From: a virus | IMG/VR virus record: IMGVR_UViG_3300024353_000003 | Coordinates: 1 to 39,287 of that record | DNA: 39,287 nt | Direction: 5' to 3' (one strand) | Part shown: piece by piece, positions 1 to 39,287 of the stretch | How positions within the stretch are numbered: the stretch's first letter is position 1 | How the letters are laid out: each line of letters begins with the position of its first letter | The notes under the pieces: model-generated | What the model saw: only the letters and a program-made list of their open reading frames with translations | Database searches by the model: none | What the model was told of the DNA's origin: nothing | Position numbers and translations under genes: made by a program

Positions 1-127
1 CCGAGTTCGCCACGTTCGTCAAGACCACGATGGCCCCCGGCGGCGAGGCCGCCGGCAGCCAGGACGGCGAGGAAGGACTGGCCGGCCTGACGATGGAAAT
101 AGAACGCAATCTCGCCATGTTTCTGCC
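1..127. repeat. Terminal overlap, left copy (circular contig)
   Basis: These 127 bases are identical to 39161..39287. The portal reading frame is continuous when the two copies are merged, so the molecule closes into a 39,160-bp circle. A length of exactly 127 is a typical assembler k-mer, so I read this as an assembly overlap of a circular or circularly permuted genome, not as a phage direct terminal repeat. Confidence 0.93.
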
Positions 128-725
128 CGAGGGTTGGGAACCCGCCCAGATCAAGGCCGAGCAGCCCGCCACGACGTACCCCGAGTTCAAGGGCGAGATC
201 GTCTCCGAGATCGCCCGCTGCCTCGGCATTCCGCGAAACATCGCGGCCTTGGATTCATCGAAGTACAACTATGCGTCGGGGAGACTCGATCACCAGCTCT
301 ATCTCCGCGGCATCCGCGTCGACCAGGCGGATCTCGAGGCCGTCGCCCTCGATCCGATCCTGGCGGCCTGGCTCGCCGAGGCGAAGCGTGTGCCCGGCCT
401 GCTGCGCCAGGGCGCGTGGCTCGACGAGGACGACCCCCACGGATGGTTCTGGTGTGGGATCGAGGAGGTCGACCCGCGATGGGCCAAGGCCGATATCGCG
501 CGCGTCAAGGCCGGCCTCTTGAGCGAGGCCGAGTACCACGCCGGACGGGGCCGCGACTGGGAGGATGAGCAGGATCAGCGCGAGCGCGAGGCCAGGGGCC
601 GGCACAAGCGCGGCCTGCCCGACCCTGCCACCATCAAGGCCGCCGGCGAACTCGTCGAGGCCTTTGTCCGTCATGCGACGGACCTGGCCGACGAGGATGA
701 GGAGACCGCCGATGCCGCGCACTAA
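1..725 (+). CDS. Portal protein, C-terminal part (gene continues from 38380 across the joint)
   Basis: This is the C-terminal portion of a lambda-family (Phage_portal_2) portal protein, the dodecameric ring at the head vertex through which DNA is packaged. The first bases are in frame with the ATG at 38380. Merged at the 127-bp overlap, the gene is 1506 nt, giving 501 aa, the usual size of the family. Family-typical features are the conserved SKYNYASGRLDHQLYLRGI-like segment at about 270..330 and a charged, Glu/Asp-rich C-terminal tail. The stop at 723..725 overlaps the ATG of the protease-capsid gene at 712 by 14 bases, implying translational coupling. There is no start in this part; the internal ATG at 30 is not the real start. 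Confidence 0.93.
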   Translation, partial: EFATFVKTTMAPGGEAAGSQDGEEGLAGLTMEIERNLAMFLPEGWEPAQIKAEQPATTYPEFKGEIVSEIARCLGIPRNIAALDSSKYNYASGRLDHQLYLRGIRVDQADLEAVALDPILAAWLAEAKRVPGLLRQGAWLDEDDPHGWFWCGIEEVDPRWAKADIARVKAGLLSEAEYHAGRGRDWEDEQDQREREARGRHKRGLPDPATIKAAGELVEAFVRHATDLADEDEETADAAH

Positions 726-2865
726 GCGAAAGCGCACGCCGGCCCGGGCGCCCGCCCGGATCGAGGCATCGCTCGAGGCGGTTCCGGACGAACTCGCCCT
801 GCCCGGCGAGGTGACCGTCCTGGAGGCCGCCGCCGGCGACGGCGGCGAGAAGCCCCCGCGCCTGAAGATCGTGGCCTATACAGGCGGCGTTCTCGAAATG
901 GATGAATGGCCCGCGCCGGTGGTCGCGCACCTGGACGGCCTCCGCCTCCCCAAAAGCCTCCCCGTTCTGGCGGACCACGACCGGACACGGCCCCTGGGGC
1001 ACGGATCGCCTGCCATCATCGAGGGACGCCTCCAGGTCGACGGTCTGGTTTCGATGCCGCAGACCAACCCGGTCGTGCGCGACTTTGTCGCGTCGGCCAA
1101 GATCGGCTTTCCGTGGCAGGCCTCAATCGGCGCCAGACCGACGAAGATCGCCTATCACGACGAGGGCTCGGAATTCGAGGCCAACGGCCAGAATTTCAAG
1201 GCTGGCAACCGGGGCCTGTACGAAGTGCAGGAAGCCGCTCTGAGGGAAGTAAGTATCTGTACCCTCGGCGCGGATCAGAAGACCAAGGTCGCGGTGGCCG
1301 CAAGGGCCGCCGCCAACAAACCGGAGGACGAGAACATGAATTTCGACCAGTGGCTTAAGGCCCGGGGCAAGGACCCGGCCAAACTCTCCGACGTCGAGCG
1401 CACCGATCTCCAGGCCCAGTTCGACGCGGAGCAGTCCGCGCCGCCCCCGGCGCCGACGCCGACACCGCCGGCCGCCAAGCCCGCCAAGCCCGCCGATTCC
1501 GCCGACCCCGACGCGATGCCCGACGCCATCCGCGCCCGGGCCGTCGAGGATGAGCGCAAGCGTGTGGTCGACATCGAGGCCGCATGCAAGGGGCTGGAAC
1601 CCGAAACGGTCGGCGACCTCAAGGCGAAGGCGATGGCCGGCGATCTGACGCCGGACGGTCTGAGGCATGCGCTCCTGGACCGCCTGCGCGAATCGCGGCC
1701 CGCCGCGCCGACCGTTCTCAGCGCCCACGTACCGGCCGATCTGCGGACCCTCGAGGCCGCCCTGTGCCTCGGGTACGGCGTGGCGCCCGAGAAGGACCTC
1801 CTGGTCTCCTACGGCGAAGAGACCCTGAACACCGCCGACCGGTACCGGACGGTCGGTTTCCGGCGCACCCTCGAGATGGCCGCCGCGATGGGGGGCGTCG
1901 AACTGCCGATCTCGGTCGACGCCCAGTGGATCCGGGCCGCTTTCTCCACCAGCGGCCTCTCGGGCATCGTCGGCAACGTGGCCAACAAGGCCCTGGCCGC
2001 CGCCTTCAGCGCCACGCGCCAGATCGCCCCGCGCATCGCGCGCGCGGCGAGCCACGTCAACTTCCACACCCACACCGTCTACAGCCTCGCCCTGTCGGGC
2101 GACCTCGAGGAGGTCGGGCCGACGGGCGAACTGAAGCACCTCGAGCTGTCCGAAGAGTCGTGGACGCGGCAGGTGAAGACTCGCGGCGCGGTCCTTTCGA
2201 TCTCGCGGACCGACGTGGTCAATGACGAACTCGGGGCGTTCGTCGACAACGCCCGGCGCCTGGGCCGGAAGGCCGCCGTGGCCCGCGAGCGGGCGACGGC
2301 GCTTCTGCTGAACGCCACCGGCGCGGGGACCAGTTTCTTCACCACCGCGCACAAGAACTACCAGGCGGGTGCGGATACGGCCCTGGCCATCGCGGCGCTG
2401 ACGGCCGCCGTGCAGCTCTTCCGCGACCAGACCGGTCCGTCGAAAGATCCGGTTTCAATCGAGCCCCGGATCCTTCTCGTGCCGACGGCGCTCGAAGAGC
2501 CGGCCAAGGCCCTCATGGACCGGGCCGCCCAGATGATCGCCGTCGCCCTCGGCTCGACGACCGCCAAGGAGAAAGCACCGAACGTCAACGTCTGGGCCGG
2601 CCAGTTCGAGCCCCTGGCGTGGGAGTGGCTCTCCAAGACGATCGGCAAGACCGCCGGCTCCAGCACGGGCTGGTACCTGCTGGCCGACCCGAACGACGTC
2701 CCGGCCGTCGAACTGGCGTACCTCAACGGCCGGCAGGAACCGGTCGTGGAGTACTTCGGCCTCAGTCAGGAGGTCTCCACCCTCGGCGTCTCATGGCGCG
2801 TGTACTACGACTTCGGCGCCGCCCTGGCCGAGTACCGGGCCGGCGTGAAGTCGAAGGGCGCATAA
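712..2865 (+). CDS. Fused prohead protease, scaffold and major capsid protein
   Basis: A 717-aa polyprotein. Residues about 45-195 resemble a Caudovirus prohead serine protease (S78/Mu-like type), with candidate catalytic His89 (in LADHDRT), Ser138 (in QASIG) and Glu179 (in REVSIC). Residues about 209-330 are Pro/Ala/Lys-rich and charged, as expected for a scaffold or delta domain. Residues about 360-717 match the Mu gpT-like HK97-fold major capsid family, including WTRQVKTRGAVLSISRTDVVNDELG. The ATG at 712 overlaps the portal stop. An open reading frame extends upstream to 565, but only in the shadow of the portal gene. An internal in-frame ATG at 1336 with a near-perfect ribosome binding site probably gives a separate capsid product. 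The three-part domain assignment is by family resemblance, and the processing sites are inferred. Confidence 0.88.
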   Translation: MPRTKRKRTPARAPARIEASLEAVPDELALPGEVTVLEAAAGDGGEKPPRLKIVAYTGGVLEMDEWPAPVVAHLDGLRLPKSLPVLADHDRTRPLGHGSPAIIEGRLQVDGLVSMPQTNPVVRDFVASAKIGFPWQASIGARPTKIAYHDEGSEFEANGQNFKAGNRGLYEVQEAALREVSICTLGADQKTKVAVAARAAANKPEDENMNFDQWLKARGKDPAKLSDVERTDLQAQFDAEQSAPPPAPTPTPPAAKPAKPADSADPDAMPDAIRARAVEDERKRVVDIEAACKGLEPETVGDLKAKAMAGDLTPDGLRHALLDRLRESRPAAPTVLSAHVPADLRTLEAALCLGYGVAPEKDLLVSYGEETLNTADRYRTVGFRRTLEMAAAMGGVELPISVDAQWIRAAFSTSGLSGIVGNVANKALAAAFSATRQIAPRIARAASHVNFHTHTVYSLALSGDLEEVGPTGELKHLELSEESWTRQVKTRGAVLSISRTDVVNDELGAFVDNARRLGRKAAVARERATALLLNATGAGTSFFTTAHKNYQAGADTALAIAALTAAVQLFRDQTGPSKDPVSIEPRILLVPTALEEPAKALMDRAAQMIAVALGSTTAKEKAPNVNVWAGQFEPLAWEWLSKTIGKTAGSSTGWYLLADPNDVPAVELAYLNGRQEPVVEYFGLSQEVSTLGVSWRVYYDFGAALAEYRAGVKSKGA
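1323..1338 (+). promoter_or_regulatory. Internal RBS and start codon for free capsid precursor
   Basis: GGAGG at 1323..1327 lies 8 nt before an in-frame ATG at 1336, which is codon 209 of the fusion gene. This is optimal Shine-Dalgarno geometry inside a coding region. The product starting MNFDQWLKARG would be 509 aa and contain only scaffold and capsid. It is better than chance spacing would suggest, and it falls exactly at the protease/scaffold boundary. Confidence 0.65.
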
Positions 2866-2873
2866 ACCGAAAC

Positions 2874-2898
2874 GAGCCGCGAGCGCGAGCGAGCGGAC
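2874..2898 (+). repeat. GAGC-rich intergenic repeat, copy 1
   Basis: A 25-base element beginning GAGCCGCGAGCG and ending GAGCGAGCGGAC lies in the 103-bp gap after the capsid gene. A partial copy (GCGCGAGCGAGCGG) follows at 2915..2928. The same element recurs at 4902..4926 and, with a few changes, at 6763..6787. A short form lies near 6038..6052. Each copy sits just upstream of a ribosome binding site. The function is unknown. Confidence 0.8.
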
Positions 2899-2968
2899 CA
2901 ACAACCAGCCGCCGGCGCGAGCGAGCGGCCGGGCACCCCGCCACGGCGGGTAAAAAGGAGATTCAGAG

Positions 2969-3814
2969 ATGACGCAAGCACGGTTCGTGCAGGAAGGCCT
3001 CTCCATCGACCACACGCCCGCCCTCGACGTGCTGGGCGGCGACGTGGTCATCATCGGCTCGCTCGTCGGCATCGCCAAGCGCGGGATCGCCGCCGACGTC
3101 CTCGGTGCCATCGCCCTGACCGGCGTCTTCGACGTCGTCCAGGCGGCCGTCGTCTTCACGGCCGGCGATGCGGTCTACTGGGACGCCGATGGCAGCCCGG
3201 TGGGCGGCGAGGCGGAATCCGGCGCCGCGACCTCCACGGCGACCGACAACACCTTCATGGGCTTCGCCCTGGTCACCACGGAGGCTACGGATGCGACGGT
3301 CCGGCTCGTGCTGCGGAGCGTCGAGGCGAGCGCGGCCGAGAGCCTCTCACTTGGCCAGCTCGGCGACGTGGGCGCCGTCGTGTACACGGCCGGCCACATC
3401 ATCGTGGCCGACGGCGACTCCTACGAGGACGTGCCGGTCTCCGGCGATGCGACGCTCGCCGGCAACGGCGCGTTGACACTGGCCGATGTCCTGACGGCGG
3501 CGATTGCCGACCCCGGCGACGCCGAGGCGATCCCCGTCACCAAGAGCGGCACGTGCCCGCTCGTCACGGCCGCCGCCGAGACGCGGACGCTGGCCATCCC
3601 CGATCACGCCGGCCAACTGCTGAACCTGGGGTTCAAGACCGACGTCGGCGACTGTGTCGTCACGGTCGCCAGCGCCGTCAATCAGACGGGCAACAACACG
3701 CTGACCTTCGCCAACGAGGGCGAGCAGATCCTGCTCGTGGCCATCGAGAACGGCGCGGCCCTGGCGTGGCGCGTGGTCTGCAGCGACGGCGTGACGCTGA
3801 GCACTGAGGGGTAA
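2969..3814 (+). CDS. DUF2190-type capsid decoration protein with C-terminal extension
   Basis: 281 aa. Residues 1-115 resemble DUF2190, a small beta-rich family encoded directly after the capsid gene in many phages and regarded as a capsid decoration protein. The hallmark is the VFDVVQAA..FTAGDAVYWDADG segment followed by a glycine/alanine-rich loop. Residues about 115-281 are an added Ala/Thr/Val-rich beta-type region with no family I recognise, perhaps a head-fibre or adhesion domain. AAGGAG lies 9 nt before the ATG. The position right after the capsid gene supports a head-surface role. Confidence 0.75.
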   Translation: MTQARFVQEGLSIDHTPALDVLGGDVVIIGSLVGIAKRGIAADVLGAIALTGVFDVVQAAVVFTAGDAVYWDADGSPVGGEAESGAATSTATDNTFMGFALVTTEATDATVRLVLRSVEASAAESLSLGQLGDVGAVVYTAGHIIVADGDSYEDVPVSGDATLAGNGALTLADVLTAAIADPGDAEAIPVTKSGTCPLVTAAAETRTLAIPDHAGQLLNLGFKTDVGDCVVTVASAVNQTGNNTLTFANEGEQILLVAIENGAALAWRVVCSDGVTLSTEG

Positions 3815-3844
3815 GACCGCCTAGGCCACGCGTGGAGCGAGGTG

Positions 3845-4231
3845 ATGGCCGACATGCTCGGAGAGGCCAGCGCGTGGATTGAGACCATGCGGGTGGCCCA
3901 CATCTCCCGCGCGGTCACGTACCAGCGGGGCGGCGACCTCATCGAGGTCCGGGCGACGATCGGCCGCAAGGCCTACGAGGTGGCCGACGAGTACGGCGCC
4001 GTGATCCAGGTCGATGCGACCGACTTCATCGTCGCGGCGGTCGACCTCGTGCTCGGCGGCGAAGTGATCGAGCCGCAGCCGGGCGATCGCGTGCGGATGA
4101 TGACCGCGACCGGCGTGGAGGTTTACGAGGTCCTGGCGCCCGGCCCCGGAATGCCGCACTACGAACCGGCCGACCCGTACCGGGGGGTCTGGCGGATCCA
4201 TACGAAACACGTGGCGAGCGAAGAGGCCTGA
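3845..4231 (+). CDS. Putative head-tail joining protein
   Basis: 128 aa. I do not recognise a named family with certainty. The protein is acidic and beta-rich, and it lies between the decoration protein and a tail-terminator-like gene, where lambda FII or head-completion proteins are usually encoded. The segment VEVYEVLAPGPG..WRIHTKH resembles the loop-and-strand pattern of head-tail joining proteins. The ATG at 3845 is preferred because GGAG (3834..3837) is 7 nt away. An adjacent in-frame GTG at 3842 is possible. The gene ends 2 nt before the next start. Confidence 0.55.
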   Translation: MADMLGEASAWIETMRVAHISRAVTYQRGGDLIEVRATIGRKAYEVADEYGAVIQVDATDFIVAAVDLVLGGEVIEPQPGDRVRMMTATGVEVYEVLAPGPGMPHYEPADPYRGVWRIHTKHVASEEA

Positions 4232-4233
4232 AC

Positions 4234-4425
4234 GTGACCAAACACCAGGTCAAGATCGACGGCGAGGCGAGCGATCACGACCTCCTCATCCGCATCGACG
4301 AGCGGCTTCGGAAGGTCGACGCGTGTCTCTCGAATCACCTGCACCGTCACTGGCGCGTGACAGTCATCGCGCTGACGGTCGCGGCGGGCGCCATCGCGGC
4401 GGCCATCATGCACAGTCTCACGTAG
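4234..4425 (+). CDS. Small single-span membrane protein (XhlA/holin-like topology)
   Basis: 63 aa, GTG start. Residues 12-35 form a charged amphipathic helix (DLLIRIDERLRKVDACLSNH) and residues 41-60 a clear transmembrane helix (VTVIALTVAAGAIAAAIM). This is the layout of XhlA-type holin-associated proteins, but no endolysin lies nearby and the gene is embedded in the head-tail region. It could also be a membrane-associated adsorption or exclusion peptide. The gene is translationally coupled to the upstream gene (2-nt gap), so expression is late. Confidence 0.5.
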   Translation: MTKHQVKIDGEASDHDLLIRIDERLRKVDACLSNHLHRHWRVTVIALTVAAGAIAAAIMHSLT

Positions 4426-4439
4426 AGGAGACTCTATCG

Positions 4440-4871
4440 GTGTCCACCATCATCAAGATCGCCGACGGCGTCCGCGGCGAACTGAACCGCGGGTCCTGGC
4501 GCGAGGAGTTCGTGGCCGAGCGGCGCTATCGGCCCCTGTACGACCTCAAAGACATGAAGGACGTCCACGTGTCGGTCGTCCCCAGGGCGGTCACCGAGAC
4601 AATCCAGAACCGCGGCCGGACGCAGGGCGACTACACGGTGGACGTGGCGGTGCAGAAGAAGGTCGCCGGCGACGAGCAGACCGACGGCCTGATGAAGCTC
4701 GTGGAGGAGATCGCCCGCCACTTCCGGTTCCGCCGCCTCAAATTGCTCGGCGGCGAGGAGGCTGTCTGGATCGGGACGATCAACATGCCGATCTACGCCC
4801 CCGATCACCTGGCCGAACTCGGCCAGTTCACCAGCGTTTTGAGCCTGACGTTCCGGGCCCTCTCGACTTAG
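4440..4871 (+). CDS. Putative tail terminator/completion protein
   Basis: 143 aa, GTG start with GAGGAG at 4425..4430, 9 nt upstream. The open frame extends back to 4323, but that part only shadows the preceding gene. The protein has alternating strands and helices (STIIKIADGVRGELN at the N-terminus; a VDVAVQKKV strand; a C-terminal LSLTFRAL strand). The position directly before the tail tube gene matches gpU-like tail terminator proteins. The family is inferred from synteny and general pattern, not from a diagnostic motif. Confidence 0.55.
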   Translation: MSTIIKIADGVRGELNRGSWREEFVAERRYRPLYDLKDMKDVHVSVVPRAVTETIQNRGRTQGDYTVDVAVQKKVAGDEQTDGLMKLVEEIARHFRFRRLKLLGGEEAVWIGTINMPIYAPDHLAELGQFTSVLSLTFRALST

Positions 4872-4901
4872 TCGGCCCGGACGAGCCCGCCACAGGCGGG
4901 C

Positions 4902-4926
4902 GAGCCGCGAGCGCGAGCGAGCGGAC
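4902..4926 (+). repeat. GAGC-rich intergenic repeat, copy 2
   Basis: The sequence is identical over 25 bases to copy 1 at 2874..2898. It lies in the 73-bp gap before the tail-tube gene, and its end is only 4 nt from the AAGGAG of that gene. A short inverted repeat (CCCGCC/GGCGGG, about 4885..4900) sits just before it. Confidence 0.8.
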
Positions 4927-4944
4927 ACAAAAGGAGATGTGACA

Positions 4945-5388
4945 ATGGGCCAGAAATTCGGGTATGAGGCCAAACTCTACCGCAACACGGGGACCTATGC
5001 GTCGCCGGTTTGGAATGAGGTCCCGAACGTCAAGGACCTGTCGGTGGACATCGGCGCCGATGAGGCCGACGTCAGCACACGCAAGAACGCGGGGTTCAAG
5101 GCCACCGCCCAGGGCCTGAAGGACGCGCCGGTCGAGTTCGGCATGGTCTGGGACACCGAGGACCTCGACTTTTCGGCGTTTCAGGACGCGTTCTTCGACG
5201 GGACGCCCATCGAGGTTGCGGTCATGGACGGCGACATCGCGGTCGCGGGCTCCGAAGGCCTGCGGGCGACGATGGCCGTGATGGGCTTCAGCCGGAACGA
5301 ACCGCTCGGCGAAGCCCTCAGCGTGGCCGTCAGCCTCAAGCCGACCTACGCCGACAACCCGCCGGAATGGCACGTCGTGCCGGCGTAA
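4945..5388 (+). CDS. Major tail tube protein
   Basis: 147 aa. The order VPNVKDLSVDIGADEADVSTRKNAGFK, then a variable loop, then GTPIEVAVMDGDIA..LRATMAVMGFSRNEPL..VAVSLKPTY is typical of long-tail phage tube proteins, which polymerise around the tape measure. AAGGAG at 4931..4936 is 8 nt from the ATG at 4945. A GTG at 4939 is in frame but too close to the RBS. Position and size support the call. A flexible, long-tailed morphology is implied. I see no sheath gene, so a siphovirus-like particle is most likely. Confidence 0.75.
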   Translation: MGQKFGYEAKLYRNTGTYASPVWNEVPNVKDLSVDIGADEADVSTRKNAGFKATAQGLKDAPVEFGMVWDTEDLDFSAFQDAFFDGTPIEVAVMDGDIAVAGSEGLRATMAVMGFSRNEPLGEALSVAVSLKPTYADNPPEWHVVPA

Positions 5389-5467
5389 AGAGAGCCCCAA
5401 GCACTAGCGCGGGGATCCGTCCAACCGGCGGCGCGGCCGTTCGGTCCGACGGAAAGGAGAACGAAAC

Positions 5468-6034
5468 ATGGCCACCCATCTTACGAACCTTTCGGCGCGG
5501 CTGACCGTCGCGCTGTCGGCGGCGGCCCAGAAGGCCATCGACCTCGCGACGCCCGAGGCGAAGCTCAGCATGAAGCGCGTCATCGACCTCGCGTTCGGGG
5601 CGGGCGCGGGCAAGGCCGACCTGATCTGGTGGGACCGGCGCCTGGTTGTGAAGGACTCGGCCGACGACCTCGATCTGGCCGCCGTCCTGGTCGACGCCTT
5701 CAATCAGGTGCTGACCTTTGCAAACGTCAAGGTCATCCTCGTGATCAACCGATCGGATGAAGCGATGGTCGGGGAGGGTGTCGGCGGCGGGGATCACCCG
5801 GCGACCGACGCCGCACTGAAGGTCGGCGGTGCGGCCTCGGCGGAGTTCCAGGGTCCGTTCACGGCCACCGGCGACGCCATCACCGTGCCCGCCGGCGGCG
5901 CTTTCGCAATCATAAGGGCCGACGCCGACGGTTGGGTCGTGACGCCGACAAGCGCCGACATACTCGGCATCACCAATCTCGACGCCGATGACGAGGCCCT
6001 GTACGACATCGTGATCGTGGGCGAGTCGGCCTGA
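5468..6034 (+). CDS. Virion structural protein
   Basis: 188 aa. The middle and C-terminus (LDLAAVLVDAFNQVLTFANVKVILV, then FQGPF, ITVPAGGAFAIIRADADGWVV, and YDIVIVGESA) have a repeating beta-strand plan. I associate this with a recurring family of small phage virion proteins next to the tail tube gene, often left as hypothetical or minor tail proteins. The assignment is from remembered resemblance, not a named domain. The gene has a strong AAGGAG, and the neighbours are tail tube and tail chaperone, so a tail or neck location is likely. Confidence 0.55.
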   Translation: MATHLTNLSARLTVALSAAAQKAIDLATPEAKLSMKRVIDLAFGAGAGKADLIWWDRRLVVKDSADDLDLAAVLVDAFNQVLTFANVKVILVINRSDEAMVGEGVGGGDHPATDAALKVGGAASAEFQGPFTATGDAITVPAGGAFAIIRADADGWVVTPTSADILGITNLDADDEALYDIVIVGESA

Positions 6035-6066
6035 CCAAGCCGCGAGAGCGGAAGGAGATCTCAGGC

Positions 6067-6534
6067 GTGGCCTCATTCGACGACAGCGACGGGCGGTCCT
6101 GGACGCTGCGGATCGACGTGAACACCATCCGCCGCGTCCGCGACGCCCTGGACGTGGACCTGCCGGACCTGGCAGGCGGCCCGCTGCTGGACCGCGTGGC
6201 CGGCGACCCGGTGCTCCTCGTGGACATCCTGTACGTCCTCTGCCGCGGCCAAGCCGAGGAGCGCTCCGTGGAGGCCGAGGCCTTCGGCGCGGCGATGGTC
6301 GGCGACGCCATCGATCGGGCGACCAGCGCCCTGCTGGAGGCCCTCGCGGATTTTTGCCCGAGCCGCGAGGCGGCGCTCATTCGGCAGATCCTGGAAGGGG
6401 GCCAGGCTCTCAGGGAACGGCTGCTGGCGCGGGCCGAGAAAAAGCTCGCGAAGGTGAACCTCGACAAGATGGCCGACAAGCTGGTCGCCGAATCTGGCGC
6501 CTCTGCCTCGAGTACGCCGCCATCGCAGGAATAG
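6067..6534 (+). CDS. Tail assembly chaperone, upstream (gpG-like) frame
   Basis: 155 aa, GTG start after AAGGAG. It is mostly helical and lies in the position of lambda G, between tail tube and tape measure. The chaperone normally coats the tape measure during tail assembly and is not kept in the virion. The start lies 32 nt after the previous stop. The second open frame (-1 relative to this one) overlaps the 3' end and lacks a good start of its own, so a gpG/gpGT-type programmed frameshift is likely. Confidence 0.6.
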   Translation: MASFDDSDGRSWTLRIDVNTIRRVRDALDVDLPDLAGGPLLDRVAGDPVLLVDILYVLCRGQAEERSVEAEAFGAAMVGDAIDRATSALLEALADFCPSREAALIRQILEGGQALRERLLARAEKKLAKVNLDKMADKLVAESGASASSTPPSQE

Positions 6535-6803
6535 AGCCCGGCCCGTACAGTTTGCGGGAACTGGGGTGGATGGCCAGGGGCTGGTCCCGGGACGCCTGGG
6601 ACCGCACGAGTTGGGTCCTGGCGCAGCAGGCGAACATCCACCGCGACCCGAAGAAACACAGGGTCTTCCGGCCCTCGGACTTCAATCCGTATGAGACGAA
6701 ACCGCAAAGGGGCATGCCGATCAACGCCCGCAACATCCACGTGTTGAAAAAGGTCTTTGTCGGAGCCGCGAGCACGAGCCAGCGGACAGGAGAATCGCCA
6801 TGA
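6438..6803 (+). CDS. Tail assembly chaperone, downstream (gpT-like) frame, probably reached by -1 frameshift
   Basis: This frame is open from upstream of 6438 to the stop at 6801..6803. It looks like real protein only from about 6490 (WRLCLEYAAIAGIEPGPYSLRELGWM, then VLAQQANIHRDPKKHRVFRPSDFNPY). The conserved-looking block precedes the first plausible starts (TTG 6552, ATG 6570), so independent initiation would truncate it. The shift needed from the upstream frame is -1. The best heptamer I see is G_AAA_AAG at 6438..6444, which is imperfect. The exact slip site is unresolved and the start coordinate is nominal. The stop overlaps the lipoprotein ATG (ATGA). Confidence 0.55.
   Translation, partial: EKAREGEPRQDGRQAGRRIWRLCLEYAAIAGIEPGPYSLRELGWMARGWSRDAWDRTSWVLAQQANIHRDPKKHRVFRPSDFNPYETKPQRGMPINARNIHVLKKVFVGAASTSQRTGESP
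6763..6787 (+). repeat. GAGC-rich repeat, copy 3 (diverged)
   Basis: A 25-base variant of the element at 2874 and 4902, beginning GAGCCGCGAGCACGAG. Here it overlaps the 3' end of the chaperone frame and lies immediately before the AGGAG of the lipoprotein gene. It keeps the same relation to the downstream ribosome binding site as the other copies. Confidence 0.65.
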
Positions 6804-7732
6804 AACGAGCACTGTCGGTGATGGTTGTTTTGGCCCTGTCGATCCTCCCCGGATGCGGGGGCGTCCTGCCCGGTTTCCGCATCGCCCCGGCGGAGGAGCA
6901 AAAACAGACGGCCCAGGTCGGCGCGGACCTGGCGGGCGTGGCCGCGACGTCGGGTCTGCCCCCGCGATCGGCCGCCGCCGCACAGATGGCCCAGGCCGCC
7001 CGCGCGGGTTCGGCTTACGCCGGGCCGCCGTCGGAGCCGGTGGACGTCTCCGACCTCGTGCCACCGGCCGTAACACGGGCCTGGGATCTCATGGAGCGTC
7101 GGGCCGAAGCCTTCGGAATCCGCGCCGACGTGCTCGATCGGACCGCAGAGATGACGGCCGAGGGCCTGGCGGACTTGGCCGCCGACATCGAGGGCCAGGC
7201 CAAGGTGAACGCCGACCGCGTCGTCTTTCGCGCGGCCGCCATCGTCCAGGGTCAGAAAATCGGGGCCGAACTTGCCGATGCGATCCCCCTGCCTGACCCG
7301 CTGGACATGACGCCCGAAGAGGCGGCGCGACTGAAGCGGCTCGACGCCGCGCTCAACAAAATTCAGGCGACGGCCGCCGCCCAAGCCGCTCGGCGGCCGA
7401 CGACCGGGGAGGTGGTCGAGGCCGCCGAGGGCCAGGCACTCGATACGCTGGACCGCGTGGGCCAGGCCCTCGAGGACTACGGTCTCTTGGCTCTGATCCC
7501 CGGCGCCGGCGGCGTCCTCTACGCCGTCCGCAAGCGCAAGGCGGCCCGCGAGGCCCAGGGACGCGAGGCCGAGGCGCAGCGCGCGGCCACCGAGGCCGCG
7601 CGGGCGGAGCGCGAGGCCCGCGAACAGGCCCTCGCCGCCCACAACGAGGTCGCCACGGTCGCGCAGGCCGCGATGGAGAAGGTCGCCCAGACCGCGATAG
7701 CCAACGGACATACGGCGCCGCCGGAGGGTTGA
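6800..7732 (+). CDS. Phage-encoded lipoprotein
   Basis: 310 aa. The N-terminus is a lipoprotein signal (basic MKR, hydrophobic core to residue 16, lipobox ILPGC with Cys19). The mature part is Ala/Glu-rich and helical. Around residues 232-247 a hydrophobic stretch (YGLLALIPGAGGVLYAV) is followed by a long charged coiled-coil-like tail rich in AREA/EREAR. It should be exported and membrane-anchored, possibly with a second membrane contact. Possible roles are lysis (outer spanin-like), exclusion of superinfecting phage, or a virion-released membrane protein. The sequence alone does not decide. Its place inside the tail operon is unusual. Confidence 0.7.
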   Translation: MKRALSVMVVLALSILPGCGGVLPGFRIAPAEEQKQTAQVGADLAGVAATSGLPPRSAAAAQMAQAARAGSAYAGPPSEPVDVSDLVPPAVTRAWDLMERRAEAFGIRADVLDRTAEMTAEGLADLAADIEGQAKVNADRVVFRAAAIVQGQKIGAELADAIPLPDPLDMTPEEAARLKRLDAALNKIQATAAAQAARRPTTGEVVEAAEGQALDTLDRVGQALEDYGLLALIPGAGGVLYAVRKRKAAREAQGREAEAQRAATEAARAEREAREQALAAHNEVATVAQAAMEKVAQTAIANGHTAPPEG

Positions 7733-7735
7733 GGC

Positions 7736-7936
7736 GTGCTCTGTGCGAGATGCCGCCGAAAGGCGGCGGCGTTTCTGGACGAACGCATCCGCCTCCTCGA
7801 GGCGGCCGTCGCCGACCACGCCGGGATCCCGGCGGCCGACGCCGCCCGCGAGACCGCCGAGACGTACCTCGACGCCTACCAGGAGGTCCGCCACCGCCTG
7901 GTGGGCCATCGCCTGACCCGGGACCCAAGCGGATGA
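7736..7936 (+). CDS. Small CxxC protein
   Basis: 66 aa, GTG start 3 nt after the lipoprotein stop. It begins with a CARC motif, then two amphipathic helices (LDERIRLLEAAVADHAG; AARETAETYLDAYQEVRHRL). I recognise no family. The stop overlaps the ATG of the LamG gene (ATGA), which supports real translation. A single CxxC pair could form half a metal site in a dimer. Confidence 0.55.
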   Translation: MLCARCRRKAAAFLDERIRLLEAAVADHAGIPAADAARETAETYLDAYQEVRHRLVGHRLTRDPSG

Positions 7937-8691
7937 ACCGACCCTTTGCCATCTATCCGGATTCGTTCGACGGCGACACGCTGGGTTACTGGCGGTTCGG
8001 CGAGACTGGCGGCCGGCTGGCTGACGTTGTCAATGGATTGGACCTTACCAACGTCGGGTGTGTTGCAGGACAGGACGGTTACCGTTTGGTCCGTGCGGAC
8101 AGCGATAAACTCCATCGAACTTATGCAGGAGCGGCTTCTCTTACTAAGTTCACGATGGAATGCTGGATGCGGGACCTCAAGGGCTACGACGGTATCTGGA
8201 ACTATTGGTGTTATCTCGCTTGGAGTCGAGTACCGGCGACGGACATCCTTTGGGCCTTCGCCGCTATTCGGACTGACAACCCCGCTCTCACACACTTCCG
8301 TGTGTACTACGAAGTCGGCAACATCATCATCTCCGACTTCACCTGGGCCGGGTTGGCTGTGGATGCTCTGTTGAGGTCTTCAGACCCGATTCATGCCGCT
8401 GTCGTTTTGGATTCAACCGCTCCGAGGTTGAGCCTCTACGTCAACGGGATCAAGCGAGCGGAGGACACAGTCAATCCTGTTGCGACTACTGCGGGTGATA
8501 CCACTCTTCTCATCGGCACCGTTAATCTGGCCTGGCCAGGATACGACCTCGGGGGTGTCCTCGATGAGGTACGGGTGTCTGAGACAGACCGATACGACGC
8601 GAACTTCCCCATCACCCGCTTCGGCGAAGGTCGGCGGGCACTGGCGCGCGGGCCGGGGCTTGAGGGCATCCAGGCGGGGATCGCGGCATGA
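7933..8691 (+). CDS. LamG/concanavalin-like lectin domain protein, probable adsorption protein
   Basis: 252 aa. GYWRFGETGG near residue 20, the central TKFTMECWMRD, and AVVLDSTAPRLSLYVNGIK then GGVLDEVRVSETDRY near the end are the standard strand motifs of LamG-like jelly-roll domains (laminin G, often carbohydrate-binding). In a tail module this suggests a receptor-binding or host-surface glycan-binding protein. The stretch of about 8040..8620 is visibly less G+C rich than the flanks, in contrast to its neighbours. It is coupled to both neighbours by ATGA overlaps. Confidence 0.75.
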   Translation: MNRPFAIYPDSFDGDTLGYWRFGETGGRLADVVNGLDLTNVGCVAGQDGYRLVRADSDKLHRTYAGAASLTKFTMECWMRDLKGYDGIWNYWCYLAWSRVPATDILWAFAAIRTDNPALTHFRVYYEVGNIIISDFTWAGLAVDALLRSSDPIHAAVVLDSTAPRLSLYVNGIKRAEDTVNPVATTAGDTTLLIGTVNLAWPGYDLGGVLDEVRVSETDRYDANFPITRFGEGRRALARGPGLEGIQAGIAA

Positions 8692-10508
8692 GCCTGATCA
8701 AACAAACCACCTCGTCGCCGATCGACATCACGAGCGAGTACCACGCGATCCTGGAGAGGACGCTGCCGGACGTCGGCCGGGCGCCGCTTCGTGGCGACGT
8801 GAAGGTCTCGGGCCTGACGGCCTCCGAGTCGCGCGCGCTGACCCTGAGGTTCTACGCCGGCTACGACGCGGGGAACGATCGGGGCGAACTGGTTTTCGAG
8901 TCGTCGGTCGTTTTCGCGGCCGGAGCGGCCGCCGAGCAGCGCACCCGGCACCTCTCGTTTGCCGTGCCCGACTTGGCCGGCAACCAGGCCGTGGCGCTGA
9001 CGCTCGAGTCCGACAACGCAAACGACACCACCGTGACGGTGGTCGCCGCGCTCGCGCTGAACGTCACAGACCGCGTCCACGAGTGGTTCGTTGACGCCGG
9101 CATCGGCGACGACACGAACAACGACGGCCGCCACGAACTGACGCCGTTCGCGACGATCGGCGCGGCCGTGACTGCATCCGCGGATGGTGATACGATCTTC
9201 ATTGGCCCAGGGACCTATGATGAGGCGGTGGACCTTGATACGGCGAACAAAGGTTTGACGCTTCGAGGAGCCGGCATTGGCAAGACGGTCCTCAGCCAAA
9301 ACGATGTCGCACGCACGATCCAACTTGAGGACAACAGCAGTGTCTTTGATCTGTCCGCCATTTCAACAAAGGCCGGGGACGGGCAGGGTCTCTACGCGGG
9401 ATTCAAAGATAATCTTCGAGTCGAGAGAGTCTACGCCGAGGGACCATACGACGGGGCGCTCTTCGGCTCCATCGGCCACATAACGATTCGCGACTTGCGT
9501 GCTGAGAGTCCTTTCGATGCTCTTGTGGTGAGTGGTGATAGTTGTATCATCGAGGATACTGTCGCTCTCAGTACGGCGGTAGGCGTTAGTGGCCACGGGA
9601 TGCGAATAGGCGTAACCGGCGGTGTTCTGATCAACAGCCAGGCCATAACTGTCCGATCTGGTGCTGCGGGCGGCGATCTGTGCGGGATCACGATAACGGG
9701 AAGTCTTGTCATGCGCGGTTGTCGCTTTTACGCGGAACTCGAAGATAATTTTCAGGGTCTGAATAATGCTGTCGCGGTAGAGGTCAATTCGTCGGGCGTG
9801 GTCCTGCTTGACGGCTGCACGCTTGGGACCGCCAACGTCGAAGAGGGTGCCGAGTATGACATCAAACGGTCAGCGGGCGTGGCCGCGGTATCCAACACTC
9901 TATATGATACGGCCAAGACCACGGGTACGATCATCCAGGTTCCGCCGGGCGCCGAGATCCTGGCCGACAGCGATGCCCTCGAGCAACGACTGACCGCCGC
10001 CCGTGCCGCGAAACTCGACAACCTCGACGCCCCCGTCTCGAGCCGGTCCAGTCACGATGATCCGGATCCGAACGGACACATCGATGCGGCCACCTCCACC
10101 CGCGCCACGCCGGCCGACGTCCACGTGACGGTGACGCCCGCCTACGGGCGCCAATCGTCCAGGCGCGTCGGCGGCATCATCCATCTGCCCGAAGACTCAA
10201 ACGAGACGCTGGCCTGGCACCTCGCCGACTCGGACGGGGTAGACGTCGATCTGACGGGATACACGGGCCTGGACCTGGAGGTCTACGCGGCCGCCGGCGA
10301 GCTTCTGTTCGAGCGGACTCTCGCGAACGGCGGCCTGGTGATCGACAATCTCGAGCACGGCCGCGTGACGATCACGTTCACCCCCGACAATCTCGCCACG
10401 GCCGGGACCTGCAAGTACGAGTTCTGGGGCATTCAAGAGGGCGGCCTTCCGACCTGTTTGGCGCGAGGGTCGCTGATCATCGAACCGACGTTCGGACCGA
10501 CGCCCTGA
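8688..10508 (+). CDS. Right-handed beta-helix tailspike/tail-fibre-like protein
   Basis: 606 aa. Residues 1-125 form a beta-rich head domain. Residues about 135-420 look like a pectate-lyase-type parallel beta-helix: TPFATIGAAV..DGDTIFIGPGTYDEAV followed by repeating short strands (LTLRGAGIGKTVL, ITIRDLRAES, VLINSQAITVRSG, LVMRGCRF, VLLDGCTLGT). Residues about 430-606 carry a linker (RLTAARAAKLDNLDAPVSSRSS) and a C-terminal domain like those of baseplate upper proteins (WHLADSDGVDVDLTGYTGLDLEVYA). The likely role is host recognition, possibly with glycan hydrolase activity; no catalytic residues are identified. The region of about 9180..9910 is lower in G+C, suggesting module exchange. Confidence 0.72.
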   Translation: MSLIKQTTSSPIDITSEYHAILERTLPDVGRAPLRGDVKVSGLTASESRALTLRFYAGYDAGNDRGELVFESSVVFAAGAAAEQRTRHLSFAVPDLAGNQAVALTLESDNANDTTVTVVAALALNVTDRVHEWFVDAGIGDDTNNDGRHELTPFATIGAAVTASADGDTIFIGPGTYDEAVDLDTANKGLTLRGAGIGKTVLSQNDVARTIQLEDNSSVFDLSAISTKAGDGQGLYAGFKDNLRVERVYAEGPYDGALFGSIGHITIRDLRAESPFDALVVSGDSCIIEDTVALSTAVGVSGHGMRIGVTGGVLINSQAITVRSGAAGGDLCGITITGSLVMRGCRFYAELEDNFQGLNNAVAVEVNSSGVVLLDGCTLGTANVEEGAEYDIKRSAGVAAVSNTLYDTAKTTGTIIQVPPGAEILADSDALEQRLTAARAAKLDNLDAPVSSRSSHDDPDPNGHIDAATSTRATPADVHVTVTPAYGRQSSRRVGGIIHLPEDSNETLAWHLADSDGVDVDLTGYTGLDLEVYAAAGELLFERTLANGGLVIDNLEHGRVTITFTPDNLATAGTCKYEFWGIQEGGLPTCLARGSLIIEPTFGPTP

Positions 10509-10523
10509 AATGGAGCCGACACG

Positions 10524-10988
10524 ATGGCGGGCGGATTCGTGAACATCAAGTTCTCGATGTTCTTCGACAAGGGCCCCGTTCTGCGGGCGGTGGACCGGGC
10601 CGAGAGGCGGGTCCTCCCGAAGGCCGGGGCGTTCGTCCGCCGGCGGGCCAAGAGTTCCATCCGCAAACGCAAACGGGTTTCCGAGCCGGGCCGGCCGCCC
10701 TCGAGCCATGCGGGACGCCTGCGGCGGCTCATACTGTTCGGCTACGACCGCGCGGCCTCCTCGGTCGTGATCGGGCCGATGCTTTTCCGTTCGCGCTCCA
10801 CCCCGACCGTCCCGGAACTCCTTGAGTTCGGCGGTGTGGTGACGCGCGAGCGGGGCGGTCGGCGGCGGCGAGTCCCCGGCGCGCGGCGCACGATGCGATA
10901 CCGTCCGAGGCCGTTCATGGGACCGGCCCTCGAGGCCGAGGCGCCGAACTTCCCCTCCCTTTTCAAGGATTCCGTAAGGGCGACCTGA
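10524..10988 (+). CDS. HK97 gp10-like / virion morphogenesis protein
   Basis: 154 aa, strongly basic. The order GRPPSSHAGRLRRLILFGYD..SSVVIGP..VPELLEFGG..YRPRPFMGPAL is characteristic of the HK97-gp10-like and Mu gpG-type family, neck or tail-completion proteins at the head-tail junction. These genes normally lie before the tail tube; here the gene sits just before the tape measure, after the tailspike. The stop overlaps the tape-measure start (TGATG), implying coupled translation. Confidence 0.75.
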   Translation: MAGGFVNIKFSMFFDKGPVLRAVDRAERRVLPKAGAFVRRRAKSSIRKRKRVSEPGRPPSSHAGRLRRLILFGYDRAASSVVIGPMLFRSRSTPTVPELLEFGGVVTRERGGRRRRVPGARRTMRYRPRPFMGPALEAEAPNFPSLFKDSVRAT

Positions 10989-13000
10989 TGGCGGGAGCGC
11001 AAGACATCCGGGCGGGCCGCGCCTACGTCGAGTTCGCGACGAAGGACAAGATGGCGGCCGGCTTCGCCAAGGCCCAGGCCCGGCTGCGGAACTTCGGCCA
11101 ATCGTGCCAGCAGCTGGGCACGACGATGCTCGGCCTGGCCGCCGCCATCGCCGGCCCGGTCGCCGCGAGCCTCAAGATGTTTTCGAGCCTCGGGGACGCG
11201 GCCGCCAAGATGGCCCGGCGGACGGGTCTCTCGGTTCGGGCCGTCCAGGAACTCGGTTTCGCCGCCCGGCTCTCGGGGACCGACGTCGGCAGCCTCGAGA
11301 AGGGCATCAAGCGGATGCAGCGGACCATCTACGACGCCGATCGTGGTCTCTCCGAGTCGGTCGAGGCACTCGCCGACGTGGGCCTTGCGGTCAAAGATCT
11401 CCAGGGCCTCGCGCCCGAGGACCAGTTCACGCTGATGGCCGAACAGATGTCGAAGGTCGAGGACGCCTCGCGCCGCGCGGCCCTGGCCCAGGTCCTCTTC
11501 GGCCGGGCCGGGACGATGCTCCTGCCGATGTTCGAGCAGGGCGCCGCCGGCGTCGCCGTCCTTCGCAAACGGTTCCGGGAACTCGGCGTCGGCCTGACCG
11601 ATGAAGAGGCCCGGGCCGCCGAGGTCTTCACCGACGCGATGACCGATGTGTGGACCTCGCTCAAGCACGGCGTCGCCATCGTCGGCTCGGCGCTGGCCCC
11701 CTCCCTCAAGGACCTTACGGCCACCGTCATCCAGGCCGTCCGCGAGTGGGCGGTCTGGATCCGCCAGAACCGCCAGCTCCTGGCCGAGTACGCGAAACTG
11801 GCCCTCAAGATCGCGGGGTGGACGGCCGGCCTGGGCGTGGCCCTCATCGTCGTCGGCAAACTCGCCTTGGGCGTCAAGGGACTGATCGGCGTCCTGACGA
11901 TCCTGGCAGTGCACCCGGTCTTTGCAGTGATTGCAGCCATCGGCGTCACCGTTGCCGCCGTGGTCCTTATCTATCGCGATCTGACAAAGGCGCAGATCGA
12001 CTTGACCAACGCGGCATCCCGCTATCGAAAAGAGCAGGACAAGATTCGGGCAGGCGAGCAGCGGTACGCCGCTCGCCTCGAGGAACTCGCGCGGAAGCAG
12101 TCCCTGTCGAATGACGAAATGGACGACGCCGAGCACATCATCCGAACGCTGAAGGGCCGGCACGATTCGCTCGCCCTTTCGGTGGATCGGACCACGGGGG
12201 CCATCGTGGGCCTGACCGGCGCGCTGGAGCAGCTCAATGCCGAGCAGACGAAGACCCGCAAGATACAGATCCTGGAGGAGATGAGGCGGATCACCAAGAT
12301 CATGCAGCAGTTGGCCGAGGAGACTACAAGCTTCGCGCTCGGTGGCTTGAGAATCGGCGGCGGGGAAATCAACGTGTGGGCGGCCAAGCTCCGTGCCTTG
12401 AGAGATGAGCTGCACAGGATGGCCAAAACAGGGGTGGCCATGCCCGGCGTGGAAGTCGCGCCCGGCGCCGCACCCGCGCCCGGCGCCGCAGCGTTTGAGC
12501 ACCTGAAGAAACTCGAGGAGGAAGAACAGGCCCGGCGCGTGAAGGGCATCCAGCAATGGAAAAAGGACGAGGCCGAAAAGGCGGCCGAGGCCAAACGCCG
12601 CATCAACGAGGAGTCCCGTCTGCGTTGGGCCTCCGTCGACGAGGAGGCCCGGCTGAGAGATGAGATCGCCCGGGCCGAGATCGAGGCCACCAAGGAGGGC
12701 GTCGAGAAGCGGCTCGCCCTTCTGAGGCTCGAATACAGGCAGCGCCTCGAGCAGGCGGCGTTGGCGGGGGCCGACCTCGAGCTCGTCAAGCGCCTCTACG
12801 AGGCCCAGAGACGACTGATTCTCCAGGGCGCCGAAACCGAGAAGATCGCCCGCCGCTTCGAAATCCGCGGCCAGTTCGGGGGCCTCGCGGCCGAGCGGCT
12901 CGGTGGCGGGAACACGGCCGAGCGCATGGCCGCCGGGATCGACGAGATCGCGAAGAACACGAAGCCCCTGCGCCATGCGGGAACCCTGGCGTTCACCTAG
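10988..13000 (+). CDS. Tape measure protein
   Basis: 670 aa. It measures tail length during assembly and is probably ejected with the DNA. Residues 1-70 carry RAGRAYVEFATKDKMAAGFAKAQARLRNFG, the usual start of such proteins. Residues about 75-245 hold the TP901-type core (RRTGLSVRAVQELGFAARLSGTDVGSLEKGIKRMQ and LAPEDQFTLMAEQMSK). Hydrophobic helices lie at about 270-330 (GWTAGLGVALIVVGKLALGV; VFAVIAAIGVTVAAVVLIY). The C-terminal third is charged coiled coil. At about 1.5 angstrom per residue the tail would be near 100 nm. Confidence 0.88.
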   Translation: MAGAQDIRAGRAYVEFATKDKMAAGFAKAQARLRNFGQSCQQLGTTMLGLAAAIAGPVAASLKMFSSLGDAAAKMARRTGLSVRAVQELGFAARLSGTDVGSLEKGIKRMQRTIYDADRGLSESVEALADVGLAVKDLQGLAPEDQFTLMAEQMSKVEDASRRAALAQVLFGRAGTMLLPMFEQGAAGVAVLRKRFRELGVGLTDEEARAAEVFTDAMTDVWTSLKHGVAIVGSALAPSLKDLTATVIQAVREWAVWIRQNRQLLAEYAKLALKIAGWTAGLGVALIVVGKLALGVKGLIGVLTILAVHPVFAVIAAIGVTVAAVVLIYRDLTKAQIDLTNAASRYRKEQDKIRAGEQRYAARLEELARKQSLSNDEMDDAEHIIRTLKGRHDSLALSVDRTTGAIVGLTGALEQLNAEQTKTRKIQILEEMRRITKIMQQLAEETTSFALGGLRIGGGEINVWAAKLRALRDELHRMAKTGVAMPGVEVAPGAAPAPGAAAFEHLKKLEEEEQARRVKGIQQWKKDEAEKAAEAKRRINEESRLRWASVDEEARLRDEIARAEIEATKEGVEKRLALLRLEYRQRLEQAALAGADLELVKRLYEAQRRLILQGAETEKIARRFEIRGQFGGLAAERLGGGNTAERMAAGIDEIAKNTKPLRHAGTLAFT

Positions 13001-13010
13001 TGGTGAAATC

Positions 13011-13829
13011 ATGCCGATAACCGTAGACGAAAAACCCGACAGCCGCGAATCGTCCGAGGACAACGCGACGCTTATCTACCTCGTTCGCGGCACGGCCGAT
13101 GACGCGGCGGCCCGCGCGGCCCTCGAGGCCGAGGCGCCGCCCATGCACGACGGCCTGGTGCGTCAGACCGCCGGCGTCGATCCGATGCGCATCGACAGCG
13201 CCAACCCCGCGACGTGCCTCTGGACAGGGACCGTCGAGTACGGGCCGACGAGTACCAAGCTCCCGGAGACCGGCGACGCGGTCTTCTCCTTCGACACCGG
13301 CGGCGCAAGGCAGCACATCGTCACAGCGGCCCCGGGCGCATCGATATCCGGCTACGGGCCCGAGGAGGAAACGCCTCCACCCGCCCACGGCATCGGCGAC
13401 AACGGCGAGCGATGCGAGGGTGTGAACATCGTGTTCCCCGCTTACCACTTCGCCGAGACGCACTACCTGGCCGATTCGGTCGTGACGCCGGACTACAAGC
13501 GGATCCTCTTTCTGTGCACCGGCAAGACCAACCTGGACAGCTTCCGTGGCTTTGAGCCCGGCGAGGTCCTTTTCTTGGGAGCGTCCGGTTCAAAGCGCGG
13601 CGAGGAGGATTGGGAGATCCCCTACCGCTTCGCCGCGCGCCCGAACCGCGAAGGCTTCCTGGTTGCCAACGAGACGATCCTCGTCCCGTCGTGCAAGGGC
13701 TGGGAGTACCTCTGGCTGCGCTTCGAGACGAAGGAGGATGACGGTTCCAAACGGATGTACCGGCGTGCCATCGGCGCCTACGTCGCGCCGGTCTATGAGG
13801 GGTTCCTATTCTCAAGTCTCGGAATTTGA
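13011..13829 (+). CDS. Distal tail or baseplate protein of unknown family
   Basis: 272 aa, starting at the ATG at 13011 after GGTGA. The open frame runs upstream to 12903, but only over the tape-measure gene. The protein is acidic. The N-terminal third contains NATLIYLVRGTADDAAARAALEAEAP, which looks like a phage domain that follows the tape measure. The C-terminal half is beta-rich (VVTPDYKRILFLCTGKTNLDSFRGFEPGEVLFLGASGSKRG) and resembles tip-associated proteins. I recognise no named family. Position between tape measure and fibre genes supports a tail-tip role. Confidence 0.55.
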   Translation: MPITVDEKPDSRESSEDNATLIYLVRGTADDAAARAALEAEAPPMHDGLVRQTAGVDPMRIDSANPATCLWTGTVEYGPTSTKLPETGDAVFSFDTGGARQHIVTAAPGASISGYGPEEETPPPAHGIGDNGERCEGVNIVFPAYHFAETHYLADSVVTPDYKRILFLCTGKTNLDSFRGFEPGEVLFLGASGSKRGEEDWEIPYRFAARPNREGFLVANETILVPSCKGWEYLWLRFETKEDDGSKRMYRRAIGAYVAPVYEGFLFSSLGI

Positions 13830-13864
13830 CCCGCCAGCGCGGGCTGAGCCCAGGGAGATGAGCC

Positions 13865-14359
13865 ATGTCGTTTCGGATAGAAGAAGAGGGAGTGTTCCGG
13901 GGAATCGTTAAGTTCCTCAACATCATTCTGAACGCCGGGTGCGTCGCCGATGTTCACGTGGCGGTAGACGCCGCGATTGCGGCGTCGAAACTCCAGCACC
14001 AGCACCGCGAGACTTGCGCCCAGGAGAGCGGGGCGACCGCCGCCGCCGAGACGCGGGTCGTCCACGTCGTCAAAGGGACGGCGGGCCAGGTCCGGACTTT
14101 TCAAGCCGGCTGCGTGACGCCGTGCCTCGGCGATGCGACCATCACGATGGACCTGCTGAAGAACGGGGCGAGCATCCTGACGGCGGCGATCAGCCTGACG
14201 AGCGCCCAGGCCGCCTACGACCTGGTGGCCGGGACCATCGACACCGACACCCTCGAGGCCGGCGATGTCCTGGAGGTGGCCGTGACCGTCAACGCCGGCA
14301 CGGGCACGCTCGGGGTGGGCGTGTTCTGCTACGTCGATCTGTGGGAAGACGAATCCTGA
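13865..14359 (+). CDS. Putative fibre or tail-tip beta-sandwich protein
   Basis: 164 aa. The middle and C-terminus have a compact beta pattern (GDATITMDLLKNGASILTAAISL, then TIDTDTLEAGDVLEVAVTVNAGTGTLGVGVFCYVDL), reminiscent of adhesion or fibre-head domains. No signal or membrane segment is seen. The ATG follows GGGAGATGAGCC. The stop overlaps the next start (TGATG), so it is probably co-translated with the tail fibre and may be its attachment partner. No family name can be given. Confidence 0.5.
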   Translation: MSFRIEEEGVFRGIVKFLNIILNAGCVADVHVAVDAAIAASKLQHQHRETCAQESGATAAAETRVVHVVKGTAGQVRTFQAGCVTPCLGDATITMDLLKNGASILTAAISLTSAQAAYDLVAGTIDTDTLEAGDVLEVAVTVNAGTGTLGVGVFCYVDLWEDES

Positions 14360-16128
14360 TGGCAGGTGACGCCTTCAAAAAAAGGACCGCCGGCGAGCCG
14401 CTCGAGATCCCGGCCGAGGCCTACAACGCCTTCATCGACGCCGCCCGGGCCGACCGGGCCCGCCGGGGCGACCAGGGCGCTCCGGAGCAGACCGTCCCGC
14501 GCGAGAGCGGCATCGTCCTCGTCAAGAACACAACCGAAGCCGACCTTGACCGCCTCGCCGTTCTCGGCATCGACGCGCCCATCTTCACGCCCGAGGACAA
14601 TGAGCAGGAGTTCAAGAACCGCGTGGCCCTGAAGGGCGTCACGCCGATCCTCGAGGACCATCAGGAGCGGTTCGCCATTCTCCTCGAGCCGCTGGCCGCC
14701 GGGCGCATAGGCCTCGGCATGGTGCAGGGCGTGACGCCAGTCCGCCTCTACGTCACAAACGAGGGACACCGCGGGGCAGGGGTGGTGGAGGGCAAGACGG
14801 GATATCTATGCAGCCAGACGACGGCGCCCGTCACGGTCCTGTGGAAGGAGGCCGGCAAGAGCGAGAACGAAGAGGATTTGAAGTGGGCTATTGTCGCGAT
14901 TCGCGGCGGTGGAGGCATCGCTGCATCCTTCGTCTGGCGCGCCCAGGTCGTCGGCATCTACGCGGCGGGCGGCGGGGCATGGGTCGACTTCGCCACGAGC
15001 GGGTGGCAGGCCTACGTGACGGCCAACCCCCTCTTCGGGGATGGGACGCCCGACGAGGACACGACCCTTTTCCTGAAACTCACGGCCCAGTGCGCCGAGG
15101 CCAAAGCCGGTTTCAGGCATGTCGTGGTCGGCAATAAGATCGGCTACGTCACCGCCAGCGACACCGCCGACGTGCCGGGCCAGCCGGCCGACACGAAGTA
15201 CAACGGATGGGTCCTGCTGCACGGCGGGGACCAGGGCGCGACGCTCGCCGCCCTTATCGGCATCAAGGGCGGGCCGGGCATCGTGGTCGACGACGTGACG
15301 GATCCGGACAAGCCGAAGGTCAGCGTTGACCTGGCCAACGTGACGCCGCCCGGCCTCCAGTTCGTGGACGGGGCGGGCGACGCCGGCAAACTGGCCGTCA
15401 AGCCCGACACGACCAAGGGCGTCGACGTCGGCGCCGATGCCGGTGTCCGCGTGGACCTCGCCGCCGTCGACCCCGGTCTGCAGTTCCCGGGCGGCGACCT
15501 GGCCGTCCTGCCCAACGCCGACAAGGCCATCATCGTGGAGGCCGCCGGCGTCGGCGTCGTGGCCAACGCCGACAAGGCCATCATCGTCGAGGTCGCCGGC
15601 GTCGGCGTCGTGGCCAACGCCGACAAGGCCATCATCGTCGAGGTCGCCGGCGTCGGCGTCGTGGCCAACACCGAGAAGGCCATCGTCGTTGACGGCGACG
15701 GCGTCGGCGTCATAGCGAACAACGACTATGGGATCGAGGTGAGTGGCGATGGCGTAGCTGCCCGCCTGAAGTCCAACGGTGGGATCGTTTTTGATGCGGG
15801 GGAAATCGCGGCATCGACGAACGTGGACTGCGGGACGTGGGTGGATCCCGTAGGCGGCCACATCGCCGTTCACGCTGATGGCGCCCACGGTATCCAGGTC
15901 AGCGGGCCGATGGGCGGCGTCGGCGTAATGGCGGGCGACGGTCTGACGTTCGGGACTGGCGGCGATGTGGAAGTGGACTACGATTTGGACCTCACCATCG
16001 ACGGCACCGGCAAAGTCATCCACAACGCCCCGCATTCAAAGACCGGAAACGAGCAACACTTCGAGGCGCCCGACGGGTTCACGCATATTTGGACTGACTG
16101 CTATGGCCACACCTATTGTGCCTACTGA
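14359..16128 (+). CDS. Tail fibre with tandem repeats and duplicated tip domain
   Basis: 589 aa. Residues 1-150 are an N-terminal domain, probably for attachment (AFKKRTAGEPLEIPAEAYNAFIDAARA). Residues about 380-460 hold four 17-residue repeats of the type NADKAIIVEVAGVGVVA. The C-terminal about 120 residues form a compact tip module (GGIVFDAGEIAAS..IAVHADGAHGIQVSGPMGGVGVM..VEVDYDLDLTIDGTGKVIHNAPHSKTG). This tip is repeated, diverged and inverted, in the leftward gene at 16229..17248. The end overlaps the start of the glycosyltransferase-like gene by 26 nt. Fibre assignment is by position, repeats and composition. Confidence 0.68.
   Translation: MAGDAFKKRTAGEPLEIPAEAYNAFIDAARADRARRGDQGAPEQTVPRESGIVLVKNTTEADLDRLAVLGIDAPIFTPEDNEQEFKNRVALKGVTPILEDHQERFAILLEPLAAGRIGLGMVQGVTPVRLYVTNEGHRGAGVVEGKTGYLCSQTTAPVTVLWKEAGKSENEEDLKWAIVAIRGGGGIAASFVWRAQVVGIYAAGGGAWVDFATSGWQAYVTANPLFGDGTPDEDTTLFLKLTAQCAEAKAGFRHVVVGNKIGYVTASDTADVPGQPADTKYNGWVLLHGGDQGATLAALIGIKGGPGIVVDDVTDPDKPKVSVDLANVTPPGLQFVDGAGDAGKLAVKPDTTKGVDVGADAGVRVDLAAVDPGLQFPGGDLAVLPNADKAIIVEAAGVGVVANADKAIIVEVAGVGVVANADKAIIVEVAGVGVVANTEKAIVVDGDGVGVIANNDYGIEVSGDGVAARLKSNGGIVFDAGEIAASTNVDCGTWVDPVGGHIAVHADGAHGIQVSGPMGGVGVMAGDGLTFGTGGDVEVDYDLDLTIDGTGKVIHNAPHSKTGNEQHFEAPDGFTHIWTDCYGHTYCAY
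15511..15714 (+). repeat. Four 51-bp tandem repeats within the tail-fibre gene
   Basis: Units at 15511..15561, 15562..15612, 15613..15663 and 15664..15714 each encode 17 residues. The second and third are identical, the first differs slightly, and the fourth is diverged. A weaker fifth follows. Recent duplication of unit 2/3 is evident. The repeats should lengthen a fibre shaft. Confidence 0.9.
15760..16122 (+). repeat. Inverted repeat, left arm (fibre tip coding)
   Basis: This segment encodes the fibre C-terminal tip and is repeated in inverted orientation at 16785..17143. The copies are diverged but contain long identical runs, several around 30 bases, for example around 15865..15935 and 16000..16045. 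The 16123..16784 spacer holds most of the glycosyltransferase-like gene. Confidence 0.88.
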
Positions 16129-16750
16129 CAGCGAGAAGCCAGCGCCGGCCCAGACCCCCCCGACGATCCACGTCGCGGGCCGCTACCACGTCGCCATCTT
16201 GGCCTATGGCGGGTTTCTTGCCGACGATTTAGCGGCCTGGCTCTTGACCGAATCTGGACGCGGCGCAATCGGCAGCGTTCACTTCGTGAACCGGCTGGAC
16301 GTCGTGTGCGCCCGAAACGCCGCTTGCATGCACTTTCTCCGGCGCACGCATCAGGAGATCCTGCTCCAGGTCAACCGCGACCTCTTGCCCAGGCTGTCCG
16401 GATTCGAGCTCGATCTGCACGGCGACCTGGGCGGGTGCGACGTCGTCACCGCGCGCTACGCCGGCCCCGAGGGTGAATATCACAAGGACGGACACGCGAG
16501 CGGGTTCATGGCCATCCGCCGCCCCGTCCTCGAGGCCTTCGGCCCCCCGTGGTTTGGCGTCACCTACGACGCGGCCGGGACCGAGCAGACGATATGCGAG
16601 TGCGAGACGTTCATTCGCCGCATCCGCCAGGCGGGCTTCAAGGCGGGACGCTGGACGACGCCCATCGTACACCGACACATGCACGAGTACCGGCTTGTGC
16701 CGCCGATCGCCGCCGGCCCTGCGGCTGTGCCCGCCGCCAGGGACGACTGA
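16103..16750 (+). CDS. Glycosyltransferase-like protein (GT-A fold, family 2-like)
   Basis: 215 aa; start ATG at 16103 inside the fibre 3' end. RLDVVCARNAACMHFLRRT (about 58-76), GHASGFMAIRRPVLEAFGPPWF (about 134-155) and CECETFIRRIRQAGFKAGRWTTPIVHRHM (about 168-196) match phage glycosyltransferase-like proteins. The usual DxD is not obvious; LLQVNRDLL occupies its place, so activity is doubtful or metal-independent. It might modify the host surface, DNA or a virion protein. The gene lies between inverted copies of the fibre-tip module, and the leftward fibre-tip gene runs antisense through it. Confidence 0.62.
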   Translation: MATPIVPTDSEKPAPAQTPPTIHVAGRYHVAILAYGGFLADDLAAWLLTESGRGAIGSVHFVNRLDVVCARNAACMHFLRRTHQEILLQVNRDLLPRLSGFELDLHGDLGGCDVVTARYAGPEGEYHKDGHASGFMAIRRPVLEAFGPPWFGVTYDAAGTEQTICECETFIRRIRQAGFKAGRWTTPIVHRHMHEYRLVPPIAAGPAAVPAARDD

Positions 16751-17248
16751 CTGAGATGGACCGGTCTTACCCCGTCGGCCGGCCCAGTAGACATGGCCGT
16801 ATCGATCACACCAGATATCGGTGATTCCGTCGGCGGCGTTGTAGTGCGCCTCCTCTCCGGTCTTTGAATGCGGGGCGTTGTGGATGAGTTTGCCGGTGCC
16901 GTCGATGGTGAGGTCGCAATCGTAGTCCACTTCCACGCTGCCTATATTGCCGATCGTCAGACCATCGCCCGTCATCACGCCGACGCCGCCCATCGGCCCG
17001 CTGACCTGGATGCCGTGGGCGCCATCAGCGTGAACGGCGATCTCGCCGCTTACAGGGTCCACCCATGTCCCATGCTCCACGCTCGTCGACGCCGCGATGC
17101 CCCCCAAATCAAGCACGATCCCGCCGAGGGCCTTCAGGCGGGCCTCAGGCTGCCCCCTGCGTCCCTCTCGTTCCTCCCCCCAGGCCGCCAGGGCGAAGCC
17201 TCCCGCCACGATCACGGCCGCAAAGCTGATCAGTAGAATCCTTCTCAT
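16229..17248 (-). CDS. Secreted protein carrying a copy of the tail-fibre tip domain
   Basis: 339 aa, ATG at 17248 with AAAGGAGACC upstream. Residues 1-21 are a signal peptide (MRRI, hydrophobic core, ALA cleavage site before AWG). Residues about 37-155 match the tail-fibre tip domain (IAVHADGAHGIQVSGPMGGVGVM..VEVDYDCDLTIDGTGKLIHNAPHSKTG). Beyond about residue 160 the frame is simply open antisense to the glycosyltransferase-like gene; this part is Arg/Gly/Ala-rich and may not be functional. A clear promoter lies at 17414..17386. Export of a receptor-binding domain without a tail suggests receptor masking or superinfection exclusion; this is inference. Confidence 0.7.
   Translation of the reverse strand: MRRILLISFAAVIVAGGFALAAWGEEREGRRGQPEARLKALGGIVLDLGGIAASTSVEHGTWVDPVSGEIAVHADGAHGIQVSGPMGGVGVMTGDGLTIGNIGSVEVDYDCDLTIDGTGKLIHNAPHSKTGEEAHYNAADGITDIWCDRYGHVYWAGRRGKTGPSQSVVPGGGHSRRAGGDRRHKPVLVHVSVYDGRRPASRLEARLADAANERLALAYRLLGPGRVVGDAKPRGAEGLEDGAADGHEPARVSVLVIFTLGAGVARGDDVAPAQVAVQIELESGQPGQEVAVDLEQDLLMRAPEKVHASGVSGAHDVQPVHEVNAADCAASRFGQEPGR
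16785..17143 (-). repeat. Inverted repeat, right arm (secreted fibre-tip copy)
   Basis: A diverged inverted copy of 15760..16122. Both copies stay open and conserve protein sequence better than silent positions would require. This suggests selection on both rather than a dead duplicate. Confidence 0.88.
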
Positions 17249-17333
17249 TTCGGTCTCCTTTCGTCCACCGTTCCAGGGATCGAATTGTCCGATTCGCCAG
17301 ACTGCTCGTCAGACTAAACGCGGAGAGGATCGA

Positions 17334-17431
17334 CTTTGTCGGCGGGCCGGGATTGCGCCGCCCGATCCATCTTGCCCTCAAAAACAGTATACCCCACGTT
17401 TGGCCCTTGTGCAAATGGTTCTCTCCCTTCG
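17334..17431 (-). promoter_or_regulatory. Leftward promoter with shared operator/leader (copy M)
   Basis: Reading leftward, -35 TTGCAC (17414..17409), 17-nt spacer, and -10 TATACT (17391..17386). The spacer holds GGCCAAACGTGGGG. The leader contains an 18-base block (CGGGCGGCGCAATCCCGG) able to form a hairpin. Promoter, spacer and leader match the rightward promoter at 30401..30498 over about 100 bp. Transcription would lead into the secreted fibre-tip gene with a 5' UTR of roughly 130 nt. Confidence 0.72.
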
Positions 17432-17486
17432 TTGCAGAGAACCGGGGCCTGTAAGGATGTTGCGGGCGCGCCCCGCAGGAATGGTC

Positions 17487-17513
17487 TTGCCCCGGCCGGG
17501 ACGGACGTATAAA
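17487..17513 (+). promoter_or_regulatory. Candidate promoter for the Gam-like gene
   Basis: TTGCCC at 17487..17492 and TATAAA at 17508..17513 (spacing 15-16) lie about 30 nt before the Gam-like start. Spacing is slightly short, so confidence is moderate. The rest of 17249..17543 holds the leftward promoter described separately and no gene. Confidence 0.4.
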
Positions 17514-17543
17514 CTCGTTTCGGGCGAGACGAAGGAGGTCAGG

Positions 17544-18116
17544 ATGTCCTCGCGCAAAGCCGTGTCTGCCGGCAGGCCTGCCCGCCGTGGCCGGCAAGCC
17601 ACGCCCCGCAAAAAGCCCGCCGCGGCGGGCAAGGTTCGCGTACCAACCATCACGTCATGGCCGGCCGTCGACCGTTTCTTGGGCCACATGGCCCGGATCG
17701 ACGCCCAAGCCGACGCCCTTTGCGCCGACGTGAATCGGCGTGTCCAGGCGGTGAAGGACAAGGCGACAGCCCGCCACATTCGCCTGGCCGCGGAGAGGGC
17801 CGCCCTGGAGGCCGAGATCGAGGTCTTCGCCAAGAGCCACAAGACCGACTTCGGCAAGGACCGCAGCATCCGTCTCGCCCACGGCCGCGTGGGCTGGCGG
17901 GCCGCCGAGCAGATCCGGTTTACGGCGAAGGTCGAAGAGATCGTTGCGGCCCTGGAAGCGCGGGGCCTCGACTTGGCCGTCATGGTCACCAAGCGGGCCT
18001 CCAAAGACGTCCTGGCGACCTTCGACGACGCACTGCTGGCCGATCTCGGCGTCAAACGGCGGCGGGTTGACAAGTTCTACATCGACCTTGACGAGGCCCA
18101 GCTGGCCCGTCCGTGA
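17544..18116 (+). CDS. gam: Mu Gam-like DNA end-protection protein
   Basis: 190 aa. Residues 1-32 are a basic tail. Residues about 45-115 form a long helical segment (DAQADALCADVNRRVQAVKDKATARHIRLAAERAALEAEIEVFAKSHK), followed by RSIRLAHGRVGWRAAEQIRFT and VEEIVAALEARGLDLAV, the pattern of the phage Mu Gam family. Gam binds double-strand DNA ends and blocks host exonucleases; it is distantly related to Ku. AAGGAGGT lies 4 nt before the ATG. The gene sits beside attP and the integrase, away from replication genes, and is expressed rightward. Confidence 0.85.
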   Translation: MSSRKAVSAGRPARRGRQATPRKKPAAAGKVRVPTITSWPAVDRFLGHMARIDAQADALCADVNRRVQAVKDKATARHIRLAAERAALEAEIEVFAKSHKTDFGKDRSIRLAHGRVGWRAAEQIRFTAKVEEIVAALEARGLDLAVMVTKRASKDVLATFDDALLADLGVKRRRVDKFYIDLDEAQLARP

Positions 18117-18149
18117 CCCGCCCTCTGGCACAACCTGTCTCGATAAGTC

Positions 18150-18168
18150 GTGGCACCTATTTGGCACC
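18150..18168 (+). repeat. Direct repeat flanking attP, copy 1 (possible integrase arm site)
   Basis: GTGGCACCTATTTGGCACC. It differs at one of 19 positions from 18390..18408. Each copy contains TGGCACC twice, spaced 10 nt. The two copies lie about 80 nt on either side of the tRNA-Leu fragment, as expected for arm-type integrase binding sites. Confidence 0.6.
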
Positions 18169-18248
18169 CAACCCACGGACAGAGCCGTACATCCACGGAC
18201 ACAAAGGACGCCTGGGGACACCAAAACACGCGAACCGACAGGTCTCAA

Positions 18249-18309
18249 CGGGATTCAAAATCCCGTGGCCCTTGCGGGCCGTGTGGGTTCAACTCCCACC
18301 TTCGGCACC
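18249..18309 (+). other. attP: attP: 3' part of a tRNA-Leu(CAA) gene
   Basis: The segment folds as the 3' two-thirds of a tRNA-Leu. The anticodon stem is CGGGA/TCCCG (18249..18253, 18261..18265) with loop TTCAAAA, giving anticodon CAA at 18256..18258. A long class-II variable arm follows, then a T-arm GTGGG/CCCAC with loop TTCAACT (18283..18299) and acceptor 3' strand CTTCGGC followed by ACC. No 5' half or D-arm is present, so it is not a functional tRNA gene. Such a fragment next to a tyrosine integrase is the classic attP identity segment that restores the host tRNA on integration. Confidence 0.88.
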
Positions 18310-18324
18310 CGATAAGTGATGCTC

Positions 18325-19617
18325 TTATAATGGGTTATCGCGGTCGTCGATCTCGCCGGGGAACTCAGTGTCCTCACTGTCCGGTGGTTGTGGCACCTGT
18401 TTGGCACCTTGCGCGCCGCGGGAGAAGGCCTCAAAGGCGGCGGCGGCGCCGTCGGCCTGGCCCTCGCCGATGTACCCTTCGGTCGTCCGGAAGTCGGCGT
18501 GGCCCAGGAGATCGCGGATGTCCAGGGGCGCCGCGCCCGCCTCCTTCGCCAGCCGGCCGATGGTCCGCCTCAGGCCGTGACACGTCACGACCGGTACGCT
18601 GGCCGCCACACAGGCCCGGCCAAGGCCGGCCGTAAAGTCCCTCTCCCACGGATCGTGCAACGGGCTTGCACCCCGGCCAAAGACGCGGCCCGCGAGAACC
18701 ACCTGGCGGACCTCCTCGGACGATGCGCCGTCGGTCGAGGCAATGACCTTGGCGATCCGGGCCGGACGCCAATCGGTCAACAGGCCCGCCGCCGCCTCGC
18801 CGAAGCGCAGCACGCGCGCGCGGCCACTCTTCGGCTGCCAACCGCAAGGCTCGCGGGTCACGAGCCACGTCCGGGCCGAAAGATCCAGGTGCGGCCATGT
18901 AACGTGGGCGAGTTCCTGAATTCTCGGTCCACAATCGGCGGCCAGGGCGACGGCCGCGTGGAGATCGAGCGGCAGGGCGGCAGCCGCCGCCAGCAACCGC
19001 CGACGCTGGGCAAAGGTGAGACGGACCCGGCCGGCCCGAAATACCTTCAGGCGCGAGGCCCCCGCCCAGGGGTTCTCGGCCGCAAGCCCCAGACGCACCA
19101 GGTGCCCCCAAAACGCCGCCAGGTGCGCAAGGTCGCGGTTGATGGTCACGGCCTCGACCTTTTGGCCGCGGCGCGGGTGGGCCTGGCGCCATGCGGCGTA
19201 TCCTTCCGCCAGAGGGCCGGTCACATCGTCGGTAAACCGGAGCCCCCCCCAAAGTTTCGTCGCGACGTAGGCCTGGGCCAGGTCCAGGATCCGGCGGTAC
19301 GTGCCGATCGACTCGGGCCGAAGACGGGTCCCGAGATACTCGAAGACCCGGCCCTTGGCCTCGGGCCAGGGAGAAGGGGCTGGCAAAATCTCCTGGGCCA
19401 AGCCGTTCAATTGCCGTTCGCGCTCGGCGGCGCGCTCGTAAGCGCGGCGCTTCTGGCGGAGGGTCGCGCCGCGGACGACCTCGCGAATCACGCGGCGGGT
19501 CAGCCGATCGGTGATCTTGAGCTGGTAGGGCCATCTGCGGCCATCGCGGCGGGTGATGACCGTCACGCGCCACCGCATACCGGGAAGGATGAGTTGTCTT
19601 GCGCTCATGGTCCGCAT
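18325..19617 (-). CDS. int: Tyrosine-family site-specific integrase
   Basis: 430 aa from the ATG at 19617; ATG 19608 is an alternative, and the frame is open to 19875 without support. The N-terminal region (to about 90) is basic and arm-binding-like. Residues about 92-190 are the core-binding SAM-like domain. The catalytic domain shows Arg232 (CGPRIQEL), His347/Arg350 (CHGLR), His373 (LLGHAD) and nucleophile Tyr382 (TEGYI); a Lys near 263 is plausible. Its 3' end contains one of the arm-like repeats (18390..18408), and attP lies just beyond the stop. It is the last gene of the leftward operon. Confidence 0.93.
   Translation of the reverse strand: MRTMSARQLILPGMRWRVTVITRRDGRRWPYQLKITDRLTRRVIREVVRGATLRQKRRAYERAAERERQLNGLAQEILPAPSPWPEAKGRVFEYLGTRLRPESIGTYRRILDLAQAYVATKLWGGLRFTDDVTGPLAEGYAAWRQAHPRRGQKVEAVTINRDLAHLAAFWGHLVRLGLAAENPWAGASRLKVFRAGRVRLTFAQRRRLLAAAAALPLDLHAAVALAADCGPRIQELAHVTWPHLDLSARTWLVTREPCGWQPKSGRARVLRFGEAAAGLLTDWRPARIAKVIASTDGASSEEVRQVVLAGRVFGRGASPLHDPWERDFTAGLGRACVAASVPVVTCHGLRRTIGRLAKEAGAAPLDIRDLLGHADFRTTEGYIGEGQADGAAAAFEAFSRGAQGAKQVPQPPDSEDTEFPGEIDDRDNPL
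18390..18408 (+). repeat. Direct repeat flanking attP, copy 2 (inside the integrase 3' end)
   Basis: GTGGCACCTGTTTGGCACC, one mismatch from 18150..18168. It encodes part of the Ala-Lys-Gln-Val-Pro-Gln C-terminal region of the integrase on the opposite strand. Confidence 0.6.
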
Positions 19618-19664
19618 CGCCCTCGTCTCGACATCCTCCAGTCTGCCGGCGATCGGCCCCGGTG

Positions 19665-19847
19665 TCAAGCGTCCTCGCCAAAGAGCGTTGGCTCGCCTCT
19701 CGCAGCCTTCGTGGCCACTCTCCCTTCTCCAAAGCGCACGGACACAACAAGCATGGGAAGCGGACAAAGGTAGAGTGTTCTGGACTGTTGACTCCAATAG
19801 GCGCCCACCCACAGATCGTACCAAGCGAAGAAAACCCTGATTCGCAT
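19665..19847 (-). CDS. Small conserved-looking phage protein
   Basis: 60 aa, ATG at 19847 overlapping the stop of the cytosine methyltransferase (TGATG), with AAGGAGG just inside that gene. The sequence MRIRVFFAWYDLWVGAYW..LYLCPLPMLVVSVRF is aromatic and hydrophobic. I have seen similar short ORFs in temperate phages as uncharacterised proteins. It may be a compact two-strand plus helix peptide. The function is unknown. Confidence 0.65.
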   Translation of the reverse strand: MRIRVFFAWYDLWVGAYWSQQSRTLYLCPLPMLVVSVRFGEGRVATKAARGEPTLFGEDA

Positions 19848-20734
19848 CAGTCGTCCTCCTTACAGATCGCCTCAAGAATGGCCCGGCCGAGATCGATCTG
19901 GATGGCCTGGCCGATCATCTTCCAGACGTCGCCGGGAGTGCCGACAAAGAGATAGTCCGAGGAAAAACCCTGCAGCGCCGCGGCCTCCTGCCACTCCAGC
20001 TGACGTTTGCCGTAGCGCAGTTCCGGGGCCACCACGGCGGCGTCGGCATCCCGCCGGCTGGAGAAGGTACACACGGTGGGGGCCTTGTTTGCCGGGACGT
20101 AGGCCATGAAGGACTTGCCGTCGTAAACAAAGGACGTCCGGGGCCTGCGATCCCGCGTGCGCATCCCGACCCGGTAGGGCCCGGGCCGGAGACAATCGCG
20201 AAGCACCCGCCGGTCCGGGGTCTGCGATCTCACGGCCGGAAAGTCCCCGACGAAAACACGTCTTCGGCGCTGCGGCCCAAAGCCGATCGCGTCCAGGACC
20301 CGAAACGGTGTGAGCGGCGGCAGCTCCCGTACCAGACCGAGAACGTCCTCCAGACACCACCAGCGCGGAGCCAGGCCCTTGACAACCCCCAGGATCGCAT
20401 CGAGCAGCGCCCGACCTTCCGCCAACTCGGCCGGCTTCGGCTTGGTGCGCGGCTGCCAGCCGTTTCGGAGGATCGAGAGCCATTCGCACGGAATGCCGCC
20501 GAGGACGATGTCCACGTCGCCGGCCAAGCGGCAGGTCATCTGGCGCGTTGCATGTGACGTCAGATCGGCACACAGGACGGCAGTGTTCGGATGGTTCGCC
20601 CGGTAGGTGAGGCAAGCGCGGTCCCACTTGTCGACGGCGGCGATGATCTCGATCGGCAAGCCCTTGGCCGCGCAGGCCCAGCCCCCCGCCCCGCCGCACA
20701 GATCGATGGCACGAAGGCAACCATTCTCATCCAT
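19847..20734 (-). CDS. DNA cytosine-C5 methyltransferase
   Basis: 295 aa. Motif I is IDLCGGAGGWACA (residues 10-22). Motif IV is GGIPCEW with catalytic Cys83. Motif VI appears as WWCLEDV rather than the usual ENV. Motif VIII is FGPQRRRRVFVG, and motif X is IGQAIQIDLGRAI near the end. It should methylate cytosine at carbon 5 in a specific DNA sequence. No restriction enzyme of a standard type pairs with it; the adjacent PD-(D/E)XK protein is the nearest candidate. It is an operon member with an 8-nt overlap upstream and TGATG overlap downstream. The target sequence cannot be read from the protein. Confidence 0.88.
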   Translation of the reverse strand: MDENGCLRAIDLCGGAGGWACAAKGLPIEIIAAVDKWDRACLTYRANHPNTAVLCADLTSHATRQMTCRLAGDVDIVLGGIPCEWLSILRNGWQPRTKPKPAELAEGRALLDAILGVVKGLAPRWWCLEDVLGLVRELPPLTPFRVLDAIGFGPQRRRRVFVGDFPAVRSQTPDRRVLRDCLRPGPYRVGMRTRDRRPRTSFVYDGKSFMAYVPANKAPTVCTFSSRRDADAAVVAPELRYGKRQLEWQEAAALQGFSSDYLFVGTPGDVWKMIGQAIQIDLGRAILEAICKEDD

Positions 20735-21407
20735 GATCCGGTTTCTCCGTCAGGCAGAGAGATGCCGCCGGGTGCAACCGCTTCCAGTGAATGCCCCAGC
20801 ACTCACGCTGCCCGCTTTGCACAGGAATCGGATTCAGTTTGCCGGCCGCCAGGATGAGGGTGCGGTCGGCCCACCCGAGAAAGTGATAGAATCCCCTCCG
20901 GCCAGACATCAGGACGTACAGACAATCGTCGATATATTCGGTCCGCATCGGCCCCGGCGTCTTGCGTGGAGGCCGGATGAGCAAATACCCGCGGCGGTCG
21001 TCACAGTAGCGGGTCTGTTTGACCTCGATCCCCTTGGGCAAAACGGTCCATTCGGCCGGCAGATCATTGCCTCGATCCGCCGCGTCCCTGGCAAGATAGG
21101 CTTTGCGGAAGCCGGGACACAGCAGGAGGCAGGCGGCCAGTTCCGCCTCCCGCCCATCGCGGTCGATGCCGGCATCGGAGCGGCCCAGGGCCTGCTTGCG
21201 GCTGCCGATTCTGCCGGCCCGCAGCCGGTTCGTCATTCGGGAGACGCGCGCTTCGATTTCGGGCTGCCAGGGCCCCACATCGATCACCGTCGGCAACGCG
21301 CCGCAGGTCGGACACGCGAGCGGGCCAACTGCTCCCAGCCGGGGCAGCACGACTTCGCCCTCGGATTCGCATGCATCGCAGGCGATAAAGGTCGGCCTCT
21401 CCATCAT
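20727..21407 (-). CDS. Zinc-ribbon PD-(D/E)XK nuclease-like protein
   Basis: 226 aa. An N-terminal zinc ribbon has Cys10, Cys13, Cys32 and Cys35. A nuclease-like core follows with EAELAACLLL (about 87-96), Asp115 (GNDLP) and Glu128-Val-Lys130 (IEVKQTR), the active-site pattern of the PD-(D/E)XK fold. YLLIRPPRK..YIDDCLYVLM and GWADRTLIL continue the fold. The gene lies between a ParB-methyltransferase and a cytosine methyltransferase. It could therefore be a restriction-like or modification-directed nuclease, or a repair nuclease. The start is either ATG of ATGATGG at 21407/21404. Confidence 0.62.
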   Translation of the reverse strand: MMERPTFIACDACESEGEVVLPRLGAVGPLACPTCGALPTVIDVGPWQPEIEARVSRMTNRLRAGRIGSRKQALGRSDAGIDRDGREAELAACLLLCPGFRKAYLARDAADRGNDLPAEWTVLPKGIEVKQTRYCDDRRGYLLIRPPRKTPGPMRTEYIDDCLYVLMSGRRGFYHFLGWADRTLILAAGKLNPIPVQSGQRECWGIHWKRLHPAASLCLTEKPDHG

Positions 21408-22723
21408 GAGATTCCTTCAAGGCGCAGGCTCGCCAGCTTCGCAAACCGGCGAGACCGCTCGATGCCGATGAACCGGCGGCCCTGTTTCAGGGCGGCCTCT
21501 CCGGTCGTTCCGGATCCGGCGAACGGGTCAACGACCAGGTCGCCGGGGTCGGAAGCGCAGCAGACGATCGGCTGGAGCAGGGCAAGCGGAAGCTGGGTCG
21601 GGGCGTCGGGCAGGCGTTCGCGGCTCGTCCCCTGCAATCGCGGGATGGGTGGGTTCACGCCCCAGACGTCATCCCAGACTTTGCCGCCGGCGGCGGCACG
21701 CTTGTCGGCGTATTTCGCCTGGCGGTCGCTCGGCCGGCTCACCGCCTCGGCGTCGAAGATGAACTTCCGCCGATCGCGAACGCTGTAGAAGAGGTGCCGC
21801 GAGGTCCGATTGAAGTTCTGCGAGCAGTTGACGCCGAAGGTCTCGTACCATTTGATCCAGGAGCGGATGGTGAGGCCCAGCCGTTTCAGGGCGACGGCGT
21901 ATTCGCCGGCGTACTCGTCACCGATCAGGACCCACAGGCTGCCGTCGGCCGAGAGGGCATCGCGGCAGGCCTCCAGCCACTGCTCGACCCAAGTCAGATA
22001 TGCAGCATCGTCGAGTCGATCGGCCGCCTTGCCTTGGCCGTAATCGACCCCGATGTTGTAAGGCGGGTCGGCGAAAATGAGCCGGGCCGGCTCGGGCAGG
22101 GCGGGCAGGATCTCGAGGCAGTCCCCACAGCGGACCTCCCAGACTCTCGCTCGTTTCTTGCCGGCCTTGGCGGCTCGCTTCTTGAGGTCGGTCCGCTTCC
22201 GGCCACGGCGAACCTCCACCATGGCCTGGGCGATGGTTTTGGAGTCACAGCGGACGGCGTCCTGGAGCTTGGCCGGCAGGGCGTCGAAGGCGTCGGCCTG
22301 GGCAAGACGGCGGCGGGCGGTCCTCTCCGGGACACCGAGTTGTTCAGCGGTTCGGCGGACCGTCTCACCAACGGCCACTGTGGCCGTTGGTCTTCGGTTG
22401 CCACCCCTGCCTCGCCTGACACCCTTCTGCCGGAGCAGCTCGCGGAACGCCTGGCCCCATTGCCAGGGGGCCAGGTGGCGGCGGGCCAGGTTGAGCATGA
22501 TGATGTGTTGACGCTTGGCCCGTTCGTTAGCGAACGGCCGGACAACGGTCTCATACGGCAGCCCGAGCCGCTTGGCGATCTCAACCCGGTGGTGCCCGTC
22601 CAGGATGTTGCCCTCCTGGTCCTTTTCCACCGGCACGAGGACGCCGCGGGCCTTGATGTCGGCCTCCAGGGCGGCGTACTCGTCGCCCCGCAGGGGCCCC
22701 AGCAGTTGGTAGTTTGTCTTCAT
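21404..22723 (-). CDS. ParB-domain DNA adenine/cytosine-N4 methyltransferase (copy 1)
   Basis: 439 aa. Residues about 5-80 are a ParB/Srx-like domain (NILDGHHRVEIAKRLGL). Residues about 85-185 are a basic HTH region (TVRRTAEQLGVPERTARRRLAQADA). Residues about 195-439 are an N6-adenine/N4-cytosine methyltransferase with DPPY at 219-222 (LIFADPPYNIG) and DPFAGSGTTGEAAL near the end. The motif order (DPPY before the FxGxG loop) is that of beta-class enzymes. Such ParB-methylases are frequent in phages and may protect DNA or control transcription. It has ATGA overlaps on both sides. A second, differently built copy lies at 32164. Confidence 0.88.
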   Translation of the reverse strand: MKTNYQLLGPLRGDEYAALEADIKARGVLVPVEKDQEGNILDGHHRVEIAKRLGLPYETVVRPFANERAKRQHIIMLNLARRHLAPWQWGQAFRELLRQKGVRRGRGGNRRPTATVAVGETVRRTAEQLGVPERTARRRLAQADAFDALPAKLQDAVRCDSKTIAQAMVEVRRGRKRTDLKKRAAKAGKKRARVWEVRCGDCLEILPALPEPARLIFADPPYNIGVDYGQGKAADRLDDAAYLTWVEQWLEACRDALSADGSLWVLIGDEYAGEYAVALKRLGLTIRSWIKWYETFGVNCSQNFNRTSRHLFYSVRDRRKFIFDAEAVSRPSDRQAKYADKRAAAGGKVWDDVWGVNPPIPRLQGTSRERLPDAPTQLPLALLQPIVCCASDPGDLVVDPFAGSGTTGEAALKQGRRFIGIERSRRFAKLASLRLEGIS

Positions 22724-23640
22724 GGTCGACTCCGTCGTGCATCGATCGGATTTCCTCTATCCGGGATGTGCGATCGGTAGCGGCCGCGGCTGGTGCGGTG
22801 CTGATAGAACCACTGCATGATGGCTTTGCGGTCGACGTCGGTCCATCCAAGGACACGCTGCTCGCGCGTGACGGCGTTGTGCTCGAGCGCATCGAGCCGG
22901 TGGAACCACATCGGCAGGGCCTTAATGCCGCGGGCCTCGATGGCACAGCAGCGGGCCCAGGCCTCCGTCGGCCCCGCGCCGTAGCCGATGAGGCAGTACG
23001 AGCGGATCCGGCTGCGGGGGACGCCGGCCGCGAGCAGGTGCTCGAGGGCCTCCAACCAGACGTCAGTCGGCTGGCCGATGGGTGCGTCGGCGGCCAAGCG
23101 GACCATGACGCGGGGAATCCGGGCGATCCAGTCCGCGTGCTCCGGCTCCAGGTACGCCGCGTCGAGGCCCTGATTGAAGTCGGCCTCGCCCAACAGACAG
23201 AGCCGCTCCATCACGCGCTGCACGTGCCCGGGGCTGGCCGCGAGGAGGTTATTGTCGCAGACGACGGGTAAGTCCGGCCAATCGGGCAGTTCCCGGAGCC
23301 CCCCTGGTTCGATCAGGCCGCGGCCGACGCCACAGAAGGGGCAGATGCAGGGACAGCCGGTCGTGGTGCGCGTGGCGCGGGGGTTGACGCGCTGAAGGAC
23401 GCCCTCGATCTGCCCGCCGACATCGACGTGGGGCAGATCGCGGAGGTGGTCGGGCATGAGGTCGATGGCCGGGCCGCCCACGCGGGCCCAGTCCCAGCGA
23501 AACTCCCTCTGGCAGAGCCGCGTCCGCACCGCCGGCAGGTTCCAGGTGAAGGGAACCGAGATGTAGAGCGTCCGGCCCTCGATCCACTCGGTGGGTCCCT
23601 TGGGCCACTGTGCGGGTTGCATGGTCCGTTCGCCCTTCAT
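22720..23640 (-). CDS. Radical SAM enzyme
   Basis: 306 aa from ATG 23640 (ATG 23622 also possible; upstream open frame to 23886 is a shadow). The cluster-binding motif CxxxCxxC is Cys96, Cys100 and Cys103 (TTGCPCICPFCGVG), preceded by VNPRATR. The following DNNLLAASPGHVQRVMERL, ADFNQGLDAAYL, RLAADAPIG and IRSYCLIGYGAGPTEAW correspond to successive TIM-barrel strands. The protein should reductively cleave S-adenosylmethionine to a 5'-deoxyadenosyl radical. The substrate is unknown. Position beside methyltransferase genes suggests a nucleic-acid base modification, but repair or metabolic roles remain possible. Confidence 0.82.
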   Translation of the reverse strand: MKGERTMQPAQWPKGPTEWIEGRTLYISVPFTWNLPAVRTRLCQREFRWDWARVGGPAIDLMPDHLRDLPHVDVGGQIEGVLQRVNPRATRTTTGCPCICPFCGVGRGLIEPGGLRELPDWPDLPVVCDNNLLAASPGHVQRVMERLCLLGEADFNQGLDAAYLEPEHADWIARIPRVMVRLAADAPIGQPTDVWLEALEHLLAAGVPRSRIRSYCLIGYGAGPTEAWARCCAIEARGIKALPMWFHRLDALEHNAVTREQRVLGWTDVDRKAIMQWFYQHRTSRGRYRSHIPDRGNPIDARRSRP

Positions 23641-23831
23641 ATCGCCACCAGGTTTCCGCGCGGGACGACGAGGCGAGGTCCGAGGGCGAGCAGGACCTCG
23701 ACGTTTCTCGGGCCGGGGCCGCGCCCCGCGCGCAGGACGACGCCCGTGCGTCCGTGATGCGGCATCGACAGCGCGACCCGGGCGCGGTAATGCAGGCGGA
23801 CGGGTTGGCCGGGGCGGGGCGAGAAGATCAT
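23637..23831 (-). CDS. Small SH3/KOW-like phage protein
   Basis: 64 aa, ATG at 23831 with AAAGGA 8 nt upstream. The pattern VRLHYRARVALSMPHHGRTGVVLRAGRGPGPRNVEVLLALGPRLVVPRGNLVAI is that of a single small beta-barrel (KOW-like G-R-T-G-V-V turn). Similar short proteins occur in phage early operons, where they may bind RNA, DNA or protein. Its stop overlaps the start of the radical SAM gene (ATGA). Confidence 0.65.
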   Translation of the reverse strand: MIFSPRPGQPVRLHYRARVALSMPHHGRTGVVLRAGRGPGPRNVEVLLALGPRLVVPRGNLVAI

Positions 23832-24274
23832 GGGTCGGTCCTTTCGGGCAGGAGCCTGGGCATCGCGTTCGCCAAATCCACCGCACTCTGGTCCGAGAGG
23901 TCGGCCACCGTCCGGCCCGGGCCGATCAGCCGGTGCTCGACGAAGGCCCTCGCCGGGCCGAACACCTTGGCGGTCATCGCCTTGGCCTTGACGTCGTGGT
24001 AGATGAACGTCGCGGCCTGGATCCGGGCGGCCGGATGGTTCGGGTCTCCGTCCCGGGTTGTCAGTACCGGCCACGCCAGCCGGTACGGTTCGCCCTCGAT
24101 CTCGAAGGCGATCTGGATGGCGCCCCGCCCGTTCAGGTACCCGATCACGCGGCCGTGGACGATGCCCCCCACCTCGTCGATGAGGCGGCAGGCCTTGTCG
24201 AGCCAGGCATCGGGGCTGCTGCGCCCGGTCCGCCAGTAGTTGACGTCCTCGGCACAGGGCAAAGTCACGCTCAC
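23828..24274 (-). CDS. Conserved phage protein of unknown function
   Basis: 148 aa, GTG start with GGAGGGAG upstream. It is mixed alpha/beta: CRLIDEVGGIVHGRVIGYLNGRGAIQIAFEIEGEPYRLAWPVL then AATFIYHDVKAKAMTAKVFGPARAFVEH. The segment HGRVIGYLNGR..IQIAFEIEG could be a nucleic-acid-binding beta-barrel. I do not recognise the family. The stop overlaps the next start (ATGA). Its first codons (Thr-Leu-Pro-Cys-Ala) are duplicated as a short DNA repeat at 24591..24608. Confidence 0.6.
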   Translation of the reverse strand: MSVTLPCAEDVNYWRTGRSSPDAWLDKACRLIDEVGGIVHGRVIGYLNGRGAIQIAFEIEGEPYRLAWPVLTTRDGDPNHPAARIQAATFIYHDVKAKAMTAKVFGPARAFVEHRLIGPGRTVADLSDQSAVDLANAMPRLLPERTDP

Positions 24275-24316
24275 TCTCCCTCCTCCCCGCTTGCCGGTTT
24301 GATTTGTGCCCAGGGG

Positions 24317-24532
24317 TCAGACATCGCCAGTCTCCAGCGTCATCGTCTCGCCGCAGCATTCCGGCCACCCCTCGCGGAAGCAGTGGGCACAGTCAACGCG
24401 GTCTTGGCGGCCACACTTCAAGCAGCGCACCCGACCGGCCCTCAGCGCAGGGTGGCAGTCGGCGAGAATTTCCGACAGGCTTGCCGCCTTTCTTGTAATG
24501 GCAGCGAGTACGTCTCGTCCGGTTCCGCTCAT
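24317..24532 (-). CDS. Small cysteine-rich zinc protein
   Basis: 71 aa from ATG 24532 (GGAAGGAAAC upstream). The C-terminal half carries CLKCGRQDRVDCAHC followed by CC, enough cysteines for one or two zinc sites. The N-terminal helix is RDVLAAITRKAASLSEILADCH. A small DNA-binding or protein-binding zinc protein is likely. It is preceded by a 72-bp gap (24533..24604) with no gene, containing a repeated gene start (see the 24250/24591 repeat). Confidence 0.55.
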   Translation of the reverse strand: MSGTGRDVLAAITRKAASLSEILADCHPALRAGRVRCLKCGRQDRVDCAHCFREGWPECCGETMTLETGDV

Positions 24533-24604
24533 CGGCTCGTTTCCTTCCCCCGCAATTCCACCTTGTTCAACTCCATTTCGGCCCGTTCGCGGCACAGGGC
24601 AAAG

Positions 24605-24817
24605 TCATCGGACGGGCTCCCTGGACACATCGCGTTTCGCCACAGTGACGCCCGGCAACCGGGCAATCGCCTGGATGCACAGGTCCGATTCGTCACTCGC
24701 GCCATCGAAACACCAAGCGTGGTCTTCGGGGCTCCAGTACCAACCCCAAGATGTTATCCTCTCTCGATGCTGGTACGTGTTCCCGCGCGCGTAAAAGCGC
24801 CACACCGGCCCGCTCAT
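24605..24817 (-). CDS. Small phage protein (recurrent VWRFYARGNTY type)
   Basis: 70 aa. It begins MSGPVWRFYARGNTYQHRERITSWGWYWSPEDHAWCFDG, a short aromatic alpha/beta pattern I associate with small proteins in phage early regions. These have a strand, a helix (re-orienting on GW.W), and a strand. The function is unknown. The ATG overlaps the stop of the DUF5131 gene (ATGA). Confidence 0.6.
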   Translation of the reverse strand: MSGPVWRFYARGNTYQHRERITSWGWYWSPEDHAWCFDGASDESDLCIQAIARLPGVTVAKRDVSREPVR

Positions 24818-25878
24818 GCTCCGGCCGTCCTTTCCGGAAACTCCTGCCAGATCCGGCCATCGAGGAGGCGGCCGGCCTTCTTGCGGCCAACGCGGCCCAG
24901 GCCCACGATGGTCTCCCCTTCGATCTCAACCATTTCGGTCGTGACCCCAAGCGGCCGGTGCGCCGGCTCGACGGGGCCCCACTCGCCCCAGGCCTTGAAG
25001 AAGAACGGGACGCCGACCGCTTGGCACTGATCGCGAAGGGAGCGAAACCAGTCGGGGTGGGTCGGCCTGGCCCTGGGCCCCGACTCGCCGCCGGCGATCA
25101 CCCAGTCCAGGCCCCTCTGCGGTCGATAACCATCCGGCGCCGGCGCCTCCGCACACTGCTCGCAGCGACCACCGGGGGCGGGCCGATATCCGCAGTCGCC
25201 GCAGCTTAGGCCCAGCCAAGGTTGCAGGTCCAGCGGGCCAACAAGGGGCTCGCACGAGACGAACCGAACGGCGGCCGGTGTGTCCAGCAGCGCCGGGATC
25301 CGCTCGTCGGCGCACCGCTGGTTCTCGGCCGTCACGCCGAGCCAGACGTTCGGCAGCGGCCAGCCAGGCCACGCCCACACAGCGCGCCCGGGCGCCACTT
25401 CCTTGAGGAACTTCGCGGCACGGGGCCCGCTGTGGATATACGCATACATTCGCCCCGGGCGTTTCGTAAGCACGAGAAACGCGTGCTGAGGACAAAGGGC
25501 CATGACGGCGAAGGCGCGGTCGAGGAACTCCGGCGAGGCGGCATCGTGAAAGAGGTCGTTCCAGACGGCCCAGATCCGCGGCTTGCGCGCCCGCAGAGGC
25601 CGATCGAGTTGGGCCCACGGTGTGCGGACGACGCCATTGAAACATGGGCCGTCCGGGCCGACCATCGTCAGCCCCTGGTTCCGCCGGTGGATGTCGGGAT
25701 GTGGATTCTGGGCCCGCATGTGGGCAGCCTGGGCCGACCAACAGTGGAGGCAGCCCTCGCTGACGGGCGTACAGCCGGCCACGAGGGACCAGGCCTCGTC
25801 CCACCACAGGCCCTTGGCGAGACGGGCGTCACGGGGCCGGGTCGGCGGCGCCGGGGACGTCGTTTGGGTTCGGGACAT
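24814..25878 (-). CDS. Phage Gp37/Gp68-type DUF5131 protein
   Basis: 354 aa. DUF5131 features are GLWWDEAWSLVAGCTPVSEGCLHCWSAQAA with Cys36, Cys43 and Cys46, IWAVWNDLFHDAASPEFLDRAFAVMA, HAFLVLTKRPGRMYAYI, NVWLGVTAENQRCADERIPALL, AVRFVSCEPLVGPLDL and LDWVIAGGESGPRARPTH. The family has a radical-SAM-like TIM-barrel plan with a cysteine cluster and often accompanies a three-Cys-motif partner. An insertion with CGDCG..CEQC near 226-242 resembles an extra zinc ribbon. The function is not established. The upstream AAAGGAG supports ATG 25878, although the preceding gene overlaps by 50 nt. Confidence 0.85.
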   Translation of the reverse strand: MSRTQTTSPAPPTRPRDARLAKGLWWDEAWSLVAGCTPVSEGCLHCWSAQAAHMRAQNPHPDIHRRNQGLTMVGPDGPCFNGVVRTPWAQLDRPLRARKPRIWAVWNDLFHDAASPEFLDRAFAVMALCPQHAFLVLTKRPGRMYAYIHSGPRAAKFLKEVAPGRAVWAWPGWPLPNVWLGVTAENQRCADERIPALLDTPAAVRFVSCEPLVGPLDLQPWLGLSCGDCGYRPAPGGRCEQCAEAPAPDGYRPQRGLDWVIAGGESGPRARPTHPDWFRSLRDQCQAVGVPFFFKAWGEWGPVEPAHRPLGVTTEMVEIEGETIVGLGRVGRKKAGRLLDGRIWQEFPERTAGA

Positions 25879-26161
25879 CGCGATCTCCTTTCGGGAGCCG
25901 GCACAAGGCCTCGCCGGCGAGGCGGACGAGGCCGGCGTCGGACTTCAGGACACGGACGAGGCCCTGGGCCCCGCCGGCGAGGGCCCGGATCTGGGCCAGG
26001 CGATCGGCGCTGGCACCATGAAAGAACTTATCCACGAGGATCGGACCGATCGTCTCGGCCCCATCGATGGCCGCTATGAATTCCTCGAACGGGAGGCTCG
26101 CCAAACCGAGGGCCGCCATGAGGAGCCGGTCCTGGGTGTCCTGGTATTCATCGGCATGCAT
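25829..26161 (-). CDS. Helical early protein of unknown function
   Basis: 110 aa from ATG 26161 (AGGAG 8 nt upstream); the frame upstream to 26359 shadows the neighbour. It is helical throughout: DTQDRLLMAALGLASLPFEEFIAAIDGAETIGPILVDKFFHGASADRLAQIRALAGGAQGLVRVL. I recognise no named family. The overlap with DUF5131 and the operon position indicate early expression. Confidence 0.6.
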   Translation of the reverse strand: MHADEYQDTQDRLLMAALGLASLPFEEFIAAIDGAETIGPILVDKFFHGASADRLAQIRALAGGAQGLVRVLKSDAGLVRLAGEALCRLPKGDRDVPNPNDVPGAADPAP

Positions 26162-26172
26162 CGTCAGTTCTC

Positions 26173-26367
26173 CTAACGTATCCGGAACCACACGTGGATG
26201 CCGGAAGCCATCGCCGCAACCAGTACGACAAAGATGGCGCCGCCAGCGGCCCAGGGCTGGACGGGCTCCGGCAGGTAGGAAAATCCGACGCCAATCCCGC
26301 CGATCGCTGCAATCAGAACGCACGTGAGCACTACGGCCAGGGCCACGACTTTCAGCCAATATCGCAT
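26173..26367 (-). CDS. Small two-helix membrane protein
   Basis: 64 aa from ATG 26367 (AAGGAG at the end of the preceding gene). Two transmembrane segments, WLKVVALAVVLTCVLIAAIGGIGVGF and AAGGAIFVVLVAAMASGIHVWF, are joined by a short proline-containing loop. Positive charges lie at the N-terminus and C-terminus, so both ends should be cytoplasmic. Size and topology fit a class II-like holin or a membrane toxin, exclusion or regulatory peptide. Location in the early operon argues against a lysis role. Confidence 0.65.
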   Translation of the reverse strand: MRYWLKVVALAVVLTCVLIAAIGGIGVGFSYLPEPVQPWAAGGAIFVVLVAAMASGIHVWFRIR

Positions 26368-26368
26368 G

Positions 26369-26584
26369 TCAGGTCTCCTTCTTGTCCTGGGCATGTATGA
26401 ACGCCTCCAGGTCCCGCCTGAGGATTCTCAGGCGCCGCCCGATCACGAGGACCTTCAGGCCCGCCGGCTCGAGGATCTCCCGGACGACCCGATCGGGGCG
26501 CCCGCGAAACCCGAGGTACTCCGCCACCTGGCGTGGGACGAGGACGTCGGGCAGGTCGGCGAGTTGTCGCTGGTCGACGCTCAT
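26369..26584 (-). CDS. Excisionase-like helix-turn-helix protein
   Basis: 71 aa. The order PDVLVPRQVAEYLGFRGRPDRVVREILEPAGLKVLVIGRRLRILRRDLEAFIHAQ is the usual HTH_17/AlpA-excisionase pattern: helix, recognition helix, then a strand that reads the grooves and a terminal helix. It could direct excision with the integrase downstream, or repress transcription. Start ATG 26584 with GGGAGCGGG upstream; the open frame to 26905 is a shadow of the initiator gene. Confidence 0.75.
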   Translation of the reverse strand: MSVDQRQLADLPDVLVPRQVAEYLGFRGRPDRVVREILEPAGLKVLVIGRRLRILRRDLEAFIHAQDKKET

Positions 26585-27636
26585 GGACCCGCTCCCTGCC
26601 GATCGTGGCTCGGCGCCGGCTCGCCGGCCCCGTGCCCCGCCCCCGGTTCCCTGCGCATCGCCGCAAACAGCGGCATCGTCTCCGGCTCGAAGGTCCAGGC
26701 GACCAGGTCGTCGGGGCCCGAGAGGGTGCATTCCTCGACGCGGTCCTCGCCGCGGGCCCTCTCGGCCCAGATGGGAGCGAAGGCTCCGCTCACGGGGGTG
26801 TACAGTTCTTTCATGGACGTCCGCTTCCGGAGAGCGACGCGCCCGGCGTCGGCGTCTACCTCCATCACCGTCCAGGGGGGCGCCTGGGCCTCCTCGGTCA
26901 GCCATGCCGTATCACCGGGGGAGACGTTCCGCAGACGACGACGCAAGGCGATCCATGCCGTCTGGCGACGGGCCTCGGCCCGACCGAGGTTGAGGTGTTC
27001 GAGGTACGTCGAGACGGTCCGCCCAAGTTCTCGGGGATAGGCATCCGTGTGGGGCGTGGCGTCCAGGTACCGGGCGACGTCGCGGGCGGCATAGACCTGG
27101 CTTCGCAGGTCCTCGAGGATGCGGGCATGGGTCTCGGCCGTCGTGACGCTTCGCCGGGTGGTCCGGGCCATGTAGGCGACCGCCAGGATGACCGACGCGT
27201 CGTGGTCCGTTTCGTCCTGGACCTGGGCAAGCAGGGGGGCGGGGGCGCCGTTCTCTCTCTCCCCCTTCTTATACTCTGAATCTATAGAGGAGAGGGCGCG
27301 GGTACCTGCGCGGGTACCCGCGCGGGTACCGGCGCCGGTACCTGCGCCGGTACCCGCGCCGGTACCTGCGCCGGTACCTGCGCGGGTACCGGCGCCGATA
27401 GCGGCGGTTTGATCGCCGGCGGTCCCATCCGCATGTTTGTCGTCGATCTCCTGAAGCCACCCGATCCAGGCCCGGGCCGTCGATTCGGGGATTCCGAGCA
27501 CAGCGGCAATTTCCACAACAGAAGCGTCGGGCTGCCACTCGCGATAGGCGGCGAGGGTGGCGGCGACCTTGCGCTTGGCCGGCAGCCGCCGGAAGAGGTC
27601 CGGGTCCACTTTGTAGAACTTGGGTACAGCGATCAT
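26581..27636 (-). CDS. Putative replication initiator with in-gene iterons (lambda O-like organisation)
   Basis: 351 aa. Residues 1-70 are a winged-helix-like DNA-binding domain (LFRRLPAKRKVAATLAAYREWQPDASVVEIAAVLGIPESTARAWIGWLQ). Residues about 80-112 are a [G/R]AGT tetrapeptide repeat encoded by eight 12-bp direct repeats. The C-terminal region (about 135-351) is alpha/beta with RSQVYAARDVARYLDA and RQTAWIALRRRLRNVSPGD. A DNA-binding N-terminus, repeats in the middle of the gene and an AT-rich stretch beside them reproduce the lambda O/ori arrangement. No helicase or polymerase is encoded, so host machinery would be recruited. The initiator role is inferred. Confidence 0.62.
   Translation of the reverse strand: MIAVPKFYKVDPDLFRRLPAKRKVAATLAAYREWQPDASVVEIAAVLGIPESTARAWIGWLQEIDDKHADGTAGDQTAAIGAGTRAGTGAGTGAGTGAGTGAGTRAGTRAGTRALSSIDSEYKKGERENGAPAPLLAQVQDETDHDASVILAVAYMARTTRRSVTTAETHARILEDLRSQVYAARDVARYLDATPHTDAYPRELGRTVSTYLEHLNLGRAEARRQTAWIALRRRLRNVSPGDTAWLTEEAQAPPWTVMEVDADAGRVALRKRTSMKELYTPVSGAFAPIWAERARGEDRVEECTLSGPDDLVAWTFEPETMPLFAAMRREPGAGHGAGEPAPSHDRQGAGP
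27301..27396. repeat. ori: Eight 12-bp iterons (candidate replication origin) inside the initiator gene
   Basis: Eight perfect-register units GGTACCNGCGCS start at 27301, 27313, 27325, 27337, 27349, 27361, 27373 and 27385; a degraded ninth follows. Each contains the palindrome GGTACC. The adjacent segment 27251..27293 (TTCTCTCTCT, CTTCTTATACTCTGAATCTATAG) is the lowest-G+C stretch nearby and could be the unwinding element. Confidence 0.7.
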
Positions 27637-27666
27637 TCGTCAGCCCTTTTTCTCGGCCTTGCGGCG

Positions 27667-27900
27667 TTACCTTTTCGGGGCGACCGACGTATCGGCGCCG
27701 GTCATGTCGAGTTCGGCGAGCCAGCCCGCCCATCGGCGGGCAGTGGACGTGGGAATCCCCAGGGCGACGGCAGCCTCCCGGAGCGAGGCCTCGGGCCGGT
27801 AGGCCCGGCACGCCGCCAGGACCGCCGCGGCCTTACGTCTCGGCGGCAGCCGGCGGAAGAGGCCCAAGTCGAGTTTCCAGAATGGCGGTATAGCAATCAT
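27667..27900 (-). CDS. Stand-alone paralogue of the initiator DNA-binding domain
   Basis: 77 aa. It aligns end to end with the first about 75 residues of the initiator at 26581..27636: both begin MIA[V/I]P.F.K.D..LFRRLP..RK.AA.LAA and share the HTH EAAVALGIPTSTARRWAGWL. The rest of the initiator is missing. The intergenic DNA before both genes is also similar (GGCCTTGCGGCG near 27656 and 27917), so the pair is a tandem duplication. It could compete for iterons and limit replication, or autoregulate the operon. Confidence 0.68.
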   Translation of the reverse strand: MIAIPPFWKLDLGLFRRLPPRRKAAAVLAACRAYRPEASLREAAVALGIPTSTARRWAGWLAELDMTGADTSVAPKR

Positions 27901-27940
27901 TCGTTACCCCTTTTGCTTGGCCTTGCGGCGGTTTCTGCTG

Positions 27941-28603
27941 TCAGGTCCGCGCTCCGGGCGCGGTGTCGAACAATCGGCCCTGGGCCGGCCGGGCGACCGA
28001 CAGGGGGATAGCCGCGCGCCCGGCCACTGTCCCAGGGCTCTGCGCGGGACCGCCCCGCGCCTCGTTTGTGGTCGGTCCGCCGCCCTCACTTGCCGGCGGA
28101 CCGGGTGATTCGTCCCCAAGTCTCCCCGATCGTCCCCGATCGTCTCTATCCGTACCCTCATCGAGAAGGGTCCCCTGCCGAAGCGCCGGCGGTGCGGCGG
28201 GGACGGCTTGCGTGCGGCGGGATCGCCAGAGACGTTCGATCCGGTCAAAGGCCCGGGCCACGTGGCCCATCTCACGGAACCGGCTCGTGTAGTTGGCCTT
28301 GCCGCGGACGAACTCGTCGAAGGTCCGGGCCCAGAACATGCCGCCAGAAGAACCCATTACCGGGTAGCCGGCCAGGCGGAGATCACGGACGAGGTAGAAA
28401 ATGGCCCGGGCGTCGAGGGGTACGGCGACGGTTTCGGCGTCGTCGACGCGGCGGCGGACGAAAGCGCGGCCGTGGCCCTGGGCGCGGAGGTCCCGGATCA
28501 GGTCCGTCTGTTTGCGGGCCCGGCGCTCGCCCTGGCAGTGGTTCTTGAGGAGCCCCCGCAGGGCCAGGTGGACGTCGGTCAGTTGTCCGTTGTCACTTGT
28601 CAT
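27941..28603 (-). CDS. Winged-helix DNA-binding protein
   Basis: 220 aa. Residues about 50-125 resemble the winged HTH common in phage replication regions (VPLDARAIFYLVRDLRLAGYPVMGSSGGMFWARTFDEFV), where a helix pair is followed by a Gly-Ser hairpin wing and an aromatic strand. The N-terminus is highly basic; the C-terminal 80 residues are low-complexity Pro/Gly/Arg and probably disordered. It may load replication proteins or control the early operon. Confidence 0.6.
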   Translation of the reverse strand: MTSDNGQLTDVHLALRGLLKNHCQGERRARKQTDLIRDLRAQGHGRAFVRRRVDDAETVAVPLDARAIFYLVRDLRLAGYPVMGSSGGMFWARTFDEFVRGKANYTSRFREMGHVARAFDRIERLWRSRRTQAVPAAPPALRQGTLLDEGTDRDDRGRSGRLGDESPGPPASEGGGPTTNEARGGPAQSPGTVAGRAAIPLSVARPAQGRLFDTAPGART

Positions 28604-28646
28604 GGGCCTGTCCCGGCGCAGCCCTTGGGCGAAGCCGGGTCATGGG

Positions 28647-28856
28647 TCATTGTGCACGACGGCGCGCGCCCCGATCAGCGACGGCGAGGCGAAGGGCGAC
28701 GGCCAGGGCATCGCTGAACCTATAGAGCGTCCCGCTTGCCGGATGACCAACGGGGAAGCCGACGGCCAAGCCGAGGGCCCTTTCGCCGAGGCGGCGGGCT
28801 TGGGCCTCGGCGATGAGGCTCGCTTCGCGGTTGAGTTGGTGGCTGCTCACGGGCAT
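28647..28856 (-). CDS. Small protein of unknown function
   Basis: 69 aa, ATG at 28856 with AAAGGAG close upstream; the open frame to 28997 is a shadow. MPVSSHQLNREASLIAEAQARRLGERALGLAVGFPVGHPASGTLYRFSDALAVALRLAVADRGARR is largely helical with one Gly/Pro turn. The start lies 10 nt inside the upstream gene. No family is recognised. Confidence 0.5.
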   Translation of the reverse strand: MPVSSHQLNREASLIAEAQARRLGERALGLAVGFPVGHPASGTLYRFSDALAVALRLAVADRGARRRAQ

Positions 28857-29260
28857 GGCTCCTTTGGGTGATCGGCGGTGGGCGGGTCGGCCAACGGCCC
28901 CGCCGGGGACGGGTGGTCCTCGTCGAAGAACTCGGATCCACATTGTGGACATTCGTGCTGGGCGATGCCGCGCAGGCTCTCGATCTGGTGACCGCACTCA
29001 GGACAGTTGAGGTTGCGGAGACCAGCGCTCGCCCGGATGGCGGCCGTCATCAGCCGGTGCGGCGGGCCGGCCACGAGGACCAGGAGGCGCCAGGCGCGGC
29101 CAAGAGCGTCGGCTGTGGCCGCCAGATCGCACTCGGCGGCTTCTTGGGTCAAGTCGGCCATCTCCAGGGTGGCCCGATCGAGGCGACGGCGAAGGCGCGC
29201 GATCCGTTCCCGTTCGAGGACGTTGATTTCGCCGTCGGGTAATTGGCCGAGGGCTGACAT
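28847..29260 (-). CDS. Early protein with C-terminal zinc ribbon
   Basis: 137 aa from ATG 29260 (AAAGGAGG upstream). Residues about 10-60 are an extended coiled-coil-like helix (INVLERERIARLRRRLDRATLEMADLTQEAAECDLAATADALGRAW). Residues about 95-118 form a zinc ribbon (NCPECGHQIESLRGIAQHECPQCGSEFF). The C-terminal tail is Asp/Pro-rich. It probably binds nucleic acid or a host protein. Confidence 0.6.
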   Translation of the reverse strand: MSALGQLPDGEINVLERERIARLRRRLDRATLEMADLTQEAAECDLAATADALGRAWRLLVLVAGPPHRLMTAAIRASAGLRNLNCPECGHQIESLRGIAQHECPQCGSEFFDEDHPSPAGPLADPPTADHPKEPCP

Positions 29261-29413
29261 GCGATCCTCCTTTGGGGCGGGGCCGCGTTCGGGCGGCCCC
29301 GCCCGCGCCTGATCCATCACCAAGCACCGGACCATCCGGCGCCCGGCCACTTCTTGGGCTGAGGTCTGCCCGCCGATCGGCCAGGGCCAACTCGGCCGAT
29401 CGGCAAGCGGTGT
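29261..29413. other. Gap without a convincing gene; contains a palindromic inverted repeat
   Basis: This 153-bp gap separates two operon genes. It holds two copies of GGCCGATCGGC, at 29372..29382 (in opposite phase) and 29394..29404, forming an 11-bp inverted repeat with an 11-nt loop. A frame opening at ATG 29417 has an ATGA overlap with the upstream gene but becomes Arg/Pro-rich shadow sequence, so I do not call it. Confidence 0.45.
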
Positions 29414-29644
29414 TCATATCATTCTCCGTGCGGCGACCAGCGAACGCTTCGGCTTCATGGCCGGGCGATAGTCACGATCCACGCCGGGCCGGTCGCCCCA
29501 CTGTCGGGCCGTCAACCTGATCCAGGCGGGCCGGTCCTTTACGGGCCTTCCGATTTTGGCCACGTAGACGCGCATCGCCCGCATCTCGATGGACGCGACG
29601 AAGACGTCCACGAAGCCGTCCACAAGGTTGCTGGAAATTCGCAT
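29414..29644 (-). CDS. Small basic early protein
   Basis: 76 aa. The N-terminal half alternates strand and helix (ISSNLVDGFVDVFVASIEMRAMRVYVAKIGRPVKDRPAWIRLTARQWGDRPG) and the C-terminus is basic (AMKPKRSLVAARRMI). I recognise no family. A GGGAGAG stands upstream of the ATG at 29644. The preceding gap (29645..29780) carries the long inverted repeat described separately. Confidence 0.5.
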   Translation of the reverse strand: MRISSNLVDGFVDVFVASIEMRAMRVYVAKIGRPVKDRPAWIRLTARQWGDRPGVDRDYRPAMKPKRSLVAARRMI

Positions 29645-29705
29645 GACCGTTCACTCTCCCGGGGCGTTTTTTGCTCCCCGCATCGCACGCATATCATTGG
29701 CTCGA

Positions 29706-29828
29706 TGTCCTACAGTTAACGGCCGAAATCGTCAAATGCGACCTCCGGGACCACCCCGGTTTTTGACCCCCGTTTCTGGCTCAAAACAGGCGATTTTGAC
29801 CCCCCTTTTCGGAGTTAACTGTAGGACA
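29706..29828. repeat. Perfect 15-bp inverted repeat enclosing two TTTTGACCCCC direct repeats
   Basis: TGTCCTACAGTTAAC (29706..29720) and its exact reverse complement (29814..29828) are separated by 93 nt. Inside lie two copies of TTTTGACCCCC, near 29761 and 29795. The right arm encodes the last residues of the cysteine-rich protein at 29781. Likely an operator or a structured mRNA element. Confidence 0.7.
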
Positions 29829-30227
29829 GCCTCCGCGCGTTCGGGCCTTCTGCTGGCGATCGGATTGCCGACGCCGTTTGGCGCGGCACACGAGGCAGAC
29901 GCGCTGCCGCTTGACCAGCGGCTCACCGCAGTCCGGGCAGGTCCGGCCGGAGGCATCTTCGTCGGCCGACTGTCTCCCGCGCAGTTCCGGATGCTCACGT
30001 ATGTAGGCATCGACGACGGCGGAATCGTCTTTCTTGGGCTTCCGCAGCATCCGTAACTTGCGAACCGCAATCGGAAGCACGCACGCCTCGAAGTACGAGC
30101 AGCGCTCGCCCTGGCCGAGGCGGCATGGCTTGCGGTCGCGCGGCTCGCACACGCCGGAATGGACGTGGTTCGCGCACTCCTGGCGGGCGAACTCAAGAAG
30201 CACCGAGCGTCGCTGGGCCTCATTCAC
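29781..30227 (-). CDS. Cysteine-rich early protein with zinc ribbon
   Basis: 148 aa. The N-terminal half holds cysteines spaced ECANHVHSGVCEPRD..KPCRLGQGERCSYFEAC, a possible zinc or iron-sulphur site. Residues about 95-115 form a zinc ribbon (CPDCGEPLVKRQRVCLVCRAKRRRQ). The C-terminus is basic and overlaps the right arm of the 15-bp inverted repeat. As the second gene of the leftward operon, it is a candidate for an early regulator. The start ATG 30227 overlaps the preceding gene by 8 nt. Confidence 0.65.
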   Translation of the reverse strand: MNEAQRRSVLLEFARQECANHVHSGVCEPRDRKPCRLGQGERCSYFEACVLPIAVRKLRMLRKPKKDDSAVVDAYIREHPELRGRQSADEDASGRTCPDCGEPLVKRQRVCLVCRAKRRRQSDRQQKARTRGGCPTVNSEKGGQNRLF

Positions 30228-30387
30228 GGCCGCCCTCCCCGGTTGAGGTCTCGCGGACGAACATCCGCAAGGGCGTAGGTCGCGCTGCCTTGCCTGCTGG
30301 CCGGCAGGCCCTGGCCGGCGCGGATCTTGCGTCGATCACGTCAGCGAGGGGCGGCGGACGGACGGCGGCGGGAGACGGGTCGGACAT
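30220..30387 (-). CDS. First small gene of the leftward early operon
   Basis: 55 aa, ATG at 30387 with GGGAGGGAAC 8-9 nt upstream. The sequence is Pro/Ala/Arg-rich (SDPSPAAVRPPPLADVIDARSAPARACRPAGKAARPTPLRMFVRETS), probably without a fixed fold. A good ribosome binding site and the position immediately divergent to the rightward promoter support it. Its promoter should lie in 30390..30470, overlapping the rightward promoter, but I see no clean hexamers for it. Confidence 0.45.
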   Translation of the reverse strand: MSDPSPAAVRPPPLADVIDARSAPARACRPAGKAARPTPLRMFVRETSTGEGGRE

Positions 30388-30400
30388 GGACGTTCCCTCC

Positions 30401-30498
30401 CGAACGAGAGAAATCTTTGCATTGTGGCCAAATATGGGGTATAGTCTGGCTTGACGGCGACACGGACCGGGCGGCGCAATCCCGGTCTGCGAACAAAG
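30401..30498 (+). promoter_or_regulatory. Rightward promoter with shared operator/leader (copy P)
   Basis: -35 TTGCAT (30417..30422), 17-nt spacer and -10 TATAGT (30440..30445). The spacer contains GGCCAAATATGGGG. The leader carries the same CGGGCGGCGCAATCCCGG block as the leftward copy at 17334..17431. It would transcribe through two terminators toward the repressor gene. Confidence 0.75.
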
Positions 30499-30525
30499 GC
30501 GGGGATGCTGTGCGCGAAAAAAACG

Positions 30526-30598
30526 GCCCCCGGCGACCGGCATCCGGTAAGAATCGGGCGACACGAACCGGAGGACGCGGTGTGCGCCGGGGGCTTTT
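30526..30598 (+). terminator. Candidate intrinsic terminator in the leader of promoter P
   Basis: A perfect 10-bp stem GCCCCCGGCG (30526..30535) and CGCCGGGGGC (30585..30594) is followed by TTTTCT. The 49-nt loop contains a smaller CCGG hairpin. RNA from promoter P ending here would be about 150 nt and could be a stable small RNA. Confidence 0.6.
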
Positions 30599-30610
30599 CT
30601 GGGCGTCGTG

Positions 30611-30648
30611 GTGCCGCGGGCAAGGCCCCGCGGCACCCGGTGCTTTTT
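30611..30648 (+). terminator. Second candidate intrinsic terminator before the repressor gene
   Basis: GTGCCGCGGG (30611..30620) pairs with CCCGCGGCAC (30627..30636) across a 6-nt loop. The T-run (30644..30648) follows after 7 nt, a little far for a strong terminator. Confidence 0.5.
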
Positions 30649-30763
30649 GTGGAGGTCATCGTGCCGCCCTCCAACCGGTGTTTCGTGAGAGTATCGCCGC
30701 GTTGGTGAGAAGGCTCAAGAGAAAAACGGGTCTTGGGTGAGATTTTTTTCAAGGAGTGAGACG

Positions 30764-31219
30764 ATGGCTAAGTGTCCACTGGGCCAACGCTTAGAATCGC
30801 TGATCACCGGGACGAAGGGAGCCTTTGCAAAAAGAATCGGGATTTCCCACACACAACTGTCCAACACGCTCAGCGGGCGGACACCACCGAGCCGGCTCCT
30901 GCTCAAACGGTTGGCGGCGGTGTTGCTCGTGCGCGAAGAATGGTTGGAGAACGGGGAGCTACCGATGCGCGGGACGCCGACCACATCGACCGACGAGGCG
31001 ATGGCGAGAGCATTGGTCGGCCTACGAATCGCGGACGGCACCCGCAGGGCCGTGCAGGGGGCGCTGGAGCAATTCGATGGATGGGAAGAGGTCCACCGCG
31101 TCCGCCTCCGCGATCTGGAGGTGATCATCCGGCAAAGACGGGACAGTAAATCGGAAGGGCAGACCGCGGAGACCGTCGAGGCAAGCAAGGAAGACGAAGG
31201 CGCGTACACCCCATCATGA
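30764..31219 (+). CDS. CI-like XRE-family repressor without a protease domain
   Basis: 151 aa from ATG 30764 (AAGGAG upstream). Residues about 15-60 form an HTH (GAFAKRIGISHTQLSNTLSGRTPPSRLLLKRLAAVL), followed by REEWLENGELPMRG, a sequence typical of phage CI-type repressors. The remaining about 85 residues are helical and charged; no S24/LexA self-cleavage residues are seen. Prophage induction would therefore not rest on RecA-stimulated autocleavage. The orientation, opposite to the early operon, fits a lysogeny repressor. Confidence 0.72.
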   Translation: MAKCPLGQRLESLITGTKGAFAKRIGISHTQLSNTLSGRTPPSRLLLKRLAAVLLVREEWLENGELPMRGTPTTSTDEAMARALVGLRIADGTRRAVQGALEQFDGWEEVHRVRLRDLEVIIRQRRDSKSEGQTAETVEASKEDEGAYTPS

Positions 31220-31256
31220 TCGTTGGCTCGAAGAAAGGCGAAAGGACACTTCGGAC

Positions 31257-31284
31257 TTGATAGAGGGCGAACTTCTGCAATAAT
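31257..31284 (+). promoter_or_regulatory. Candidate promoter with terminator leader
   Basis: TTGATA (31257..31262), 16-nt spacer, AATAAT (31279..31284). A terminator follows about 45-75 nt downstream, before the nuclease gene at 31377. It is the second instance of a promoter followed by a leader terminator. Confidence 0.5.
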
Positions 31285-31330
31285 GGTGGTGAGGCGGCAG
31301 GAGCCGCCACCACGTGCGCCGCGGTGTGAA

Positions 31331-31364
31331 GGCCGTTCGGGGCCGGACCCCGAATGGCCTTTCT
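31331..31364 (+). terminator. Intrinsic terminator before the PD-(D/E)XK gene
   Basis: GGCCGTTCGGGG (31331..31342), loop CCGGA, and CCCCGAATGGCC (31348..31359) with one G-T wobble, then TTTCTCTT. The stem is nearly identical to the one at 38129..38158. Confidence 0.7.
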
Positions 31365-31376
31365 CTTGGGGCGCTG

Positions 31377-31928
31377 ATGACGAGCCAAGCGGCAACCCGC
31401 AGGCAGGGGGGTCTCGCCGAGGCGGAGGTTGAAGAGCGGCTGGCCGCCTTTCTCGATTCGACGGGCCTCTTCCGTGTGTTCCGGCAGATGATGGGGCGGG
31501 CGCTTTGGAGGCCCTGCCCGGCGGCGGGGCGGGTCCGCGCGGACGTGCTCGTGCTGGCGTCGCGTGGCGGCCTGCAGGCCGGTTGGCGGGCGGGGCCGAT
31601 CCTGTTTGAGGTCAAGCGGCCCGGGCGCCCCATCGGCCCGGGCCTCTGCCAGTTGATGGACTACCTCGCGTGCGCGTGGCGGCTACCGAACGGCATCGAG
31701 ATCCTGCCGGCGTTCGGCTTCCTCTTCCCGGCCGACAAACAGCACGGAGCGCTTGCGAGCGTGATGGCGCAGAACCGCGTCGGCACGTGCCGCCTGCGCG
31801 GAGACGAGTTGACCCTCTGGTGTGGCGAGCAGCGCATCGTGACGGTTGGCACCCCTGGCCCGGGGCACGGCGACGGAACGCTGCGTGTCGGCCAGGTCTG
31901 CGTGGGCGCAAAGTTCGGCGCGCGTTAG
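31377..31928 (+). CDS. PD-(D/E)XK nuclease-fold protein
   Basis: 183 aa from ATG 31377. The active-site pattern is Asp56 (VRADVLVL), Glu78-Val-Lys80 (PILFEVKRPGR) and Gln92 (LCQLMDYL), the usual D..ExK..Q layout of small restriction or repair nuclease folds. The N-terminal helix is AEVEERLAAFLDSTGLFRVF. The gene is downstream of the repressor and of its own terminator leader. It could be a restriction-like nuclease, a repair enzyme or a lysogenic accessory factor. The substrate is unknown. Confidence 0.62.
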   Translation: MTSQAATRRQGGLAEAEVEERLAAFLDSTGLFRVFRQMMGRALWRPCPAAGRVRADVLVLASRGGLQAGWRAGPILFEVKRPGRPIGPGLCQLMDYLACAWRLPNGIEILPAFGFLFPADKQHGALASVMAQNRVGTCRLRGDELTLWCGEQRIVTVGTPGPGHGDGTLRVGQVCVGAKFGAR

Positions 31929-32163
31929 GTACTACCAGCTAAGCCAGACGGTCGATGGCAAGCGGAACAGTCGCGAAAAACGGTAGTGTTTATTTGGACC
32001 GCGCAGAGGCTCGCGCGGGAGACGGAACGGACGCCGAGCGCGGCCGGCGGCGATCACGCTGACCGGCAACGCCGTGGTGTGACAGCACCGACGGTATTTT
32101 GCACGCCCGACGCCCAATCGGTATCCATATATCGGCAGGCGATCACAGAAACGGCCAGCCAAA
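31929..32163. other. Intergenic stretch before the second methyltransferase
   Basis: 235 bp, less G+C rich around 32085..32135 (CCATATATCGG). No ribosome binding site stands before the GTG at 32164. An open frame 31986..32189 is not convincing as protein. A promoter near CATATAT is possible but has no clear -35. Confidence 0.3.
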
Positions 32164-33555
32164 GTGGCGAAGGAGAAGATCGTCCCTAACCTCAGGAAAC
32201 ACGCCGTCCCCATGAAGTCGATCGCGCCGGACCCGGCCAACGCGCGCCGGCATTCGGATGCGAACCTCGACGCCATCCGCGGGAGCCTCCTCGCGTTCGG
32301 CCAGCAGAAGCCGATCGTCGTGGACGCCCGCGGCGTCGTCGTCGCCGGCAACGGCCTCTACCTGGCGGCGCGGCAGTTGGGGTGGCGTAACATCGCCGCT
32401 ATCCGCACGACGCTCCGCGGCGTGGACCGGATGGCCTACGCCCTGGCCGACAACCGGACGGCCGAACTCGCCGAGTGGGATGACGAGGCGCTGCTGCGGC
32501 AACTTGAGGAGTTGCGCGACCAGGTCGACCTGCCCGCCCTGGGCTTTGACGAGGAGGAGCTCGCCCGACTGCTCAACCCCGACCTCCAGGAGGGTCTGAC
32601 GGACCCGGACGATGTGCCCGAGCCGCCGGACGAGGCGACCACGCAGCCGGGCGACCTGTGGCTCCTGGGCAATCACCGTCTCCTGTGCGGCGACGCCGGC
32701 AGCACGGGGGACGTGGACCGGTTGCTGGACGGCGCCGGCATCCACCTCATCAACACCGACCCGCCTTACAACGTCCGCGTCGAGCCGAGGTCAAGTACCG
32801 CCATCGCCGCCGGCCAGAGTTCCTACCCGGACCTCTCGCGCAAGATGCACCACCAGGCGTTCGACGTGGCCCGCGGCGTCACCGACCCGAAGAAGGCCCG
32901 CAAGAAGATGCGGCCGAAGGACCGGCCGCTGCAGAACGATTTCCTCTCCGCTGAGGACTTCGAGAAGTTGCTCCTGGCGTGGTTCGGCCAGATGGCCCGC
33001 GTGTTGAAACCGGGCCGCGCCTTCTACATCTGGGGCGGCTACGCGAACCTCGGCAACTACCCGCCGGCGCTGAAGGCCTGCGGCCTCTACTTCTCGCAGG
33101 CAATCGTGTGGGACAAGCAGCATCCGGTTCTGACGCGGAAGGACTTCATGGGCGCGTTCGAGCTGGCGTTCTACGGCTGGCGAGAGGGCGCCGGCCACCA
33201 CTTCCTCGGCCCGAACAACGCCACCGACCTCTGGCACGTGAAGAAGGTGAACCCGGCCGCGATGGTGCACCTTACCGAGAAACCGGTGGAGCTGGCCGTC
33301 CGGGCCATTCAGTACTCCTCGAAGCGCGGCGAGAAGGTCCTGGACCTCTTCGGTGGCTCCGGCTCGACGCTCATCGCGTGTGAGCAGACCGGCCGGCGGG
33401 CCTACCTGATGGAACTGGACGCTCTCTATTGCGACGTCGTCGTCCAGCGCTATGAGCAGTTCACGGGGAAGAAGGCGAAGCGGGTCAAGGGCCCGAAGGG
33501 CAAGACCGCCGCGGCGGGCGTGCCCAAAGGCAAGCCCGCCGCGACGGGGACGTGA
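32164..33555 (+). CDS. ParB-domain DNA methyltransferase (copy 2)
   Basis: 463 aa, GTG start. Residues about 12-110 are a ParB-like nuclease fold (NARRHSDANLDAIRGSLLAFGQQKPIVV..VVAGNGLYLAARQLGW). Residues about 165-425 are an N6-adenine/N4-cytosine methyltransferase with DPPY at 199-202 (NTDPPYNV) and VLDLFGGSGSTLIACEQTGR near 400, again beta-class order. The C-terminus is a Lys/Gly/Ala-rich tail. It differs from copy 1 in lacking the middle HTH. It may protect phage DNA or mark packaged DNA. It is followed convergently by three leftward genes. Confidence 0.9.
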   Translation: MAKEKIVPNLRKHAVPMKSIAPDPANARRHSDANLDAIRGSLLAFGQQKPIVVDARGVVVAGNGLYLAARQLGWRNIAAIRTTLRGVDRMAYALADNRTAELAEWDDEALLRQLEELRDQVDLPALGFDEEELARLLNPDLQEGLTDPDDVPEPPDEATTQPGDLWLLGNHRLLCGDAGSTGDVDRLLDGAGIHLINTDPPYNVRVEPRSSTAIAAGQSSYPDLSRKMHHQAFDVARGVTDPKKARKKMRPKDRPLQNDFLSAEDFEKLLLAWFGQMARVLKPGRAFYIWGGYANLGNYPPALKACGLYFSQAIVWDKQHPVLTRKDFMGAFELAFYGWREGAGHHFLGPNNATDLWHVKKVNPAAMVHLTEKPVELAVRAIQYSSKRGEKVLDLFGGSGSTLIACEQTGRRAYLMELDALYCDVVVQRYEQFTGKKAKRVKGPKGKTAAAGVPKGKPAATGT

Positions 33556-33566
33556 TGGCGGGACGG

Positions 33567-33824
33567 TTACTCCAGCGGCTCTACCTCGAAGTCCCACGCC
33601 CACACGGTACCGTCATCGTGCTGGGCGTCCTGGGGTGTCTCGCCGGCGGTCACCTCGATGCGGTACAGCCACCACCCGCGCTGCTCGCCCTCGTGCGTCC
33701 AGCCGTAGTCGGACTTGGCCTTGCGGATGATGGCGTCGCACTCCTCGACGAAGTGGTGGCTACGGACGTGGACGCGGGTGCCGTTGGGCAGCCGCGTCGG
33801 TCGGGTGCACTTGGATGCGGTCAT
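33567..33824 (-). CDS. Small protein of unknown function
   Basis: 85 aa, ATG 33824 with AAGGAG upstream. TRLPNGTRVHVRSHHFVEECDAIIRKAKSDYGWTHEGEQRGWWLYRIEVTAGETPQDAQHDDGTVWAWDFEVEPLE is a compact alpha/beta sequence ending in an acidic strand. I recognise no family. It forms a leftward trio with 33837..34409 and 34476..34880, convergent to the methyltransferase. Confidence 0.55.
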   Translation of the reverse strand: MTASKCTRPTRLPNGTRVHVRSHHFVEECDAIIRKAKSDYGWTHEGEQRGWWLYRIEVTAGETPQDAQHDDGTVWAWDFEVEPLE

Positions 33825-33836
33825 CGCGATTACTCC

Positions 33837-34409
33837 TTATCCGTGCCGCGCGAGGACGGCCGCGAATGTGCCACGCTCGACCTTGCGGAACCGGGCCTTC
33901 TTGCCCTTCTTCTGAATCTCCCGCAGAATGGCCGAGTAGAGTGTCGCGGCCGGCGTCTTGCCCTTGGTCTGCCAGCGCCCGCTCGCCAGGACCTTCTCGA
34001 CGATGGCCTTGCAGCCCATCGGCTTCTTGGCCTTGGCGAGGACCTCGGCCGCCAGGTCGAGGAGGCTCGGCTTCTTCTCGCGCGGGGCCTTGGCCTTCGT
34101 CGCGGCCTTGGCGGCCTTCTGGGACGCCCCCTGGCGGCCCACGGTGGCCCGTGTCGCGTCCGGGGCGCCTTGGGCGGCCTTGGCATCGCCCTGGCCAGCC
34201 TGCGACGGGATGGCCAGGGCCATCGGCTTCGACTTGTGGACCGCGGCCCGCAGGCGTTGGGCGCTCTTGATGCGGACCTTCTTGCCCGTGGCGGTGTTCG
34301 TTGCGTCCCACCCGCCGCGCGGGTTCTCCGCGTCGATGCGGACGGGCACGACCTTCCCGCTTACCTTGGCGGCGTAGGTGCCGCCTACCTTGACCTGTGC
34401 CTTCTTCAT
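33837..34409 (-). CDS. HARE-HTH domain protein
   Basis: 190 aa. Residues 1-55 form a small beta-rich domain (VKVGGTYAAKVSGKVVPVRIDAENPRGGWDATNTATGKKVRIKSAQRL). A Lys/Ala-rich linker follows to about 115. Residues about 117-185 match the HARE-HTH winged helix (LLDLAAEVLAKAKKPMGCKAIVEKVLASGRWQTKGKTPAATLYSAILREIQKKGKKARFRKVERGTFAAV). That domain occurs in bacterial restriction-modification and RNA polymerase delta proteins and in eukaryotic chromatin proteins, and has been proposed to sense modified DNA. Histone-H1-like composition could also mean DNA compaction. Confidence 0.78.
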   Translation of the reverse strand: MKKAQVKVGGTYAAKVSGKVVPVRIDAENPRGGWDATNTATGKKVRIKSAQRLRAAVHKSKPMALAIPSQAGQGDAKAAQGAPDATRATVGRQGASQKAAKAATKAKAPREKKPSLLDLAAEVLAKAKKPMGCKAIVEKVLASGRWQTKGKTPAATLYSAILREIQKKGKKARFRKVERGTFAAVLARHG

Positions 34410-34475
34410 GGCTCATCTCCTGTCGGCAGAATTGCCGGGCTGGGGGCCCCGCGTGGGGCCCGTCGCCGGGCACCT

Positions 34476-34880
34476 CTACCGGGAAGGCGAGTACGTCTTG
34501 CTGCAGGTCTGGCACTGGACCCAAACGCCATCATCATCCCAGACCAGGTAATCGGTGCGGTCCTCGCCGCACGCCGGGCACGCGACTTCCGGGGCGACGT
34601 GCGCTTCGCCCTCCTCCTCGGCGAGGATGGCCTCGGCGTCGTGCTCGAGGTCGGCCATCACCTTCGACAGCGGCACGGCGCAGGCTCGGGCGAGGCGGCG
34701 GGCCCGACGGTGCCACCAGGTCGCTTTGCCCGAGGCCACCCACCCGGCCGTCTTCCAGGCGGCCAGAGCGTGGGCCAGTTTCTGGCGTTCCTCGCAGGCG
34801 TCGAAGTTGTCCGGGATCGTGACCCGGACCTTGCGGCCCTCGAACTCGGCCTCGTAGGTCTTGGGCTTCTGCCTTCTCAT
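34476..34880 (-). CDS. Protein with C-terminal zinc ribbon
   Basis: 134 aa from ATG 34880 (AAAGGAG upstream). Residues 1-30 begin RRQKPKTYEAEFEGRKVRVTIP, a strand pair. The middle is a helical domain (ERQKLAHALAAWKTAGWVASGKATWWHRRARRLARA). A zinc ribbon CPACGEDRTDYLVWDDDGVWVQCQTC ends the protein. It is probably DNA-binding. It is the first gene of the leftward trio; its promoter should lie in 34881..34930, where I see only weak candidates (TATGTA). Confidence 0.6.
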   Translation of the reverse strand: MRRQKPKTYEAEFEGRKVRVTIPDNFDACEERQKLAHALAAWKTAGWVASGKATWWHRRARRLARACAVPLSKVMADLEHDAEAILAEEEGEAHVAPEVACPACGEDRTDYLVWDDDGVWVQCQTCSKTYSPSR

Positions 34881-35056
34881 CGTGATCTCCTTTCGCGTTC
34901 GCACGTTACATACACATTAAGGCATGAGAAGTGGCCCCAGGCAAGGCGAGGGGCCGGAATTCTGCAGTTTATCTTTCGCCCTAAGCAGCGCCCCGGGCGC
35001 GACTTACGCCCGGTGTGGCAGCTTGGGCCCCGGAATGTTCCGGCCAGGTGTCAACC
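34881..35056. other. Divergent intergenic region upstream of terminase
   Basis: 176 bp. It contains three short inverted repeats: GGCCCC/GGGGCC near 34930..34952, CGGGCG/CGCCCG near 34994..35012, and CCGGAATGTTCCGG (35030..35043). No gene is seen. A cos site or operator could lie here, but there is no direct evidence. Confidence 0.35.
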
Positions 35057-35353
35057 ATGACCAAGGAACGACGCCCCAAATCGGCCGTCTCGGCCGACCT
35101 CAAGAAGACCCTGGCCGACTTGGTGTCGGCGGCGGGGGCGAGGCGGGCCGATCTCGCGTGGCTCCATCGGGCGATCCGCAAGGCTGGATACGTCCCGGCC
35201 ACCGACGTCCTGACGCCGGGCGACGTCGAGGTCGCGACGGCCCGGATGGTGCGGATCATGGAGAGGGTCGCGACACCGGCCGAAGCGATCACCGGAAAGG
35301 AGTGGCGCGAACGTGTCCGGAAAGCGATTGCCGAGGTGGACGCCGGGCAGTAA
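35057..35353 (+). CDS. Putative terminase small subunit
   Basis: 98 aa from ATG 35057. It is helical and basic: SADLKKTLADLVSAAGARRADLAWLHRAIRKAGYVPATDVLTPGDVEVATARMVRIMERV..KEWRERVRKAIAEVD. The assignment as terminase small subunit rests on position before the large subunit (41-nt overlap) and on size and helical content. It could equally be a DNA-binding regulator. Confidence 0.5.
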   Translation: MTKERRPKSAVSADLKKTLADLVSAAGARRADLAWLHRAIRKAGYVPATDVLTPGDVEVATARMVRIMERVATPAEAITGKEWRERVRKAIAEVDAGQ

Positions 35354-37478
35354 GCGGTTCGTCCGCCACGTGGCCGAGGCCCTGGATGCGGCCGCCGAAC
35401 GGGCCGCCCACGCGGGCGAGGCCTACCGCGCCCATCGTGCTCGCACGGGCGATGCCCAGGCCGCACAGACCCGCGCCGGCCAGGAGATCGGCCCCCTGCC
35501 GCCGCGCGACGACCCGGCGCGGTGGGAGGCCTGCCGGTACGACCTGAGGCGGTTCCTCGAAACCTATTTCCCCAAGACCTTCTACCTCGCATGGAGCAAG
35601 GATCACCTGAAAGTGATCGCGCGTCTCCAGCGCGCCATCCTCTCCGGCGGTCTGTTCGCCTTCGCCATGCCGCGCAAGGGCGGCAAGACCAGCCTGGCGT
35701 GGGCCGCCGCCCTCTGGGCCGTTCTCTACGGCCATCGATGCTACGTCGTCATCCTGGCGGTCTCGGCCGAACGCGGCACGGAACTGATGGAGACGGTCAA
35801 GACGGCCTTGACCGCGAACGAGGATCTCCTGGCGGACTTCGCCCCCGAGGTCCAGCCGTTCGTGGCCCTCGAGAACGAACCCCGCCGCTGCCTCGGCCAA
35901 CGGTGCGGCGGCCGGCCGACGCATATCCGCTGGCAGCAGCGGCGGATCATCTTCGGTTCCGTGCCGGAGAGCCTGGCGGGCGGGACGGTCATCGCGACCA
36001 CGGGCCTGACGGGCGGGGGCGTCAGAGGCCAGCAGTACCTCGAACCGGACGGACAGCGCGTCATCCGGCCCGACCTGGTCCTGGTGGACGATCCGCAGAA
36101 CGACGAAGTCGCCCGCAGCCCGACCCAGGTCCGCAAGCGCCTCCGGCTCCTGAACGGCGCCGTCCTCGGGATGGCCGGTCACGGCAAACGGATCGCGGCC
36201 GTCGCCACGGTCACCGTCATCTGCCCCGACGACGTGGCCTCGGGCCTCCTGGATCGCGAGGCCTCGCCCGATTGGCAGGGCAAGCGGATCCCGATGCTCT
36301 ATGCGCTTCCGAAGGACAAGAAACGGTGGGAAGAGTACCGGCGGCTTCGCCTCGCGGACCTGGCGGCCGACACCGACGAGGCCGGGGCCTTCTACCAGAA
36401 GCACCGGACCAAGATGGACGAGGGCGCCCGCCCCTCCTGGCCGGCCCTGATGGATGACGGCGAACGCTCGGCCGTCCAGCACGCCATGAATTTAATGTAT
36501 CGCGATGAAGCCACCTTCTTCGCGGAGTACCAGAACGATCCGCGGCCCGAGGACGACGCGCCCGAGGGAGCCATCCGCCCCGCCGACGTCGTGGAGCGCA
36601 CCAGCGGTCGCCCCCGAGGCCAGGTCCCCCTGGCGGCAACACAGGTCACGGCGTTCATCGACATACACGACCGCGTGCTCTTCTGGTGCGCCTGTGCATG
36701 GGAGGAGGCCTTCACGGGCCACGTTATCGACTACGGCACGTGGCCCGAGCAGACGCGCAGGGACTTCACGCTCCGCGACGCCCCACGCACCCTCGGCCGG
36801 GCCTACCCCGGCCGGGGCGCCGACGGGGCGATCCTGGCGGGGCTCGAGGACCTGGTGGCGCGTCTGCTTTCGCGCGAGTGGCCGAAGGCGGGGGCGGCCG
36901 GCGTCGTCCGCCTCGACCGCCTGCTCGTGGACGCCGGGTACAAACCCGACCTCGTCGCCGCCGTCAAACACAAGCAGGGCGGCTCGGTGATGGTTCTGTC
37001 CAAAGGCGTCGGCATCACGGCCGCCCGCCGTCCGATCTCGGCCTACCGGCGAAAGCCGGGCGAACGATATGGCCACGAGTGGTATATCCCGACCGTCAGA
37101 GGCACCCGCGAGTTCCCGCATCTGCTGTTCGACGCGAATTGGTGGAAGACATTTGTGACGCGCGCACTGGCGATCCCGCCGGGCGACCCGGGTGCCCTGA
37201 GGCTCTTCGGCCGCTCGAAGACCGCCCACCGTCTCTTCGCCGGCCACATCGCCGGCAGCGAGACGTTCGCCGTCACCCAGGGCCAGGGCCGGACGCTCAG
37301 GGAGTGGAAAGTGCGGCCATCGAGGCCGGACAACCACTGGTTCGATGGCCTGGTCGGCTGCGCCGTCGCGGCCAGTTTGGCCGGCGTCCAGATCCCCGGC
37401 GCCTCGGCCCCACGTGGCGGGGCCGGCCAACGTCGCCGCTATTCGCGGGCCGACCTCGCACGAAGGAAGGTGCCATGA
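35313..37478 (+). CDS. terL: Terminase large subunit
   Basis: 721 aa, GTG start. Residues about 118-127 are the Walker A (AMPRKGGKTS) and about 250-256 a Walker B (LVLVDDPQ), the ATPase that pumps DNA. RNase-H-like nuclease residues are suggested by FIDIHDRVLFW (about 447), LVDAGYKPDLV (about 545) and HWFDGLVGCAVAASL (about 676). It cuts concatemers and drives packaging through the portal. The N-terminal 60 residues are helical, probably binding the small subunit. It overlaps the upstream gene by 41 nt and the next by 4 (ATGA). Confidence 0.9.
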   Translation: MSGKRLPRWTPGSKRFVRHVAEALDAAAERAAHAGEAYRAHRARTGDAQAAQTRAGQEIGPLPPRDDPARWEACRYDLRRFLETYFPKTFYLAWSKDHLKVIARLQRAILSGGLFAFAMPRKGGKTSLAWAAALWAVLYGHRCYVVILAVSAERGTELMETVKTALTANEDLLADFAPEVQPFVALENEPRRCLGQRCGGRPTHIRWQQRRIIFGSVPESLAGGTVIATTGLTGGGVRGQQYLEPDGQRVIRPDLVLVDDPQNDEVARSPTQVRKRLRLLNGAVLGMAGHGKRIAAVATVTVICPDDVASGLLDREASPDWQGKRIPMLYALPKDKKRWEEYRRLRLADLAADTDEAGAFYQKHRTKMDEGARPSWPALMDDGERSAVQHAMNLMYRDEATFFAEYQNDPRPEDDAPEGAIRPADVVERTSGRPRGQVPLAATQVTAFIDIHDRVLFWCACAWEEAFTGHVIDYGTWPEQTRRDFTLRDAPRTLGRAYPGRGADGAILAGLEDLVARLLSREWPKAGAAGVVRLDRLLVDAGYKPDLVAAVKHKQGGSVMVLSKGVGITAARRPISAYRRKPGERYGHEWYIPTVRGTREFPHLLFDANWWKTFVTRALAIPPGDPGALRLFGRSKTAHRLFAGHIAGSETFAVTQGQGRTLREWKVRPSRPDNHWFDGLVGCAVAASLAGVQIPGASAPRGGAGQRRRYSRADLARRKVP

Positions 37479-37666
37479 CAGACAACGACGGAAGAGAGGA
37501 GGACCGGGGCATTGAGTGTCCCGCGTGCGGCTGCCGGCACTTCCACGTCCTCTACACCCGACCGCTACCTGGTGGCCGCATCCAGCGGCGACGCGAGTGC
37601 CGCAACTGCGGCCGACGTCTGACGACCGTCGAGCACATCGTCGGTCCCGGAACGAGGAGCGCATGA
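37475..37666 (+). CDS. NrdR-like zinc-ribbon protein
   Basis: 63 aa. CPACGCRHFHVLYTRPLPGGRIQRRRECRNCGRRLTTVEHI has the NrdR zinc-ribbon spacing (CPxC...RRRxECxxCxxRxTTxE) without the ATP cone. NrdR zinc ribbons bind DNA at promoters; a phage version may regulate late transcription. Position just before the late leader supports this. ATGA overlaps on both sides show coupling. Confidence 0.7.
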   Translation: MTDNDGREEDRGIECPACGCRHFHVLYTRPLPGGRIQRRRECRNCGRRLTTVEHIVGPGTRSA

Positions 37667-37923
37667 AGTCCAGCGCCCGGAAACTTGCCCGCGGTGGCGG
37701 GCGCGAGGCGACGCCGGGCTGGTGCCCCGGGTGCGGCGCACGGTTGCCCCGCCGGCAGGTCGGCCGGAGCGCGGGACGCACCGTCGCTTACTGCACCGTC
37801 TGCGAGACGTACTGGATCATCTGCGCTTCCGGCGCGCGGCCCGCCTCGGTTGTCGAACGGCGCCTGGCGCGCCGCGACCTCTTCGAGCGCCGAGGCCTCG
37901 CCGAACCGGTCGCGGGCGCCTGA
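37663..37923 (+). CDS. Small zinc-finger protein
   Basis: 86 aa. CPGCGARLPRRQVGRSAGRTVAYCTVC forms one zinc site, in a basic protein with a helical C-terminus (SVVERRLARRDLFERRGL). Paired with the preceding NrdR-like protein, it may form a two-component regulator or packaging accessory. The start overlaps the upstream stop (ATGA). Confidence 0.55.
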   Translation: MKSSARKLARGGGREATPGWCPGCGARLPRRQVGRSAGRTVAYCTVCETYWIICASGARPASVVERRLARRDLFERRGLAEPVAGA

Positions 37924-37963
37924 CGAGTCAAGCAAAAACCCTCCTGCTCCGATCGCTATATGC

Positions 37964-37978
37964 ATAGCGCGGCGCTAT
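37964..37978. promoter_or_regulatory. Palindrome upstream of the late promoter
   Basis: ATAGCGC G GCGCTAT, a 7-bp perfect inverted repeat with a single central base, about 63 nt before the TATAAT at 38041. A possible activator or repressor site for the two zinc-ribbon proteins encoded just before. Confidence 0.5.
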
Positions 37979-38040
37979 ACCGGTAGACATCATTTGCCTT
38001 TTTCCCCTTCTGGCCCCCGTGGAAACGCCGCGAGCCGCCG

Positions 38041-38046
38041 TATAAT
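38041..38046 (+). promoter_or_regulatory. Candidate late promoter (-10 TATAAT)
   Basis: A consensus -10 TATAAT, but the -35 region at 17-18 nt is poor (CGTGGA). It stands before an intrinsic terminator about 85 nt further and then the whole structural operon, as in lambda pR' with its tR' terminator. An activator or antiterminator would be expected. Confidence 0.45.
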
Positions 38047-38128
38047 GCGGGTGAGATGAGCGCCGGCGTCCACGGCGCAGTCGCCGGCGCGGCGCCCCGG
38101 CCCCATGCGGGCCGCTCAGAGGGCACCA

Positions 38129-38166
38129 GGCCGTTCGGGGCCGAACCCCCGAACGGCCGTTTTTTC
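38129..38166 (+). terminator. Strong intrinsic terminator in the late leader
   Basis: A perfect 12-bp stem GGCCGTTCGGGG (38129..38140) and CCCCGAACGGCC (38147..38158), a 6-nt loop and a GTTTTTTC run. It lies immediately before the first structural gene (38180), so it must be read through for late expression. Confidence 0.85.
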
Positions 38167-38179
38167 GGAGAGTCACGGC

Positions 38180-38380
38180 GTGACCGACGAACTCGACCAG
38201 ACGATCCGCGAGAACGCCCAGGGGCCCGCCGAGGCCCGGGGCGACGCCGTCTCGATGCGCCAGCACAGCCTCCCGGACCAGATCGCCGCCGACAAGCATC
38301 TGGCGTCCAAGACCGCCCGCGCCATCCACCCCGGCAAGACGTTTAGCCGCGTCCGTCTCATCCCTCCCGGAGCCGTCTGA
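38180..38380 (+). CDS. gpW-position head completion/connector-like protein
   Basis: 66 aa, GTG start with GGAG 9 nt upstream. TDELDQTIRENAQGPAEARGDAVSMRQHSLPDQIAADKHLASKTARAIHPGKTFSRVRLIPPGAV. I recognise a small protein regularly encoded between terminase and portal in this phage type, the position of lambda gpW. The function is inferred from position. It overlaps the portal ATG by one base (TGATG). Confidence 0.6.
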   Translation: MTDELDQTIRENAQGPAEARGDAVSMRQHSLPDQIAADKHLASKTARAIHPGKTFSRVRLIPPGAV

Positions 38381-39287
38381 TGCCCTGGCCCTTCAGAAAA
38401 CGCAAACCCGCCCGGCCGGCCACCACACGCATGGAGGATGCCCGGCTGGCTCGGGCCATCCGCGCGCGTTTCGATGCCGCACAGACGACGCCGGAGAACC
38501 GCCGGCACTGGCGGTGGGCCGATGCCCTGAGCGCCGACGCCGCCGCCAGCCCCGCGGTCCGCGCCATGCTGCGGAACCGCGCACGGTACGAGGTGGCCAA
38601 CAACTGCTACGCCAAGGGCATCGTCCTCACGCTCGCCGAAGACCTGATCGGGACAGGCCCCAGGCTTCAGATGCTGCTCGCCGACCCCGAGGCCAACCGC
38701 CGCATCGAGCGCGAGTTCGCCGCCTGGTCCCGGGCCGTCGGGCTGCCCCAAAAACTCCGCACGATGCGGATGGCCCGGGCCGCCGACGGCGAGACGTTCG
38801 CGCTGCTCGCGACGAACCCGAGCCACAATCATCCCGTCCGCCTCGACGTCAGGCTCGTCGAGGCCGAGCAGGTCGCGACGCCCAACTGGACGCCGACCCA
38901 GAAGCAACCCGTGGACGGCGTCGTCTTCGACCGGTTCGGCAACCCCGCCGAGTATCACTTCCTCGTGGACCATCCCGGCGGGACCATCCCGCGCTGGAGC
39001 CAAACCTACCGGCCCGTCCCGGCAAGCGGCGTTCTGCACTGGTTCCGCAGCGATCGGCCGGGCCAGTCGCGGGGGATCCCCGAACTGGCGCCGGCGCTGC
39101 CGCTGTTTGCGCTTCTCCGCCGCTATACGCTGGCGGTGGTCAGCGCAGCCGAAACGGCCGCCGAGTTCGCCACGTTCGTCAAGACCACGATGGCCCCCGG
39201 CGGCGAGGCCGCCGGCAGCCAGGACGGCGAGGAAGGACTGGCCGGCCTGACGATGGAAATAGAACGCAATCTCGCCATGTTTCTGCC
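38380..39287 (+). CDS. Portal protein, N-terminal part (continues at 1..725)
   Basis: The first 302 codons of the lambda-type portal, starting MPWPFRKRK. RNRARYEVANNCYAKGIVLTLAEDLIGTGPRLQ (about 66-98), DGETFALLATNP and VEAEQV (about 140-165), GNPAEYHFLVDHPG (about 190) and GQSRGIPELAPALPLFALLRRYT (about 225-250) are family motifs. The reading frame continues in phase through the 127-base terminal overlap, giving a 501-aa protein in the circle. Confidence 0.93.
   Translation, partial: MPWPFRKRKPARPATTRMEDARLARAIRARFDAAQTTPENRRHWRWADALSADAAASPAVRAMLRNRARYEVANNCYAKGIVLTLAEDLIGTGPRLQMLLADPEANRRIEREFAAWSRAVGLPQKLRTMRMARAADGETFALLATNPSHNHPVRLDVRLVEAEQVATPNWTPTQKQPVDGVVFDRFGNPAEYHFLVDHPGGTIPRWSQTYRPVPASGVLHWFRSDRPGQSRGIPELAPALPLFALLRRYTLAVVSAAETAAEFATFVKTTMAPGGEAAGSQDGEEGLAGLTMEIERNLAMFL
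39161..39287. repeat. Terminal overlap, right copy
   Basis: Exact repeat of 1..127; both copies should be collapsed when the genome is circularised. Confidence 0.93.

Follow-up and report, generated by a model that had tools for sequence, protein, structure and literature searches.

In a 39.3-kb virus genome, a leftward reading frame between the gene for a tail fiber-like protein and that for a Mu Gam-like protein joins sequences of 3 sources: a promoter copied out of the phage control region, a ribosome binding site (RBS) and signal peptide matching a planctomycete chromosomal gene, and a homologue of the phage's own fiber tip. The genome also encodes an integrase with an attP. The anatomy of this frame, which we call SEC (17248-16229, minus strand, 339 aa), is real and unusual. 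Its best single reading, to which we give somewhat less than an even chance, is that SEC is an expressed and exported mini-fiber that would occupy a cell-surface receptor. The window analyzed is the whole stretch of DNA, positions 1-39,287 of IMG/VR record IMGVR_UViG_3300024353_000003 (one strand, 67.6% GC).

Reading frame and fiber tip of SEC

SEC starts with a strong Shine–Dalgarno (SD) sequence, GAAAGGAGACCGAA (17249-17262, minus strand), followed by ATG. The first 36 codons (17141-17248, minus strand; MRRILLISFAAVIVAGGFALAAWGEEREGRRGQPEA) specify a signal peptide, with cleavage crudely estimated after residue 24, and a short linker, and the tip begins at R37. By a filter that is crude but uniform over the window, this is the only one of the 895 start codons opening ORFs of at least 100 aa that has a signal peptide as well as an SD. 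An earlier note on this DNA had described a leftward gene at 16229-17248 with an RBS, a signal peptide and a promoter, repeating the fiber tip from about residue 37, and each of these elements was recovered here.

The fiber-like structural protein itself (589 aa; 14359-16128, plus strand) consists of a conserved N-terminal region of approximately 180 aa, 17-aa repeats and a C-terminal tip (15763-16125). The repeats of the shaft (15438-15743) are 5 tandem units of 51 nt, up to 90% alike. We compared 80 loci with the fiber N-terminal domain, some of which end inside or soon after the fiber gene. Where the order could be seen, the fiber-like gene follows the tape-measure gene, and the C-termini vary highly across the loci. 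By gene order and variable C-termini, the tip, being the distal end of a tail structural protein 3′ of the tape measure, classifies as a predicted phage tail-fiber C-terminal domain.

The fiber end and SEC form the arms of an inverted repeat, 15760-16129 (plus) and 16774-17143 (minus), of 370 nt and 82% complementarity. The first arm is the end of the fiber-like protein, extending 1 base beyond the stop codon; the second, read leftward, is SEC residues 37-157. The 2 tips, each of 121 aa in an open frame, are 76-77% identical (77% by tblastn of the SEC tip, 16778-17140 on the minus strand, against 15763-16122), with an E value of 3e-58, so that their likeness is not due to chance. SEC runs for 157 codons with neither stop nor frameshift despite the 18% divergence of the tip, whose codon score in the SEC frame is coding-like (0.336). 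The tip comprises shaft-like Gly repeats (approximately residues 1-93), weakly resembling the shaft repeats of the tail fiber AfpX13 (E 0.033), and a distal head (approximately residues 97-121; 16778-16852). The structure model of the tip, with a mean pLDDT of 39, was too poor for a fold search, and no match of SEC to known exclusion proteins was found in Pfam, PHROG or PADLOC.

The 2 tips are not related as a plain copy. Synonymous differences are rare up to approximately tip residue 99 and dense thereafter (they affect 10 of the 80 codons with identical amino acids before this point versus 8 of the 12 after it; p 0.002 in a permutation test taking in all breakpoints), and this boundary lies near the switch from the Gly-rich shaft-like repeats to the distal head. 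The jump indicates that the SEC distal head, which shares 14 of 25 residues with the fiber head, is by its sequence an older, different allele. Over the whole tip, dN is 0.17 and dS 0.33; in the last 25 residues dS reaches 1.55 and dN 0.34, compared with a dS of about 0.15-0.26 in the remainder (small samples). The low dN relative to dS in the distal 25 residues points to protein-level constraint on both heads for most of their divergence, be it in a fiber or as SEC; dN/dS does not distinguish selection that acted before the capture from selection on the secreted protein. Two histories fit, homogenization of old heads upstream through gene conversion or acquisition of a different head; the arms share identical blocks of up to 35 nt.

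The end of the SEC tip is its weak point. The fiber terminates in TAC TGA, where SEC has GGC CGA; thus, the SEC tip has lost its stop codon. The frame runs on from 16777 to 16229 (minus strand) for approximately 180 codons, codon-aligned antisense to a rightward gene at 16103-16750. In this stretch (16229-16777), the codon score is 0.23 in the rightward frame versus 0.03 in the SEC frame, and in this genome composition alone keeps about half of the codon-aligned antisense frames of such length open. Codon score and antisense geometry led us to reject the 180 C-terminal residues as a real domain; the run-on is probably an accident rather than a designed domain. Hence, of the extent given in the earlier note, 16778-17248 is meaningful as SEC, whereas 16777-16229 scores as noncoding antisense. 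The antisense-coded residues following the tip could spoil the folding of SEC, and the lost stop with its run-on is a real weakness of any functional reading.

The rightward gene (16103-16750, plus strand) overlaps the end of the fiber gene. It is glycosyltransferase-like in appearance through a remote homologue (L025:275-871, E 2e-5), a tentative family assignment; a Pfam scan of its product gave no match, and its structure model was too poor for a fold search. In a related virus, a family-25 glycosyltransferase (L012:82-1416) is encoded near the fiber region, indicating that glycosyltransferases recur at this site.

Origins of the export signal and promoter

The RBS and signal peptide of SEC (17262-17182) match a gene of one planctomycete genome at the DNA level, with 87% identity over 82 bp (E 1.5e-20 and 6e-21), the RBS being common to both. 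The matched gene is chromosomal, downstream of a clpB-like gene, and is a 157-codon open frame starting from ATG (MRKILLISLAAVIVAGGIALVTYAQ). The match occurred in 1 of approximately 780 planctomycete genomes searched, which comprise class and phylum samples, drawn evenly and partly shared, and none was found in the rest of the sample. The export signal of SEC is thus probably host-derived, with the chromosomal setting of the matched gene suggesting transfer from host to phage. Given this DNA match over RBS and signal peptide, the export signal was very likely already functional when it was acquired. SEC appears to catch the phage in the capture of a host export signal.

The promoter is sigma-70-like (2 overlapping matches versus 0.2 expected), with a −35 TTTGCA at 17415-17410 and a −10 TATACT at 17391-17386 on the minus strand. 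Together with the start of the leader (17331-17425), it is a copy of 30406-30501 on the plus strand (−35 at 30416-30421, −10 at 30440-30445), at 75% identity across 96 bp (E 8e-14) and with the same −35/−10 spacing. This sister copy sits where leftward and rightward genes diverge, upstream of a gene for a repressor-like HTH_3 (Xre/CI-like) regulator (30764-31219, plus strand; Pfam HTH_3 27.5 bits, above the cut-off). Two strong terminator-like hairpins lie between the promoter at 30416 and the HTH gene at 30764, so the SEC copy is at most a candidate lysogen promoter. The segment 30406-30660, a promoter followed by the 2 hairpins 5′ of the HTH gene, is possibly a small RNA or an antitermination-controlled leader. 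The SEC leader had no Rfam match and folded no better than shuffled sequences; the promoter and leader had no exact match in viral contigs and just 26-29-nt GC-rich chance matches in planctomycete genomes. We read the joining of a phage promoter, a host export signal and a fiber tip as the best indication of a secreted product that was produced and retained.

Phage genome, probable host and insertion site

The ends of the window are an exact direct repeat of 127 bp (1-127 and 39161-39287), indicating a circular assembly, and the record is probably a complete phage genome. Relatives of its terminase were found in metagenome-assembled genomes of Phycisphaeraceae and Planctomycetaceae, suggesting that the host is probably a planctomycete. 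A tyrosine integrase (18325-19875; Phage_integrase, Pfam 54.5 bits) adjoins a probable attP (18249-18309, plus strand), 61 nt of which match the 3′ part of tRNA-Leu(CAA) genes in planctomycete-type genomes of the Phycisphaeraceae and Planctomycetaceae kind; these 2 elements make lysogeny, and hence a temperate phage, likely. Near-identical direct repeats of 22 nt at 18147-18168 and 18387-18408 flank attP and are possible integrase arm sites. Three DNA methyltransferases are encoded in this small genome (19847-20734, 21404-22723 and 32164-33555), a C5 enzyme and 2 of the N6_N4_Mtase family, one of the latter with a ParB-like N-terminus.

SEC and the glycosyltransferase-like gene sit between the fiber gene and the gene for the Mu Gam-like protein (17544-18116, plus strand; Pfam 78.5 bits). 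In the nearest relative (L024), which has 74% identity in 2 neighboring genes, the order is fiber, 62 bp, Gam, with neither gene, indicating that the 2 form an inserted accessory unit; its fiber tip is unrelated, with a weak tail-protein match. An integrase with an att site, an own promoter and absence from the near relative at the same site are features expected of a lysogenic-conversion (moron) gene. Searches for close relatives through the neighboring small gene and Gam returned just L024 and a fragment, and pattern scans of viral and genome collections, GenBank phages and plasmids yielded no relatives of the tip. Weak tip matches in 4 of 392 planctomycete genomes were rejected, as they fell in frames of unrelated genes or were Gly-rich noise. 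The pairing of a signal peptide with the tip, which the earlier note proposed to seek in relatives, was not found: none of the 80 loci, some of which stop at or near the fiber, has a signal-peptide copy of its own fiber end, and no relative with this tip was found. One locus (L049:8822-9118) has a partial, start-less duplicate of the fiber C-terminal part, 83% identical and approximately 1.1 kb downstream.

Candidate roles of SEC

Export of the fiber tip without a virion, as held by the earlier note, is well supported as a prediction from SEC anatomy, namely the host-derived RBS and signal peptide, the control-region promoter copy, the codon use of the tip, and the integrase with attP. The lost tip stop, the differing distal head and the failure to find the pair in any relative weaken the exclusion role that the earlier note inferred. 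In the reading we prefer, SEC would be a moron, an accessory gene that a temperate phage expresses, built from the promoter copy, the host RBS and signal peptide, and a fiber module of shaft plus head that is a homologue of the phage's own fiber tip but another allele. It would be transcribed in the lysogen and leave the cell through Sec as a small fiber fragment, perhaps a trimer, which would bind the cell-surface receptor class used by this fiber family. Bound SEC would lower the adsorption of phages whose tip is the same or related, the superinfection exclusion by receptor occupancy that we infer here, and the neighboring glycosyltransferase-like gene may have that receptor as its target too. 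Most plausibly, the role would be receptor occupancy or lysogenic conversion. A more specific version, which we consider doubtful, is a secreted, receptor-occupying decoy of the phage's own fiber class, made of host signal peptide, own promoter and tip allele. Since the distal head differs from that of the fiber, the two need not choose the same receptor; a tip from another allele suits the exclusion of competitors no less well than that of the phage itself, and the decoy would possibly be aimed at competitors carrying the other allele.

The lost stop with its antisense run-on, the lack of a counterpart among the 80 relatives and the start-less fragment in L049, which demonstrates that such debris does arise, would all be expected if SEC were a decaying or never-useful chimera, in which recombination at the fiber end joined the start of a host gene to a stray tip that has since lost its stop. 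Such decay is a rather unlikely account of a gene whose signal peptide, SD and promoter are all intact, which stays open for 157 codons despite the tip divergence, and which combines a good tip codon score (0.34) with a purifying pattern in the distal head. It is improbable that the inverted copy is instead a reservoir of tips, feeding the fiber through arm recombination or gene conversion and thereby altering host range. Identical blocks in the arms and the sharp divergence boundary, a sign of past conversion, speak for this possibility, but inversion would hand the fiber a stop-less end with an antisense tail of approximately 180 residues, the scanned proteins include neither an invertase nor a reverse transcriptase, the tip differences are not adenine-biased as in diversity-generating retroelements (DGRs), and a promoter, RBS and signal peptide would be superfluous in a silent donor. 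Two specific forms of tip variation were rejected: an invertase switch of the Gin/Cin type, as no serine recombinase was found among the scanned proteins, the arms are merely 82% identical and inversion would spoil the fiber end, and a DGR, as the scanned proteins lack a reverse transcriptase and the 14 differences with A on either side are balanced.

The same anatomy would serve a secreted adhesin or surface protein that helps the lysogen in attachment or aggregation and is not aimed at phages, and fiber heads in general bind cell-surface glycans or proteins; the origin from a fiber head, though, points first to the phage's own receptor, and we regard this role as quite improbable. Finally, the leftward transcript could act as an antisense RNA against the glycosyltransferase-like gene and the fiber end, the protein being incidental. 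It has its own promoter and 370 nt of complementarity to the fiber mRNA, and no terminator was found on the minus strand from 17386 to 16000. We consider this role very improbable, as an RBS, a signal peptide and an in-frame tip would be of no use to such a regulator.

T5 Llp is a coliphage receptor-blocking superinfection-exclusion protein. Masking or modification of receptors by prophage proteins has been described (PMC10883804), and the same source cites receptor-blocking exclusion by Cor of phi80/N15, with FhuA. Like Llp and Cor, SEC is a small, predicted-exported phage product expected at a cell-surface receptor; unlike them, it is a fiber-tip homologue with a captured host signal peptide. 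To our knowledge, exclusion proteins of the Llp/Cor type are not copies of the phage's own receptor-binding domain. Receptor masking by prophages is thus established, but through proteins unrelated to the receptor-binding parts of the phage. In phage gtr glycosyltransferase clusters, exemplified by gtrABC of P22 (PMC10883804), the likeness lies in a glycosyltransferase-like gene adjoining receptor-recognition genes, with possible receptor modification; here, however, the tail region holds just one small putative enzyme, neither gtrA nor gtrB was seen, and SEC itself is no enzyme.

A parallel comes from endogenous retroviruses, which give rise to the secreted Env fragments Refrex-1, FeLIX and suppressyn (PMC11019853, PMC5923473). 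SEC likewise would be a viral receptor-binding fragment, predicted to be secreted by the carrier cell and able to occupy a receptor, although it derives from an unrelated virus and has an unrelated fold. Within the decoy reading, and with the same doubt, SEC would be the bacterial-virus counterpart of these fragments. We know of no description of a secreted receptor-binding fragment strategy in phages, and among the papers searched, no report of a secreted phage fiber tip or fragment in exclusion was found. In Mu and P1, the Gin and Cin systems have alternative tail-fiber cassettes in inverted orientation. As there, a second, inverted fiber C-terminus lies beside the fiber gene, but SEC carries a promoter, an RBS and a signal peptide of its own, the second copy lacks an intact stop, and no invertase was found. 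Should the preferred reading hold, phages can convert a piece of the virion into a soluble exclusion factor, and the secreted fiber head would offer a direct handle on planctomycete-phage receptors. Other phage genomes can be searched by a simple rule, a signal peptide followed by a fiber C-terminus on the opposite strand, adjoining the fiber gene. Among the loci compared here, the fiber-like proteins of L035, L038, L039, L060, L079, L086 and others end in long serine-rich tracts.
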